From Anderseniella sp. (GTDB lineage Bacteria; Pseudomonadota; Alphaproteobacteria; Rhizobiales; Aestuariivirgaceae): a stretch of 64,000 nucleotides of DNA. The notes beneath the pieces were generated by a model. That model saw only the letters and a program-made list of their open reading frames with translations. It was not told the origin of the DNA and ran no database searches. The stretch spans positions 496,001 to 560,000 of the forward strand of contig JANQOK010000013.1 of the NCBI GenBank assembly GCA_028289645.1. The letters run 5' to 3'. Shown here in pieces: positions 1 to 64,000 of the stretch. The stretch's first letter is position 1; the number at the start of each line of letters is the position of its first letter. The position numbers and the translations under genes are program-made.

Positions 1-2
1 TG

Positions 3-1529
3 CCGGTCAAATGGGTGGCCGACCGCTCGGAAGCTTTCCTGACCGATGCCAACGGTCGTGACCATGTGACCACGGCTGAGCTTGCCACCGACAGTGGCGG
101 CAGCATCACCGGGCTGCGGGTCAAGACCATCGCCAACATGGGGGCCTACCTGTCGACATTCGCATCGTCGGTGCCGACCTACCTGTATGCGACGCTGTTG
201 TCGGGACAGTACAACATCCCCAACATCTATGCCGAGGTGGATGCGGTGTACACCAACACCTCTCCGGTGGATGCCTACCGCGGTGCCGGCAGGCCGGAAG
301 CCACCTACGTCGTGGAGCGGCTCATGGAAACGGCGGCACGTGAGCTGGGCATGGACCCGGCTGACTTCAGGACGAAGAACTTCATCAACTCGTTCCCGCA
401 CCAGACCCCCGTCATCATGTGCTATGACGCAGGCGACTACGGTGCATCGCAGCAGAAAGCGATGGAGATGATCGACTATGCCGGCTTTGAAAAGCGCAAG
501 GCCGCGTCGGCGCGCAAAGGCAAGCTGCGCGGTATCGGTTTCTCCAACTATATCGAAGCCTGCGGTATCGCGCCATCGGCTGCCGTCGGTTCGCTCGGCG
601 CCGGTGTCGGACTGTGGGAGTCGGCGGAGGTTCGTGTGAACCCGGTCGGCACGGTCGAAATCCTCACCGGTTCGCACAGTCATGGCCAGGGTCACGAAAC
701 AACCTTTGCCCAGCTTGTGTCCGACCGGCTCGGTATTCCGGCGGACCAGGTGGCCATCGTGCACGGCGACACCGACAAGGTGCAGTTCGGCATGGGCACC
801 TACGGTTCGCGTTCAGGCGCGGTTGGCATGACCGCCATCTCCAAGGCACTCGACAAGATCGAGGCCAAGGCCAAGAAAGTGGCGGCCCATGTGATGGAAG
901 CGTCGGAGAGCGACGTCGAGTTCAAGGATGGCAGCTTCTCGGTCAAGGGCACCGACAAGAAGATGGCGTTCGGTGAAGTCGCGTTGTCGGCCTATGTGGC
1001 GCATAAGTTCCCGACCTCGGAGATCGAGCCGGGCCTCAAGGAAGGCGCGTTCCACGATCCGACCAACTTCACCTTCCCGGCTGGTTGTCATATCTGCGAA
1101 CTGGAGGTTGATGCAGACACCGGCGTGACCGAGATTGTCGACTGGGTGGCCGTGGATGACTTCGGCAATGTGATCAATCCGATGATCGTTGAAGGCCAGG
1201 TTCATGGCGGTATCGCACAAGGTGTCGGACAGGCACTGACCGAGGCGGTGGTCTATGATGAAGGCGGGCAGTTGCTGACGGGTTCCTACATGGACTACTG
1301 CATGCCGCGCGCCGACAACCTGCCGTCGTTCAAGCTCGGCTTCACGAAAACCGAGTGTCCGTCAAACCCGCTGGGTATCAAGGGCTGTGGCGAAGCAGGG
1401 GCAATTGCGGCGCCTGCCGCGGTCATGAACGCCCTGACCAGCGCATTGGGCGTCAAGGACGTGCCGATGCCGGCAACGCCGCAGAACGTCTGGAACGCCA
1501 TGGCGCACCTGCGTGAAGCGGCTGAATAG
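3..1529 (+). CDS. Xanthine dehydrogenase family molybdopterin-binding subunit; form II CO dehydrogenase-like large subunit (5' truncated by window)
   Basis: Frame open to window start ([12 protein letters not shown]); [17 protein letters not shown] active-site loop of form II CoxL-like proteins; C-terminal [20 protein letters not shown]. Confidence 0.93.
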
Positions 1530-1552
1530 AGCAAAGGGACAGGAGAAAACCT

Positions 1553-2347
1553 ATGTATGAATTTGAATATCACCGTCCCAAGAAGCTGGCGGATGCGGTC
1601 AAACTGATCAAGGCGAAGAAGGAAGGCAAGCTGATGGCCGGCGGCATGACGCTGATCCCGACCATGAAACAACGCCTGGCTGCGCCATCGGATGTGATCG
1701 ACCTGTCAGGCCTCGACAATTCGGGCGTGAAGGTCAGCAAGACCAAGGTGACCATCAAGGCGGGCACCACCCATGCGGAGGTCGCGTCCAGTTCAGACCT
1801 TAAAAAGGCGGTGCCGGCATTGGCTGCACTGGCCGGCATGATCGGAGACCCGCATGTGCGCCATAGGGGCACTATCGGTGGCTCGGTGGCCAATGCAGAC
1901 CCGGCTGCGGATTACCCTGCAGCTCTGCTGGCACTCAATGCCAAGGTGGTGACGGACACCCGCACCATCGAAGCCGACAAGTTCTTCAAGGGTCTGTTCG
2001 AAACGGCATTGCGGACAAACGAGATCATCAAGCAGGTCGAGTTTGAGATTCCGGCAAAGGCTGCCTATTCGAAGTTCCCGAACCCGGCGTCGCGCTATGC
2101 CATGGTCGGTGTCTTCGTGGCTGACTTCGGCAAGAAGGGAGTTCGTGTCGGGGTGACCGGCGCGAAAGGTTCCGCTTACCGCGAAAAGGCGATGGAAAAG
2201 GCGCTGACGGCGGAGTTTTCCGCTGATGCCATAGCCGGGGTGAAGATCAAGGCTGACGACATGAATGAGGACATTCATGCATCTGCGGAGTATCGTGCAC
2301 ACCTTGTGGGCGTGATGGCGAAGCGGGCGATCGCCGCTGCCAAGTAA
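1553..2347 (+). CDS. FAD-binding medium subunit of molybdenum hydroxylase (CoxM-like)
   Basis: MYEFEYHRPKKLADAVKLI, MAGGMTLIPTMKQRL, RHRGTIGGSVANADPAADYPAALLAL flavin-binding motifs; directly follows large subunit. Confidence 0.93.
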   Translation: MYEFEYHRPKKLADAVKLIKAKKEGKLMAGGMTLIPTMKQRLAAPSDVIDLSGLDNSGVKVSKTKVTIKAGTTHAEVASSSDLKKAVPALAALAGMIGDPHVRHRGTIGGSVANADPAADYPAALLALNAKVVTDTRTIEADKFFKGLFETALRTNEIIKQVEFEIPAKAAYSKFPNPASRYAMVGVFVADFGKKGVRVGVTGAKGSAYREKAMEKALTAEFSADAIAGVKIKADDMNEDIHASAEYRAHLVGVMAKRAIAAAK

Positions 2348-2369
2348 CCCGCGCCAAGTTGATAAGTAC

Positions 2370-2405
2370 CAGTCCGCGGGTGTCTTGCTCGCGGACTGTC
2401 TTTTT
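2370..2405 (+). terminator. Intrinsic terminator after the FAD subunit gene
   Basis: 9-bp perfect stem CAGTCCGCG / CGCGGACTG followed by TCTTTTT. Confidence 0.8.
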
Positions 2406-2430
2406 AGAGCAACCCAGATTGAGCAAGCGC

Positions 2431-3354
2431 ATGCCCAAAAAACTGCCGACGTCCATTGATGCCACCCAGGAACTGCTGTCGGGCGATGGCTACCTGGCCG
2501 ACCGGCCGCTGTCGACGGTGGTTTACCTGGCCCTGAAGTTGGGCAGGCCGCTGTTTCTCGAAGGCGAAGCCGGTGTCGGCAAGACGGAAATAGCCAAGGT
2601 GCTGAGCAGCGTTCTCGACCGGGATCTGATCCGCCTGCAGTGTTATGAGGGGCTTGACCTGGCCGCGGCGATCTACGAATGGAACTACTCGGCGCAGATG
2701 ATCGAAATCCGCATGGCCGAAGCCGAAGGCGTCGATGACCGTGACCGGCTGCAATCGGACATATTCTCCGACCGTTTCCTGATCAAGCGACCGCTGCTTC
2801 AGGCCCTTGAACCCCATGCCGGCGGTCCGCCTGTTCTGCTGATTGACGAACTTGACCGGACCGATGAGGCGTTCGAGGCTTTTCTGCTGGAAGTGCTGTC
2901 GGACTATCAGATTACGATTCCCGAAGTTGGCACTGTGAAGGCGGCCGAGCCGCCGATCGTCATCATCACATCTAACCGGACCCGGGAGGTGCACGACGCG
3001 CTCAAGCGGCGATGCCTGTACCATTGGGTCGGATATCCGTCGGCAGAGCGTGAGCTGGCCATCATCAAGGCGCGCAAGCCGGGCGTAGGAGACAAGCTGG
3101 CCGAAGAGGTCGTCGGGTTCATCCAGGCCTTGCGCGGTGAAGACCTGTTCAAGTCGCCGGGCGTTGCTGAAACCCTGGACTGGGTGTCGGCGCTGAACGA
3201 ATTGAACGCCATCGCACTTGACCCGGCAACGGTGAACGACACGCTGGGCGTGCTGCTGAAGTACCAGGACGACATTGCCCGCATGGAAGGCTCGGAGGCC
3301 AAGCGGCTGGTCGATCAGATCCAGTCTGACATTCGCCTGCGCGCGGCCGAGTAG
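2431..3354 (+). CDS. MoxR-family AAA+ ATPase (CoxD-like)
   Basis: Walker A GEAGVGKTE, Walker B VLLIDELDR; ATG at 2431 preferred over 2359 because the upstream part overlaps the terminator. Confidence 0.9.
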   Translation: MPKKLPTSIDATQELLSGDGYLADRPLSTVVYLALKLGRPLFLEGEAGVGKTEIAKVLSSVLDRDLIRLQCYEGLDLAAAIYEWNYSAQMIEIRMAEAEGVDDRDRLQSDIFSDRFLIKRPLLQALEPHAGGPPVLLIDELDRTDEAFEAFLLEVLSDYQITIPEVGTVKAAEPPIVIITSNRTREVHDALKRRCLYHWVGYPSAERELAIIKARKPGVGDKLAEEVVGFIQALRGEDLFKSPGVAETLDWVSALNELNAIALDPATVNDTLGVLLKYQDDIARMEGSEAKRLVDQIQSDIRLRAAE

Positions 3355-3359
3355 GGCCC

Positions 3360-4631
3360 ATGGCGATACAGCCAATACCGGCCAATTCAAACAGACCGCC
3401 CCCGACTGGCCACCTGCCGGCCAATATCATGCACTTCGCCCGCGTATTGCGCGACACCGGGCTGCCGGTGGGGCCCGGTGCGGTGCTGGACGCGCTGGAT
3501 GCGGTGCGTGGCGGCGGCATGGCGACCAAGACTGATTTCTACTGGATCATGCATTCGGTGTTCGTAAAGCGTCATGAGCACACCACGCTGTTCGATCACG
3601 CATTTGAAGTGTTCTGGCGCAAGCCGAAAATGGTTGAGCAACTGATGCAGCTGCTGTTTCAGCAGGTGCGGGTGGAGACAACACCGGACAAAAAGAAGGC
3701 TGGCCACAAGCGGCTGGCGGAAGCCATGTTCAACCAGGATGACGCGCAGTCGGAGCGGGAACGCCCGGCCGACGAGGTCGAGCTTGAAGGTGAATATACG
3801 GCGTCGGCGCGCGAAGTGATCCGCAACAAGGATTTCGAGCAGATGAGCGCGGACGAAGAACGTATCGCGCGTGCCGCCATCGCCCGCATGCGCATGAACC
3901 GGTTGCAGGTGAAAATGCGGCGCTTCAAACCGTCTGCGCAGGGCGTGGTGGACATGCGCGCCACCATGCGCCGCTCACTTCGGGCAGGTGGCAACATGAC
4001 GTCGCTGGCCCTGAAGGCGCGCCAGACCCGTGAGCCACCGCTGGTGGTGCTGCTTGATATCTCCGGGTCGATGGCCAACTACTCGCGGATATTCCTGCAC
4101 TTCCTGCATGCGCTTACCAATGACCGATCCCGGGTGCAGGTGTTTGTATTCGGCACACGGCTGACCAATATTACCCGTGAGCTGAAGCGACGGGATGTGG
4201 ATGAAGCCATGGAACTTGTAGGCTCGAATGTGGACGATTGGTCGGGCGGTACGCGCATTGGCCACACCTTGCGCGAATTCAACCGCAAGTGGGCGCGGCG
4301 TGTTCTGGCCCAGGGCGCCCATGTGCTGATGATGACAGACGGGCTGGACCGGGATGACGTCGACCTGCTGGAAACTGAAATGGCGCGGCTGGCGCGGTCC
4401 GCCAAGCGGGTCGTCTGGCTAAACCCGCTTTTGCGCTATGGTGGGTTTGAAGCCCGTGCCAGCGGTATCAGGGCGATCATGCCCCATGTGGACGAGTTCC
4501 GGCCCTGCCACTCCCTGAATACACTGGCTGACCTGGCTGAGGTGCTGTCGGGTTCACGCAACGAAATGCACGATCCGCAGGTTTGGCTTAAAACAGGTGA
4601 TCCGCGGAAAACTGAAGAGGTAAGACCATGA
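3360..4631 (+). CDS. VWA domain-containing CoxE-like protein
   Basis: MIDAS-like LLDISGSMANYSRIFLHFLH, MMTDGLDR; downstream of MoxR ATPase. Confidence 0.88.
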   Translation: MAIQPIPANSNRPPPTGHLPANIMHFARVLRDTGLPVGPGAVLDALDAVRGGGMATKTDFYWIMHSVFVKRHEHTTLFDHAFEVFWRKPKMVEQLMQLLFQQVRVETTPDKKKAGHKRLAEAMFNQDDAQSERERPADEVELEGEYTASAREVIRNKDFEQMSADEERIARAAIARMRMNRLQVKMRRFKPSAQGVVDMRATMRRSLRAGGNMTSLALKARQTREPPLVVLLDISGSMANYSRIFLHFLHALTNDRSRVQVFVFGTRLTNITRELKRRDVDEAMELVGSNVDDWSGGTRIGHTLREFNRKWARRVLAQGAHVLMMTDGLDRDDVDLLETEMARLARSAKRVVWLNPLLRYGGFEARASGIRAIMPHVDEFRPCHSLNTLADLAEVLSGSRNEMHDPQVWLKTGDPRKTEEVRP

Positions 4632-4957
4632 GCAGCAATGATGCCAACCTGCTGGCAACGGCCAGCAACTGGGTGCGGGAAGGCCGCAAGGTGGCGCTGG
4701 CAACGGTGATCGAGACCTGGGGATCGGCGCCGCAACCGGTCGGTTCGCAACTGGTGATCGACGCTGACGGCAATTTTGAAGGCTCAGTGTCGGGCGGATG
4801 TGTTGAAGGAGCCGTGGTCACCGAAGCGCAGGACGCCATAGAAAGCGGCGCCGGCAAGGTGCTGGCGTTCGGCGTGGCTGATGAAACCGCCTGGGAGGTT
4901 GGTTTGGCGTGCGGTGGCAAGATCAGGGTCTATGTCGAACCAGTGACAGGAGGTTGA
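4628..4957 (+). CDS. XdhC/CoxI family protein, N-terminal-domain type
   Basis: GRKVALATVIETWGSAPQPVGSQLVI...GSVSGGCVEGAVV; ATGA overlap with upstream stop. Confidence 0.88.
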   Translation: MSSNDANLLATASNWVREGRKVALATVIETWGSAPQPVGSQLVIDADGNFEGSVSGGCVEGAVVTEAQDAIESGAGKVLAFGVADETAWEVGLACGGKIRVYVEPVTGG

Positions 4958-4964
4958 CGCTTAG

Positions 4965-5642
4965 ATGGACGTTGCGGTTCTCGAAACACTGGAAAACGCC
5001 CGTGCCGACCGGCTCGCCGTCGCGGTGGTGACCGACATCGCCTCCGGCGCGCAGGAAGTTGTGGCCCAGCGCTATGCGGAAGAGCACGCGCTGGCCGAGG
5101 CACTGGAGACCGGATTCCGGTTTGACAAATCCGGAGTCGTTTCAACGGACAAGGCCGAGTTCTTCATCCACGTTCACAATCCGGCCCTGCGGCTGGTGAT
5201 CATCGGTGCAGTCCATATCGCCCAGGCGATTGTGCCGATGGCGAAAGCTGCCGGTTATGACATCACGGTAATTGACCCGCGCGGGGCGTTTGCTACCGAA
5301 GACCGGTTTCCCGGCGTTAAACTGCATGCGGATTGGCCTGACGAAGTATTACCTGCCATGGCCCTTGATGCGCGCACCGGTTTTCTGGCGCTCACCCATG
5401 ACCCGAAGGTGGATGATCCGGCGCTGGTCGCAGCGCTGCAAAGTGAGTGTTTTTATATCGGTGCCCTGGGATCCAGGCGGACCCAGGCTGCGCGTACCGA
5501 GCGGCTGAAACAGGCAGGGGTGGAACCATCGCGCATTTGCGGACCGGTTGGCCTGGATATTGGCGCGCGCGGAGCCCCGGAAATTGCCATTTCGATCATG
5601 GCCGAAATGACCAGGGCGCTGCGACTGGGTCTGGATACATGA
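4965..5642 (+). CDS. XdhC family protein, Rossmann (C-terminal-domain) type
   Basis: LRLVIIGAVHIAQAIVPMAKAAGYDITVIDPRGAFAT; GALGSRRTQAARTERLKQAG; own AGGAGG at 4948-4953. Confidence 0.88.
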   Translation: MDVAVLETLENARADRLAVAVVTDIASGAQEVVAQRYAEEHALAEALETGFRFDKSGVVSTDKAEFFIHVHNPALRLVIIGAVHIAQAIVPMAKAAGYDITVIDPRGAFATEDRFPGVKLHADWPDEVLPAMALDARTGFLALTHDPKVDDPALVAALQSECFYIGALGSRRTQAARTERLKQAGVEPSRICGPVGLDIGARGAPEIAISIMAEMTRALRLGLDT

Positions 5643-6646
5643 CATTCGGCGAAGTCGACGTTGCCCGGGCGCAAGGGGCCATACTGGCCCACTCGGTGCG
5701 CGCGCACGGTGTCAGTTTCAAGAAGGGCAGGGTGCTGTCTGCTGGAGATATCGCCGAGTTGACCAAAGCCGGCGTTGCGACCGTGTTTGCTGCGCGTGTC
5801 GAAGCAGACGATGTGCATGAAGATGCGGCTGCCGCCCGGCTGGCGGATGCGGTGTGCGGCGATGGCATGGTCCGGCAGGAGGCCTCGACAGGACGCGCAA
5901 ACATCTATTCCGCGCATGACGGCATTGTGCTGGTGGACGCCGGATTGGTGCGGGCGCTCAACCGGCTGCACGAAGCCGTGACACTGGCGACGCTGACACC
6001 GTTTCAGGCAGTCAAGGCCGGCCAGATGGTCGCGACGGTGAAGATCATACCGTTTTCAGCGCCGGCAAGCGTTGTCGATGAGGCCGCGGACCTGGCCGGG
6101 TCCGGATCGCTGCTGACAGTTGTGCCGTTTTTACCGCACAAGGCAGGACTGGTGCTGACCCGCACCGCAGGAATGAAGGAATCCCTGCTGGAAAAGTCGG
6201 CCACTGTCATTCGCGACCGGCTTGAACGCCATGGCAGCACGCTGGGCGATGTGGTGGAGGTCGCACACACCATTGAGGGCGTGTCCGGCGGCATCAGCAG
6301 GTTGAAGGCGTCAGGACACAACCCAGTGCTGGTTTTCGGCGCATCGGCCATCGTTGACCGCGGCGACGTGGTGCCGGCGGGCCTGGAAGCCGCCGGTGGG
6401 CAGATCGTGCATCTGGGCATGCCGGTCGACCCGGGCAATCTGCTGTTGCTCGGCTCGCTCGGCGGAGACGCGGTGATTGGCGTGCCATCGTGTGCCCGGT
6501 CTCCGAAACTGAACGGATTTGACTGGGTGCTGGGCCGGGTGCTGGCTGGCATCGACGTGCGGCCACAGGACATCATGGATATGGGGGCAGGCGGGCTGTT
6601 GATGGAGATCGACACCAGGCCGTCTCCGCGTGAGGCCGGCCGGTGA
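5639..6646 (+). CDS. Molybdopterin-binding (MoeA/MogA-like) protein
   Basis: NPVLVFGASAIVDRGDVVPAGLEAAGGQIVHLGMPVDPGNLLLLG MoCF-type motif; ATGA overlap with XdhC stop; start at 5639 rather than the 5447 ORF start. Confidence 0.85.
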   Translation: MTFGEVDVARAQGAILAHSVRAHGVSFKKGRVLSAGDIAELTKAGVATVFAARVEADDVHEDAAAARLADAVCGDGMVRQEASTGRANIYSAHDGIVLVDAGLVRALNRLHEAVTLATLTPFQAVKAGQMVATVKIIPFSAPASVVDEAADLAGSGSLLTVVPFLPHKAGLVLTRTAGMKESLLEKSATVIRDRLERHGSTLGDVVEVAHTIEGVSGGISRLKASGHNPVLVFGASAIVDRGDVVPAGLEAAGGQIVHLGMPVDPGNLLLLGSLGGDAVIGVPSCARSPKLNGFDWVLGRVLAGIDVRPQDIMDMGAGGLLMEIDTRPSPREAGR

Positions 6647-7218
6647 GCCGGGTGGCAGGTGTGGTGCTGGCGGCCGGCACATCGTCCCGGTTTGGCCCAG
6701 AAAATAAGCTGCTGGCCAGCTATGGCGGGCAACCGATGCTGCGCTGCGTGGTTGAAACCGCGTTGGCCACGGAGCTGGATCCGGTTATCATAGTGACCGG
6801 CCACGACGCCGGCGGTGTTCAGCAGGCTCTGCATGGGCTGGATGTGGTTTTTGCCCACAATGCCGGGTTTGAAACTGGGCAGGCCAGCTCGCTAAAAACC
6901 GGGATTGCTGCCGTGCCGGACGGTTGCGCAGGCGCCATGATCCTTTTGGGTGACATGCCTGATGTGTCTGCTGCAGTCATCAACCAACTGTTGGACGAGT
7001 TTGCCGGCGAGGCCTGCATTGTGGTTCCGCATCATGGCGGAGTTCGCGGTAATCCGGTGATTTTGGGCAGAGGTAGCTTTAACGAGCTCGACAAAACCGC
7101 AGGGGACAAGGGAGCCCGCGACCTGTTGAGCGGTGGCAATGTCCGCATGATCGATGTGGGCACGGATGCTGTGTTGCGGGACTTTGATACGTCAAACAGC
7201 CTGAAAGGCCACCAATAG
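6643..7218 (+). CDS. MobA/MocA-like NTP transferase (molybdenum cofactor cytidylyltransferase-like)
   Basis: GVVLAAGTSSRFGPENKLLASYGGQPMLR; ILLGDMPDVSAAVINQLL; GTGA overlap. Confidence 0.88.
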   Translation: MSRVAGVVLAAGTSSRFGPENKLLASYGGQPMLRCVVETALATELDPVIIVTGHDAGGVQQALHGLDVVFAHNAGFETGQASSLKTGIAAVPDGCAGAMILLGDMPDVSAAVINQLLDEFAGEACIVVPHHGGVRGNPVILGRGSFNELDKTAGDKGARDLLSGGNVRMIDVGTDAVLRDFDTSNSLKGHQ

Positions 7219-7264
7219 CGTTTCAATGAGTCAATCCAATTGGTAAGCCGGAGTATTTCACACC

Positions 7265-7879
7265 ATGTACAAGCTGATCGGATCGCCGAAATCCCGTGCC
7301 TTCAGGGTCATGTGGATGCTGGAAGAACTGGGCCAGACCTACGAACAGGACAATGCCTCACCGCGTTCGCCGGAGGCGCTTGCGGTCAACCCGTCAGCCA
7401 AGGTACCTGCCTTCATGGATGGTGAGGACATCATCCTGGACAGTGTGGCGATCTGCCAGTATCTGGCGGACAAGCATGGCAAGTTCACCCACAAGGCGGG
7501 TACTGTGGCACGTGCCAGGCAGGACAGTTTCACCCACCTGGCGCTGGATGAGCTGGATGGATCGTTGTGGTGGGCGGCGAAGAACAGTTTCGCGCTGCCG
7601 GAAGAGCTGCGCAGCGACAAGGCCGCGGCAGCCTGCAAATACGACTACATGCGCGGACTGACCCACCTGGAAACCCGCCTTGGCGACAACCTGTATGTCA
7701 CCGGTGACGACTTCACCGTGCCCGACCTGATCATCGGGCACTGCCTGGGCTGGGGGATCAATGTAATGAAATGGCTGCCGCCGAAAGGCCCGTTGCGGGA
7801 CTATCTGGCACGGGTGCGCGAGCGGCCCGCCTTCAAGACGGCCTGGGCCAAGCGCGAAGCCGCGCCGAACATGTTCTAA
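7265..7879 (+). CDS. Glutathione S-transferase family protein
   Basis: YKLIGSPKSRAFRVMWMLEELGQTYE...NPSAKVPAFMDGEDIILDSVAICQYLADKHG. Confidence 0.9.
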   Translation: MYKLIGSPKSRAFRVMWMLEELGQTYEQDNASPRSPEALAVNPSAKVPAFMDGEDIILDSVAICQYLADKHGKFTHKAGTVARARQDSFTHLALDELDGSLWWAAKNSFALPEELRSDKAAAACKYDYMRGLTHLETRLGDNLYVTGDDFTVPDLIIGHCLGWGINVMKWLPPKGPLRDYLARVRERPAFKTAWAKREAAPNMF

Positions 7880-7891
7880 TGCGAGGCGTGA

Positions 7892-8617
7892 TTAGATCAG
7901 CTTCAATGCCCTGAAACTGGTGTGGCCGGTGCGGCCGATGATGATGTGGTCGTGTACTGTGATGGTCAGTTTCGCCGCTGCCTCCACAATCTGCCGGGTC
8001 ATGTCGATGTCGGTCTGCGACGGCGTCGGATCACCGGACGGATGGTTGTGCACCAGGATGATGGCCGAAGCGGACAGTTCCAGTGCCCGCTTGATAATCT
8101 CGCGCGGATAGACCGGTGTGTGGTCGACAGTGCCGCGTTGCTGCACCTCGTCGGCAATCAGCACGTTCTTGCGATCCAGAAACAGCAGCCGGAACTGCTC
8201 TCGGTCGTCATAGGCCATGGCCGCAGTGCAATATTCGATCAGAGCGGACCAGGATGTCAGCGCAGGCTTTGCCAGCACCGAAGTGCGTGCCATGCGCACG
8301 GATGCCGCCTGGATGAGTTTCAGCTCAAACACAACCTTGTCGCCGATACCCTTGACCTCCTTCAGACGCGCTGCCGGCGCGGCAAGGACATCGCCGAATG
8401 TTCCGAACCTGGCGATCAGCGCCTTGGCGATTGGCTTGGTATCCTGCCTGGGAATGGCACGGAAAAGTACCAGTTCCAGCAGTTCATAGTCGGGCATGGC
8501 GTCGGGGCCGCCCTGGCTGAAACGCTCGCGCAGGCGCTCGCGATGGCCCAGGTGACCGGGCATATCCTTGTTGCTGCCGCCTGCAAGTGCGAGGTCCGGT
8601 TCGTCCTTGAAACTCAT
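7892..8617 (-). CDS. radC: RadC family JAB-domain protein
   Basis: [48 protein letters not shown]; start at MSFKDEPD. Confidence 0.93.
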
Positions 8618-8648
8618 TCTCAGACCTCCAGGGGCGTTTGCGGCACGA

Positions 8649-9479
8649 TCAGGTCTTGTGTGGCGGGCAGTGATAGCCTTCAGGCGACAATGTGAAGATC
8701 TCGCATCCGTCAGCGGTGATGCCGATTGTGTGCTCAAACTGTGCCGACAGCGACCGGTCACGGGTAACCGCGGTCCATCCGTCGGAAAGCACTTTGACCT
8801 GCGGCCGGCCCAAATTGATCATCGGCTCCACTGTGAAGAACATGCCTTCGCGCAGTTCGATGCCTTCGCCCTTGCGGCCGTAGTGCAGAATGTTCGGCAT
8901 GTCGTGAAACAGCCGGCCAAGGCCGTGGCCACAGAAGTCGCGCACTACCGAACAGCGCTCACTTTCGGCATAGGTCTGGATGGCATGACCAATATCGCCG
9001 GTATGGGCGCCAGGGCGGATCACTTCCAGGCCGCGCATCAGGCACTCATAGGTGATCTCGATCAGCCGTTCCGCCTTGCGATTGATGGCGCCGACAGGGT
9101 ACATGCGGCTCGAATCGCCGTGCCAGCCGTCCACGATCAGGGTGATGTCGATGTTTACGACTTCGCCTTCCTTAAGTGCGCGTGGACCGGGAATGCCATG
9201 GCAAACCACATGGTTGATTGAAGTGCAGATGGATTTGGGAAAGCCGCGATAGTACAACGGTGCCGGCGTGGCGCCGTTGTCTCTGGCGAACATCAGCGCC
9301 ACCCGGTCCAGTTCTGCCGTTGTGACGCCTGGTTTCACCAGTGGAACCAGCAAATCGAGCGCTTCGGCCGCCAGCCTGCCAGCCTTGCGCATGCCCTCGA
9401 AATCTTCAGGCCCGTGCAGCTTGACCTGGCCATTGTTGACCAGCGGGGCGGCTGTTGCTTCTACATAGGTGGTTTGCAT
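8649..9479 (-). CDS. map: Type I methionyl aminopeptidase
   Basis: [63 protein letters not shown]. Confidence 0.96.
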
Positions 9480-9492
9480 GGCTTACCTTGCT

Positions 9493-10218
9493 CTACGACA
9501 CGCTTTCTATTTCAACTGACGTGTCACATGAAATCGCATCATCGCCCATGGTGCAAGCCATCGCGATGCTCTCGACACCTGATTTAGTCGCTTTGGTCCA
9601 GGTTTCAAAGTAAAACGGATCAATATCGCGGGCCAGCGAGAAGCATTCGGCATCACTGCGCTGGATCAGGTACACCATCACCGCTCGATGTCCGTCACGC
9701 ACCATGTCGGCCAGTTCATCAAGGTGCTTGGCGCCGCGCGATGTGACGGCGTCGGGAAATTCGGCCAGGCCGGCCGTACGCGACAGGGTGACGTTCTTGA
9801 CCTCGACATAGCATGACGGTTTGTCGTCATCCGACAACAACAGGTCGATGCGGCTGTTCTTGCCGTACTTCTGTTCGCGCTTGAGCGTGCCGTAGCCGGC
9901 AAGCTCAGGGATGCGCCCGGCGGTGATGGCTTCCTCGACCAGCTTGTTGGGCAGGCCGGTGTTCAAACCGACCCGGGCCTTGCCGCCGCCGGCATTGAGC
10001 GCCTCGACCATCTCCCAGGTATGCTTGTATTTGCGCGTCGGGCTGTCGGACACCGATAGCCAGACCGGATTGCCCGGATCCAGCAATCCCATCATTGAGC
10101 CGGTGTTCGGGCAGGTGGCGGTGACGATTTCTCCCGTGTCCAGAGTCACATCGGTCAGGAACCTCTTGTAGCGCTTGATCAGCGTGCCGCGCAGCAGTGG
10201 TTTATCGGAAATTTTCAT
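9493..10218 (-). CDS. sfsA: DNA/RNA nuclease SfsA
   Basis: LIKRYKRFLTDVTLDTGEIVTATCPNTGSMMGLLDPGNPVWLS; FPDAVTSRGAKHLDEL. Confidence 0.95.
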   Translation of the reverse strand: MKISDKPLLRGTLIKRYKRFLTDVTLDTGEIVTATCPNTGSMMGLLDPGNPVWLSVSDSPTRKYKHTWEMVEALNAGGGKARVGLNTGLPNKLVEEAITAGRIPELAGYGTLKREQKYGKNSRIDLLLSDDDKPSCYVEVKNVTLSRTAGLAEFPDAVTSRGAKHLDELADMVRDGHRAVMVYLIQRSDAECFSLARDIDPFYFETWTKATKSGVESIAMACTMGDDAISCDTSVEIESVS

Positions 10219-10301
10219 GGTGGCTTGACCTGTTGAGTGGCTTCTGACGTAAGTGGATGCACAAACGATTAAGTGTCACATAAACCGGAAAATTTCCAGC
10301 C

Positions 10302-11051
10302 ATGACAAGCTCTATTCCCACGGCAGCCGTTTTGCTGATCGGTGACGAAATCCTGTCCGGGCGCACCAAGGATGCCAATCTGGGTTACATTGCCGATTAT
10401 CTCACGGTGGTGGGCATCGACCTGAAGGAGGCCCGCGTGGTGTCGGACGAGGAAGCCGATATCGTGGCGGCGCTGAACGCGCTGCGGGCTCGTTACACCT
10501 ACGTTTTTACAACGGGCGGCATTGGTCCAACACACGACGACATAACCGCAGACTGTGTTGCCGCCGCCTTCGGTGTTGCAATCGATCATCACCCCGAGGC
10601 ATTGCGGATATTGCGGGAGCACTGGGCCGGTCGCGGTATCGAGGAAAACGAAGCCCGCCTGCGCATGGCGCGGATACCCGATTCTGCTGAACTGATTCCC
10701 AATCCGGTCTCGAAGGCACCTGGTTTTCACATCGGCAATGTGTTCGTGATGGCAGGTGTGCCGAAGATCATGCAGGCCATGCTCGACGCGGTGGCGCCGA
10801 AGCTCACCGGCGGCGCGGTGATGCTGTCGCGGACCGTGCCGCTTGATCTTGGCGAAGGTGATGTGGCCGCCAGGTTGAAGGAGATACAGGCTGCGCACCA
10901 TGGCGTGATGATCGGTTCGTACCCATATGAGCGCGATGGCCGGTTTGCCACCAACATTGTCGTACGCTCGCGCGATGAAGCGGCGGTGACCGCGGCGGCC
11001 GCCGAGGTGGAGCGGTTGCCCGAGGAACTGGGAGGCAAATCAGCGAGTTAG
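10302..11051 (+). CDS. CinA-type molybdopterin-binding-domain protein
   Basis: TAAVLLIGDEILSGRTKDANLGYIADYLTVVGIDLKEARVVSDE; FTTGGIGPTHDDITADCVAAAFG. Confidence 0.92.
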   Translation: MTSSIPTAAVLLIGDEILSGRTKDANLGYIADYLTVVGIDLKEARVVSDEEADIVAALNALRARYTYVFTTGGIGPTHDDITADCVAAAFGVAIDHHPEALRILREHWAGRGIEENEARLRMARIPDSAELIPNPVSKAPGFHIGNVFVMAGVPKIMQAMLDAVAPKLTGGAVMLSRTVPLDLGEGDVAARLKEIQAAHHGVMIGSYPYERDGRFATNIVVRSRDEAAVTAAAAEVERLPEELGGKSAS

Positions 11052-11118
11052 ACCGAGGTCTTGGCTTCGGTTGCGGTTGCGACCTGACAGCCGTTGCCAG
11101 TTACGTGGAAATCCGCCA

Positions 11119-11138
11119 TATTGAATGCTCATTCAATA
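11119..11138. promoter_or_regulatory. Perfect inverted repeat TATTGAATG-CT-CATTCAATA, candidate operator
   Basis: 9-2-9 perfect palindrome ending 13 nt before the aminotransferase ATG at 11152. Confidence 0.6.
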
Positions 11139-11151
11139 TAAAGGTGCCGCA

Positions 11152-12552
11152 ATGCTGAACCCACTGCACAACCAGTATGACCACGAACAGTTGTGGGCGC
11201 TGGATCGTGATCATTTCCTGCATCCCTGGACGCATTTTGACAGCTTCAAGAAGGAAGGCTCGCTGGTGCTTGCCAAGGGCGAGGGCTGTCACGTCACCGA
11301 CACGGAGGGCAAGCAGTATTTTGACGGTATCGGCGGCATGTGGTGCGTCAACGTCGGTTATGGCCGCGATGAGCTGGCACAGACCATGGCCGAACAGGCC
11401 AGCCAGCTGGCCTATTCAAACACATTTGTCGATGTCTCCAACGCGCCGGCAGCCATGTTGTCGGGCAAGCTGGCGTCAATGGCACCGGGATCACTGAACC
11501 GGGTAATGTATTCGCTGACCGGTTCGGCCGCCAACGAGGGGGCCATCCGGATTGCGCAGTACTATCACGGCCGCAAGGGCCGCAAGTCCCGCAAGCACAT
11601 CATCAGCCGCAAGAACTCCTACCACGGCTCAACGGTGCTGACGGCTTCCGTCGGTTTGCGCGACGGCGACCGCCAGGACGAATTCCAGTACCTGACCAGC
11701 TTCATCCATCACCTGTCAGCGCCATATTATTACCGCGGCGGTGAAGGCATGAGCGAAGCCGAGTTTACCGATTTCCTGGTGCAGGAATTCAGGGACAAGA
11801 TTGCTGAACTGGGCCCCGACAACATCTCCTGCTTCATTGCCGAGCCGATCCAGGCATCGGGCGGTGTCGTGCCGCCACCTCCGGGGTACCTGAAACGCAT
11901 GATCGAGGTGTGCCACGAGCACGATATCCTGTTCATCGCCGATGAGGTCGTCACCGCCTTCGGGCGCATTGGCCACATTTTTGCGTCATGGGATGAGTTC
12001 GGCATCCAGCCGGACATGATTGTGTGCGCAAAGGGCATCACCTCGGGCTATTTCCCCATGGGCGCGACGCTCTATACCGACGAAATTCACGAAGTGATGT
12101 CGAGCGACAATCCCGACGGCTGGTTCGCTCACGGTTTCACCTGTGCCGGCCATCCGGTGGGCTGTGCCGTCGCGCTCAAGAATATCGAGATCATGGAACG
12201 TGAGGACATCTGCGGCAACGTTCGTGTGGTTGGAGATTATCTCGAAGCCCGTCTGCATGAACTGGCGGAGCTTCCCATTGTCGGCGATGTGCGCGGCAAG
12301 CGCATGATGATGTGTGTTGAATATGTTGCCGACAAGCAGACCAAGGCGCATATCCCGCATGAGGTGAATATCTCCAAGCGAATTTCCAATCTGTGCGAGA
12401 CGCGCGGTCTTCTGGTGCGTCCCATGGGCCATCTCGACGTGATGTCACCACCGCTTACCATGACCCGCGATGATGCCGACTTCCTGGTTGAAACCATCCG
12501 TGGTGCTGTTGTCGAGGTTACCGATGAACTGGTCAGGGAAGGTGTGATTTAA
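11152..12552 (+). CDS. Class III (omega) aminotransferase, PLP-dependent
   Basis: YFDGIGGMWCVNVGYGRDELA; ILFIADEVVTAFGRIGHIFASWDEFGIQPDMIVCAKGITSGYFPMGA. Confidence 0.92.
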   Translation: MLNPLHNQYDHEQLWALDRDHFLHPWTHFDSFKKEGSLVLAKGEGCHVTDTEGKQYFDGIGGMWCVNVGYGRDELAQTMAEQASQLAYSNTFVDVSNAPAAMLSGKLASMAPGSLNRVMYSLTGSAANEGAIRIAQYYHGRKGRKSRKHIISRKNSYHGSTVLTASVGLRDGDRQDEFQYLTSFIHHLSAPYYYRGGEGMSEAEFTDFLVQEFRDKIAELGPDNISCFIAEPIQASGGVVPPPPGYLKRMIEVCHEHDILFIADEVVTAFGRIGHIFASWDEFGIQPDMIVCAKGITSGYFPMGATLYTDEIHEVMSSDNPDGWFAHGFTCAGHPVGCAVALKNIEIMEREDICGNVRVVGDYLEARLHELAELPIVGDVRGKRMMMCVEYVADKQTKAHIPHEVNISKRISNLCETRGLLVRPMGHLDVMSPPLTMTRDDADFLVETIRGAVVEVTDELVREGVI

Positions 12553-13775
12553 GACTGAAGTCTGACCGCATCCTTCAGTGCCGTCGACATGTTTCCCTGA
12601 CCGGCAATTTCGACCCGTTCAAGATCAAGCCATCGGCTCATGGTGTGAAGGGAAGGCGTGATGGCTTCGGATACGGCTCCAGGGGCCATACCGTCTTCGT
12701 GCCAGGCCGCGTTGATGCGCAACGTGCCGGCCTGCCGGTCCGCCTTCATGCACAGCCTGCCTGCCAGCTGTTCGCCGATCAGCACCGGCAGCACGTAGTA
12801 TCCGAACTGGCGCTTGGGCGCAGGTGTGTAGATTTCTATGCGATAGCGGAAATCGAACAGCCGCTCGGCGCGGTCGCGGTTCCAGACCAGCGGATCGAAC
12901 GGCGACAACACGGTGGCGTGCTCAAATGAACGGGCCGACTTGGCCTGGTGCCAGATGTAACCGGGCTTGCTCCAGCCCTTCACCTCCACCATGTGAAGTT
13001 CGCCGCTTTCTACCAGTTCGGCGACCGCCTGGCGGGCGTCGGCTACGGGCAGGCGAAAATAATCCCTGATGTCTGTTTCGGTCGATATACCCAGCGCTCG
13101 GGCTGAGTGGCGCGCCAGCTCGCGAATGGCATCTGCCCGCTCGGGTGTGGCTGCAGTGTGGGTGTCATCAGGCAATACCCGTTCAGGAACGTCATACAGG
13201 CGTTCAAACCCTTCCCGGCTGGCTGTCGTCACATCTCCGGTCCAGAACAGGTATTCCAATGCAGTCTTGTTATCGTTCCAGCCCCACCATTCGCCGGAAC
13301 GCACGGCCGGCTGGCCGAAATCGCGCGGGCGCAGCGGGCCTTCGGCACGGACCCTGGCAAGGGTCTGTTCGATCACTTGCGATTTCTCGCGGGCAAACTC
13401 CACCAGGCCCTTGTAAATGCCGGTTCCGTTGCGGGCATCGTCCATGCGCCAGCGCAGCAGTGGCTGGTAGCGGTACGGCAGCAGCGATGCCTCATGCGCC
13501 CAATATTCGAAACAGCGGCGGTTTTTGGCGGCCAGCGTATGCCTGTCCAGAATCTGCTTGTCGTAGCTGCCGAGCCGCGAGAACAAGGGCAGGTAATGGG
13601 ATCGCGACAGCACGTTCACGCTGTCGATCTGCAACAGGTTCAACCTGTCTATGACCTTTGACAGGCTCTGCCACCGGGTGGCCTTGCCGGGGCCGGGCTG
13701 GGCGCCTGAAAAACCCTGCGCGGTCAGGGCCAGGCGGCGGGCGGATTTAAGACTGATGCGTTGCGGCCTGGTCAT
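12549..13775 (-). CDS. Winged-helix DNA-binding protein, YcaQ-like DNA glycosylase family
   Basis: LLQIDSVNVLSRSHYLPLFSRLGSYDKQILD...RRCFEYWAHEASLLPY; FDPLVWNRDRAERLFDFRYRIEIYTPAPKRQFGYYVLPVLIG. Confidence 0.88.
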   Translation of the reverse strand: MTRPQRISLKSARRLALTAQGFSGAQPGPGKATRWQSLSKVIDRLNLLQIDSVNVLSRSHYLPLFSRLGSYDKQILDRHTLAAKNRRCFEYWAHEASLLPYRYQPLLRWRMDDARNGTGIYKGLVEFAREKSQVIEQTLARVRAEGPLRPRDFGQPAVRSGEWWGWNDNKTALEYLFWTGDVTTASREGFERLYDVPERVLPDDTHTAATPERADAIRELARHSARALGISTETDIRDYFRLPVADARQAVAELVESGELHMVEVKGWSKPGYIWHQAKSARSFEHATVLSPFDPLVWNRDRAERLFDFRYRIEIYTPAPKRQFGYYVLPVLIGEQLAGRLCMKADRQAGTLRINAAWHEDGMAPGAVSEAITPSLHTMSRWLDLERVEIAGQGNMSTALKDAVRLQS

Positions 13776-13788
13776 TGTTGGAAGGACT

Positions 13789-14547
13789 CTAGATACAGCG
13801 ACCGCCGTCGACTTCCATGCAAACGCCGGTGATGAAGGTGCTTTCATCCGATGCGAAGAACAGGGCTGCGTTGGCCATGTCGAGCGGGGTGGAGAGTCGG
13901 CCCATGGGTACTGTGGAAACAAATGCGGAGCGCATTTCGTTGGTCACTTCGCCGCCCATGAAAGCGCCCAGCATTGGCGTTTCGCCGGCGACAGGGCACA
14001 ACGCATTGACGCGGATCTGGTCCGGTGCAAGCTCAACTGCCATTGCCTTGGTCATGGTGGTGACCGCACCTTTGGACGCGTTGTACCAGACCAGCCCCGG
14101 GCGCGGGCGCAGGGCGGCAGTCGAAGCTGTGTTGATGATCGATCCTGATCCCTGATTGCGCATCACCGGCACGACAGCCCTGGTCGCCAGGAAGATTGAT
14201 TTCACATTGACATCGAAAATCCGCTGAAACGTCTGTTCATCCACATCCAGCATAGGCTGGTTGGTTTGCGGCATGCCGGCATTGTTGATCATCACGTCAA
14301 TGGTGTTGAACTGCTCCACCGTTGAATCGACCAGGTTCTGGAAGTAGCCGCTGTCGGTGACATCGCAATGGGTGTAGACACAGGGCGTGCCCTTGCCGGA
14401 GATCTCCCGTGCAAGAGCTTCGCCGGCTTCGTCGTTTATGTCGGCGATCACGGTGTTTGCCCCTTCGTCGGCAAACCTCCGGATCATGCCTTCGCCGAAG
14501 CCGGAGGCGCCACCGGTGACAATCACGGTCTTGCTCTTCATTCTCAT
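13789..14547 (-). CDS. SDR family oxidoreductase
   Basis: VIVTGGASGFGEGM; NNAGMP; YNASKGA. Confidence 0.9.
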   Translation of the reverse strand: MRMKSKTVIVTGGASGFGEGMIRRFADEGANTVIADINDEAGEALAREISGKGTPCVYTHCDVTDSGYFQNLVDSTVEQFNTIDVMINNAGMPQTNQPMLDVDEQTFQRIFDVNVKSIFLATRAVVPVMRNQGSGSIINTASTAALRPRPGLVWYNASKGAVTTMTKAMAVELAPDQIRVNALCPVAGETPMLGAFMGGEVTNEMRSAFVSTVPMGRLSTPLDMANAALFFASDESTFITGVCMEVDGGRCI

Positions 14548-15029
14548 GTGAGTGGTTTCTCCATTGTTACGACATGTTCTTCGAATCCGAACCGGCCATA
14601 GAGCTCGCGTGCGACGGCGTTTTTTGCCAGCACGCCGATACGAAGCCAGCGCGCGTCGGCTGCCCGCGCCAGCGCTTCAGCATCGTGCAGCAAGGCCTTG
14701 CCGATACCCTGGCCGCGGGCAGATTTCGCGATCACGATCTCGCTCACATAAGCATAGTCGAAACGCTGCTCGTCAGCTTCCTCATTGGGCACCCTGGTCA
14801 TGACTGCGCAATACCCCACGGGCCTGCCGCCGAGCCATGCAAACCGGATATGACCTGCGTAATCCCTGCAATCCTTCTTTATGCCGTCTACATACCATCC
14901 CGCGATCTCTTCCGGCGGGATCATGCGATCATAATAGCTAGTTTCGTAGCCTTGCAGCTCGCGTATCAGCTGGATCAGCTGAGCTTCATTTTCGTCCCTG
15001 TAGTCGCGGATTTCGAGAGCGTCCGACAT
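14544..15029 (-). CDS. GNAT family N-acetyltransferase
   Basis: VSEIVIAKSARGQGIGKALLHDAEALARAADARWLRIGVLAKNAVARELYGRFGF. Confidence 0.88.
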   Translation of the reverse strand: MSDALEIRDYRDENEAQLIQLIRELQGYETSYYDRMIPPEEIAGWYVDGIKKDCRDYAGHIRFAWLGGRPVGYCAVMTRVPNEEADEQRFDYAYVSEIVIAKSARGQGIGKALLHDAEALARAADARWLRIGVLAKNAVARELYGRFGFEEHVVTMEKPLT

Positions 15030-15213
15030 GGTCAATGTTAACTTACCATTCACTGTAAAATTCAATTCAAATTGTATTCTTTGGCCGGCAATGAGACACT
15101 GTGTTCAGCGTTCAGTCCAGCATTGAAAGATGTTCGAGACGACTTCGCTTAGCTGATCGTCCTTTCTGAGGGGTAAGGGCAGTCCCGCTGACGAGACAAG
15201 CGGAGTACGCATG

Positions 15214-15247
15214 ACGGCAGCGTTGGTTGAGGGGCCAACGCTGCCGT
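15214..15247 (-). terminator. Strong hairpin downstream of the zinc-finger gene, no U tract
   Basis: 13-bp perfect stem ACGGCAGCGTTGG / CCAACGCTGCCGT, 8-nt loop, 26 bp past the stop of the minus-strand gene at 15274. Confidence 0.5.
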
Positions 15248-15273
15248 TGCCATTTCAGCTACCAGATGCCGAA

Positions 15274-15510
15274 CTAGTCGACGAAAACAGCTTCCAGCGG
15301 TCTGGCTTCGTCCGGTTTCAGGGCGCTTGAGTACCGATACAGGGTCGAGCAGTAGGGGCAGACAATCTCACTGTCGTCTCCCATGTCCAGAAACACGTGC
15401 GGGTGGTCGAACGGCGGTTTGGCGCCGGTACACTGGAACTTGCGGGTGCCGATTTCTATGACGGCAACGCCCATGTCGTTGTGAAACTTCGGTGTATCTG
15501 TGCTCGCCAT
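15274..15510 (-). CDS. Small zinc-finger domain protein (NDUFS6-like)
   Basis: 78 aa; FQCTGAKPPFDHPHVFLDMGDDSEIVCPYCSTLYRYS. Confidence 0.88.
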   Translation of the reverse strand: MASTDTPKFHNDMGVAVIEIGTRKFQCTGAKPPFDHPHVFLDMGDDSEIVCPYCSTLYRYSSALKPDEARPLEAVFVD

Positions 15511-15652
15511 GTATCTGCCTGCCTCAAAGTTTGCGCAGTGCGCGGAATTTCTTGTGTTGATGGAACTGCGTTTGGTTATAGCTGTTGCAGCGGCGATAGC
15601 ATAAATTAGGGGGTGCGGCCAAGCCCGTAACGCCAACCGGAGCCAGAACACT

Positions 15653-16405
15653 TTGCCCAGTTTCCTGTCAGATAACGTCAATATAGCCTATGAGGTGCAC
15701 GGGGAAGGTGAACCTATTTTGCTGATTCACGGATTTGCCTCCAACATCCGGATCAACTGGCAGTCCACCGGCTGGATCGACCTGCTGGCCAAGGCGGGCC
15801 GGCAGGTCATCGCCATTGACAATCGCGGGCATGGCAACAGCGACAAGCCGCATGACCCGGTCCGCTACACCTCACCTGAGATGGCCCGGGACTCGAGCAG
15901 GCTGATTGACCATCTCGGCCACGAGAGCGTCGACGTGATGGGTTATTCCATGGGAGCCCGTCTCTCCGCGATGCTGGGCATTCATCACAGCGAGCAGGTG
16001 CGTTCCCTCGTGCTTGGCGGTCTGGCCGGCAACATGATCAGCGGCGTTATCGGAGCGGAGGAAATTGTTGCCGCCCTGCAGGCCTCGTCGCTGGCCGAGG
16101 CGCGTGGTATCCAGGGCAAGGCGTTCAGGGCCTTCGCCGAACAGACGGGCTCGGATCTGGAAGCCCTGGCGGCCTGCATGGCGTCACAGAGGACACTGAT
16201 CAGCGAAGATGAACTGGCACAGATCAGGGTGCCCACACTGGTCGTGGCGGGTGACGAGGACGAACTCGCAGGCTCGGTAAACACGCTGGTCGAGGCGATC
16301 CCGTTTGCCGAAGGCATCGTGTTACAGGGCAAGGACCACATGAAGGCCGTCGGCGACAAGACTTACAAGCTTTCGGTGTTGGATTTTCTGGACAGGCGGC
16401 CATGA
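15653..16405 (+). CDS. Alpha/beta hydrolase
   Basis: LLIHGFASNIRINW, IDNRGHGNSDKP, VMGYSMGARLSAML. Confidence 0.9.
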   Translation: MPSFLSDNVNIAYEVHGEGEPILLIHGFASNIRINWQSTGWIDLLAKAGRQVIAIDNRGHGNSDKPHDPVRYTSPEMARDSSRLIDHLGHESVDVMGYSMGARLSAMLGIHHSEQVRSLVLGGLAGNMISGVIGAEEIVAALQASSLAEARGIQGKAFRAFAEQTGSDLEALAACMASQRTLISEDELAQIRVPTLVVAGDEDELAGSVNTLVEAIPFAEGIVLQGKDHMKAVGDKTYKLSVLDFLDRRP

Positions 16406-17283
16406 CATCAACTGAGCGGCTGGAGTTCACCGGCTCTGAGGGCAACCGGCTGGTGGCGGACAGGTATGGCGCGGACAGTCCGCGCGGACTGGTGCTGCTG
16501 GCGCACGGGGGCGGACAGACCAGGCATTCGTGGGGCGGAACGGCCCGCGCATTGGCGGCCGAGGGCATCACGGCAGTCACCATGGACCAGCGCGGTCATG
16601 GCGACAGCGACTGGGTTGAAAGCTCGGCTTATGACTTTCATGCGTTCGCCAGTGACATGGCCTGTGCGGCACGGCAGTTAAAGGAAACGACCGGTTTCAG
16701 GCCGGCCATTGTCGGGGCATCTCTTGGTGGGCTGGCAGGGCTGTTTGCTGCTGGAAGCGAGAATTGCAAGGACGCACTGGCTGCACTGGTGCTGGTGGAC
16801 ATCACGCCAAAAATGAAGGTGGACGGGGTTCGCCGCATCATCGGCTTCATGTCGGAACACTCGCAACAAGGGTTTGCCAGCGTTGAAGAGGCTGCCGATG
16901 CCATATCCGCCTATCTTCCGCACCGGCCACGGCCGTCTGACCTTTCCGGCCTGTCAAAGAATCTGAGGCAGGGCGATGATGGCAGGCTGCGCTGGCACTG
17001 GGACCCGAAATTCATTTCATCGCGCGCCGACGCCGACAAACACGCCGGAGAGGTGGAGGCTGCGGGGTTTGAAGCCGCAAAGCGGTTGAAAATTCCGGTT
17101 TTGCTGGTGCGTGGGCGCGAGAGCGAACTGGTCGGCGAAAACGAGGTTGCAGCCTTCATCGAGGCGGTCCCGCATGCTAAGTTCACTGACATTGCCGGTG
17201 CGCGCCACATGGTTGCAGGCGATCGCAACGATGTGTTCACTGATGCCTTGCTGCAATTTTTTGTTGGTCTGGCTTGGCGCTGA
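16402..17283 (+). CDS. Alpha/beta hydrolase
   Basis: LLAHGGGQTRHSWGGTARALA, MDQRGHGDSDW, IVGASLGGLAGL; 4-bp overlap with the upstream hydrolase. Confidence 0.9.
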   Translation: MTSTERLEFTGSEGNRLVADRYGADSPRGLVLLAHGGGQTRHSWGGTARALAAEGITAVTMDQRGHGDSDWVESSAYDFHAFASDMACAARQLKETTGFRPAIVGASLGGLAGLFAAGSENCKDALAALVLVDITPKMKVDGVRRIIGFMSEHSQQGFASVEEAADAISAYLPHRPRPSDLSGLSKNLRQGDDGRLRWHWDPKFISSRADADKHAGEVEAAGFEAAKRLKIPVLLVRGRESELVGENEVAAFIEAVPHAKFTDIAGARHMVAGDRNDVFTDALLQFFVGLAWR

Positions 17284-17363
17284 CATGTTTAGGTACTACA
17301 TAAAGTGATCAGCACCGGCTCGGCCATGATGCCTGAACGCGGTGAAACCGGAGGCTCAACAAG

Positions 17364-18197
17364 ATGCCAACACTGAAATCCAAATCTGCAAAACTGACGT
17401 CCGTGGACCCTGTCTGGACCCGGGTCCGCGAAGAGGCTGAAGCTGCAACCCGGGCCGACACCAGCCTGGGTGGCTTCCTGTTCACGTCGGTGCTGAACCC
17501 GTCAAGTTTCGAAGAAGCACTATGTCACCGGCTGGCCCAACGGCTCGGCAATGCGGACATCGGGGCTGAACTGATCGTTCAGGGGTTTGAAGATGCGCTT
17601 GATGCGGACCCGGATATCGGGGCTGCGGCACGGGCTGATCTGCTTGCCGTCTTCGATCGCGATCCAGCGTGCGACCGTTACATTGAGCCGTTGCTGTACT
17701 TCAAGGGGTTTCAGGCACTGCAGACCTACCGGATGGCGCACAGGCTGTTCAAGATGGGCCGCAAGGACTTCGCCTATTACCTGCAGAGCCGGTCATCGAT
17801 GATTTTTGGGACCGACCTGCATCCAACGTCGCAGATCGGCCGCGGCATCATGATCGACCACGCCCATTCCATTGTCATCGGAGCGACCGCCGTGGTTGAG
17901 GACAATGTCTCGATATTGCACTCGGTGACGCTTGGAGGCACCGGCAAGACTGATGGTGACCGGCATCCCAAGGTACGCCATGGCTGCCTGATCGGAGCGG
18001 GTGCATCCATTCTCGGCAATATCGAAGTGGGCCATTGTTCGCGGGTCGCGGCAGGTTCGGTCGTGTTGCATGACGTGCCTCCGAACCGCACCGTTGCCGG
18101 CGTGCCGGCAAAGGTTGTCGGCTACGCCGGTTGTGAAGAGCCGGCACGCCGGATGGATCACAGCATCACGGTTGCCGAGACCGGAAAGTCTGATTAA
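17364..18197 (+). CDS. cysE: Serine O-acetyltransferase
   Basis: SRSSMIFGTDLHPTSQIGRGIMIDHAHSIVIGATAVVEDNVSILHSVTLGGTGK; AGVPAKVVG. Confidence 0.95.
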   Translation: MPTLKSKSAKLTSVDPVWTRVREEAEAATRADTSLGGFLFTSVLNPSSFEEALCHRLAQRLGNADIGAELIVQGFEDALDADPDIGAAARADLLAVFDRDPACDRYIEPLLYFKGFQALQTYRMAHRLFKMGRKDFAYYLQSRSSMIFGTDLHPTSQIGRGIMIDHAHSIVIGATAVVEDNVSILHSVTLGGTGKTDGDRHPKVRHGCLIGAGASILGNIEVGHCSRVAAGSVVLHDVPPNRTVAGVPAKVVGYAGCEEPARRMDHSITVAETGKSD

Positions 18198-18241
18198 AAA
18201 CTTTCCGACTTCACTGTTTGGGGTTGTTCGACAGGTGTGAA

Positions 18242-18294
18242 CACGGTTAAACCGTGAGATAACACCGAGGGTGCCGCATGACTGCATGCGGCAC
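18242..18294. repeat. Two adjacent perfect inverted repeats in the cysE-DUF3126 spacer
   Basis: CACGGTT-A-AACCGTG (18242-18256) and GTGCCGCATG-ACTG-CATGCGGCAC (18271-18294). Confidence 0.7.
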
Positions 18295-18335
18295 ATCTGC
18301 GGTGCGCTTTCGCAATGATGCTTCAAGAGGCCAAC

Positions 18336-18548
18336 ATGACACCTGACGAGATTTCAAAGCTGACACGGTTCCTGCAGAAAACCTTCGGTCAGCCTTCAGT
18401 TCATGTGCGAAAGCGTCCACAAAAGGACGATTCCGGCGAAGTCTATATTGGCGATGAATTCATCGGGGTGATTTATCGCGACGATGAAGATCCGGATGAC
18501 CTGTCATACAACTTCCAGATGGCAATTCTGGAATTCGATCTGGATTAG
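18336..18548 (+). CDS. DUF3126 family protein
   Basis: 70 aa acidic protein MTPDEISKLTRFLQKTFGQPSVHVRKRPQKDDSGEVYIGDEFIGVIYRDDEDPDDLSYNFQMAILEFDLD. Confidence 0.85.
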   Translation: MTPDEISKLTRFLQKTFGQPSVHVRKRPQKDDSGEVYIGDEFIGVIYRDDEDPDDLSYNFQMAILEFDLD

Positions 18549-18571
18549 GTAGATCCCGTTTCCGATCCGCT

Positions 18572-19312
18572 CTATCCCGGCTGAATTGTCCTGAACATGT
18601 TTGCCAGCGCCAGGCGGACATTGCGTTCAATCTGTGCCCAGTTTTCCAGATGGTTGCGGGAAAACCTGATCCTGAGCTTCATGTCATTGGCAAGAGCCAA
18701 GGTGCGTTCGCACAGGATCGGGCCGAGAACCGAGGGCTTGCGGTCGCAGCGGTGCACAATATGCCGGCCCTCCACCGTTGCCACATACAGGGTCAGGTCC
18801 GAATAGGGTGACGTTTCCTTGAACTTGTAGCGCAGCAGGTTGCCGTCAACCTGCTCCGGTTCTCCGTCAAAGTACACCGGGTAGATTTCCCCATAGCGTT
18901 CGACTGGTGTCAGTTCGTCCGTGCCGGAAGTCTCAAAGGTCAGGATTATCCAGTCGTTGAATTCCCGTGAGGTAGCCGGCAGCCGCGGGACACTGCCGGG
19001 CTGATAAGGCCAGGGCAGCAACAGGTCCAGTTTTACGATGTTGCCGAGTGTACGGCGATTGACCCGTGTTACCAGCCGCGTCGGTGCGACCAGCTCGGCG
19101 CTGTCGAAACGGTAGCGCGCCAGAACCGGCGGCGCATCGGGATTGGAGACCTGTTGCGGGGTCGCAAAAAGAAGGTCACGGTCTGCCAGAAACAGCCAGG
19201 CGATGATGAAACTGCCGGCCACGACAACCAGTCCGAAGAATATGGCCACCATCTTGCCGATGGACCGTTCCTGCGGCCCGTGGCTGTACCCACTGCTTCT
19301 GCGCCAGTTCAT
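18572..19312 (-). CDS. Hypothetical membrane-anchored protein
   Basis: Single N-terminal TM (MVAIFFGLVVVAGSFIIAWLFLA) and a long soluble region. Confidence 0.75.
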   Translation of the reverse strand: MNWRRSSGYSHGPQERSIGKMVAIFFGLVVVAGSFIIAWLFLADRDLLFATPQQVSNPDAPPVLARYRFDSAELVAPTRLVTRVNRRTLGNIVKLDLLLPWPYQPGSVPRLPATSREFNDWIILTFETSGTDELTPVERYGEIYPVYFDGEPEQVDGNLLRYKFKETSPYSDLTLYVATVEGRHIVHRCDRKPSVLGPILCERTLALANDMKLRIRFSRNHLENWAQIERNVRLALANMFRTIQPG

Positions 19313-19561
19313 GGGGCTCCTTTGTACATTGGCCTGAGCAATCCCTGGCCTCGGTTGAACAGGCCACTCTCCATTGGTTTCCGGTACCGTTCCCGCACGG
19401 AAGTTTTTCCGGGAGCAGGCTCACCTCACCGGTTTGGTATGCCTGTTGCAAGCCATCAGTGCAAGCACGATGAGACTGCCAGAAAAACTGAGCATTTTTC
19501 ATGAAAACAGCAGTTTTTGGGACTTCTCGTGCGGGATGTACTTATTTGGGGATGTGCCACG

Positions 19562-19885
19562 ATGACATATGATACATTTCTGGTCGTGATGGCCTTCGGG
19601 CTAACCGGTGCGGGGCTGGTGCATTCTGGATGGTTGTGGATGGGCCATTCCAGGCCATCGTTTGCAAACCTGCTTGAAGGTGGGTCCGCCCTGTCGATGC
19701 CGTTCCGGGTGATTGGCGTCATGCTGGCGGCGCCGCTGTTACTGGCCGGCAGCGCCGCACGCATGATGGATCATGGCTGGCGGTATGCAGGGGTGATGCT
19801 CGTTGGTTTAATCCTGTCCGGGGTGTGGTGCTTCATGAACGGGATCGTGCTAGTTGTCAGCCTGGGTTCTTTGATGACGATCTAA
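19562..19885 (+). CDS. Hypothetical integral membrane protein
   Basis: 107 aa with three hydrophobic segments; ATG at 19562. Confidence 0.7.
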
Positions 19886-19913
19886 TCGGGCAAGAGGCGC
19901 ACGCGCACATTCC

Positions 19914-20453
19914 ATGAGCATTTATGAATTTGAAGGCAATCGGCCGCAACTACCACACCCTGATCCCTGTTATGTCGCCCCTACGGCTACCTTGCTGGGC
20001 AAGGTGCGCCTGGAACGGCTTGCAAGTGTCTGGTTCGGTGCCGTTCTGCGTGGCGACAACGAACTGATCACGCTCGGCGAGGAAACCAACGTGCAGGACA
20101 ACTGCGTGTTGCATACCGATCCGGGATTTCCGCTGGTCCTGGGACGCGGTGTCACCGTTGGCCACCTGGCTATGCTGCACGGCTGCACTGTCGGCGACAA
20201 TTCACTTATCGGCATGGGCGCAACCGTCATGAACGGTGCCGTTGTTGGCCGCAACTGCATCGTCGGTGCCCATGCCCTGATCGGGGAAGGCAAGACGATC
20301 GATGACAATTCCCTGGTGCTCGGCGCGCCGGGGCGGGTTGTGAAATCTCTGGACGCCAAGGCTGAAGCCGGTCTCAGGGCCGCCGCTGCGGCCTACGTGG
20401 ACAAGGTCCATCGCTATGCACGCGACAATGGACTGAAACTGGTGGAAGACTAG
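19914..20453 (+). CDS. Gamma carbonic anhydrase family protein
   Basis: [31 protein letters not shown]...[33 protein letters not shown] hexapeptide repeats. Confidence 0.94.
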
Positions 20454-20489
20454 AACTGCGTGTTGTCGCCTTAGTGCCCCAAAAAAGGC

Positions 20490-20568
20490 GGGGCCAGCAT
20501 CAGGTGGGAATGATGCTGACCCCTGGGACCCGGTTGGTGGGGGATGGGGAGGGGATGCCGACCGGGCC
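20490..20568. repeat. Tandem hairpins with G-rich loop in convergent intergenic region
   Basis: GGGGCCAGCATCA / TGATGCTGACCCC (12/13 paired) then CCCGGTTGG / CCGACCGGG enclosing GGGGGATGGGGAGGGG. Confidence 0.65.
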
Positions 20569-20637
20569 GTTCCGCAGGTTCTTTTTGCTCGGGTCAATTG
20601 CCGCGCGGGCGAACCTGATATTGCTGATGATGTCTGA

Positions 20638-21276
20638 TCAGTTTGCTCCTGCGATTGTGTCTCTGTCCCTTGCGTAACGTGTGCTCATCGACACCCAGAT
20701 GCGCGGGTTCTTCTGGGACTGGCGCTTCAGGTACTCGTATCCGGTCTCCGACCAGCGCAGAACCTGGCGGCGGCGGTTGTCGAGAATGAAATCGCCGCCG
20801 TCGGTGCGCACCATCAGGACCGCGTGACCGTCGCCGTTTTCATCGAACACGACCGTGATGAGCAGCGCTTCGGGAGCAAACCCGAGGCCCTCGAGGTAGC
20901 GCTTTTTCATGAGCACGTAGTCTTCGCAATCGCCGGCGATTGACGGGTAGTCCCAGCGCTCGACCGTGCCGTACAAGTCCATGTCGGTGGCCGGAACGAT
21001 CTTGTCGTTGACAAAGTCATTGACCTCGACGAGCTGCGCCCAGGTCCTGTTGTTCAGTTCAGCCTGCGTCTTTCCGCTGCCGACATTGCGGCATTCCGCT
21101 GTGTAACGGGCGCAGAACTGGACATAACCGATGGGTGGCAGGGTTACGCCAAACTCCGGTGCATGAATGTTGGCAGACGCGGTGATATTGCCGGTCTTCT
21201 GCTGGTTGTAGGCATGTGCCGGAAGTGCTGTGGTCATGACCGCCAGGCACATGGCTATCCCCTTCAAAGTGTTCAT
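20638..21276 (-). CDS. Transglutaminase-like cysteine peptidase (BTLCP type), exported
   Basis: Signal peptide; YVQFCARYTAECR; YGTVERWDYPSIAGDCEDYVLMKKRYLEGLGF; DGHAVLMVRTDGGDFILDN. Confidence 0.9.
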   Translation of the reverse strand: MNTLKGIAMCLAVMTTALPAHAYNQQKTGNITASANIHAPEFGVTLPPIGYVQFCARYTAECRNVGSGKTQAELNNRTWAQLVEVNDFVNDKIVPATDMDLYGTVERWDYPSIAGDCEDYVLMKKRYLEGLGFAPEALLITVVFDENGDGHAVLMVRTDGGDFILDNRRRQVLRWSETGYEYLKRQSQKNPRIWVSMSTRYARDRDTIAGAN

Positions 21277-21462
21277 TTTCAAACGCCCCATCCTTTTTTG
21301 TTGTTGGATGGAAGCTATCGGAGGGGACTTGAGATTCAGCTAAACAGATGTGCCAGATTTGAGTCATTCGCCGTGAAATTCGTTAATCATGAAGCAGTTG
21401 CTAACGGGCCCGCGGCGTGGTCATAGGCCAGGTATTCAGCCTCTGATCCGGCGACAAGCATG

Positions 21463-21499
21463 AAAAAACCCGCCAATGCAGATTGCACTCGGCGGGTTT
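21463..21499 (-). terminator. Intrinsic terminator of the PilZ-protein gene
   Basis: On minus strand AAACCCGCC...GGCGGGTTT 9-bp stem followed by T run (AAAAAA on + strand). Confidence 0.9.
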
Positions 21500-21521
21500 G
21501 GACTGAACAGGTTATCGGTGC

Positions 21522-22244
21522 TTAGAGCACCGCATGCTCGGCCAGCTTTGATGGTTCCAGCGCCCGCATAAACTCTATGGCGATGCCGTCCGATGTAAAG
21601 CGCACCACGCGGCCGCGCATTCTTCCCAGCGACAGGTAGGTGCCGATGGCAGGCAATACGTCGGTTTTAATGGAAGCGCCGGAAACGGAGATATCGATGA
21701 CCTCACACGAATATTCGCGACCGTCATGCAGAGTGATCTGGGAAGTCTTGTCTTTTGGCGCATAGCGGTCGTCGCGGCGCTCTTCAGGGTCGGACTGTTC
21801 AAACCACTCAAGGCGGCGTTCCATGCGCTCACGCCGCCTGCCGGTGAGATTGAAAGCCACGTAAAAGCCTTCATCGACGGTTTTCTCCATGGTTCCGTCC
21901 ACACGGCCAATGTCGTCCAGGTAAGCGATGACCGGCGTGCCGGGCTCGACGCTGTGGTCGCTCAGCAATGTGACGCCATCGGCATCAATACTGGCCATCT
22001 GACATGGATACTCGCTCATATCAGGCAGCATGAAACGGCCGAAGATGATTCTTTTGCCACTGTCAGATGAAGTCGCTGATGTGTTTGAGTCGGCTTCCGC
22101 TGAAAATGCACTCACTTTGACAGTCCTCTGCATGGTGCCGTTAAAGGGGTATGCCGAGAGCGCTGCCGGCAGTTCTCTCGTTCCGTGTCCATACATTAGC
22201 CGGTTTGGTGTAAATGCGGCCTTAACGGAACGATCATTTAACAA
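21522..22244 (-). CDS. PilZ domain-containing protein
   Basis: RRDDRYAPKDKTSQITLHDGREYSCEVIDISVSGASIKTDVLPAIGTYLSLG; upstream PilZ-like region GRFMLPDMSEYPCQMASIDADGVTLLS. Confidence 0.88.
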   Translation of the reverse strand: MLNDRSVKAAFTPNRLMYGHGTRELPAALSAYPFNGTMQRTVKVSAFSAEADSNTSATSSDSGKRIIFGRFMLPDMSEYPCQMASIDADGVTLLSDHSVEPGTPVIAYLDDIGRVDGTMEKTVDEGFYVAFNLTGRRRERMERRLEWFEQSDPEERRDDRYAPKDKTSQITLHDGREYSCEVIDISVSGASIKTDVLPAIGTYLSLGRMRGRVVRFTSDGIAIEFMRALEPSKLAEHAVL

Positions 22245-22323
22245 CCAGTCGCAACGCCGGCAGGAGTCGTTTGCCGGATGCTTGCAGCTGTGTCCTGTTC
22301 CCTAAAAGCCGGCAGAAAACTCG

Positions 22324-22974
22324 TCAGGCTTTTCCGCCGTCTATGACACGCAGGAAACTGGAATTGATGCGCCTGACCTCATCGCTGCTGGATGCCGGTG
22401 TCGAGACCGGTTCGCCGGGAAGCATGTCGCTCCACAGAATGCGGATCTTGCGCACCTGGAATGTTACCAGCGGGTCCGGGGCAACACCTCGAGCGTCGCG
22501 GAACGGTGCAATTGTCGTAAGTGCGTGGACATTCCTGCCATTGGCAGAGATGACCGGCACCGCAAGCAACTCAAATCCGACTTCACGGCCGCTGAAGGAA
22601 TGGGCGAGAAATCGGCCGACGCACGGTTGCTTCATTCCCACGACGGTATCCAGGCCGCGAAGAATGGTTTCACGGTCAAAGTTGGGCCAGTCGTCAAAGG
22701 CCGTCGCGCCGGTCAGTTGCTGGCCCATAGTGTCACAAACGGCAGACCCCGCCAGCCGGTATACATAGGACAGTTTATGCGGGTCGCGCGCCAGTATGCA
22801 GGTCCACGGTATGATGCGGTCCAGATCGCGCATAGTAATGTCGGTCCTCAACGGCGCGGCGTCTTCGCCGCGGATACGTTCCCAGGCGCGCAGCAACTTG
22901 CGACTGGTGGGATGCATGACTATCTCATCAGTGACATTGTTGAAAATCTGGTTCGTGCCTGACATATAAGTCAC
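22324..22974 (-). CDS. PAS domain-containing protein (PAS_5/DUF1457-like)
   Basis: RKLLRAWERIRG...LRDLDRIIPWTCILARDPHKLSYVYRLAGSAVCDTMGQQLTG pattern. Confidence 0.78.
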   Translation of the reverse strand: MTYMSGTNQIFNNVTDEIVMHPTSRKLLRAWERIRGEDAAPLRTDITMRDLDRIIPWTCILARDPHKLSYVYRLAGSAVCDTMGQQLTGATAFDDWPNFDRETILRGLDTVVGMKQPCVGRFLAHSFSGREVGFELLAVPVISANGRNVHALTTIAPFRDARGVAPDPLVTFQVRKIRILWSDMLPGEPVSTPASSSDEVRRINSSFLRVIDGGKA

Positions 22975-23036
22975 CTGCCTGACTGGTATCTCGTTGTTTC
23001 AAAGCTGAACGCTGTTACCCCGTCTTTGCAGGCACC

Positions 23037-23867
23037 GTGCCAGACAGTGATAATCAGACAGGCAAATCCATGGATGACGACAAATTCCCTGAAAACTGGC
23101 GATTTGACGAGAGACAGCGGCGATCTGACGACCTGGACGCATCGAAAATTCGGCGCGCCGGGCCCCCTGCTGTCAATGCGCCGGGCGTGGTGCTGTTACT
23201 GGCCGGCACACTGCTGCTGATTCATGCCGGGCTGCAGCTTGTCGGCAGCGATACCTACAACCGTGTTCTTCTGACCCTGGCATTCCTGCCGGTTCGGTTT
23301 CAGACACTGACGGAATTTGGCGGCCAATTGCTGCCTGGCGGTGAAATTGCGCGTGTAACGTCGTTCTTCACCTACGCGCTGCTGCATGGAAGCTGGACCC
23401 ATCTGGTGATGAACATGGTCTGGATGCTGGCGTTCGGGTCGGTGGCGGCCAGACGGTTGGGGCCAGCCCGGTTTATCGGCCTGTCCATGCTTGCAGCAGG
23501 TGTGGCAGCGGCATTTTCCATGGTCATGAACTGGGGTACGGGCGCAATACTGGTCGGCGCGTCCGGTGCCATTGCAGGACAGATGGCGGTGGCGGTCCGG
23601 CTGATTTTCGCCCATGGCGGCACACTGATGAGCAGTTTACGCAAGGACCTGTCGCTGGTGCCGCCGGAACCGCTGCTGAGGCTGTTTACGAACCGGTCCG
23701 CGGTTATCTTTATTGCCGTCTGGCTCGGCGTTGACATGCTGTTTGCATCATCTGGTCTGCTCAGCGGCGCGCGCATAGCCTGGGAAGCCCACCTGGGAGG
23801 TTTCCTGACCGGTTTGCTGGTGTTCGGGTGGCTCGATCCGGCCAGGAGGAGCCAAGCGCGGACCTGA
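23037..23867 (+). CDS. Rhomboid family intramembrane serine protease
   Basis: HGSWTHLVMNMVWMLAFGSVAARRLG; GASGAIAGQ (Ser); WEAHLGGFLTGLL (His). Confidence 0.92.
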   Translation: MPDSDNQTGKSMDDDKFPENWRFDERQRRSDDLDASKIRRAGPPAVNAPGVVLLLAGTLLLIHAGLQLVGSDTYNRVLLTLAFLPVRFQTLTEFGGQLLPGGEIARVTSFFTYALLHGSWTHLVMNMVWMLAFGSVAARRLGPARFIGLSMLAAGVAAAFSMVMNWGTGAILVGASGAIAGQMAVAVRLIFAHGGTLMSSLRKDLSLVPPEPLLRLFTNRSAVIFIAVWLGVDMLFASSGLLSGARIAWEAHLGGFLTGLLVFGWLDPARRSQART

Positions 23868-24062
23868 GGTGGAAATCAGGCCGGTTTTTGTCTGCTGCGC
23901 TGCGCTATGTTGTTGAGATTGATGGGATAACGAATTCCCACCTCAATCATGATTAATATAGATTCAAGCCGTTTGGGAAACATCTGATTAAGGGTTTTGT
24001 GCCAATAATTCCGCATCGCGCGTTTCAGCGCCACTTTTTGCGAAAAAAGGTCAGTACCCACA

Positions 24063-24605
24063 ATGAATGCCGCGGACATTGTTGAGCAATATGGACGTGG
24101 TGTTCCGGCAATCGTGCAGTCCACCAAGCTTGTGGATGTGTGTGAATACCTTCTGTCATGCCGCGCGCCGGGAACAGTCATCCTCAGCGAGTATGGCGAA
24201 GTCAAAGGAACACTGTCCCAGAAGGATATCATCAATGCGTCCGGCAGGCTTGGCTCTTCGGTCATGCAGATGGTGGCCAGCGACTTAGTCCGTGACCTTG
24301 TTCCGGCATGTGAAACGACAACTCATATCATCCAGGTGATGGAATTGTTGAACAACACGGCTTCGGAGTTTGTACTGGTCACCGAGCATGGTGAAATCAA
24401 GGGGATGATCACGCTTGCCGACGTGCATGATCTGCTGTTGCATGCTTTGACGGAAGAGGTTGCGGAAACTGCCGATACGGCTGACGACACCGACGCCAAG
24501 CCAGCGCCGCGGAAGAAGGCCGCGGCCGCAAAAAGTGCGGGTTCCGATGCAGAAGCCGCTGCTCCGCCACCGGCTGAGTATGAAGAGATCCGCAACTCGG
24601 CATAG
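24063..24605 (+). CDS. CBS domain protein with Ala/Lys-rich C-terminal tail
   Basis: Paired CBS pattern GTVILSEYGEVKGTLSQKDIINA and FVLVTEHGEIKGMITLADVHDLL. Confidence 0.85.
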   Translation: MNAADIVEQYGRGVPAIVQSTKLVDVCEYLLSCRAPGTVILSEYGEVKGTLSQKDIINASGRLGSSVMQMVASDLVRDLVPACETTTHIIQVMELLNNTASEFVLVTEHGEIKGMITLADVHDLLLHALTEEVAETADTADDTDAKPAPRKKAAAAKSAGSDAEAAAPPPAEYEEIRNSA

Positions 24606-24622
24606 ACCGGAACCGGCGCCGG

Positions 24623-25066
24623 TTACTTCTTGCCGTAGGTCGCTTCAGGGTCGATTTTCCTGACATTGTCGATTGTTGTCAGGCTCCGATCCCGGTTCAC
24701 TTCGCGGTAGAAGCAGCTGGCGCGACCCGTATGGCACGCAGCCCCGTCGCCGGCGACACGAACCTCCAGCACCAATATGTCCTGATCGCAGTCAGTGCGA
24801 ATGCGTTCAATGTGCTGCAGTTGTCCGGAGGTTTCGCCCTTCTTCCACAACGACTTGCGCGAGCGTGAGTAATAGTGCGCCAGGCCGGTTTCGAGGCTCA
24901 GCGCCAGACTCTCGCTGTTCATGAAGGCAAACATCAATGGTGCGTTGGTTGCTGCATCGATTGCCATGGCCGGAATGAGCCCGGCATCGTCAAAGCGCGG
25001 CGCAAATTCGCCGCCCTCTTCAATATCTGCAATGCTGGCCGGCTGGGGGAAAAGGGTATCGGTCAC
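24623..25066 (-). CDS. hisI: Phosphoribosyl-AMP cyclohydrolase
   Basis: [68 protein letters not shown]. Confidence 0.95.
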
Positions 25067-25095
25067 GTCAGTTTCCCCTGTGCTTGGAAAACGTA

Positions 25096-25779
25096 TCAGT
25101 CAGGCTGGCGGTAGCGCACCATTTCCATGAAGCGCGCCTGCAGGGCAGGCTGTGACTTGAAATCGCCGGTGAACCGAGTGGTCAATGTAGACGCGTCACG
25201 CTTCTGCACGCCCCGCATTGTCATGCAATTGTGAACCGCTTCGATCATGACCGCCACGCCGCGAGCGTCCAGTTGGGTGTCGATGGCATGCACGATCTGG
25301 GCGGTGAGGTTTTCCTGGGTCTGCAGACGCCGGGAGAAAACCTCCACCACACGCGCCAGCTTTGACAAACCCACGACGCCGTTGGTTGGCAGATAGGCAA
25401 TGTGCGCATGGCCCTGGAACGGAACCATGTGGTGTTCGCAATGGGAGAAAAACTCGATGTTGCGCACCAGCACGATATCGTCGTAGCCACCGACGTCTTC
25501 AAAGGTGCGCTGCAGCGCATCGCGGCCATCGGCCTGATAACCGGAGAACAATTCCGAATATGCTTTCAGCACCCGTTTGGGCGTGTCCAGCAGGCCCTCC
25601 CGGTCCGGATCATCACCGGCCCACGAGATCAGCGTACGCACGGCCTTGAGAGCTTCTTCCTCGGAAGGCTTTTCAATGACCGGGCCAGACCCGATATCGG
25701 GCTTTGCAGTACCTATACGTTTAACGACAGCGTCCATTCGGGCCTCGATAGAGTCTTGTAATTTCAGGGCTAAATGCAT
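25096..25779 (-). CDS. folE: GTP cyclohydrolase I
   Basis: [55 protein letters not shown]. Confidence 0.96.
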
Positions 25780-26023
25780 TGATTTAACGCTGGTTTGTCA
25801 TTTCGGGTTCACTCAACCTGCAGCAAATTTTTAAAACCCGGCAATTTGCGTCTGGTCTTAGCACAAGCTGTGCCGGAATCCAAAAGACAGATTGCGGAGG
25901 GGGCATGCATTAGGCATATGAAAGTGGCTATTGGTTCCCTCAGGTATATCGATCACTCTGAGACAGCATATGGCGGAAAGAGGCTGGTAATACAAGCCGG
26001 TTCGACCCATATTGGCCACTGCC

Positions 26024-26479
26024 ATGATAAACGATGTCTATAACAAACAGATCCTGGGCTTTGCCGCCGACATTCCCCGGCTCGGCAGACTGGACGCTCC
26101 TCAGGGCACGGCAATTGCCCACTCAAAACTCTGCGGTTCAAAGGTGACCGTCGATCTCATGCTCGACAGTGGCGTGGTGTCGGACTTTGCCCACGATGTG
26201 AAGGCGTGTGCGCTGGGCCAGGCGTCGTCCTCGATAATGGCGCATCATGTGGTCGGTTCCACTCCTGACGAATTGCGTACCGTGCGAGATCAGATGTACG
26301 ACATGCTGAAGAATGGCGGGCCGGCGCCGGATGGCAAATGGTCTGACCTTGAAGCGCTGTCACCGGTGCGCGACTTCAAGGCTCGCCATGCCTCGACCCT
26401 GTTGACCTTCGATGCGGTGTGCAATGCGATCGATATAGCCGAAGGCAAGCAGGGCGAAAGCGCCGCCCAGTCAGCCTGA
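26024..26479 (+). CDS. Iron-sulfur cluster assembly scaffold protein (IscU/NifU-N type)
   Basis: Three conserved Cys: SKLCGSKV, DVKACALGQASSSIM, FDAVCNAID. Confidence 0.88.
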   Translation: MINDVYNKQILGFAADIPRLGRLDAPQGTAIAHSKLCGSKVTVDLMLDSGVVSDFAHDVKACALGQASSSIMAHHVVGSTPDELRTVRDQMYDMLKNGGPAPDGKWSDLEALSPVRDFKARHASTLLTFDAVCNAIDIAEGKQGESAAQSA

Positions 26480-28015
26480 TTTCTTCTCCGGTTGCGGTGG
26501 AGGCGGAAACCGGGAGGTCTTTTCCAGCACATTGAGGTCCTTGTGATTGCGCATGTACTGTTCTGATGCATCGCGCAATGGCTGGTAATCCCATGGATAC
26601 CAGTTGCCCTTGCGCAGCGCCTGCCAGACTGCAAGCCGCACCAGCTGGCTCTCCCTGATGTCCGCTTCCAGCCGGGAAGGGTTCCAGCGTGCCGCCGCCA
26701 TCGACCGGAACTTGCGCACGACCTCTGCATGATCAGGATGGCTTGCAAGGTTGTTGGTCTCATTCGGATCGGAGGCCAGGTCGAACAACTGGTCCGGGTC
26801 CGGGCGCGATGCGGTGTATTTCCAGTTTGCCTGCCGGATCATCAGCAGCGGGGCGAGACAGCCTTCCGCCGTCAGTTCCGCATAGATGACGTGTTCCGGA
26901 TTTTCAGCACCACCCTGGAGCAGAGGCAGGAGGGATTGCCCATCCAGTGTGGCAGCGTGTTCCTGACGACCGGCGATGTCGCTCAGTGTCGGCAGGATGT
27001 CCAGCAGTGAAGCCGGTTGTGCGACCCGGCGGGCGGCAAAACGGCCAGGCGCGGACACGATCAGCGGCACCCGGGCGGAATGTTCCATGAAGCTCATCTT
27101 GTACCAGAGGCCGCGCTCGCCCAGCATGTCACCGTGATCGGAAGTGAACATGATGATGGTATCATCGCTCAGCCCGCAATCAGCAAGCGTCCCCAATATC
27201 TTGCCGACATGATCGTCGAGATAGGAGATGTTCGCGTAGTAGGCGCGCCTGGCATTGCGGATGTCCTGGTCGGATATGTCATAGTCGTCCATGGCCGACA
27301 CTTTCCAAAGCCGCTGGCTGTGCGGGTCCATGTCGTCATAGGCAATGGCCGGGGTGGCAGGTGCGTCAATGTCATCGTCGGAATACAGGTTCCAGTACTT
27401 TGCCCGGGCTGCGTACGGGTCATGCGGATGGGTGAATGAGGCGACTAGGCAAAACGGGCGTTGCTCCGGGTTGCGGGCATAGTCGTAGATGCGGCGACAT
27501 GCCTGAAATGCCACCTCATCATCATATTCCAGTTGATTGGTCTGTTCGGCGATGCCGGCCTGCTTGACCGAGAGCAGGTTGTGGTACCACCAGTCGACGC
27601 GCTCCTGGGGCTTGCGCCAGTCGGGCGTCCATCCGAAGTCGGCTGGATAGATGTCGGTGGTCAGGCGTTCCTCGAAGCCGTGCAACTGATCCGGACCGAC
27701 AAAATGCATCTTGCCGGACAGGCAGGTGCGATAGCCCTCCAGGCGCAGGTAATGCGCAAAGCTTGGAATCTGGGACGCAAATTCGGCAGCATTGTCGTAG
27801 ACCCGGTTGCGCGACGGCAACTGTCCGGACATCATTGCCGCGCGTCCCGGTGCACACAGCGGGCTTGGCGAGTAGAAGTTTTCGAAGACCACGCCGTCTT
27901 TGGCCAGGCGGTCAATATTGGGTGTCTTGGCGACCTGGTGCCCGTAGCAAGACAGGAACAGGGCAGACAACTGATCGACCATGATGAGTACGATATTGGG
28001 TTTGGTTTCAGGCAT
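26471..28015 (-). CDS. Sulfatase, choline-sulfatase-like
   Basis: NIVLIMVDQLSALFLSCYG; C-x-P-x-R sulfatase signature SPLCAPGRAAMMSG; FTSDHGDMLGERGLWYKMSFMEHSARVPLIV. Confidence 0.9.
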   Translation of the reverse strand: MPETKPNIVLIMVDQLSALFLSCYGHQVAKTPNIDRLAKDGVVFENFYSPSPLCAPGRAAMMSGQLPSRNRVYDNAAEFASQIPSFAHYLRLEGYRTCLSGKMHFVGPDQLHGFEERLTTDIYPADFGWTPDWRKPQERVDWWYHNLLSVKQAGIAEQTNQLEYDDEVAFQACRRIYDYARNPEQRPFCLVASFTHPHDPYAARAKYWNLYSDDDIDAPATPAIAYDDMDPHSQRLWKVSAMDDYDISDQDIRNARRAYYANISYLDDHVGKILGTLADCGLSDDTIIMFTSDHGDMLGERGLWYKMSFMEHSARVPLIVSAPGRFAARRVAQPASLLDILPTLSDIAGRQEHAATLDGQSLLPLLQGGAENPEHVIYAELTAEGCLAPLLMIRQANWKYTASRPDPDQLFDLASDPNETNNLASHPDHAEVVRKFRSMAAARWNPSRLEADIRESQLVRLAVWQALRKGNWYPWDYQPLRDASEQYMRNHKDLNVLEKTSRFPPPPQPEKKSG

Positions 28016-28080
28016 CACGGACCTTATGTAAAGTGCTGTGGACTGACCGCCAGCTTAGCTTTCGAGCAAGGAGCAGTAGA

Positions 28081-28404
28081 TTGAAAGACCGACCGTTTCC
28101 AGTGAAGCCGCGACAAGGCCCGGTGGCATCGCTAATGCTGCTGCTGATCCGCGGTTATCAACTTACCTTGTCGTATTTTCTTGGCCGCACTTGCCGACAT
28201 CTGCCGACATGCTCCAGTTACACCATGGAGGCAATCTCAATGCATGGTGCCTGGGCTGGTTTCTGGCTTGGTTTTTTCCGGATTGCCCGTTGCAATCCTT
28301 GGGGAACCAGCGGTTATGATCCGGTGCCGGAACTGGTAGAACGGGCGGAGTTGAGGTTTTGGCGCTATGCCTGCTTGACGAAGCGGGTTGAAAAGAGGCA
28401 ATAA
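28081..28404 (+). CDS. yidD: Membrane protein insertion efficiency factor YidD
   Basis: LIRGYQLTLSYFLGRTCRHLPTCSSYTMEAISMHGAWAGFWLGFFRIARCNPWGTSGYDPVP. Confidence 0.94.
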   Translation: MKDRPFPVKPRQGPVASLMLLLIRGYQLTLSYFLGRTCRHLPTCSSYTMEAISMHGAWAGFWLGFFRIARCNPWGTSGYDPVPELVERAELRFWRYACLTKRVEKRQ

Positions 28405-28498
28405 GTGACGCTTTGCGCCGACAGGCAGCGCGCAATAAATCAAGTACTAGATAGCTTACCTGCATTTGTAGGCAGTGAGTGAGCAAGAGGTGACAGCA

Positions 28499-30454
28499 AT
28501 GATTTCCCTTACATTTCCTGATGGATCAGTGCGCCAGTACGAGGCTGGCACAATTGGGCGCGACGTGGCTGGGTCGATTGCCAAGTCGCTGCAGAAAAAG
28601 GCGGTTGCCGTTGAACTGAACGGCGCGCTGGCTGATCTGTCCGACCCGATCAATGCCGACGCTGAGTTAAAGATAATCACACGCGATGATCCTGAAGCGC
28701 TGGAGTTGATCCGGCATGACGCCGCCCACGTGATGGCGGAAGCGGTACAGGAACTGTGGCCTGGTACACAGGTGACCATCGGTCCGGTCATCGAGAATGG
28801 CTTCTACTACGATTTCAAGCGCAATCAGCCGTTCACCACAGAAGACTTGCCGGTGATCGAAAAGAAAATGCGCGAGATCATTCAGCGCAACAAGGCGTTC
28901 ACCAAAGAGGTCTGGCCGCGTGACAAGGTCAAGCAGGTGTTCGCCGACAAAGGCGAGGCCTACAAGGTCGAACTGGTAGATGCAGTTCCGGACGAGGAAG
29001 AGCTGAAAATCTACTATCAGGGCGACTGGTTCGACCTGTGTCGCGGGCCACACATGGCTTCCACCGGGCAGATTGGGTCGGCTTTCAAGCTGATGAAAGT
29101 GGCCGGTGCCTATTGGCGTGGTGACAGCGACAATGAAATGCTGACACGCATCTACGGCACGGCCTGGGCGTCACAGGCCGACCTCGACAATTATCTGACC
29201 ATGCTGGAAGAGGCCGAAAAGCGCGACCATCGTAAGCTGGGCCGGGAAATGGATCTGTTTCATTTCCAGGAAGAGGGCCCCGGTGTAGCGTTCTGGCACT
29301 CCAAGGGCTGGCGCATGTTCCAGAATCTAGTCAATTATATGCGGCGCAGGCTGGAAGCGCAGGGCTATGAAGAGATCAACACACCGGAAATACTGGACAA
29401 GGCCTTGTGGGAAACCTCAGGCCACTGGGGTTGGTACCGGGAAAACATGTTCATCACCCAGACTGAAGATGACCGTGTGTTCGCGATCAAGCCGATGAAC
29501 TGCCCGGGCCATGTGTATATCTTCAAGCATGGTCTGAAGTCATACCGGGATCTTCCTGTCAAATACGCGGAGTTTGGCAGTGTGCACCGTTATGAACCGT
29601 CAGGCGCATTGCATGGCCTAATGCGTGTACGCGGCTTTACTCAGGATGACGCGCATGTGTTTTGCACCGAAGAGCAGATGGCATCGGAGTGCATGCGGAT
29701 CAACGACCTGGTCCTGTCCACGTATGCTGACTTCGGGTTCGATGAGATCACCGTAAAGCTGTCGACGCGGCCGGAAAAACGCGTCGGTTCCGATGAAAAC
29801 TGGGACTATGCCGAAAAGGTCATGAGCGAGGTGCTGGAGCAGATCAAGGCGCAGTCCGGCGGCAAGATCAAGACCGAGATCAATCCGGGTGAGGGTGCCT
29901 TTTATGGCCCGAAGTTCGAATATGTGCTACGCGACGCCATTGGCCGCGACTGGCAGTGCGGCACCACGCAGGTAGACTTCAACCTGCCGGAACGCTTTAG
30001 CGCGTTTTACATCGACAGCGATTCTGAGAAGAAGCAGCCGGTTATGATCCACCGGGCCATCTGCGGATCCATGGAACGGTTTCTAGGCATCCTGATCGAG
30101 AACTATGCCGGGCACATGCCGTTGTGGTTTGCACCTGTGCAGGTGGTAGTTGCCACCATTACCCAGGACGCCGATGCGTACGGCGAGCAGGTTGCGGCCC
30201 GGCTCAAGAAAGCCGGCTTGCAGGTCATCACCGATTTCCGCAACGAGAAGATCAACTACAAGGTGCGCGAGCATTCGCTGGCCAAGGTTCCGGTGATCCT
30301 GGTGTGCGGTAACCGCGAGGCGGAAGAAGGCACGGTGAATGTGCGCCGGCTCGGCTCTCGCGACCAGACGTCGATGTCACTGGACGAGGTGACGGCGGCC
30401 CTGGTGGATGAAGCAACGCCGCCTGACATCAGGCGGGCGAATGCAGATAGTTAG
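28499..30454 (+). CDS. thrS: Threonyl-tRNA synthetase
   Basis: TGS domain, [34 protein letters not shown], class II motifs ([31 protein letters not shown]), anticodon-binding C-terminus. Confidence 0.97.
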
Positions 30455-30513
30455 GCAGGTTTTTTGGCGAACCTTGCCGGGGTCAATCATTTTGCAGGCC
30501 GAGGGAGACTGAT

Positions 30514-31440
30514 GTGTCGCTGCTCGAAGGTGTAAGGCCCGCTGCATACAGTCGGCTGGCCGGAGATGTTTTCGATAAGCTGCGCACGGCAATGCGCAAC
30601 AGTCCGAACGGACGGGCTTGCGCGCTTGTTACAGGAGCTGTCGTTCTGTGGGCGAGCTGGCCGGCGCTGGCCACTATTGCCTATCCTGCTCCGGCGTTTC
30701 TGGTGCTCGGACTCGCTGCGCTAACTGGCTGTGCTGTTTCTTTCGTGATCGCTGTTGTCCGGAGGCGGCAAGATAGTTTTTTGTCGGTGCCGCCACGCAC
30801 CCTGGTCTTTGTTGCGCTCGGTTTGATGGGCAACAATGCATTTTACCTGGCCGCAATCGCCCGGATAGGGCCCGCAGAGGCCAATGTGGTGCACTATCTG
30901 TGGCCGGTTTTCCTGGTGCTGCTGGCCGCGCTCGTCCACCGCCGCCTGCCATCGCTGGTGCAGTTCCTCGGAGTGACCTGTGGGTTCTGTGGTGTCGCCC
31001 TGGCGTTGTCTCCGCAGATGGGCACAGGTTTCGATCCGGCTGGTGTGTTCCTGGGAGCCTGCGGCGCACTGACGTTTGCCATCTACTCGGTCGTGCGGTC
31101 GCTTGCCAAGGTGGAAACAGACGTGGTGGGCCCGTCGCTGGGGCTGGCCGGTGTGAGCGCGCTGCTTGCCCATGTCGTTCTGGAACCCGCCTACTGGCCG
31201 ACGGCCGTGCAATGGCTGGCGATCATCGCGATGGGCATCGGGCCGTTCACGCTAGCAAACGTTTTATGGGACAAGGCGACGCGACAGGGCACGGCGGCAA
31301 CCATATCAAGCCTGGCCTTCCTGACACCGCTGGTGGCGCTGGGCCTGCTGGCCATGTTCGGACTGAGCGTGGTGACGCTTCCGTTGCTGCTGGGCGCGCT
31401 GATGACCATTGTGGGGGCGGGACTTGGATCTCGCCAGTAA
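30514..31440 (+). CDS. DMT superfamily transporter (EamA)
   Basis: Ten hydrophobic segments; MGNNAFYLAAIARIGPAEANVVHYLWPVFLVLLA. Confidence 0.85.
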   Translation: MSLLEGVRPAAYSRLAGDVFDKLRTAMRNSPNGRACALVTGAVVLWASWPALATIAYPAPAFLVLGLAALTGCAVSFVIAVVRRRQDSFLSVPPRTLVFVALGLMGNNAFYLAAIARIGPAEANVVHYLWPVFLVLLAALVHRRLPSLVQFLGVTCGFCGVALALSPQMGTGFDPAGVFLGACGALTFAIYSVVRSLAKVETDVVGPSLGLAGVSALLAHVVLEPAYWPTAVQWLAIIAMGIGPFTLANVLWDKATRQGTAATISSLAFLTPLVALGLLAMFGLSVVTLPLLLGALMTIVGAGLGSRQ

Positions 31441-31560
31441 CGGCGACTGACCTGCAGGGTGGCTATCCAAGTGTTCAGCGCATGGCCATTGTGACAGCTC
31501 AATGCTTTGACAAACCCTCGCAAACCTTTGCGGTTGGTCGATCGCGATCATATATGACAG

Positions 31561-32871
31561 GTGATGGCTGCTGGCGCCAACATACTCATCCTGACCTACG
31601 GCACTCGTGGTGACGTTGAACCGTTTATTGCGCTGGGCTGCGGATTGGTCGAAGCGGGCCACAAGGTCACTATCTGCACGGCCGAAAGGTTTGGTGACTG
31701 GGTGACAGACTTCGGTCTTGCTTTCCAGCCCATGTCCAATGCGTCGCTGGACATGATCGACACGGCTGACGGAAAGACCATGCTTGAGGGCGCTTCGGGG
31801 CTGATCAACCGCGTTTCCGCGGGCATTCGGCTAGCCCGGACTGCCGGACCGATCAACGAGACTATGAGCAAAGACGCCTGGGCCGCGGCGCAGGCCAGCA
31901 GCCCCGATATCATCGTCTATCACCCGAAAGTGATGGCGGCGCCTCATATCGGCGAAGCGCTTGGCCTCCCGTTGGTGATGGGCCTGCTGCAGCCGATGAT
32001 CGTTCCCACCAGAGAGTTTCCACCGACCGGACTGCCGCGACACCGCATTCTCGGCTACAACAAGTTGGCGTACCGCCTGATCGGCCTGTCCTATTCGGCA
32101 TTCAGAAAATCCACCAACCGGGTGCGTACCGGCCTGCTGGGCCTGGCGCAGCTTCGAAGCGGGCGCGATGTGCTGCTGCCGCCGGGCGCGGGGACCATCA
32201 AGATACTGCATGCGATCAGCCCTAGGGTCGTGCCTCGGCCCGCGGACTGGCCGCCGGAAGCGGTCATGACCGGCTACTGGCCGTTGGCGACTGATGAAGA
32301 CTACACGCCTCCCGACAAGCTGGCACGGTTTCTCGATGCCGGTGCGGCACCAGTGTATGTCGGCTTCGGCAGCATGACCGTTCGGGACCCTGAGGCTCTG
32401 CTGCGGCTGGTGGTGGCGGCGTTGAAGGAGGTCAACGTGCGCGGTGTCATTGCAACAGGCTGGGCTGGACTGGATATGGACGAGACCGGTGATGTCATCA
32501 CCATTACGGCTGTTCCCCATAGCTGGCTGTTTCCCAGGATGGCGGCGGTTGTCCATCATGGCGGTGCCGGTACGACGGCGCAGGGATTTCGTGCCGGAGT
32601 GCCGTGCGTGATCTGCCCGTTTTTCGGAGATCAGCCCGGCTGGGCGGAGAGAAGCGTCGCGCTCGGCGTTGGGGCGCATCCGGTGCCGCGCAAGAAACTC
32701 ACTGTCGAGCGCCTGGCACGGTCCATCGAAGTGGCGTTGAGTGATGCGGCTATGCGCGACAGGGCGATTGGACTTGCCGAGGACCTTAAAGCAGAAGACG
32801 GGTTAGCGGTGGCGATCACCGAGATTGAAAACAGCCTGCGCTCCTATGCTCCCGGAAAGGCTGATCCCTGA
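31561..32871 (+). CDS. UGT-like glycosyltransferase (GT1; sterol 3-beta-glucosyltransferase/macrolide-GT-like)
   Basis: [74 protein letters not shown]. Confidence 0.9.
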
Positions 32872-32891
32872 AGTAGGGCGTTGGCCCCGGG

Positions 32892-33755
32892 TCAGGCAAA
32901 CCGCTTGGCTCCGGCGACGCAGGCTGCGACCAGGACAGTTGCAGCGATCATGGTCCAGGCCACGGGCTCGCGCAGCAGCAGCCCGGCGAGCATCAGTCCG
33001 AAGAATGGTTGCAGCAACTGCAATTGTCCGACACGGGCGATACCGCCAAGGGCCAGTCCGCGGTACCAGAACACGAAGCCGACCAGCATGGAGAAGACAG
33101 AGACATAACACAGGCTGAACCACGCGGGCAGGCCGATGCCTGTCAGCGTGTCAGGCCAGACCGCGAGCGCGATTGCTGTCATGACCGGGAGTGAAAGCAG
33201 CAGCGCCCAGGAGATGACCTGCCAACCGCCGAGCCTGCGGGACAAGGTGGCACCTTCGGCGTAACCCAGGCCGCACAGCAGGATTGCGGCAACCATCGCC
33301 AGATCACCGGTCAGTGACGCGCTGACATCCTGTGTCAGGGCAAAACCGGCGACCAGTGCGCTGCCGGTGACCGAGAACAGCCAGAACGCCGGGCGAGGGC
33401 TTTCGCCACCGCGTATGACGCCAAATATTGCGGTGACCAGTGGAAGCAGGCCGATGAAGACGATTGAGTGAGCCGAAGTGATGTGCTGCAGGGCGAGCGC
33501 CGTCATGAGCGGGAAGCCGACGACGACACCAAGTGCCACGATCAGCAGGGAGCCCAGGTCTTTGCGGTGTGGCAACGACTGGCGCAGCAGGATCAGCAGG
33601 CCGGCGCCCAGCAGGGCGGCGACGACGGCCCGGACTGAGGTCAGGAACAACGGTGAGAAGTCACCGACCGCGACACGGGTTGCCGGCAGGGAGGCACTGA
33701 AAATGATCACGCCGAGCAGTCCGCTGCCCCATCCCGCTGCACTGCTCTGCATCAC
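32892..33755 (-). CDS. DMT superfamily transporter (EamA)
   Basis: Repeated hydrophobic segments; LQHITSAHSIVFIGLLPLVTAIFGVIRGGE. Confidence 0.86.
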   Translation of the reverse strand: MMQSSAAGWGSGLLGVIIFSASLPATRVAVGDFSPLFLTSVRAVVAALLGAGLLILLRQSLPHRKDLGSLLIVALGVVVGFPLMTALALQHITSAHSIVFIGLLPLVTAIFGVIRGGESPRPAFWLFSVTGSALVAGFALTQDVSASLTGDLAMVAAILLCGLGYAEGATLSRRLGGWQVISWALLLSLPVMTAIALAVWPDTLTGIGLPAWFSLCYVSVFSMLVGFVFWYRGLALGGIARVGQLQLLQPFFGLMLAGLLLREPVAWTMIAATVLVAACVAGAKRFA

Positions 33756-33818
33756 TTGCTCCCTGTTTAAGACGAAGCAGGAGTAACGGAAGTGGACTCG
33801 AACCGACAGATACGAAAC

Positions 33819-33863
33819 AATACAATTTGATCAAACTGTATTGGTACGATGACCATACAATTT
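33819..33863. promoter_or_regulatory. Candidate MocR operator: imperfect dyad plus third direct-repeat half-site
   Basis: AATACAATTTGATCAAACTGTATT (33819-33842) and CATACAATTT (33854-33863) between divergent EamA and MocR genes. Confidence 0.65.
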
Positions 33864-33877
33864 TGCAGGTTTAGCAG

Positions 33878-35275
33878 ATGAACGATATGGTGAAGACCCG
33901 TACCGGCATGGTCATGCAGGCGATCCGCGACAGGATGGCGAACCGGAAGTTGCAACCCGGTGAGAAACTGCCGTCGATCCGCCGCTTCGCGGCAACCATG
34001 GGGGTGTCTCCGTCGACAGTAGTGGAGGCATACGACCGGCTTGCGGCGCAAGGCATCATTCGCTCGAGACCCGGCTCAGGCTTCTTTGTTTCCGGGGCTC
34101 CGATGCCAGTGGCGCTGGGCGATGTCGGGCCGGCGCTTGACCAGCAGATCGATCCGTTCTGGGTGTCGCGGCAATCGCTCGATGCCGGCGGCGACATGCT
34201 CATGCCCGGATGCGGCTGGCTGCCCTCGGAGTGGATGCCCAATGACGCCATGCGGCGCGCGCTGCGCCGCCTTGCCAGGGCTGACGAACGTGTCCTGACA
34301 GAGTATGGCAGCACCCGTGGCGCGGCCAGCCTGCGCCAGCTGCTTGCCCGGCAATTTGCCACAGAAGGCATCTCCACAGGTCCGGACCAGTTGCTGCTGA
34401 CCGGCTCCGGCACCCAGGCCATCGATCTGATCTGCCGGTTCCTGCTGCGGCCCGATGATGCGGTGCTGGTTGACGATCCCTGCTACTTCAATTTCCAGGC
34501 GCTTTTGCGGGCCCACCAGGTCAAGGTGATCAGCGTGCCCTATACGCCGGCGGGGCCGGATCTCGATCGGTTTTCAGAAGCCCTGTCGGCGCACAGGCCG
34601 CGGCTGTACGTCACCAACTCGGCGCTTCACAATCCGACGGGTGCAACAATATCGCCACAGACAGCTCACCGGGTTCTCAATACGGCTGCCGAGTGTGATC
34701 TTGTCATCGTTGAAGACGACATTTTTGCCGAGTTCGAACCGGAGCCGTCGCCCAGGCTTGCTGCTCTTGACGGGCTCGACCGGGTTATCCGGATTGGCAG
34801 CTTCTCAAAGACACTGTCTGCCTCGATCCGATGCGGATACATTGCGGCGCGGGCCGACTGGATAGAGGCGCTGGTTGACCTTCAGGTGGCGACAAATTTC
34901 GGCGGGCCAAGCCCGTTTGCAGCCGAACTGGTGTATTCAACGCTCAGTGACGGCAGTTTCCGCAAGCACATGGATGCGATCCGCGGACGGCTTGCACGAA
35001 GCCGGCGCGCGGTCGCGTCGAGGCTTGCAGACATTGGCATTCGGCCCTGGCTGATGCCGCGCGGCGGATTTTACCTGTGGTGCATGCTTCCAGACGGTCG
35101 TGACGCATCGCAGGTTGCGCGCTTGGCGCTACATGAGGACATCATTCTCGCGCCGGGCAATGTCTTCAGCGTATCGCAATCCATGTCCCCATTTCTGCGG
35201 TTCAATGTAAGCCAGATGACCGACGGTCGAATCTACAAGATTCTGGCGCAGGCCATGCAGGCGCCGCAAGACTGA
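33878..35275 (+). CDS. MocR/PdxR-type regulator: GntR wHTH fused to class I aminotransferase fold
   Basis: RMANRKLQPGEKLPSIRRFAATMGVSPSTVVEAYDRLAAQGIIRSRPGSGFFV; TNSALHNPTGATIS; IGSFSKTLSASIRCGYIAA. Confidence 0.93.
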   Translation: MNDMVKTRTGMVMQAIRDRMANRKLQPGEKLPSIRRFAATMGVSPSTVVEAYDRLAAQGIIRSRPGSGFFVSGAPMPVALGDVGPALDQQIDPFWVSRQSLDAGGDMLMPGCGWLPSEWMPNDAMRRALRRLARADERVLTEYGSTRGAASLRQLLARQFATEGISTGPDQLLLTGSGTQAIDLICRFLLRPDDAVLVDDPCYFNFQALLRAHQVKVISVPYTPAGPDLDRFSEALSAHRPRLYVTNSALHNPTGATISPQTAHRVLNTAAECDLVIVEDDIFAEFEPEPSPRLAALDGLDRVIRIGSFSKTLSASIRCGYIAARADWIEALVDLQVATNFGGPSPFAAELVYSTLSDGSFRKHMDAIRGRLARSRRAVASRLADIGIRPWLMPRGGFYLWCMLPDGRDASQVARLALHEDIILAPGNVFSVSQSMSPFLRFNVSQMTDGRIYKILAQAMQAPQD

Positions 35276-35434
35276 AATGATGCCGGTTTGCAGGGCATTG
35301 CCATGCAGGGGCCATGTCCTGAATATAGGGCATCAACGTGCCGGCAATCATCGCTTTGTCCGGCAGCATCATGAACGCGAAACTTCACAGCCAGCATCAA
35401 GGCTGCCCTGATGGACAAGGAAATTGGTTAGTTC

Positions 35435-36430
35435 ATGTCTCAACCCATCCCCAAGATCATCCATCAGACCTGGAAAACGGACGATCTGCCCGGCGACTAT
35501 GCTCGCTACCGGGAAACAGTGCGCCGCAACCACCCGGACTGGCAGCATTGGCTGTGGACAGATGCCGACAACCGGCAGCTCATCCTGGATCACTATCCCT
35601 GGTTTCTCACAACCTATGATGGATACAGGCACAACATCGAACGGGCCGATGCGATCCGCTATTTCATCCTGCTGCACTATGGTGGCGTCTATCTTGATCT
35701 GGACATGGAATGCCTCAAACCCGTTGATCCGCTGATAGAACACGGTGACCTGCACTTCTCTCTGCTGGCAGGCCCGGCCATACACAACACAGTTATAGGC
35801 AATGCACTGATGGCGGCTCCAAGGGGGCACGCTTTCTTTGCCTACCTGACGACGATGCTGCCCCGCTTGATAAAGCGGGACGTGACCTTTTCAGATGTCT
35901 TTGACAATACCGGGCCCGACATGCTCACGCGGCAAATCCGTTGGTGTGAGCATATGTTCGCATTCAATATTATCGGTCTGGACAAGGTCTGTGACCGCTG
36001 TGTTCTGCATGAAAACCCAAGCCTGGACGGCAAATCACTGGAAACTGTGCGAGCACAGAAGCTGCTGCATTTCATACACCATGGAACAAACACCTGGAAC
36101 GTCCAGCACCCGGCTCCCAACGCCCCAATCAATGGATTCCTGCTATTTGAAAACCATGACATCCACGGATTTGACATTGACTATGTGGACTATGAACAGG
36201 GCGAGTACGACAAAATCGCCGAGGCTGCCCTGCAAAATCATGACGCCATCGCCTTCAACTACAACGGCTATGTAAAGGGACGTGGCGGACTGCTTGAACC
36301 TTGTGGTTCTGACAATGGCTGGGTACGGCCCGGCATAACTCCGTGGGTTTGTGTGAAGACGGAGGCAGCTGCCGAGCTTAAGAAGTCAACGCCGGCAGAT
36401 CATTCGGTGACAGGACGCCTTGGGTCATAA
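35435..36430 (+). CDS. GT32-like glycosyltransferase (DXD sugar-binding region)
   Basis: PKIIHQTWKTDDLPGDY...HPDWQHWLWTDADN...RADAIRYFILLHYGGVYLDLDMECLKPVD. Confidence 0.9.
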   Translation: MSQPIPKIIHQTWKTDDLPGDYARYRETVRRNHPDWQHWLWTDADNRQLILDHYPWFLTTYDGYRHNIERADAIRYFILLHYGGVYLDLDMECLKPVDPLIEHGDLHFSLLAGPAIHNTVIGNALMAAPRGHAFFAYLTTMLPRLIKRDVTFSDVFDNTGPDMLTRQIRWCEHMFAFNIIGLDKVCDRCVLHENPSLDGKSLETVRAQKLLHFIHHGTNTWNVQHPAPNAPINGFLLFENHDIHGFDIDYVDYEQGEYDKIAEAALQNHDAIAFNYNGYVKGRGGLLEPCGSDNGWVRPGITPWVCVKTEAAAELKKSTPADHSVTGRLGS

Positions 36431-37154
36431 GAACCTTGATGATGTCAATCGGAGCTATATGACTTCTTGTATGGTTGATGATTTGCTCTGCGCGACCTGG
36501 CAATCCTTCCGCAATAATGTCCTTCACAACGACAGGCACAGCTTCCTGCTTGCTCAACAGGCTGAAGATGGATTGGTCATGACGATGAGCGATGAAGCCG
36601 GGATAGTTTGGCAGGCCGCAAACATTGTCTTCATCGGTGAGAATGCGCCTGTCTTCGGCACAGCTCAGGTACCGTTTCGCAAAATCCACCGCCCAAGCTG
36701 ACTTGCGAAGCATGAAGCTGCTCGCAAACCGCTGCGGTGATTGTGTAAATGGCTCGGTGTCCGCGTCCATCAGCACAAACGCGTCGCGTTTTGTATACTG
36801 ATCCTCGCTGAACCCTTCGCCCAAAACCAGCAGATCCAGACTGTGCCGGTCAAGCGCTGAGATCATCGGCGCAATCGGGTTGACGAAATGGGTCGCCGCA
36901 TCTGCGTAGACCAGGATGTCGCCCTCGGCCAGACCGGCCAGCACGCGCTGCACGAAATAGGGCTTCCATAACCAATAGCCTGCACCACGGCCATGCTGCA
37001 GCGTTGTGGCATGGCGCTGTGCGAATTCTAGCTCAATGTCCTTCGGTCCAAATGCATTGCACATATCAAAGCCAAACCGCTGCCCAGTCACGGTGCAGAT
37101 TTTCTGCCAGGGTGCGAAAGCATCGCTGGCATAGGTGATGAGAACAGTTTTCAC
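36378..37154 (-). CDS. Uncharacterised glycosyltransferase-like protein in glycan cluster
   Basis: GRGAGYWLWKPYFVQRVLAGLAEGDILVYADAATHF; ATGA overlap with upstream GT10 gene. Confidence 0.7.
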   Translation of the reverse strand: MKTVLITYASDAFAPWQKICTVTGQRFGFDMCNAFGPKDIELEFAQRHATTLQHGRGAGYWLWKPYFVQRVLAGLAEGDILVYADAATHFVNPIAPMISALDRHSLDLLVLGEGFSEDQYTKRDAFVLMDADTEPFTQSPQRFASSFMLRKSAWAVDFAKRYLSCAEDRRILTDEDNVCGLPNYPGFIAHRHDQSIFSLLSKQEAVPVVVKDIIAEGLPGRAEQIINHTRSHIAPIDIIKVLMTQGVLSPNDLPALTS

Positions 37155-38143
37155 TGGCCAGTTTCCGTTTCACGCATGCGTCCGCCACATCGGCAGCTAC
37201 GGTCACAACCGTGCGCGAGTTTGACGGCAAGGCGATGCTGCGGATCGATCGAACCAAGATCGAGCAGCTCGGAAAAGCGATCCGTATAGCCTTGCGTCTT
37301 CCAGTTTAGATGCTTGGCATAAGCCTCATCATCTGCGTCCAGATACAGGAGATAGTCTGCCAGCTCTTGTGCGCTTGTGAAATCTGCTGCGTCAATAATG
37401 GCATCATCATGAGGCATGAATTCCCGCACGTTGGAAGCGCCGAGATAAATCGGCACAACACCACATGAAAGCGCATGAAACACCCGCTCGGTGACATAGT
37501 CCTGTGCCATCGAGTTCTCAAATGCCAGATAGAATTTGTAGCGCGGCAGAATATCAAGAATGCTGTGCCAGCCACCGTCGGCCCAGCCGCCTTTTACAAA
37601 TCCGTCAATCTCCGCGTTCCTGAGACATTTGCCCAAACTGTCAATCTGCACATGGCGCATCAGCTCTGCAGCATACTCATCACGATGGGCTACAGGATGC
37701 GATGCAATATAGGCTGCAAGGGCACCGGCAGAGGGTCCGGACCGCCGGGGTGGCGGTTCAAGAAAAGTGCCGTACTGGTGCCTGTTTGGATAGATGCACG
37801 GCACGTCTGCATCAAGGCGGTAGGTCATGTGAATGTCGAAACGCCTGGTAAAAGCGGGAATCTTTAACGCCTGACAATTGGCATCACTTTCCATGCTCAT
37901 AAGTATCCAGGGGTGTTCTTTGTGCCTGGGCAAGTCCGTGATGGTGGGCGCATGAAACCAGACAGCATCAGCCTCATTCAGGCGGGCACGATTGCTGGTA
38001 AACGAAACGGTGATGTCGGGGCCGTTCAGATTTTCGATGTGCTTGTCATCAAGGTAGTCATTGCCAAAATAGTGGTCTGTCCATGCCAGAACCAGCAATT
38101 CATGTTTTTTCAGGTCTCTTGGAATCTGCAGTGTTGACGACAC
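37151..38143 (-). CDS. GT10-like alpha-fucosyltransferase
   Basis: FYLAFENSMAQDYVTERVFHALSCGVVPIYLGASNVREFMPHDDAIIDAADF matches the GT10 core motif; GTG start overlapping the GT4 stop. Confidence 0.9.
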   Translation of the reverse strand: MSSTLQIPRDLKKHELLVLAWTDHYFGNDYLDDKHIENLNGPDITVSFTSNRARLNEADAVWFHAPTITDLPRHKEHPWILMSMESDANCQALKIPAFTRRFDIHMTYRLDADVPCIYPNRHQYGTFLEPPPRRSGPSAGALAAYIASHPVAHRDEYAAELMRHVQIDSLGKCLRNAEIDGFVKGGWADGGWHSILDILPRYKFYLAFENSMAQDYVTERVFHALSCGVVPIYLGASNVREFMPHDDAIIDAADFTSAQELADYLLYLDADDEAYAKHLNWKTQGYTDRFSELLDLGSIDPQHRLAVKLAHGCDRSCRCGGRMRETETGQ

Positions 38144-39339
38144 TATGAAGCCTCGCTGTAGCCCATCAGGTTAGCCAGCCTTCTACACACTTTCTCAGCC
38201 GCATAGGTTTCAGCCAGGCGGTGTTGCAGGTCTAGGCCAACTGATTTTGTTTGATCTCTGCTTTCATATGCGGAACGCATTACCTCTGCCGCGTGGTGGC
38301 GGTCGGCCCGCGCCCAGAACGCATCTCCAACATGGCTGAAGAACCCATCTGCTGGTGTTCTTGATACCTGTTCCATCTCATATCGAAGCAGAAACGGAAA
38401 GTCTTCGCCAAGATAGTCAAGGTGTCCACCCCATCCCGTGACGATTGCCGGGTTGCCGTGCAAAGCCGCATCAAACGCGCCCAGCCCCCAGCCTTCAGAA
38501 CGGGTCAGACTGACGAAACAGTCACCTCGCCTGTGCAAGCCGTCTACATCCATCGCCGGAACACGTTTGGCGATCAGATGGATTTTGGCCGGGTTGGGAT
38601 AGGACGCCAGAATACGCGCCAGTGTCCACCACACCATGACACTGTCGGGCAGAGCAGTTTGGCGCTGTGCTTCCGGCAACGCCCGATGGGCCATCTGGTC
38701 GATGCGGTCGGTTTTGACTATCAGTGCCACCTTGTCATCTCTATTGAACGCATCCAGGTAGGCGCGAACCGTGTCCTCCATGGCCTTGCGAGAGGTCCAG
38801 GATCCGATGGTGTAAAAGACGAAGTCCTCATCGTTGACATCACCATAGGCTGTTGCCTGTGAGCTGGAAGATGTTTTGCGTGCCACATGCGGCACCACGT
38901 CAACTTGAGCTGTTATGCCGGCAGCGGTCAAAGCCCGTTGATTGAACATCGAAGGCACAAAGATGCGCTCATAGGTATTGAGCACAGGTATCCAGTCCTG
39001 TGGGACCTGCTCAACTTCCCAGGTGATGTAAGTGAAAGGCCTTAAGCCCGGTTGCTTTTCACGCCAGTGCTGTTGCCAATTGTAGGGTGGAATATCGATC
39101 AGCATTGTAGAACAGTCCAGTGGACGCCACAGCAAGTTCATCAAATCTTCGGCAATGTCGGCTTGCAGCAGGAGACGAAACTTCTCCCGGGTTCGGTCAC
39201 TGATGCTGCCGGTGATAGTCGGTGTCCAGGTTACAGGAACACCCAACCGGTGCAGGCCCGCAATATACTGGCAGGCCGCATCACCATATCCACACCCGGG
39301 CGTAAGCGTGACAACATTGAGACCGGGCAAGTCGGACAT
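38143..39339 (-). CDS. GT4-like glycosyltransferase
   Basis: ERIFVPSMFNQRALTAAGITAQVDVVPHV; VSLTRSEGWGLGAFDAALHGNPAIVTGWGGHLDYL. Confidence 0.87.
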   Translation of the reverse strand: MSDLPGLNVVTLTPGCGYGDAACQYIAGLHRLGVPVTWTPTITGSISDRTREKFRLLLQADIAEDLMNLLWRPLDCSTMLIDIPPYNWQQHWREKQPGLRPFTYITWEVEQVPQDWIPVLNTYERIFVPSMFNQRALTAAGITAQVDVVPHVARKTSSSSQATAYGDVNDEDFVFYTIGSWTSRKAMEDTVRAYLDAFNRDDKVALIVKTDRIDQMAHRALPEAQRQTALPDSVMVWWTLARILASYPNPAKIHLIAKRVPAMDVDGLHRRGDCFVSLTRSEGWGLGAFDAALHGNPAIVTGWGGHLDYLGEDFPFLLRYEMEQVSRTPADGFFSHVGDAFWARADRHHAAEVMRSAYESRDQTKSVGLDLQHRLAETYAAEKVCRRLANLMGYSEAS

Positions 39340-39485
39340 GGTCAGGATTGTATTCTGTCATGGTGATTGGCCAGTCCATCTTACGCCGTCAGCAAGCAAA
39401 CACAATCCGGCAACTCGCAGAAACCTCATCATGTGTTAAACTTGTCAGCATTCATCGTAGTGCTGGTCGGTTAAGGTTCAATAAT

Positions 39486-40637
39486 ATGAAAATTCTCGTC
39501 GGTACAACCAAGGGCACATTTCTGGTTTGCGGGGACAACAAGAGGGACAACTGGGCGGTCAAGGGTCCGTTCTGCGACGGCTGGCCGATCAACCACATTG
39601 TGGGAGATGTTGCCACCGGGGCGTTGTGGGCCGGCGGCGGCGGCGAGTGGCATGGCGCCGGCGTCTGGCGCTCGGATGATGGCGGTGAAACCTGGCAGGT
39701 CACCAGGTTGACCAAAGGCCTGATGGACGACTGGGCGGCCGGCGATGCGGATTTTGCCGCGATGATCGGCTGGACTGGTGAGGCGCTGCCCTTCACGGAT
39801 GAGTTTGCCCAGATCTGGTCGCTCGGCCATGCCCACGGCACCTTGTATGCCGGCACCAAGCCTGCCGGCCTGCTGGCCAGCCATGACGGCGGCAGCACCT
39901 GGGAGCGGGTGAATGGGTTGACCGATCACCCGTCTGCAGAAAAGTGGGACCCAGGCGCCGCTGGCTTGGTCCTGCACACGATCGTTTCAGATCCGTCCAA
40001 TGCCGAAAAACTCTGGGTGGGAATTTCCGCCGCAGGCGTCTTCGCCACCGAAGACGGCGGCAAGACCTGGGAACGCCGCAACCGGCTCTCCAACGCGGAA
40101 GCGTGCGACCAGCACGAGCATCCGGCGGCACCGCGTGATGGCGAAACCGGCCACTGTGTACACAACATCATGCGTGCTTCAGGATCGGGTGATGTTTTCT
40201 ACCAGCAGAACCATCATGGTGTGTGGCGGTCGGCAGACGGAGGACGCAGTTGGGATGACATCACCGGCGGACTGCCGTCGACTTTCGGGTTCCCGATCTG
40301 CGTTCATCCGCGCGATGCCAACATGATCTGGACCATTCCCCTGAACGGCGACAGTGTCGGACGGTTTCCGCCGGACGCGGCTGCGGCCGTATGGCGTTCG
40401 AAAGATGGCGGCAAAACCTGGCATGACCTGCGCGCCGGACTACCGCAGGAAAGCTGCTTCTTCACGGTGTTGCGTCAGGCAATGGCACGGGATGAGCGCG
40501 ATCCACTGGGGCTTTATTTCGGAACCAACAGCGGTTCGGTTTTTTCCAGTCTCGACGAAGGTGACAGCTGGCGGGAGATTGTCCGGCATCTGCCCACGAT
40601 ACTGTCCGTAGAAGTGCTGGACGAAAGTTCTGCATGA
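39486..40637 (+). CDS. BNR/Asp-box beta-propeller protein (exo-sialidase-like fold, function unknown)
   Basis: Six Asp boxes: SDDGGETW, SHDGGSTW, TEDGGKTW, SADGGRSW, SKDGGKTW, SLDEGDSW. Confidence 0.9.
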   Translation: MKILVGTTKGTFLVCGDNKRDNWAVKGPFCDGWPINHIVGDVATGALWAGGGGEWHGAGVWRSDDGGETWQVTRLTKGLMDDWAAGDADFAAMIGWTGEALPFTDEFAQIWSLGHAHGTLYAGTKPAGLLASHDGGSTWERVNGLTDHPSAEKWDPGAAGLVLHTIVSDPSNAEKLWVGISAAGVFATEDGGKTWERRNRLSNAEACDQHEHPAAPRDGETGHCVHNIMRASGSGDVFYQQNHHGVWRSADGGRSWDDITGGLPSTFGFPICVHPRDANMIWTIPLNGDSVGRFPPDAAAAVWRSKDGGKTWHDLRAGLPQESCFFTVLRQAMARDERDPLGLYFGTNSGSVFSSLDEGDSWREIVRHLPTILSVEVLDESSA

Positions 40638-41080
40638 AACCGGGAGCTGTCGTTGAGACCGCCGCGAATGGCGGGTATCATCTGGTGATGAACAAGCGAT
40701 CAATCATTCCTGCCGAAATGCAATCCATTTATGATGACTGGCATATGTCGCCAGGTTTGGATTGCGATGGTTTCGTGTTTCTGACCGGGGTCAATGGCGT
40801 GGCCAGTGACGGGACGGTTTCCGTGCATGCAGAAGAGCAGATCGAGATTGCCTTTTCGCACGCCGAAACGGTGCTTGCCGAGGGCGGCATGTCGTTCGCA
40901 GACGTCCTTGAGGTGACCAGTTACCATGTCGGCATTCGGCAGCATCTTGACAGTTTCAGGAAGGTCTGGGAGCGAAAAGTTGTTGAGCCCTATCCCGCAT
41001 GGACTGCGATCGAAGTTGCCGGATTTGCATCTGAAGGTGTTGTAGTGGAACTGCGTATCATTGCCCGCAGGAAACCATGA
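40634..41080 (+). CDS. RidA family protein
   Basis: GFVFLTGVNG...EEQIEIAFSHAETVLAEGGMSFADVLEVTSYHV...AWTAIEVAGFASEGVVVELRIIA. Confidence 0.88.
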   Translation: MKPGAVVETAANGGYHLVMNKRSIIPAEMQSIYDDWHMSPGLDCDGFVFLTGVNGVASDGTVSVHAEEQIEIAFSHAETVLAEGGMSFADVLEVTSYHVGIRQHLDSFRKVWERKVVEPYPAWTAIEVAGFASEGVVVELRIIARRKP

Positions 41081-41211
41081 AAAGCTGTTGATCGATGGCG
41101 CTGCTGGTCTTGGCGATTGCGTTTCCGTTGGATCGCAGGCTGCAGATGGGTGACGTGACTGGTGCTCTGCCACCTGTCCGCAGTGCAGAATTCGTTCAAC
41201 CCGGCATTGCG

Positions 41212-41610
41212 CTAGCTTTTCCGTCCGCGCTGGCTTTTCAGGGCAATGGCAAGCAGCCGTTGGAATTTCCTGCATTCAAGATGACTGGGCGCGGGGCATT
41301 GCGAAGCGTGGCGCAGGCCATCGCGCATTGCGGTGAGTTGCCTGATGGTCCGGTCCAGTTGATCCGCCTTCGACGCCAACTGGCTGCGATCGATCCTGGG
41401 CCCGTCGGGGGTGAACATGGCAGCGATCTCGTTGAGCGTAAAACCGGCATTGCGTCCCAAGGCAATGAGGGCCAGCCGCTGCAGCACGTCAGCGTCGTAG
41501 ACCCGGCGCAGACCCTTGCGGCCTATCGGCTTGAGCAGCTTCTTGTCTTCGTAGAAGCGCAACGTTGAAGCGGGCAATCCCGACAGTCTGGAGACCTCTC
41601 CGATATCCAT
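41212..41610 (-). CDS. MerR family transcriptional regulator with C-terminal cysteine pair
   Basis: MDIGEVSRLSGLPASTLRFYEDKKLLKPIGRKGLRRVYDADVLQRLALIALGRNAGF; CPAPSHLECRKFQRLL. Confidence 0.93.
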   Translation of the reverse strand: MDIGEVSRLSGLPASTLRFYEDKKLLKPIGRKGLRRVYDADVLQRLALIALGRNAGFTLNEIAAMFTPDGPRIDRSQLASKADQLDRTIRQLTAMRDGLRHASQCPAPSHLECRKFQRLLAIALKSQRGRKS

Positions 41611-41632
41611 AACGGTTCCTGCGAATTCACTA

Positions 41633-41663
41633 TTGACCTCAAGTTCACTTGAAGTTGTATCTT
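41633..41663 (+). promoter_or_regulatory. MerR-type promoter with 19-bp spacer and SoxR-box-like dyad
   Basis: TTGACC (41633-41638), 19 nt, TATCTT (41658-41663); dyad CCTCAAGTTCACTTGAAG 41637-41654 lies in the spacer. Confidence 0.7.
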
Positions 41664-41704
41664 TGCGGGATCAGGATTTCAATGACCATGCAAAGGATAC
41701 CGAG

Positions 41705-42361
41705 ATGGAAGCGGAATACTGGCATCAAAAGTGGCGCACGGACGATATCGGGTTCCATGAAGCCGAGGGCAACCTCTTGCTGCATGCCAATTTCAAGGAG
41801 TTGGCGTTACCTGCCGGCAGCCGGGTGTTTGTTCCCCTGTGCGGCAAAACCCGCGACATCGGCTGGCTGATGTCACAAGGCTATCGGGTTGTCGGCGTGG
41901 AGCTGAATGAGCCGGCGGTTCGGCAATTGTTCGAAGATCTGCAGTTGGTGCCGACGGCAACCACGACAGGTGGCATGACGTGTCTAGAGGCCGGTGACCT
42001 GGAGGTCTTTGTCGGCGATTTCTTCACGCTTGCACCGGACATGCTGGACCCTGTCGACGCCATCTTCGACCGTGGAGCGCTGGTGGCGCTGCCGGAAGAC
42101 ATGCGCACCCGCTATGCCCGTCACCTAACCAGAATTGCCGGTCATGCCCCGCAACTGCTGGTGACATTTGAATATGACCAGACGCAGATGAATGGTCCTC
42201 CGTTCTCCATTGGCGATGCCGACGTCCGCAGCCATTATCAGGACAGCTATAGAATAATGCCCCTGGCCAGCGTCGATGTGGCGGGAAAGCTGAAAGGCAA
42301 ATGCGACGCGACCGAAAACGTCTGGCTTCTGCACCCCAGGCATGTCCCATCCGTATCCTGA
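41705..42361 (+). CDS. Thiopurine S-methyltransferase-like methyltransferase
   Basis: EYWHQKWRTDDIGFHEAEGNLLL...RVFVPLCGKTRDIGWLMSQGYRVVGVELNEPAVRQLFED; IFDRGALVALPEDMRTRYARHLTRI. Confidence 0.93.
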   Translation: MEAEYWHQKWRTDDIGFHEAEGNLLLHANFKELALPAGSRVFVPLCGKTRDIGWLMSQGYRVVGVELNEPAVRQLFEDLQLVPTATTTGGMTCLEAGDLEVFVGDFFTLAPDMLDPVDAIFDRGALVALPEDMRTRYARHLTRIAGHAPQLLVTFEYDQTQMNGPPFSIGDADVRSHYQDSYRIMPLASVDVAGKLKGKCDATENVWLLHPRHVPSVS

Positions 42362-42471
42362 CATCCAGTGTGGGGTTTCGCACATAATCCACCATGACCG
42401 GCACGTAAGAATTGGTCTCGTCCGGCAAGTTGACACGGTCGCTTGCCGCTGAAGCCAACAGGGGCGTGCCA

Positions 42472-45333
42472 ATGTCACATACATTCCTAACTGTCGCTGT
42501 GCCGCTGGATACCGGCAACACCGATGATGTCAATGCGAGGCTGGACAGCTACGGCAACCCTTTTCGCCGTGATTTGCGCAATTTGTTCCGCGGCAGCAGT
42601 GTACATTTCATGTCGGTCAATGTGCTGCCGGCTGACAGGGACAATAGTCATGGCGCCTTTCTGGTGATCGAGACCAGCCAGGATGGCGACAAGCAGGCGG
42701 CCATAGATGACATTGCGACACGGTTGAGGGACGTCTTGCGGGACATTCTCTCGGTTGCCGGACATGAGGTTGAAGAGGCCAAGCTGGCTGAATTCCTGAC
42801 CGAGCACTCACACGATTCAGGTCTGGGGCTGTTCAGTACGCCCGGACTGAACCACGCCGGTACCCCAGGCATGACCGCGACACGAATTCGGCGGGAATGG
42901 GACTTTGCCAGAAGGGTGCGGGAGTTGGCTGGGGAAGGGTCGGTTTCCGGATCGCCCCTTGAGATCCTGAACCAGGTGCACGAACGGATGGCCGGTCTGG
43001 CGGAATTTGCGGATATGATGCGGGTCGAGGACGTGCCATTCGCACGCTCCAACGCAGCGGTCTCTGTTCCCATTGTAAAGATGGTGATCAACGGGCTGAA
43101 GACTTTCACCTGGCCTTATCTGATAGTTTTTGCCATCGCATTGTTCTGGGCGGTTGGTTTTGCCGGCAGGGCGGGTGGAGCCTGGTTTGCGGTCGCTATG
43201 GGTGGTTTGACGTTGTTGGGCGGCGTATTGATCCTGGCGGCGGCCGTCGGATTGATCTACGCCCGGCTGCGCGCCAGGGAGCGCACCGACAGCGCCGCTG
43301 ACCTGACACCTGACTATGATGTGCTAAGTCAGGTAATGGCGCGGGAAAACAACGGCAGCATCAACCACCTCTATGGTGTCTCGAAGATGAAACCGGGCAG
43401 GTTGCGCCGACTGACACTCAGGTTTGCCTTCTGGTTCATCGCGCAGATGGCGACCCACGTTTTCAGGCCCGGTTATCTGGGCAATATCGGCACCATTCAC
43501 TTTGCGCGCTGGATCATGGTGCCCGGTACCGACAAGTTGCTGTTCTTTTCCAACTATGGCGGCAGCTGGGAAAGCTACCTGGAAGACTTCATCACCAAGG
43601 CATCCGGCGGTCTCACTGCCGTGTGGAGCAATACCGAGGAATATCCGAAAACCGAGAACCTGTTTCTGAAAGGTGCGACAGACGGCGACCGGTTCAAGCG
43701 CTGGGCGCGACGTCAGCAATTGCCGACAAGACTGTGGTATTCAGCCTATCCCAATACGACGACAGACCGGATTCGGGGAAATGCCTTTATCCGCCGCGGG
43801 TTGTTGACGGCAAAGACCGAGAGTCAAGCGCGCGAATGGCTGTCTCTCATCGGTTCACGGCGGATGCCGGCTCATGCGCTTGAGACAGATGAAATTCAGA
43901 CCATTCTGTTCGGTGGCTTGAGGAAACTCAATGAAGCCGCCTGCCTGCTGATCAAACTGCCTGATGACAGCTCGAAGGCGAAGGCCTGGCTCAGGGAGCT
44001 GCAGGGGCACGTGCGCTACGGCGACCGGCCGCCGGACAGAAAGGCGATTCTCTTTGCCGTTACCTCTTCCGGCCTGTCCAAGCTTGGCCTGACGGCGGAA
44101 CAGATGTCCGCGTTTCCTGCCGCCTTTCGGCAAGGCATGAACGAACCGACACGCGCCAAACATGTGCTGAAAGATACCGGCGACGACAAACCCGAAGACT
44201 GGTGGTGGGGCAACGAAGCGGCCGCCGTGGATGCCGCAATCATCGTCTACGCCCAGACCAGTCAATTCGAAAAGGCTGTTGGCGAGCAGGTGACACTGTT
44301 CACTGGGCACGGTTGCGAGCTTGTCCATCAGATCACCGCGAAAGCCAGCCCCGCCGGCGGTGGTGTGGAAAGGGAAGCGTTCGGATTTGCCGATGGGATA
44401 TCGCAGCCGATCCTGAAGGGGACGCGCCGTTCCATCGCGCGGGCCGATGCAATACATACCGTAGAACCCGGTGAATTCATTCTGGGCTACCCCGACAACC
44501 GCAACTTCATGCCGACCAGCCCGCTGCTGCCCGCCAAGGATGATCCAAACAACATCTTGCCCGTGCACAAGCCGTTGGCGGAAGCAGACGACTGGCCGGA
44601 CTTTGCAGCAGACGAGGTCGACCGGCCACGAAATATCGGCCGCAACGGATCGTATCTGGTCGTCAGGCAACTGGAGCAGGACGTGGATGCGTTCCATGAC
44701 TTCTCCAAGAAGGCGGCGGATGAGATCAAGAACCGCCAGGGCATTCCGCCGGGCGCTACCAGGAAGCAACTTCAGGAATGGATTGAAGCCAAGATGGTGG
44801 GGCGCTGGAAAAACGGCACTTCGCTGGTGCGGTATCCGTTTGAGGAGGGTGACGGAAAGCCGGACAACGAGTTTCTGTTCGGCCAGGAGGATCCTTCAGG
44901 CTTCCGCTGTCCGTTTGGCGCCCATATCCGGCGCGCCAATCCGCGGGACAGCCTGCACCCGCAAGACAGCGAAGCCGAGCTGTCGATCAGCAACAAGCAC
45001 CGCATACTGCGTGTGGGTCGCCAGTACGATGTGTCCGGTGCCGGTCATGAAGAGGCCAGCGATCCGGGCCTGCTGTTCATGTGCCTTAACGGCGATCTGG
45101 AGCGGCAGTTTGAGTTTGTGCAGCAAACCTGGTGCATGGAGCGCATGTTCCACGGCATGGACGGCGAGGTGGACTCGATTTTGGGCCGCGGTCGCAAAGG
45201 TGGCCGGCTGACGATCCCGACGCCGCAAGGTCCGATCTCCATAACCGGGCTGCAGGATTTCGTGCGCACGCGCGGCGGTGCCTATTTCTTCATGCCCGGA
45301 CGCAGCACGATAAAGTACCTGGCTGAAACGTGA
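42472..45333 (+). CDS. Multidomain membrane-spanning DyP-type peroxidase fusion
   Basis: C-terminal DyP motifs GFADGIS (GxxDG) and GAHIRRANPRDSL (haem-ligand His); two N-terminal-half TM segments (TWPYLIVFAIALFWAVGFAG, GGLTLLGGVLILAAAVGLIYA). Confidence 0.9.
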   Translation: MSHTFLTVAVPLDTGNTDDVNARLDSYGNPFRRDLRNLFRGSSVHFMSVNVLPADRDNSHGAFLVIETSQDGDKQAAIDDIATRLRDVLRDILSVAGHEVEEAKLAEFLTEHSHDSGLGLFSTPGLNHAGTPGMTATRIRREWDFARRVRELAGEGSVSGSPLEILNQVHERMAGLAEFADMMRVEDVPFARSNAAVSVPIVKMVINGLKTFTWPYLIVFAIALFWAVGFAGRAGGAWFAVAMGGLTLLGGVLILAAAVGLIYARLRARERTDSAADLTPDYDVLSQVMARENNGSINHLYGVSKMKPGRLRRLTLRFAFWFIAQMATHVFRPGYLGNIGTIHFARWIMVPGTDKLLFFSNYGGSWESYLEDFITKASGGLTAVWSNTEEYPKTENLFLKGATDGDRFKRWARRQQLPTRLWYSAYPNTTTDRIRGNAFIRRGLLTAKTESQAREWLSLIGSRRMPAHALETDEIQTILFGGLRKLNEAACLLIKLPDDSSKAKAWLRELQGHVRYGDRPPDRKAILFAVTSSGLSKLGLTAEQMSAFPAAFRQGMNEPTRAKHVLKDTGDDKPEDWWWGNEAAAVDAAIIVYAQTSQFEKAVGEQVTLFTGHGCELVHQITAKASPAGGGVEREAFGFADGISQPILKGTRRSIARADAIHTVEPGEFILGYPDNRNFMPTSPLLPAKDDPNNILPVHKPLAEADDWPDFAADEVDRPRNIGRNGSYLVVRQLEQDVDAFHDFSKKAADEIKNRQGIPPGATRKQLQEWIEAKMVGRWKNGTSLVRYPFEEGDGKPDNEFLFGQEDPSGFRCPFGAHIRRANPRDSLHPQDSEAELSISNKHRILRVGRQYDVSGAGHEEASDPGLLFMCLNGDLERQFEFVQQTWCMERMFHGMDGEVDSILGRGRKGGRLTIPTPQGPISITGLQDFVRTRGGAYFFMPGRSTIKYLAET

Positions 45334-45394
45334 CCTTGTCGGTGCCGTGCCAGCGGCATCCACGCTGTTGGCGTTCAACTGCCGGACGCAGTTC

Positions 45395-47260
45395 CTACCT
45401 GGCCTTACGCGCCCGCCGGCGCGGGGTCTCGTTGCCGGACTTGCTCTCGGCAAGCCCTGCGTCTGCATCGGTGGCGAACAGGTCAGAAAGCTCCTGGGCA
45501 TGACGCTTGGCACTCTCGGCCATCTTCTGCACGTCGGAATAGTGCTGGTAGTCATCGTACAGCCTGGCCCGGTCGCCGGAGGCGAATGCCTTGATGGTGC
45601 GTGCAGCCTCTTCACGGCCGAGGCCTGCCTCGATCAGCACGCGGCGAGACATTTCCACGGCAGACAGGAAGGTTTCACGCATGATGTGCTCGACGCCGTG
45701 ATCCATCAGCTTGTGGACATGGTTTCGGTCCCGGGCACGCACGTAGACGGGCAGGTCCGGGTATTTCTTGCGCACCAGTTGAACGATCTTCAGCGACGCT
45801 TCCGGATTGGACACACATACTACGAAGGCGCGTGCCTTGCTGATCTGGGCCGCGTCCAGGATGTCCTGGCGCGAGGCATCTCCGAAATACACCTTGCCGC
45901 CAAACTTGCGCACGATCTCAATCTGGGTCGGATCACCATCCAGCGCCGTGAACGGTATCTTGCGGGCGGCAAGGACACGGGCGATGATCTGGCCGAACCG
46001 CCCCAGGCCGGCAATCACCACGTGTCCGCCCTGATCCGGCATGTCATCGTGCTTGTCGTCGGTCTCGGAGACAGGGGCGGCCCGGTTGGACAGCCAGCCC
46101 TCAACCAGCATCAGCAGTGGCGTGGCCACCATGGTCAGCGTGACCACCACATTGACTTTCGAGGCAAAGTCACGGGTGATGACAAAGGCAGCCAACGCGG
46201 TGGTGGTCAGAACAAAGGCGAATTCACCACCCTGGGCCAGCGCGACGGAAAACCTGCGGGCGCTTTTCGTGTTCAGTCCGAAATATCTGCCGGTAAAGAA
46301 CAGTATGATGCCCTTTGTGACCATCAGAATGATGGCGGCAAGCAGAATGGTGCCGGGTATCTGGGTGATGAGCCCCAGGTCAAGCGACATGCCGACGGCG
46401 ACAAAGAACATGCCGAGCAGCAGAGATTCAAACGGCTTGATGTCGGCTTCGATCTCATGCCGGTAGGCGGAGTCGGCCAGCAGCGCGCCGGCGATGAAGG
46501 CACCCAGGGCAGGTGACAGGCCGGCGCCCTTCATGATGATCTCGATAACCACGATGGTGAGCAGTGCGAATGCCGTCATGGCTTCCGAAACACCGGTCTT
46601 GGCAATCAGGTGGAACACGAAGCCGAGAACATACCGCCCGGCAAGTATCACGATGCAGATGGCGCCCAGCGCCTTGGCTGCGCCATACCAGGTCATGGTC
46701 GCCTGTTCGCCGCCGCTGACCGCCAGCAGGCCGACGAACGCGATCATCGGTATGGCGGCGATGTCCTGGAACAACAGTACGGCGAACGCCAGCCTCCCAT
46801 GGCGGTGTTCAAGTTCGCCCTGCTCCTTCAGGACCTGAAGGACCATGGCGGTCGACGACAGCGCCAGCGCCAGTCCGGTGAACAGGGCGATGCGCCAGCT
46901 ATACTGGGCGGCCAGCATCATGCCGAACAATACCAGGGCCGATACCAGGACCTGGGTTCCGCCTGCGCCGATCACCGATTTGCGCATGGAGAACAGGCGC
47001 TGGGGCCGCAATTCCAGGCCGATCAGGAACAACAACAGGACGACGCCGAACTCGGCCACGTGGAGCATTCGTTCCGCGTCGGTGAAGATACGCAGCACGA
47101 ACGGCCCGATGATCACGCCGGCAAACAGATAGCCAAGCACCGCGCCGATGCGGAAATATTTGGCCAGGGGAGCGATCAGCGCTGCTGACGCCAAAAGGAT
47201 GGCAATCTGGAACAGACTGATATTGCCCAATGTCACAACCTCCACGTATTGTCCGCTCAT
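45395..47260 (-). CDS. CPA2 family K+/H+ antiporter (KefB/KefC-like) with TrkA-N domain
   Basis: GLELRPQRLFSMRKSVIG; ALALSSTAMVLQVLKE; HVVIAGLGRFGQIIARVLAARKIPFTALDGDPTQIE. Confidence 0.94.
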   Translation of the reverse strand: MSGQYVEVVTLGNISLFQIAILLASAALIAPLAKYFRIGAVLGYLFAGVIIGPFVLRIFTDAERMLHVAEFGVVLLLFLIGLELRPQRLFSMRKSVIGAGGTQVLVSALVLFGMMLAAQYSWRIALFTGLALALSSTAMVLQVLKEQGELEHRHGRLAFAVLLFQDIAAIPMIAFVGLLAVSGGEQATMTWYGAAKALGAICIVILAGRYVLGFVFHLIAKTGVSEAMTAFALLTIVVIEIIMKGAGLSPALGAFIAGALLADSAYRHEIEADIKPFESLLLGMFFVAVGMSLDLGLITQIPGTILLAAIILMVTKGIILFFTGRYFGLNTKSARRFSVALAQGGEFAFVLTTTALAAFVITRDFASKVNVVVTLTMVATPLLMLVEGWLSNRAAPVSETDDKHDDMPDQGGHVVIAGLGRFGQIIARVLAARKIPFTALDGDPTQIEIVRKFGGKVYFGDASRQDILDAAQISKARAFVVCVSNPEASLKIVQLVRKKYPDLPVYVRARDRNHVHKLMDHGVEHIMRETFLSAVEMSRRVLIEAGLGREEAARTIKAFASGDRARLYDDYQHYSDVQKMAESAKRHAQELSDLFATDADAGLAESKSGNETPRRRARKAR

Positions 47261-47307
47261 GTTGCCGCAAGTGCGGCGGTTCGGCCAGACAGAAATTGGA
47301 GACACTG

Positions 47308-48228
47308 ATGAGCAGGTTTGACTGTGATGACCCGGTGGTCGGCGACAAGGGTTCGTGCGATGCGATAGAACACATCATCGTGCCGCGGGCGCGGGACATC
47401 GGAGACTTCGAAGTGCGGCGCGCGCTGCCGTCGGCCAAGAAACAGATGATCGGACCGTTCATCTTCTTTGACCAGATGGGGCCGGCGAAACTGGAGGCCG
47501 GCAAGGGCATTGATGTGCGTCCGCATCCACACATTGGGCTGTCCACGGTGACATGGCTGTTCGAGGGCCAGATCTTTCACCGCGACAGTCTTGGTGTCGA
47601 ACAGGCAATCGATCCAGGTGCGCTCAACTGGATGCGGGCTGGCAGGGGCATCGTGCACTCTGAGCGCACAGCGCCCGAAGAGCGAGCCAGCGACAAGAGC
47701 CTGTATGGAATCCAGTCATGGGTCGCATTGCCGAAAGACCAGGAGGAGGCCGATCCGGGCTTCTGGCATCACGGGGCAGACGATTTGCCGGTCATCACTG
47801 ACGGCGGCGTCATGTTGCGTGTCATCGCCGGCAGCATGTTTGGCGAGACATCGCCGGTCAAAACCCATTCCGACATGTTCTACGGCGAAGCGGTGATGCA
47901 CCCCGGCGCCACCATGCCGTTGCCAGCGGTGCACGAAGAACGCGCCATCTATGTGGTGTCCGGCCAGATCCGCATTGCCGGTGACCTGTTCGAAGGCGGT
48001 CAGCTGCTGGTGTTGCGCCCGGGAGATGCGATCACCATCACAGCTGTAAAAGTCGCCCGCATAATGGTGCTGGGCGGTGAGCCGATGGACGGCCCACGCC
48101 ATATCTGGTGGAATTTCGTATCGTCATCCAAAGAGCGTATTGAACAGGCCAGGCAGGAATGGCGCGACGCGAAATTCGACATTGTGCCGGGCGATGCAGA
48201 AGAGTTCATTCCATTGCCGAAGCGATGA
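47308..48228 (+). CDS. Pirin family protein
   Basis: GPFIFFDQMGPAKLEAGKGIDVRPHPHIGLSTVTWLFEGQIFHRDSLG; MRAGRGIVHSERT. Confidence 0.94.
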   Translation: MSRFDCDDPVVGDKGSCDAIEHIIVPRARDIGDFEVRRALPSAKKQMIGPFIFFDQMGPAKLEAGKGIDVRPHPHIGLSTVTWLFEGQIFHRDSLGVEQAIDPGALNWMRAGRGIVHSERTAPEERASDKSLYGIQSWVALPKDQEEADPGFWHHGADDLPVITDGGVMLRVIAGSMFGETSPVKTHSDMFYGEAVMHPGATMPLPAVHEERAIYVVSGQIRIAGDLFEGGQLLVLRPGDAITITAVKVARIMVLGGEPMDGPRHIWWNFVSSSKERIEQARQEWRDAKFDIVPGDAEEFIPLPKR

Positions 48229-48237
48229 TGCTGCCGT

Positions 48238-49173
48238 TCATCCAGATGGCTTGAAGTCGCCGCCCAGCCGGTTCGCCAGCCAATTTGCATAAATGGCGCG
48301 CCATCCGGTTTGCCGGGTTGTGAGAAACCAGGATTGCCGCAGGTCCCAGTCGCGCTTCCACTGTTCCGCCAGCCGACCTTTATCTCCAGGGTAACCGGCA
48401 AGAGCATACATCGTGAATTCGCAGAAGTAGATGTTTTCGCCTGCCAGATAGAAGTCGCACCGAATGTGATCGAAACCTGCCGCCAAGCGTTCGGCGAGTT
48501 CAACAATCTTGCGATATTGCGCCGGCACATCCAGGACCCGATAGGCATATTTGGGGCTGTAATGAGGTTTCAGCGGTGTGCCGTCGCGATCATATCTCGT
48601 TGTATTGGGGTCTGCCCCGTAGCTGTCCCGCATGCATTGAACATGCTGGACCCTGCCGTTGACCACATAGACATTGAAGTCTTGCAAAGGTTCGCCATCG
48701 GGGCCGACAACAAACTCTTCAACAAAGATCTTGCGGTCGATGTCTCGATAGCCCCACTCTCCATTTGCCTGTCCATAGGGTTTGGACAGCCAACCGTCTG
48801 TCTTCGTTTTCAAGCTTTGCCGATCCAGCTTGGTGCAATGCAGAAATACAACCTGGCCCGATGCATGATTGCTTTTCAACACGGCGGGCGTGTCCAGCAC
48901 ATGATCGGGAATGTCATCAAAGTCCTTGCCTGACCACAGCACCTTTGGAAGCATCAGTTCGGGACACGTCCGAGCCACATAATCCTTGGCGCAAAGCTTG
49001 TCACTGAGCAATGCAAAGAGCGGGTTTCGATCGAATATCTTACGCCACAGGAATTTCTCCTCAGCAGTTTGCGGAATCGCGACATTTGGCAGGTGTCCCA
49101 ACTTCAGTGCAAACCGGAGGACCAGGTTGATGTTTAGCAGGAAAATCAACGAGTTAACGAGGTACGCTTGCAT
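48238..49173 (-). CDS. ATP-grasp fold protein, TupA-like
   Basis: TAEEKFLWRKIFDRNPLFALLSDKLCAKDYV; AVLKSNHASGQVVFL; FVEEFVVGPDGEPLQDFNVYVVNG; FDHIRCDFYLAGENIYFCEFTMYALAGY. Confidence 0.87.
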   Translation of the reverse strand: MQAYLVNSLIFLLNINLVLRFALKLGHLPNVAIPQTAEEKFLWRKIFDRNPLFALLSDKLCAKDYVARTCPELMLPKVLWSGKDFDDIPDHVLDTPAVLKSNHASGQVVFLHCTKLDRQSLKTKTDGWLSKPYGQANGEWGYRDIDRKIFVEEFVVGPDGEPLQDFNVYVVNGRVQHVQCMRDSYGADPNTTRYDRDGTPLKPHYSPKYAYRVLDVPAQYRKIVELAERLAAGFDHIRCDFYLAGENIYFCEFTMYALAGYPGDKGRLAEQWKRDWDLRQSWFLTTRQTGWRAIYANWLANRLGGDFKPSG

Positions 49174-49180
49174 GCGCGCT

Positions 49181-49897
49181 TCAACCTCCGCCTCGAATGG
49201 AGGCAGCGGTGCGAAGGCGACGGCCTGCCACAGCGATGTTCTGATAGGTGTAAGCCAGCGGTTCCCGAGACCGTACGGGAACGGCTATGCATTGTCGTTG
49301 CCGCAGCATTGCCAGATGTTCCGACCAGTTGGACAGTTCGTGAAACTGATCCTGATCGGGCAGCGGCATCCGTTCGACCGTGGTCGACTGCAGATGCAGA
49401 AAATTCTCGCCATCCTTGTCGACATGGATTCCAACCAGGCAGGAGCCGTTGCGCGCCAGCGTCTTCAGTATTGCGATGTTGCTTGGAAATATCGAGCCGG
49501 CAACAAAGCTGGCGCCAATTGACATTGCCAGTTTGACCTCTTCACCGATCAGTCGGGCGGCCAAGCCTCGCCCCTGGTATGCGGGGTCGAGTCCCACTCC
49601 ACCTGAGTAGGCAACTTCGCCCTGGTCGATGCCCAGCAACGATAACGCGCTTTGCAGGCCATCAACACACGGCGGTGGATGTAGCAGGATCGAGTATCCG
49701 ATCAACTGGCGGTCGGCAAACAGCCCTATCGCATGGCCATTGTGCTGCAGGACAGACTGAAACCATGACCGGTCACGTTCTACGAGAAACGCTTTCGATG
49801 ATGTCGTAGCCACTATGGCAGCATGGAGCCGGCTGACGGCTGCTACATCATTCGGCGACAACCGCCGAAACGCCAAATGAGAATCCGCATCCGTCAT
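49181..49897 (-). CDS. GNAT family N-acetyltransferase
   Basis: GGVGLDPAYQGRGLAARLIGEEVKLAMSIGASFVAGSIFPSNIAILKTLARNG. Confidence 0.85.
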   Translation of the reverse strand: MTDADSHLAFRRLSPNDVAAVSRLHAAIVATTSSKAFLVERDRSWFQSVLQHNGHAIGLFADRQLIGYSILLHPPPCVDGLQSALSLLGIDQGEVAYSGGVGLDPAYQGRGLAARLIGEEVKLAMSIGASFVAGSIFPSNIAILKTLARNGSCLVGIHVDKDGENFLHLQSTTVERMPLPDQDQFHELSNWSEHLAMLRQRQCIAVPVRSREPLAYTYQNIAVAGRRLRTAASIRGGG

Positions 49898-50118
49898 CGG
49901 ACCCGGGGCTCGTCTGCGAGCAGGTTAGAAGGTACGTTCATGAACTTCTCAGACGATCTGCAATTCAGTCGATGTCTCTTCTATCCTCTCAGCACAAGGA
50001 TCATAAGCGAGCGGAACAAAATGTCCATATGATAACCGGCACCATCGATGCAGTTTGATAACCAGGCAGGCCCTGCGCCCCAGGAACCGATCGTGAAACG
50101 TTTCTGCTGCAGCAATGC

Positions 50119-50883
50119 CTAGACGCACCGCCCGGCATCTACGGGCAGTGCGCATCCGGTCAACGTGGCGGCTTCTTTCGGAGAGGCTAAAAAGACAGCC
50201 GCGTTTCCAACATCTTCAGGAGTGATCAACCTGCCAAGAGGCAATGCTCCAGCAAACGCGGCGGCATCTTCATCGCTCAGGCTGCCACCTGCAAATTCGG
50301 CCAGCATTGGTGTTTCGCCAACTGCCGGAAACAGACCGTTGACCCGGATTCTTTCAGGAGCAAGTTCAAGCGCGAGTGATTTCATGAAGTAGGCTGTCGC
50401 CGCCTTTGCCATTCCATAGCCGTACAACTGCGGTCTGGGCACCAGGGCGATTCCTGACACTGTTACGATGATAGACGCATCATGAGCAGTTCTCAAAGCC
50501 GGGAGGGCGGCCTGACAGCTTTGAACAACACCTACCGAGTTGGTTTCGAACTGACGATGCAGTTCGCCGACCGGCGTATCGGATATGGAAACCGGCCGCT
50601 GGCCAATACCTGCATTTGCAACGAGAGTGTTAAGAGAGCCGAGCTTTTCCCGGCAGAACGCGATCCCGGCATCCAGGCTTTCCCTGTCGGTAACGTCTAG
50701 GCCTACACCAAATGCATGGCCGCCTTCAGCGCACAATTCCTCTGCTAGTTTTGCTGCCGAGGCAGCGTCCAAATCAGCGGCAACGACACTTGCGCCTTCG
50801 CGGGAAAACGCTCTGGCTATTCCTGCGCCAAACCCGGAACCTGCACCTGTCACGATGGCTGTTCTACCAAGCAGTCGTGCCAT
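50119..50883 (-). CDS. SDR family oxidoreductase
   Basis: AIVTGAGSGFGAGIARAFSREGA; VANAGIG; YGYGMAKAA; start at MARLLG. Confidence 0.9.
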   Translation of the reverse strand: MARLLGRTAIVTGAGSGFGAGIARAFSREGASVVAADLDAASAAKLAEELCAEGGHAFGVGLDVTDRESLDAGIAFCREKLGSLNTLVANAGIGQRPVSISDTPVGELHRQFETNSVGVVQSCQAALPALRTAHDASIIVTVSGIALVPRPQLYGYGMAKAATAYFMKSLALELAPERIRVNGLFPAVGETPMLAEFAGGSLSDEDAAAFAGALPLGRLITPEDVGNAAVFLASPKEAATLTGCALPVDAGRCV

Positions 50884-51061
50884 GGCATTGCCTCCTCTGT
50901 CACTCCATTGTCGAGAATACAGCAGATCAGAACAGCATTGCATGTTCAATCTGTAACAGCTGCGCATCCCAGCTCAATGTGGTTGCAGTCGGGCGAGTTC
51001 AGTATGGCTATGGGGTGCGAGGTGTCGTTCGGATTTTTGTGAGTTTGAGACGTCTTTTGGC

Positions 51062-51185
51062 CTGGTCAGAACCCCCCACGTTCGTGCGCGTACCGGTAAC
51101 GATGGTCACTGGTGTGGGTCTGTTGGCGTCAAGACAGGTATGGCAGCCCGGCGCTAGCGTCCGCATGCCTGGCGGTTCTTGGCGA
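51062..51185 (-). pseudogene. Decayed 3' fragment of a paralogue of the exported protein at 55911-56843
   Basis: Minus-strand reading PPGMRTLAPGCHTCLDANRPTPVTIVTGTRTNVG aligns with GPGMLTLAPGSYTYVDGKQTRTVIIVAGKRTNVR; roughly 70% nucleotide match by eye, extending over the lost stop codon. Confidence 0.75.
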
Positions 51186-51202
51186 AAGCGTATTCTTGTT
51201 GT

Positions 51203-52111
51203 TCATTCCCACGGTGGTGCCTTTCCGATTTCCGCGATCAGGAAGTCCATAAACACCCGCACCTTGGGCGATAGCACGTTGGACTTGGGATAAATGAGCC
51301 AGAGGACGTTGTCCTCGGCCCCTGTGTATTCCGGCAATACGCGCTTGAGCTGTCCCGAAGCCAACTCTGTGTGCACGCTCCAGAACGAGTTCAGCGAGAT
51401 GCCTGCGCCGGCCAGGGTCGCGCGCTTCAGGCTCAGCCCGTCATCTATGATCAACTGCCCGCTCGCTGTATCCGGATCGAACACGCCGATTTCTCCTTCT
51501 GCATTTTTGAGCGGGCGTGGGCGCACATGCCGAAATGCGATGAGCTTATGACTGGACAGATCGGACGGTGTTTCGGGCGTGCCATGCGCGTCAAGGTAGG
51601 ACGGAGTTGCGCACAGGATGCGCTTGTCATCTGCCAACTTGCGGCCTTTAAGACTAGTATCGAGCAGCGGCGCGTTTCTCAGCGCGAGGTCATAACTGCC
51701 CTCTATCAGATCGAACTGCACATCCGACAAACGCAAATCGAGTGTGAGGTCCGGGTGCTGATCCAGGAACTTCGGCAGAATCGGCGCGATGTAGAGCTGC
51801 GCAAAGGTGCTGGGGGCGGTAAATCGCAGTGTTCCGGTGGCCTTCGCTGTTCCTTTGCCAAGTGCGGTAAGTGCAGCCTCTTCCTGAGCGATCATCTCGC
51901 GCGCGAAGGGAAGGAAGTCGGCCCCCTCCAGCGACAGGGAGACTTTGCGCGTGGTGCGGTGCAGTAGCTCGGCCCCAACGCTGTGTTCAAGTTTGGCCAG
52001 TTTCGCGCTGGAAACCGCCGGAGCCATGCCAAGCCGACGTCCCGCAGCGCTGATGTTCAACAAGTCAGCGGCCAGAATGAACAGACGCAACCCGTCTGTG
52101 TCAATGCTCAT
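51203..52111 (-). CDS. LysR family transcriptional regulator
   Basis: MSIDTDGLRLFILAADLLNISAAGRRLGMAPAVSSAKLAKLEHSVGAELLHRTTRKVSLSLEG. Confidence 0.94.
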   Translation of the reverse strand: MSIDTDGLRLFILAADLLNISAAGRRLGMAPAVSSAKLAKLEHSVGAELLHRTTRKVSLSLEGADFLPFAREMIAQEEAALTALGKGTAKATGTLRFTAPSTFAQLYIAPILPKFLDQHPDLTLDLRLSDVQFDLIEGSYDLALRNAPLLDTSLKGRKLADDKRILCATPSYLDAHGTPETPSDLSSHKLIAFRHVRPRPLKNAEGEIGVFDPDTASGQLIIDDGLSLKRATLAGAGISLNSFWSVHTELASGQLKRVLPEYTGAEDNVLWLIYPKSNVLSPKVRVFMDFLIAEIGKAPPWE

Positions 52112-52136
52112 TATATTCATTTCCAGAATTATCAAT

Positions 52137-52159
52137 ACGAAAATACACTGTTTATTCGT
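52137..52159. promoter_or_regulatory. Imperfect dyad in divergent LysR/CmcJ-like intergenic region
   Basis: ACGAAAATA-CACTG-TTTATTCGT, 7/9 paired, between divergent genes. Confidence 0.4.
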
Positions 52160-52219
52160 CTAATGCCAGAAGTCATATTCATGGTCAACAGCAGGCACAG
52201 ATCACAGGAAGGCGCCCCA

Positions 52220-52996
52220 ATGGCCCGCACAGCGACAGTCAACTACCATGTGCACAAAAATGTACGACAGGCCTTTGAGCTGGACGCCGGCGGCATTGTC
52301 GGCAATCTCATTTCGCCCGAGCTTGCTCCGACGCAGGTACAATTGACTGACCTAAGGCAATCAGCGCAACCAGCGAGCTTTGCAAAGGATGCCGTGGAGT
52401 TTGCCAACCGGCCCAGCGCGGTAGAGGACTTTTCCGGGGACACATGGAAAACGACATATGACCATGAATTGAAGCTGCTTCTGACGGACAAGCTGAATGC
52501 CCTCGAAGTGGTGATTTTTGACCACACGGTGCGGGTGGATGATCCTGATGCGACGCGCAAGCCCGCGCGCAATGTCCACAGCGACTACAGCGAAGACGGG
52601 GCCAAGCAGCGCCTGATTGACACTCTGGGTGCTGACAAGGCCACACAATGGAGCAAGGGTCACTATGCCTTCATAAACATTTGGCGGCCCGTGGCCCATC
52701 CGATCAATACCGCGCCGCTCGGCTTTGTACGTCCATCGAGCGTTGATCATGAAGACTGGATTGTGCTCGATCTGATCTATCCCGATCGCAAGGGCCAGAT
52801 CATGGGGCTTGTCGGCAATCCGAACCACGAATGGCTGTATCAATCCAGGATGACACCTGATGAGGTGGCGTTCTTCAACATCTACGACAATCGCGGACTG
52901 CCTTCGATCGCGCATAGCGCGCTGGATTTGGTTGAAGACCCGGACGTCACGACAGTTCGCAAGAGCATCGAAAGCCGCATCCTGGTGCGGTATTGA
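52220..52996 (+). CDS. CmcJ/NvfI-family-like oxidoreductase
   Basis: VVIFDHTVRVDD...RNVHSDYSEDGAKQRLIDTLGADKATQWSKGHYAFINIWRPVAHPINTAPLGFVRPSSV; HEWLYQSRMTPDEVAFFNIYDNRG. Confidence 0.85.
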   Translation: MARTATVNYHVHKNVRQAFELDAGGIVGNLISPELAPTQVQLTDLRQSAQPASFAKDAVEFANRPSAVEDFSGDTWKTTYDHELKLLLTDKLNALEVVIFDHTVRVDDPDATRKPARNVHSDYSEDGAKQRLIDTLGADKATQWSKGHYAFINIWRPVAHPINTAPLGFVRPSSVDHEDWIVLDLIYPDRKGQIMGLVGNPNHEWLYQSRMTPDEVAFFNIYDNRGLPSIAHSALDLVEDPDVTTVRKSIESRILVRY

Positions 52997-53006
52997 GCGA
53001 GGCATC

Positions 53007-53972
53007 ATGTTGAGTAAACCGCAGGCAGGGACCTTTCCCCGGATCAACAAGGCGTACAATCGTGTGTTCCGCTCCGGCCGCCTGAGCGTTGGATTGGTGG
53101 TTCCACTTGAGGCTTATAGGGTCGGAGCGGAACCCACGATGAAAGGCCACCTTGAGACCGCGCAACTGGCCGAGTGTCTGGGGTTTTCCGCGCTTTGGCT
53201 GCGGGATGTGCCATTCAATGTGCCGAGTTTCGGCGATGCGGGGCAGATTTTTGATCCCTTTGTTTATCTAGGTTCACTGGCCAGCGTGACCGACCGTATT
53301 GCGCTTGGCACTGCCAGCATCATTCTGCCGTTGCGCCATCCCGCCCATGTGGCCAAAGCTGCGGCAACTGCGGATGTTCTGTCTGGTGGACGGCTGCTGT
53401 TGGGTGTGGCATCGGGCGACAGGCCCGAAGAGTATCCGGCGATGGGCCAAACCTACCACGACCGCGCGGCGCAGTTTCGCGACAGCATAGCCTACATCCG
53501 TGCAATGGCAGATGCCTATCCGCGCCACCAAAGCGCGCGAGGACTTCTGTCGGGTGATATCGACCTGTTGCCGAAACCCACAGGTGCACGCCTGCCGCTT
53601 TTGATCACCGGCGGCAGCCAGCAATCGCCGGATTGGGTGGCGCAGAACGGCGACGGGTGGATGACCTATCCACGGGACGCCGAGTCTCAGGGGCGCGTCA
53701 TCGCAGATTACCGGGGTCGGCTGCTGGCGTGGAGTCAACCCGACAAACCAGTGATGCAATCGCTTTATGTCGACTTGCTTGACGATCCGGATGCGCCGGC
53801 GCGGCCTATCCACCTGGGCTTTCAGTCCGGCACGGACTTCCTGCGTCGTTACCTGCGCGAAATTGAGACGCTGGGGGTGAACCACGTTGCCCTTAACCTT
53901 CGCTTCAACGGTGCACCTATCGACATCACGCTCAAGCGGCTGGCGGACGATCTGCTGCCCATTTTCAACTGA
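53007..53972 (+). CDS. LLM class (luciferase-like) flavin-dependent oxidoreductase
   Basis: LAECLGFSALWLRDVPF; LGTASIILPLRHPAHVAKAAATADVLSGGRLLLGVASGDRPEEYPAMG. Confidence 0.92.
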   Translation: MLSKPQAGTFPRINKAYNRVFRSGRLSVGLVVPLEAYRVGAEPTMKGHLETAQLAECLGFSALWLRDVPFNVPSFGDAGQIFDPFVYLGSLASVTDRIALGTASIILPLRHPAHVAKAAATADVLSGGRLLLGVASGDRPEEYPAMGQTYHDRAAQFRDSIAYIRAMADAYPRHQSARGLLSGDIDLLPKPTGARLPLLITGGSQQSPDWVAQNGDGWMTYPRDAESQGRVIADYRGRLLAWSQPDKPVMQSLYVDLLDDPDAPARPIHLGFQSGTDFLRRYLREIETLGVNHVALNLRFNGAPIDITLKRLADDLLPIFN

Positions 53973-53984
53973 AGGACCGAACTT

Positions 53985-54773
53985 ATGACCAAGACCATTC
54001 TCATCACTGGCTCAACAGACGGCATCGGCCTGCTGACCGCGAAGAAGCTTGCCGCCGACGACCATCATGTTCTGCTGCATGGACGTAACGCTGCAAAGCT
54101 GCAAGCTGCGTCTTCCCAGGTCGGTGGCGGGGTCGAGACATTCAGTGCTGACTTGTCCGACATGTCGGCAGTTAAATCGCTGGCCGCGGACATCCGCGCC
54201 AAACACAACAAGCTGGACGTGCTGATCAACAATGCCGGGGTGCTGAAAGTTCCCCAACCTGTGCTCGAAAGCGGGCTGGATGTCCGCTTTGTCGTCAATA
54301 CGTTCGCACCTTATCTGCTGACCGAGTTGCTATTGCCGATCATTCCGAAGAACGGCAGGGTCGTGAACCTGTCTTCCGCAGCCCAAGCGCAGGTGAGCCT
54401 GGATGCGATGCTGGGCAAGGCCCGCCTTGCCGATATGGACGCCTACGCCCAAAGCAAGCTCGCGATCACCATCTGGACCCGGGAATGGGTCAAGGCGCTG
54501 CCTGACGGTCCCGCGATGATCGCTGTGAATCCCGGATCTTTACTGGCCTCCAAGATGGTGAAGGAGGGCTTTGGCGTGCCGGGGAAAGATATGAATATCG
54601 GAGCCGATATCCTGATCGAAGCCGCACTTGGCCGTCGATTTGCCGATGCATCCGGTGCCTATTTCGATAATGACAGCGGCGCGTTCGCGCAACCGCATTC
54701 CGCGGCCTTGAATGCCGCACACTCGGCTGAGGTCATGGAAACGATCCAGGCCGTCGTGCGCCAACACGGCTGA
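53985..54773 (+). CDS. SDR family NAD(P)-dependent oxidoreductase
   Basis: [47 protein letters not shown]. Confidence 0.92.
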
Positions 54774-54863
54774 CCCGAGCGGCGTGCATCGCGCGCGCAT
54801 CCCCAAGTGTTTAACCGCAATGCCTCGCATCTTTGATGCCGAGGCCCAAGAAAGGACTGTCCA

Positions 54864-55709
54864 ATGAAATACGAAAACTTCCAGACCTTCGACGTCCATG
54901 TCGAAAACGCGATCGCTACGGTTACCTTCAATTTTGGTACCGTGAACGTGCAGGGCCAGGAGATGCTGGCCGACCTCAACAGCCTTGCGATGCGGCTGGA
55001 ACGGGACCGCGATACCAAGGTTGTGATCTTCCAATCGGCAAACCCTGAGATCTGGGTCTGCCACTATGACACAGAGTTGCTCAAGGACATGTCAACCGAA
55101 GCGGTGTCGCGCGACGATGCGCGACTGCTGGACCTGCAATCAGTTTGCGAACGCATCAGCAAAGTGCCGCAGGCAACCATCGCCAAACTGGAAGGGTTTG
55201 CACGCGGCGGTGGGCACGAACTTGCACTTGCCCTGGACATGCGGTTTGCGGCGCGGGGCAAGTTCAGATTTATGCAGATGGAAGTGGGAATGGGCATTCT
55301 GCCCTGCGGCGGCGGAGCATCACGGATGGCGCGTCAAACCGGCCTGGGCCGCGCCCTTGAGATCATCTTGAGCGCACAGGATTACGATGCTGATGATGCT
55401 GAGCGGATGGGCACCATAAACAAGGCGCTCGAGCCCGGAGAAATCGGCCCCTACGTTGACGCACTGGCTCAACGTATTGCCCAGTTCCCGGCAGAGTCCA
55501 TCAACGCCTGCAAGCAAATGGTTTACGAGTCCATCGACAAGCCCATTGCTGACGCCCTCATGGCCGAAGCCTATTGGCTCTATCAGGCCACCAGCAAAAC
55601 TCCAGCCATCAAGCGCTTTAGGATAGCTGACGAGCAAGGTCTTGAACATGAAATCGATAATCAGCGGAATTGGAATGATCTGGTCATGAAGGTTCAGGAA
55701 ATAAACTGA
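54864..55709 (+). CDS. Enoyl-CoA hydratase/isomerase (crotonase) family protein
   Basis: VVIFQSANPEIWVCHYDTELL; KLEGFARGGGHELALALDMRFAARGKFRFMQMEVGMGILPCGGGASRMARQTGLGRALEIILSAQ. Confidence 0.92.
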   Translation: MKYENFQTFDVHVENAIATVTFNFGTVNVQGQEMLADLNSLAMRLERDRDTKVVIFQSANPEIWVCHYDTELLKDMSTEAVSRDDARLLDLQSVCERISKVPQATIAKLEGFARGGGHELALALDMRFAARGKFRFMQMEVGMGILPCGGGASRMARQTGLGRALEIILSAQDYDADDAERMGTINKALEPGEIGPYVDALAQRIAQFPAESINACKQMVYESIDKPIADALMAEAYWLYQATSKTPAIKRFRIADEQGLEHEIDNQRNWNDLVMKVQEIN

Positions 55710-55910
55710 TCCAGCAGCCATGAAACATGCACGGGGCGCGGGCACGCCTGCGCCCTGTTAACGGTGCGGTCCATATGGGCTGAACAGTGCCATGCCATGC
55801 AGCAATGACCTCATATAGGAAGATGAGCTGAACTGTTGAATAAATGCAGTTGCTGAGACAGCCGCTCCAAGCCGCCGTTCGGCACCGTGTAAATTCGGCA
55901 GGCCCTTGCT

Positions 55911-56843
55911 CTAGTCAGCAACTCGCACATTGGTGCGTTTGCCGGCGACGATGATCACGGTGCGGGTCTGTTTGCCGTCCACATAGGTGTAGCTGCCTGG
56001 TGCCAGGGTCAGCATGCCCGGTCCGACACCGGACCGGCGCCAGTTCTTTTCGCTACTGTTAACAGACCACGGAACCCCCTCGGGTGCATTGATGACGGCA
56101 ATGCCGGCCTGATGATCGAGATTGAGCGAGGTGAGTATGCCCGGTTTGATGGTTACTTCCGTGTGAGTGACGGTGTTGCCGGGCTCGATTTCGCTTTCAA
56201 GCCGGTAGGTGCCTGCGCCCAGCCGCATCAGTCCGCCCTGGCGGTCCGAAGTGGCAATGAGCCGGCCCGATCTCGTGCCGTTGATGGCGTAGGCTCTGTG
56301 AACGGCGCGTACCCGGCTCGGCAAGGGCTCGTTGCCCAACGTTGACAGGGTGCGCAGCCCACCGACGTTGAATACGAATGTCAGGCCCAGCTGCTGGCCC
56401 TTGGCCAGAACCACCGGCTTGATCGCCGACACGCTGCCATAGCGTGCCTCAATGCGATAATTGCCGGGCTCAAGCGGGACGTCCGCTACGGGCCGGTCTT
56501 CGCTGTAGACAGTTTCGCCGCCGTGTTCGCCGTTGCCAAGGGTGCGGACGAGTTTCCAGGTAACCGGCTTGGTAATCAGGCCGCCTTGTTGCGACAGGCG
56601 CCCGGCAAGCCGGATGCCTTCACGGCCGGGTTTGGTGATCTCGATGCGCAGTTCAAAGGGAACTTCCGAGGTTGCTGCAGGCAGTGAGCCGGTGACGACC
56701 GGATCGGCGACCGTGGGCTGCGCGGCGGGGGCGGGCGATGCCGCCAAACCAATCAGCAAACCGGCGCCGACAAAGTTCAGGGCCGCCCCTGTGAGAAAGC
56801 GGCCCCGACTGTGCTGTCGTGCACGTTGGAGAAGTACGTGCAT
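55911..56843 (-). CDS. Exported protein with repeated PEGA-like beta-strand modules, function unknown
   Basis: N-terminal hydrophobic segment LNFVGAGLLIGLAASPAPAAQ; repeated VPLEPGNYRIEARYGS, MRLGAGTYRLESEIEPG, LTLAPGSYTYVDGKQ. Confidence 0.78.
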   Translation of the reverse strand: MHVLLQRARQHSRGRFLTGAALNFVGAGLLIGLAASPAPAAQPTVADPVVTGSLPAATSEVPFELRIEITKPGREGIRLAGRLSQQGGLITKPVTWKLVRTLGNGEHGGETVYSEDRPVADVPLEPGNYRIEARYGSVSAIKPVVLAKGQQLGLTFVFNVGGLRTLSTLGNEPLPSRVRAVHRAYAINGTRSGRLIATSDRQGGLMRLGAGTYRLESEIEPGNTVTHTEVTIKPGILTSLNLDHQAGIAVINAPEGVPWSVNSSEKNWRRSGVGPGMLTLAPGSYTYVDGKQTRTVIIVAGKRTNVRVAD

Positions 56844-57065
56844 TCAATTTTCCCTGTCAGACTTCTGGATGCCCCGCTTTGGCAGGGCCCGGTCTGCATA
56901 TCCCCCGACCTTCAATCCGATCGGCAAAAAGACCAAACCACAGCACTTGCCCGACCCGCAATTAAATACTTAATAGAAGGTTAACGGGATCGTTTCAGGT
57001 TTAGTAAACGCCTATATACGGTGTTATGAAAGTCACGGAAAATCCGTCGGATCAGAGGATGATCA

Positions 57066-57677
57066 ATGGTTGAACTGAATAACGGGCTGGCGTTTGAAGC
57101 GCTGAATGACAGGGCTGATGCATTGAGCCTGCTCGAGACCCGCCGGTCGGCGTCGGCCAAGGCGATGACCGAACCGGGTCCCAGTGCCGAACAGCTGGAT
57201 CGCCTGATGACTATTGCCGTGCGGGTGCCGGATCACGGCAAGCTGACACCGTGGCGGTTCATCGTGTTTGAGGGCGAGGCGCGCGAGCGGGCAGGGGGGA
57301 TTGTTGCCGGGCGGTACCATGAACTGCATCCCGGCCATGGCGAGGAAACGCTTTCTGCACAGCGCAACATGTTCTCACGCGCGCCTTGTGTGGTCGGGGT
57401 GGTCAGCACCGCCACGAAGGATCATCCCAAGATCCCCGAGTGGGAGCAGCTGCTGTCAGCCGGTGCGGTGTGCCAGAACATGCTCATGGCGGCGACGGCC
57501 ATGGGGCTGGGTGCGCAGTGGATTTCGGGCTGGTTTGCCTATGACAGGCAGGTGCTGACGGCGTTGGGACTGTCCGACAGCGAGCGCATTGCCGGTTTCA
57601 TCTATCTGGGCACGCCGGCACAGTTGCAGGACGACAGGCCGCGGCCGGAACCTGCCAGTTTGACGACGCGGTTTTAG
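57066..57677 (+). CDS. Nitroreductase family protein
   Basis: LLETRRSASAKAMTEPGPSAEQLDRLMTIAVRVPDHGKLTPWRFIVFEG; AVCQNMLMAATAMGLGAQWISGW. Confidence 0.93.
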   Translation: MVELNNGLAFEALNDRADALSLLETRRSASAKAMTEPGPSAEQLDRLMTIAVRVPDHGKLTPWRFIVFEGEARERAGGIVAGRYHELHPGHGEETLSAQRNMFSRAPCVVGVVSTATKDHPKIPEWEQLLSAGAVCQNMLMAATAMGLGAQWISGWFAYDRQVLTALGLSDSERIAGFIYLGTPAQLQDDRPRPEPASLTTRF

Positions 57678-57686
57678 GGGCAGGTC

Positions 57687-58421
57687 ATGACAGGTGCAAT
57701 TGCCGGTGTGCTGTTCGACAAGGATGGTGTGTTCGTCGATTTCGAAAAGACCTGGACACCGGCTCTCAAGGCGATAGCCGCCGATGCAGCAGACGGCGAT
57801 ATGTCGCTGGAGACCCGGTTGCTCGACGTTGCCGGTTTCGATCCGGATGGCGACACGTTTCTGCCCGGCTCGATCTGGGCAGCCGGACATACGGACGATC
57901 TGGTCGAGGTGTGGATGCCGCTGTTGAACGGCATGTCGCCGGAGATTCTGGTTGAGAAGGTCAATGCGCACTGCCTGAAAGCCGCCTCGCATCCGGTGTT
58001 TCCGGCGGAAGAGGGGCACAGGATATTCTCTGGCCTGAAACAGCTCGGCCTTGCCCTTGGTGTGGCGACCAATGATGCGGCCGCTTCGGCCCGGGCCACC
58101 GTCAGTGCGTTCGGCCTGGCTGACATGTTTGATCTGGTGCTGGGATATGATTCAGTCGCAAACCCCAAACCGGCTGGCGATCCGTTGCTGGCCTTTGCCG
58201 GTCACACCGGTCTTGAGCCGCATCGTGTGATCATGGTCGGCGACAATGCCCATGACATGGAGTGCGGGCGCGCCGGCGGCGCCGGCCTGTGCATCGGTGT
58301 GCTGTCCGGCAACTCATCCCGTGAGCAACTGGTGCCGCTGGCAGATCATGTCATAGATGACATTTCGCACCTTCAGGACCTGCTGGCGTCACTCGAACAT
58401 GGCGCGCAGGTCGAGTGTTGA
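57687..58421 (+). CDS. HAD family hydrolase
   Basis: GVLFDKDGVFVDFEKTW; VATNDAAASARATV; MVGDNAHDMECGRAGGAGLCIGVLSG. Confidence 0.92.
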   Translation: MTGAIAGVLFDKDGVFVDFEKTWTPALKAIAADAADGDMSLETRLLDVAGFDPDGDTFLPGSIWAAGHTDDLVEVWMPLLNGMSPEILVEKVNAHCLKAASHPVFPAEEGHRIFSGLKQLGLALGVATNDAAASARATVSAFGLADMFDLVLGYDSVANPKPAGDPLLAFAGHTGLEPHRVIMVGDNAHDMECGRAGGAGLCIGVLSGNSSREQLVPLADHVIDDISHLQDLLASLEHGAQVEC

Positions 58422-59405
58422 CGACTTGCCGACCTGGTTATAGTGCGCGTCCAGCCAGGCGCTGCAGGTGTCGCGGCCGATATCGCGCAAATGACACAGG
58501 AATTCCCACTCGGTGTTCAGTTTTGAAGAGGCCGACAGTGGGTTGATCTTGTCGCTGGCCTCGACGCGGTGCATGCGGGCATGGGTGTAGTGGTTGGCAT
58601 CCAGTTTGCCGTCTGCAATCAGGCGGGTGACAAACTCAATGGTGCGAAGTTCCCGAAGCAACGAGGAATTGAAGCTGATCTCGTTGACCCGGTTGTGGAT
58701 TTCGCGCGCTGTCTTCGGTTCCTCGTCCCGCTCGATGGGATTGATCTGGACGATCATGATGTCGGCAATCGATGTGTGATAGAACAGCGGAAAGATGGGC
58801 GGGTTGCCCATGTAACCGCCGTCCCAGTACAGCTCACCATCGATCTTGACGGATTTATACAGATGCGGCAGGCAGGCGGACGCCATCAGCATGTCCGCAG
58901 TGAGCTCGGTGCCGTTGAATACCTTGATCTTACCGTTGCGCACGTTGGTTGCTGATACAAACAACTCAATTTCAGTGCACTTGCGGACCTTGTCGAAGTC
59001 GATGGACTGGTTGAGCAGGTCGAGCAGCGGGTTGATGTCAAACGGGTTGGTGTCATAGGGCGACACGATGCGCGACATGATGTCGAGCATGTTGTAGGCC
59101 GGCGAGGCATCGAGGCTCCAGTTGCCGGTCAGCATGTCAGCGAAGGACCGCTTGATCGGGCTGGCCTGGCCCATGACCGACAGCGAATGCCAGAACGCGT
59201 CCAGCGCTTCACGAGCACCGTCTGCGCCGTTCTGGGTGAAGCCCTGGGCGAGAACGGCCGCATTCATGGCGCCGGCGCTGGTGCCGGTGATGGCCTTGAC
59301 GCTCAACCGACCGTCTTCCAGCAACCTGTCTAATACGCCCCAGGTAAAGGCGCCGTGGGCGCCGCCGCCCTGTAGAGCCAATGCTATCGGTTTGGATCTG
59401 GCCAT
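58389..59405 (-). CDS. Patatin-like phospholipase family protein
   Basis: IALALQGGGAHGAFTWGVLDRLLEDGRLSVKAITGTSAGAMNAAVLAQG; ELYWDGGYMGNPP. Confidence 0.93.
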   Translation of the reverse strand: MARSKPIALALQGGGAHGAFTWGVLDRLLEDGRLSVKAITGTSAGAMNAAVLAQGFTQNGADGAREALDAFWHSLSVMGQASPIKRSFADMLTGNWSLDASPAYNMLDIMSRIVSPYDTNPFDINPLLDLLNQSIDFDKVRKCTEIELFVSATNVRNGKIKVFNGTELTADMLMASACLPHLYKSVKIDGELYWDGGYMGNPPIFPLFYHTSIADIMIVQINPIERDEEPKTAREIHNRVNEISFNSSLLRELRTIEFVTRLIADGKLDANHYTHARMHRVEASDKINPLSASSKLNTEWEFLCHLRDIGRDTCSAWLDAHYNQVGKSSTLDLRAMFE

Positions 59406-59407
59406 GT

Positions 59408-60190
59408 TCACTGTGCCGTCCAGCCGCCATCGATTGGCAGGATAACGCCGGTCATGCTGGCAGCGGCGTCCGAACACAGGAACACGGCAAGCCCGGCGAT
59501 CTGCTCAACTGTGACAAACTCTTTGGTCGGCTGGGCCTCCAGAATGACTTTCTGGACAACCTCCCTTTCCGTCATGCCGCGCGCTTTGGCGGTATCGGCT
59601 ATCTGGGCATCTACCAGTTCTGTGCTGACATAACCGGGGCATATTGTGTTGCACGTCACACCGTGTTCCGCGGCTTCCAGCGCAACGGTTTTGGTCAGGC
59701 CTGCCAGGCCATGCTTGGCGGTCACATAGGCGGATTTGTAGGGTGATGCGACGAGGGAATGGGCCGACCCGGTGTTGATGATGCGGCCCCAGCCGGCCTG
59801 CTTCATGGCCGGCAGCGCGGCGCGGATGGTGTGAAACGGAGCTGACAGGTTGAGCGCCATGATCGCATCCCATTTCTCGACCGGAAACTCCTCGATCGGT
59901 GACACGAACTGCATGCCGGCGTTGTTGATCAGTATGTCCAGCTGGCCGAATCCCTTTGCCGTTGCGGCCACCAACTCTGCACAGGCGTCGGCCTTCATCA
60001 GGTTGGCGCCCGTGAAGGCAACCTTCGCGCCAGTGCGTTTCTCCAGGCCCGCCCGGATGCTTTCGATCTCGGCCGCATCGCCGAGGCCGTTGAGCATGAC
60101 ATTGGCACCCTCGCGGGCCAGTGCTTCTGCCATGGCCAGGCCGATGCCCGAGGTTGAGCCGGTGACGAGTGCGGTTTTGCCCTTCAGCAT
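59408..60190 (-). CDS. 3-hydroxybutyrate dehydrogenase-like SDR
   Basis: ALVTGSTSGIGLAMAEALAREGANVMLNG; GMQFVSPIEEFPVEKWDAIMALNLSAPFHTIRAALP; ICPGYVSTELVDAQI. Confidence 0.92.
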   Translation of the reverse strand: MLKGKTALVTGSTSGIGLAMAEALAREGANVMLNGLGDAAEIESIRAGLEKRTGAKVAFTGANLMKADACAELVAATAKGFGQLDILINNAGMQFVSPIEEFPVEKWDAIMALNLSAPFHTIRAALPAMKQAGWGRIINTGSAHSLVASPYKSAYVTAKHGLAGLTKTVALEAAEHGVTCNTICPGYVSTELVDAQIADTAKARGMTEREVVQKVILEAQPTKEFVTVEQIAGLAVFLCSDAAASMTGVILPIDGGWTAQ

Positions 60191-60365
60191 GTGGCAGTCT
60201 CCAATTTGACGCGGATGGTTTATGTTGCATTGCAACATGGCAAGGCTTTGGCGCTTGCTCAAGTGACAATTGTGTCATCACCGGTTGACAGAACCGCATG
60301 CGGGACGCCATCAAGCTGGGGATCCAACCCTGCACTTGAATTTCCCCTGAAACAACGGAGCGCTT

Positions 60366-60965
60366 ATGTTCTACGGTACGGAAGAAAACAATCACGGGCA
60401 CCAGTACGATCCGTTCAAGGCCGTGGTTGCTCCGCGGCCCATCGGCTGGATTTCGTCGATTTCGGCCAGCGGTGTGGTGAACCTGGCGCCGTACAGCTTT
60501 TTCAATGCCATGTCGGATAATCCGCACTATGTGGTGTTCGGATCGTCTGGCCGGAAAGACTCCATCACCAATATAGTTGAGACAGGCGAATTCGTCTGCA
60601 ACATGGCCACCTGGGAACTGCGTGAGCAGATGAACCAGTCGTCGGCAGCAGTCGAGGCCGGTGTCGATGAGTTTGAACTGGCCGGGCTTGAAAAGGCCGA
60701 CAGTGTTCTGGTCAAGCCGCCGCGGGTGGCTGCCAGCCCGGTTGGCCTGGAGTGCAAATACGTCAAGACCGTGGACCTGCCCGGACATGACAATGCGGCC
60801 GGCGGCTATGCCATTGTGGTCGGACAGGTCATCGGCGTGTATATTGATGACAAGTTCATTGAGGATGGCAGGGTCAATACGGCTGCCATGCAACCGATCA
60901 TGCGCATGGGCTATTCGGAGTACACGGTGGTGAAAGAGGCATTCCGAATGCGCCGGCCAGAGTGA
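60366..60965 (+). CDS. Flavin reductase family protein
   Basis: DPFKAVVAPRPIGWISSISASGVVNLAPYSFFNAMSDNPHYVVFGSSGRKDSITNIVETGEFVCNMAT. Confidence 0.92.
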   Translation: MFYGTEENNHGHQYDPFKAVVAPRPIGWISSISASGVVNLAPYSFFNAMSDNPHYVVFGSSGRKDSITNIVETGEFVCNMATWELREQMNQSSAAVEAGVDEFELAGLEKADSVLVKPPRVAASPVGLECKYVKTVDLPGHDNAAGGYAIVVGQVIGVYIDDKFIEDGRVNTAAMQPIMRMGYSEYTVVKEAFRMRRPE

Positions 60966-60980
60966 GGACACTCAAATACA

Positions 60981-62459
60981 ATGCCTCCCGGCAGAGAAGA
61001 TCGAACAAGTTCCGGTCTGGATGAGCAATCCGGATCCGGGACAGAAGACAAAACCAGCTCCGGCCTGGGGGAAGTAAGCATGTCTGATCTGATGACCGAA
61101 TTATCAGGCTTTGTTTCCAACTGGCTGAACCAGCTTGGCATTACTTCCACATACATTGGCCTGCAATGGGCGCTGATCCAGCTATCCATTATTCTTGCCG
61201 CGTTTGCCGGCGCGCTGATCCTGAACCGATGGCTGGCCCCTAGTCTTGAAGCCTATGTGCGCAACATCAAGGGTCAGCCGCAATTGCTGCGCGTGCTGGC
61301 GGTTATGCTGCGCCGGGTACGCTGGATACTGCTGGCGATCTTGCTGTGGATCGCCGTGGAAGCCATGCAGGCGGTGACGTGGATTTCGCGCAGTTACATG
61401 ATCGGTATCGCAGCGAAGCTGTGTACGGCCTGGGTGATCATCTCGATTGCCTCACGGCTTATCCGCAACCGTTTCATGGCCAAGGCAATCGGAATATTTG
61501 CCGGGGTGGTGGCGGGGCTTTCGATTCTCAACCTGTTGCCTGAAACAATCAGTGCCCTGGACAGGTTCGGCATTGAGATGCAGGGCATCAGGCTGACACC
61601 GCTGCTCGTCATAAACTCGATTCTGACCGTATCGGCGTTGGTCTGGCTGGCCATGCTGATCGGCCGGTTTGCCGACAACCGCATCAAGGCCAGTGAAGAC
61701 CTCAATCCGTCGCTGCAGGTGTTGCTGGGCAAGCTGATCAAGGCTGCATTGATGATTGTAGCGGTTCTGGCGGCGTGCAGCTTCGTCGGCATAGACCTGA
61801 CCGCATTGGCGGTGTTGTCAGGTGCCATTGGCCTCGGCATCGGTTTCGGCCTGCAAAAGGTGGTGTCGAACCTGATTTCAGGCATCATCCTGCTGGTTGA
61901 CAAGTCGATCAAGCCGGGCGACGTGATTTCTGTCGGTGACACCTATGGCAAGATCAATGAACTGGCAGCGCGTTATGCATCGGTGATATCGCGCGACGGC
62001 CGTGAATACCTGATTCCAAACGAAGACCTGATCACGTCGCAGGTGATCAACTGGTCCTACTCCTCGGACCTGGTCCGCATAGACCTGGATTTCGGCGTCA
62101 CTTACGAAGCCAGCCCGCACACGGTGCGCGACCTGGCCAAGTCGGTCGCAGCGACGCACAAACGGGTGCAGGCGGTGCCGCCACCGGTATGTCATATCAC
62201 CGAGTTTGGCGACAGCTCCATCAACTACAAGCTGCGCTTCTGGATCAGGGATCCGGGGCAGGGCACCGTCAACGTGCGCGGTGATGTTTTCCTGTTGTTG
62301 TGGGACGGGCTGCACGAAGCCGGCATCGATATTCCATACCCGCACCGCGACATCGCCATGCGCGGCCCGGTCAAGGTCGAACTGGCCAATCCACCCGCCA
62401 AACCGAAACGGCAGGTGCGGGCAAAGCCGGTCAGGGCAGACACGCCGGAAAGCGACTAG
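60981..62459 (+). CDS. Mechanosensitive ion channel (MscS family)
   Basis: LAVLSGAIGLGIGFGLQKVVSNLISGIILLVDKSIKPGDVISVGDTYGKINELAARYASVISRDGREYLIPNEDLI; start could be 61080. Confidence 0.94.
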   Translation: MPPGREDRTSSGLDEQSGSGTEDKTSSGLGEVSMSDLMTELSGFVSNWLNQLGITSTYIGLQWALIQLSIILAAFAGALILNRWLAPSLEAYVRNIKGQPQLLRVLAVMLRRVRWILLAILLWIAVEAMQAVTWISRSYMIGIAAKLCTAWVIISIASRLIRNRFMAKAIGIFAGVVAGLSILNLLPETISALDRFGIEMQGIRLTPLLVINSILTVSALVWLAMLIGRFADNRIKASEDLNPSLQVLLGKLIKAALMIVAVLAACSFVGIDLTALAVLSGAIGLGIGFGLQKVVSNLISGIILLVDKSIKPGDVISVGDTYGKINELAARYASVISRDGREYLIPNEDLITSQVINWSYSSDLVRIDLDFGVTYEASPHTVRDLAKSVAATHKRVQAVPPPVCHITEFGDSSINYKLRFWIRDPGQGTVNVRGDVFLLLWDGLHEAGIDIPYPHRDIAMRGPVKVELANPPAKPKRQVRAKPVRADTPESD

Positions 62460-62520
62460 CGCCGGTGCCGGGCGTTCCGCGATGGTTGCCTTGCTCCGGA
62501 ATTCTTGAAACAGTCGGAAC

Positions 62521-64000
62521 ATGAAGGGGCACGAACAGACACTGCCGCCGACTGCAGGGAGCGCCGTCTACCGCATCTGCACGATGACTTCATGTGCACT
62601 TGTGATCGGGCTCAGCGTGTCGCTGGCCGCGATCGCATTCGTCGAGGCGGTTGCCTGGCTGAACAATGCACTGCTGATTTCTCCGCGCATGCGGGTCCAG
62701 TTCGACGGTTCGCCCTGGCTGATCACCGCAGCGACCATTCTGGTGCCGATGACCGGTGGCCTGCTGGTCGGGTTGCTGCTGACTAAACTCTCACCGGAGC
62801 GGCGCCCGCTTGGCCCGGCGGATGTCCTGCAGTCCGTGCAGCTGGCCGCACCGCCGCCAGGTGTGAAAGCCGGGCTGTTGTCAAGCGTTGCTGCCGTGGT
62901 GTCTTTGGGGTTCGGCGCGTCCGTCGGTCAGTACGGTCCCCTGGTCTATCTCGGTGCCATGATGGGCGGTCTGCTGGACCGGCTGAAGCTGCGTGTTCCC
63001 AACTTTGCCGCAATCGCCATGTCGTGCGGTGTTGCGGCGGCAATCTCGACGGCGTTCAATGCACCGATCGCCGGGATGGTGTTCGCCCACGAAGTCATCC
63101 TGCGTCACTACTCCATTCAGGCCTTCGCACCGACCACCGTTGCGGCCGCGACCGGTTATGTGGTGGCAAATGTGGTGTTTGAGCGCGAAGCCCTGTTCCT
63201 GGTGCAGTTTTCCGGCGTGCAGCACGGCCATGAGTTCGTGCTGTTTGGCATTCTGGGGCTGCTGGCGGCCGGTGTTGCAATCGCGTTCATGCGGCTGACG
63301 CTGCGCTGTGCGGATATCGCGAAGCGCTTGCCGGTCAGTCCTGCGTTGCGTCCGGCATGTGCCGGTTTTGCCGTCGGTGTCACCGCCCTATGGCTGCCGG
63401 ATGTTCTTGGTGTGGGCCAGGAGGCGCTGCGCTTCGCGACCATTGAAGGCGCCTTTCAGACCTGGGAACTGGCGTTGCTGGTTATCGCAAAGTTAGCCCT
63501 CACCGCCCTGTGTATCGGGTTTGGATTTGCCGGGGGTGTTTTCAGCCCGGCCTTGCTGATCGGTATCTTGTTCGGCGCATTGTGCTGGATGCTTGTTGAT
63601 ACGACAGGCATAATGGCGACGTCGGGCATTGTCGCCTATGCCATCTGCGGGATGATGGCTGTAACGAGTGCGGTGATTGGCGCGCCGCTGACAACCATTC
63701 TCATCGTCTTTGAGCTGACCCGCAACTATGACCTGACCATTGCGGCCATGGTTGCGGTGGTGTTCTCGAACCTGGTTTCCTACCGGGTCTATGGCCGGTC
63801 CATGTTTGACGTGCAATTGGCGCGCAAGGGTATTGACCTGTCACAGGGCCGCGACCGCGCGCGGCTGTCGACACGGTTTGTCTCTGATTTGTTGATCAAG
63901 GATTTTGCCCGTTGTGCCCCTGACGAACCATCGGGAACGGTAACGGGGCATGAAGGTTCGTTGCCGTTCAACGAGGTTTTCGTGCTTGACCGGAACGCAC
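62521..64000 (+). CDS. ClC-family chloride channel/antiporter-like protein, 3' truncated by window
   Basis: My translation from ATG 62521: LGFGASVGQYGPLVYLGAMMGGLLDRL, STAFNAPIAGMVFAHEVI, GFGFAGGVFSPALLIG; open to window end. Confidence 0.9.
   Translation, partial: MKGHEQTLPPTAGSAVYRICTMTSCALVIGLSVSLAAIAFVEAVAWLNNALLISPRMRVQFDGSPWLITAATILVPMTGGLLVGLLLTKLSPERRPLGPADVLQSVQLAAPPPGVKAGLLSSVAAVVSLGFGASVGQYGPLVYLGAMMGGLLDRLKLRVPNFAAIAMSCGVAAAISTAFNAPIAGMVFAHEVILRHYSIQAFAPTTVAAATGYVVANVVFEREALFLVQFSGVQHGHEFVLFGILGLLAAGVAIAFMRLTLRCADIAKRLPVSPALRPACAGFAVGVTALWLPDVLGVGQEALRFATIEGAFQTWELALLVIAKLALTALCIGFGFAGGVFSPALLIGILFGALCWMLVDTTGIMATSGIVAYAICGMMAVTSAVIGAPLTTILIVFELTRNYDLTIAAMVAVVFSNLVSYRVYGRSMFDVQLARKGIDLSQGRDRARLSTRFVSDLLIKDFARCAPDEPSGTVTGHEGSLPFNEVFVLDRNA

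Follow-up and report, generated by a model that had tools for sequence, protein, structure and literature searches.

The window analysed here, a 64,000-nt stretch of the genome of an Anderseniella species (G000), carries a run of eight intact genes and one gene remnant between a pirin-like gene and an intact gene for an exported protein, EXP (Table 1). Following the pirin-like gene are the genes of a TupA-like ATP-grasp protein, a GNAT acetyltransferase and a short-chain dehydrogenase/reductase (SDR1), then a fragment resembling the 3' end of EXP, and then a LysR-family regulator gene divergent from a four-gene operon that encodes a CmcJ-type oxygenase, a luciferase-like (LLM) oxidoreductase, a second dehydrogenase (SDR2) and a crotonase-fold protein (ECH). 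The regulator gene and the operon together (51203-55709) are called the cassette below.

Table 1. Features of the locus in window coordinates, with the matches or remarks behind their names
Feature	Coordinates	Strand	Basis or remark
Pirin-like gene, native gene to the left of the insertion slot	47308..48228	+	Name given by eye
TupA-like ATP-grasp, left half of inserted block	48238..49173	-	PF14305 1.7e-20; absent from the G001, G004 and G002 gap
GNAT acetyltransferase, left half of inserted block	49181..49897	-	PF00583 2.5e-6; absent from the syntenic gap
SDR1, left half of inserted block, between pirin and fragment	50119..50883	-	PF13561 1.1e-49
Decayed EXP 3'-end fragment	51062..51173	-	Direct repeat of 55911-56021; stop lost, 1-nt indels
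LysR-family regulator, divergent from operon	51203..52111	-	PF03466 1.9e-36, PF00126 1.3e-12
CmcJ/NvfI-family Fe(II)/2OG-type oxygenase (CmcJ), predicted	52220..52996	+	NF041278 251.8 bits vs cut-off 80
TIGR03571-family luciferase-like oxidoreductase (LLM)	53007..53972	+	TIGR03571 380.6 bits vs cut-off 303.9
Short-chain dehydrogenase/reductase SDR2	53985..54773	+	PF00106 5e-28
Crotonase-fold enoyl-CoA hydratase-like ECH	54864..55709	+	PF00378 7.7e-28
EXP, intact exported protein, probable native family gene	55911..56843	-	No Pfam or NCBIfam family

With a score above the curated cut-off of NF041278, CmcJ falls in the CmcJ/NvfI family; its profile matches the solved 2OG oxygenases 7eus and NvfI (7de2), and its HxD...H positions were aligned to those of 7eus. 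The solved structures nearest to ECH are 3h0u and 3gkb. The plain reading of this cargo is a substrate-induced oxidative pathway made up of a 2OG-type oxygenase, a flavin LLM monooxygenase, an SDR and a crotonase, and we infer that, under control of LysR, such a pathway would modify or break down a small organic compound. Because the operon is widespread in marine Alphaproteobacteria and no described function for it was found in the open-access literature that we searched, it represents a reasonable target for functional study.

The remnant is, in fact, a direct repeat of the end of EXP. In a blastn search against the whole window, the fragment matched the EXP 3' end with 74.1% identity over 112 bp (E = 4.3e-13), and no second comparable match was found there (next-best E = 0.11). 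The two copies lie 4848 bp apart in the same orientation, much as the original prediction had described them (about 4.85 kb), and the pairwise local alignment of 50950-51210 with 55700-56850, which had been put forward as a check, scored 75, whereas the best of 1000 dinucleotide-preserving shuffles scored 32. Also as described there, the fragment has lost its stop codon, which on its own (minus) strand now reads CAG in place of TAG, or CTG in place of CTA on the plus strand, and it carries compensating 1-nt indels. A further claim, that the homology reaches 51185 by way of a deletion of about 19 nt, was rejected, as 326 of 1000 shuffles were as good, and the supported homology is that given in Table 1. 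When EXP was used as a query in a whole-genome tblastn search, only EXP itself and the place of the fragment were matched, the latter with 43% identity to EXP residues 257-308 and with one internal stop. A reading of the fragment as a decayed EXP tail is supported by these sequence matches. The similarity of the two copies may also continue past the stop for some 35-50 nt of the 3' flank, which is suggestive only: with the flanks anchored at the stop, 26 of 400 shuffles were as good when the fragment was compared to its own EXP and 11 of 400 when it was compared to the EXP gene of the congener G001, and the shared flank was not significant by free local alignment.

Differences in the fragment are distributed over the codon positions as 8/6/13, compared to 5/4/14 between G000 and G001 over the tail, a pattern in keeping with relaxed constraint. 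At 15 informative sites, the fragment sides with its own EXP at 11 and with the G001 copy at 4 (p = 0.06); a tree placing it beside its own EXP is the best one, not significantly so, and all trees tested survive the AU test. If the tail drifted neutrally and Jukes-Cantor distances apply, the divergence of the fragment gives the duplication an age of roughly 0.7 (0.43-1.0) relative to the split of G000 and G001, and the scar provides a rough relative date for the event.

In three congeners (G001, G004, and G002) the gene order at this locus is KefB-pirin-EXP-nitroreductase-HAD, and the gap between pirin and EXP measures 1150, 386, and 11 bp, respectively, as opposed to 7.7 kb in the window. The pirin-like gene is 91-95% identical in G001 and G004, where it adjoins EXP. 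The cassette genes are absent from all three gaps, and no EXP-tail homologue was found in them. The site is empty of the cassette in these relatives, which were the genomes compared, G003 and G005 having been left out as neither has an EXP match (the G005 contig ends 300 bp past pirin). The original prediction had drawn its interval from 51030 to 56060; the cassette and the repeat do lie inside it, but the left part of the block was missed, as this extends to 48229, well past the interval, and the fragment is thus located inside a 7.7-kb insertion.

The gap seems to accommodate other DNA as well. In G001 (L032) it is occupied by two ORFs, one GNAT-like and the other resembling a PilZ-type protein, both named by eye, while in G004 (L033) the roughly 390 bp have inverted ends, ATACCAACGGAAGTAATTATTGA ... 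TCAATAATTGCTTCCGTTGGTAT, also seen by eye, and resemble a small non-autonomous element. With two other ORFs in one congener and an inverted-end piece in another, the pirin-EXP gap is a variable slot, and the G001 ORFs indicate that it takes different cargo across species. Among the genes of the left half of the block, SDR1 has its best relatives (52-55% identical) at sites other than this locus. As to the TupA-like ATP-grasp genes, at E <= 1e-20 there are 19 in G000, compared to one in G001, eight in G003, five in G005 and none in either G002 or G004, which would represent a large expansion in G000, though the assemblies of G002, G003, and G005 are incomplete.

A search of 69 family genomes found EXP in 59. 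It adjoins nitroreductase and HAD genes at most of the family loci that we read, yet it belongs to no Pfam or NCBIfam family. The intact copy in the window is probably the native gene, a conclusion well supported because its neighbours are kept, the protein is 79% identical to that of G001, and the 3' flank of the gene is similar to the G001 flank, a similarity equalled by 1 of 400 shuffles. Besides G000, a second EXP match appeared in three genomes, namely G325, where it consists of pieces of one contig plus a weak match, and G334 and G344, where the matches are weak (23-26% identity). No second near copy of EXP was found among the 69 genomes.

The cassette itself is of foreign origin. For CmcJ, the family members sampled offer only a 30% match and a sample of 298 genomes of the same order a best match of 66%, while its nearest relatives in the GTDB collection, from Ruegeria and Pelagibius, are 80-81% identical. 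In the tree, the CmcJ of the window falls in a starred clade (SH-aLRT 96) with 27 rows, 24 of which are Rhodobacterales, and its phylogeny thus appears to conflict with the taxonomy of the genome. No ECH orthologue was found in 44 related genomes, and where related cassettes include ECH, it is 87-94% identical in most of them. Across 80 loci the genes keep this order, in versions with or without LLM and ECH, and the divergent position of LysR is conserved in most of them; the cassette is a conserved operon of marine Alphaproteobacteria, common in marine roseobacter-type bacteria. Its edges are sharp, as DNA similarity to the other cassette loci breaks off on the left at 51194-51206 and on the right at 55709-55716, at the stop codons of LysR and ECH. 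Based on these limits, what can be recognised as foreign is confined to the operon, whose left edge comes to within about 30 bp of the EXP-tail fragment. A source for the 200 bp between ECH and EXP did not emerge from our origin search; positions 55849-55878 do have a 30-bp match in G001, but at another locus whose surroundings matched nothing else, and it was set aside as a coincidence. Composition is only weakly different, with a G+C content of 57.6% in the cassette and of 60.9% and 60.0% in its flanks, and the range found across the window in 4.5-kb windows (54-62%) covers the cassette. Of the two tests of foreignness suggested at the outset, phylogeny gave a difference, with CmcJ among Rhodobacterales, and G+C content the weak one just given. 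Taken together, the data support that the LysR cassette was acquired horizontally and entered next to EXP.

Our preferred explanation, in which we have a confidence only slightly above even, is that the native EXP gene received the cassette at its 3' end, its tail of about 110 bp being duplicated in the process, and that the spare tail decayed. A LysR-regulated operon acquired horizontally would have integrated at the EXP 3' end in such a way that the last ~110 bp were duplicated, with EXP kept whole on the side of the nitroreductase gene and a direct repeat, the 5'-truncated tail, remaining next to LysR. This redundant copy would then have been free to drift, down to its present 74% identity. 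A likely route would be a single crossover of circular or re-circularised DNA in which a short piece of the EXP tail accompanied the cassette. That the insertion and the duplication go back to one event, and that this event was a crossover, is what we infer, because no recombinase family was matched by any of the eight intact genes of the block in a Pfam and NCBIfam scan and no donor combining the cassette with an EXP tail turned up, this genome being the only one in which we saw such a tail next to the LysR end.

The same layout would have resulted if the cassette and an EXP gene had arrived together from a close relative, by homologous recombination in or beyond EXP on the right, while on the left the incoming DNA was joined illegitimately within the tail of the resident EXP. 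In that case the fragment would be what is left of the resident gene, and all or part of the intact EXP would be imported. One-sided recombination of such kind is documented (PMC3240628), and over the tail the fragment differs more from its own EXP (74% identity) than the G001 copy does (80%). A decaying tail, however, is expected to show extra divergence; furthermore, the intact EXP tracks the surrounding synteny, with the G001-like 3' flank mentioned above, and no congener with the cassette was found. We consider this joint import unlikely. Somewhat more doubtful is an account in which EXP was duplicated in tandem first and the cassette was then inserted into, or replaced most of, one of the two copies. 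Although this sequence of events would leave a tail fragment in the right orientation, no tandem EXP exists in the 69 family genomes searched, there is no trace of one in the pirin-EXP gaps of the three congeners, and an extra event is needed. The original prediction had allowed for the cassette either entering beside, or replacing most of, a tandem copy of EXP; entry beside EXP agrees with a foreign cassette and a site that is empty in relatives, but a tandem copy does not agree with the lack of a second near copy in any sampled relative, which makes a former full tandem copy unnecessary. Both joint import and loss of a tandem copy, in addition, need more events or sequences that were not seen.

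It is also conceivable, even if quite improbable, that the fragment came with, or was generated by, the TupA-GNAT-SDR1 block in an unrelated event, and that the cassette landed beside it by chance later. The slot is indeed variable, with other genes in G001 and a short inverted-end piece in G004. Chance adjacency, however, does not explain why the fragment should be separated from the edge of the cassette by no more than about 30 bp and point as EXP does.

Integration with duplication of the EXP tail has counterparts among known systems. Conjugation experiments in E. coli yielded single-crossover integrants in which 109-950 bp of the end of the target gene were duplicated beside the insert (PMC3240628). 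In such Campbell-type integration, foreign DNA lies between direct repeats of a gene end, as it does here, and the duplicated lengths bracket the 112 bp of the window. In contrast to these experiments, the case described here is natural, old and decayed, its target gene is whole, and no donor circle or crossover was seen. Homology-facilitated illegitimate recombination resembles the window in that homology is one-sided and the other side is joined non-homologously, but it usually deletes resident DNA, whereas the window shows a duplication and no apparent deletion. Integrative elements at gene 3'-end attachment sites likewise leave the gene tail repeated at both ends of the insert; here, however, there is no integrase, only a regulator and enzymes lie between the repeats, and the repeat is long and diverged. 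A tRNA attachment site was rejected, since no tRNA was found in the window, and a genomic island of the integrase type was discarded on the same ground, for want of a recombinase, and because the repeat has 112 bp at 74% identity in place of a short and near-identical one. The event is of a known kind and belongs to ordinary genome evolution, with an unusually legible trace, and it provides a clear worked example of how an operon can be added beside a resident gene without destroying it.

Operons with the arrangement LysR-CmcJ-(LLM)-SDR-(ECH) in Ruegeria, Pelagibius, Roseibium, Kiloniella, and others have their genes in the same order and orientation as in the window, with 73-94% protein identity at the nearest loci, and their neighbours differ from those found here. 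Some are devoid of LLM or ECH, or have an additional gene nearby, resembling either a 2OG oxygenase (27 loci of other bacteria) or a quinone oxidoreductase (20 loci). A general habit of the cassette to be flanked by gene-tail repeats was rejected, as none of the 75 other loci had them (76 were compared, including the window). We consider it extremely improbable that the LysR-CmcJ operon, having no recombinase itself, travels by picking up short gene tails time after time, with the EXP-tail scar as one readable product. Among the same 75 loci, the only long flanking repeat corresponds to two recombinase genes in L108, a Halocynthiibacter locus where the operon lies between two gene copies for a small protein of the phage-integrase family (6831-7493 and 11743-12372), the flanks being 88% identical over 750 bp. 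Relatives of this protein are also encoded near the operon in L086, L088, and L126, and its family assignment comes from a scan of the L086 member.
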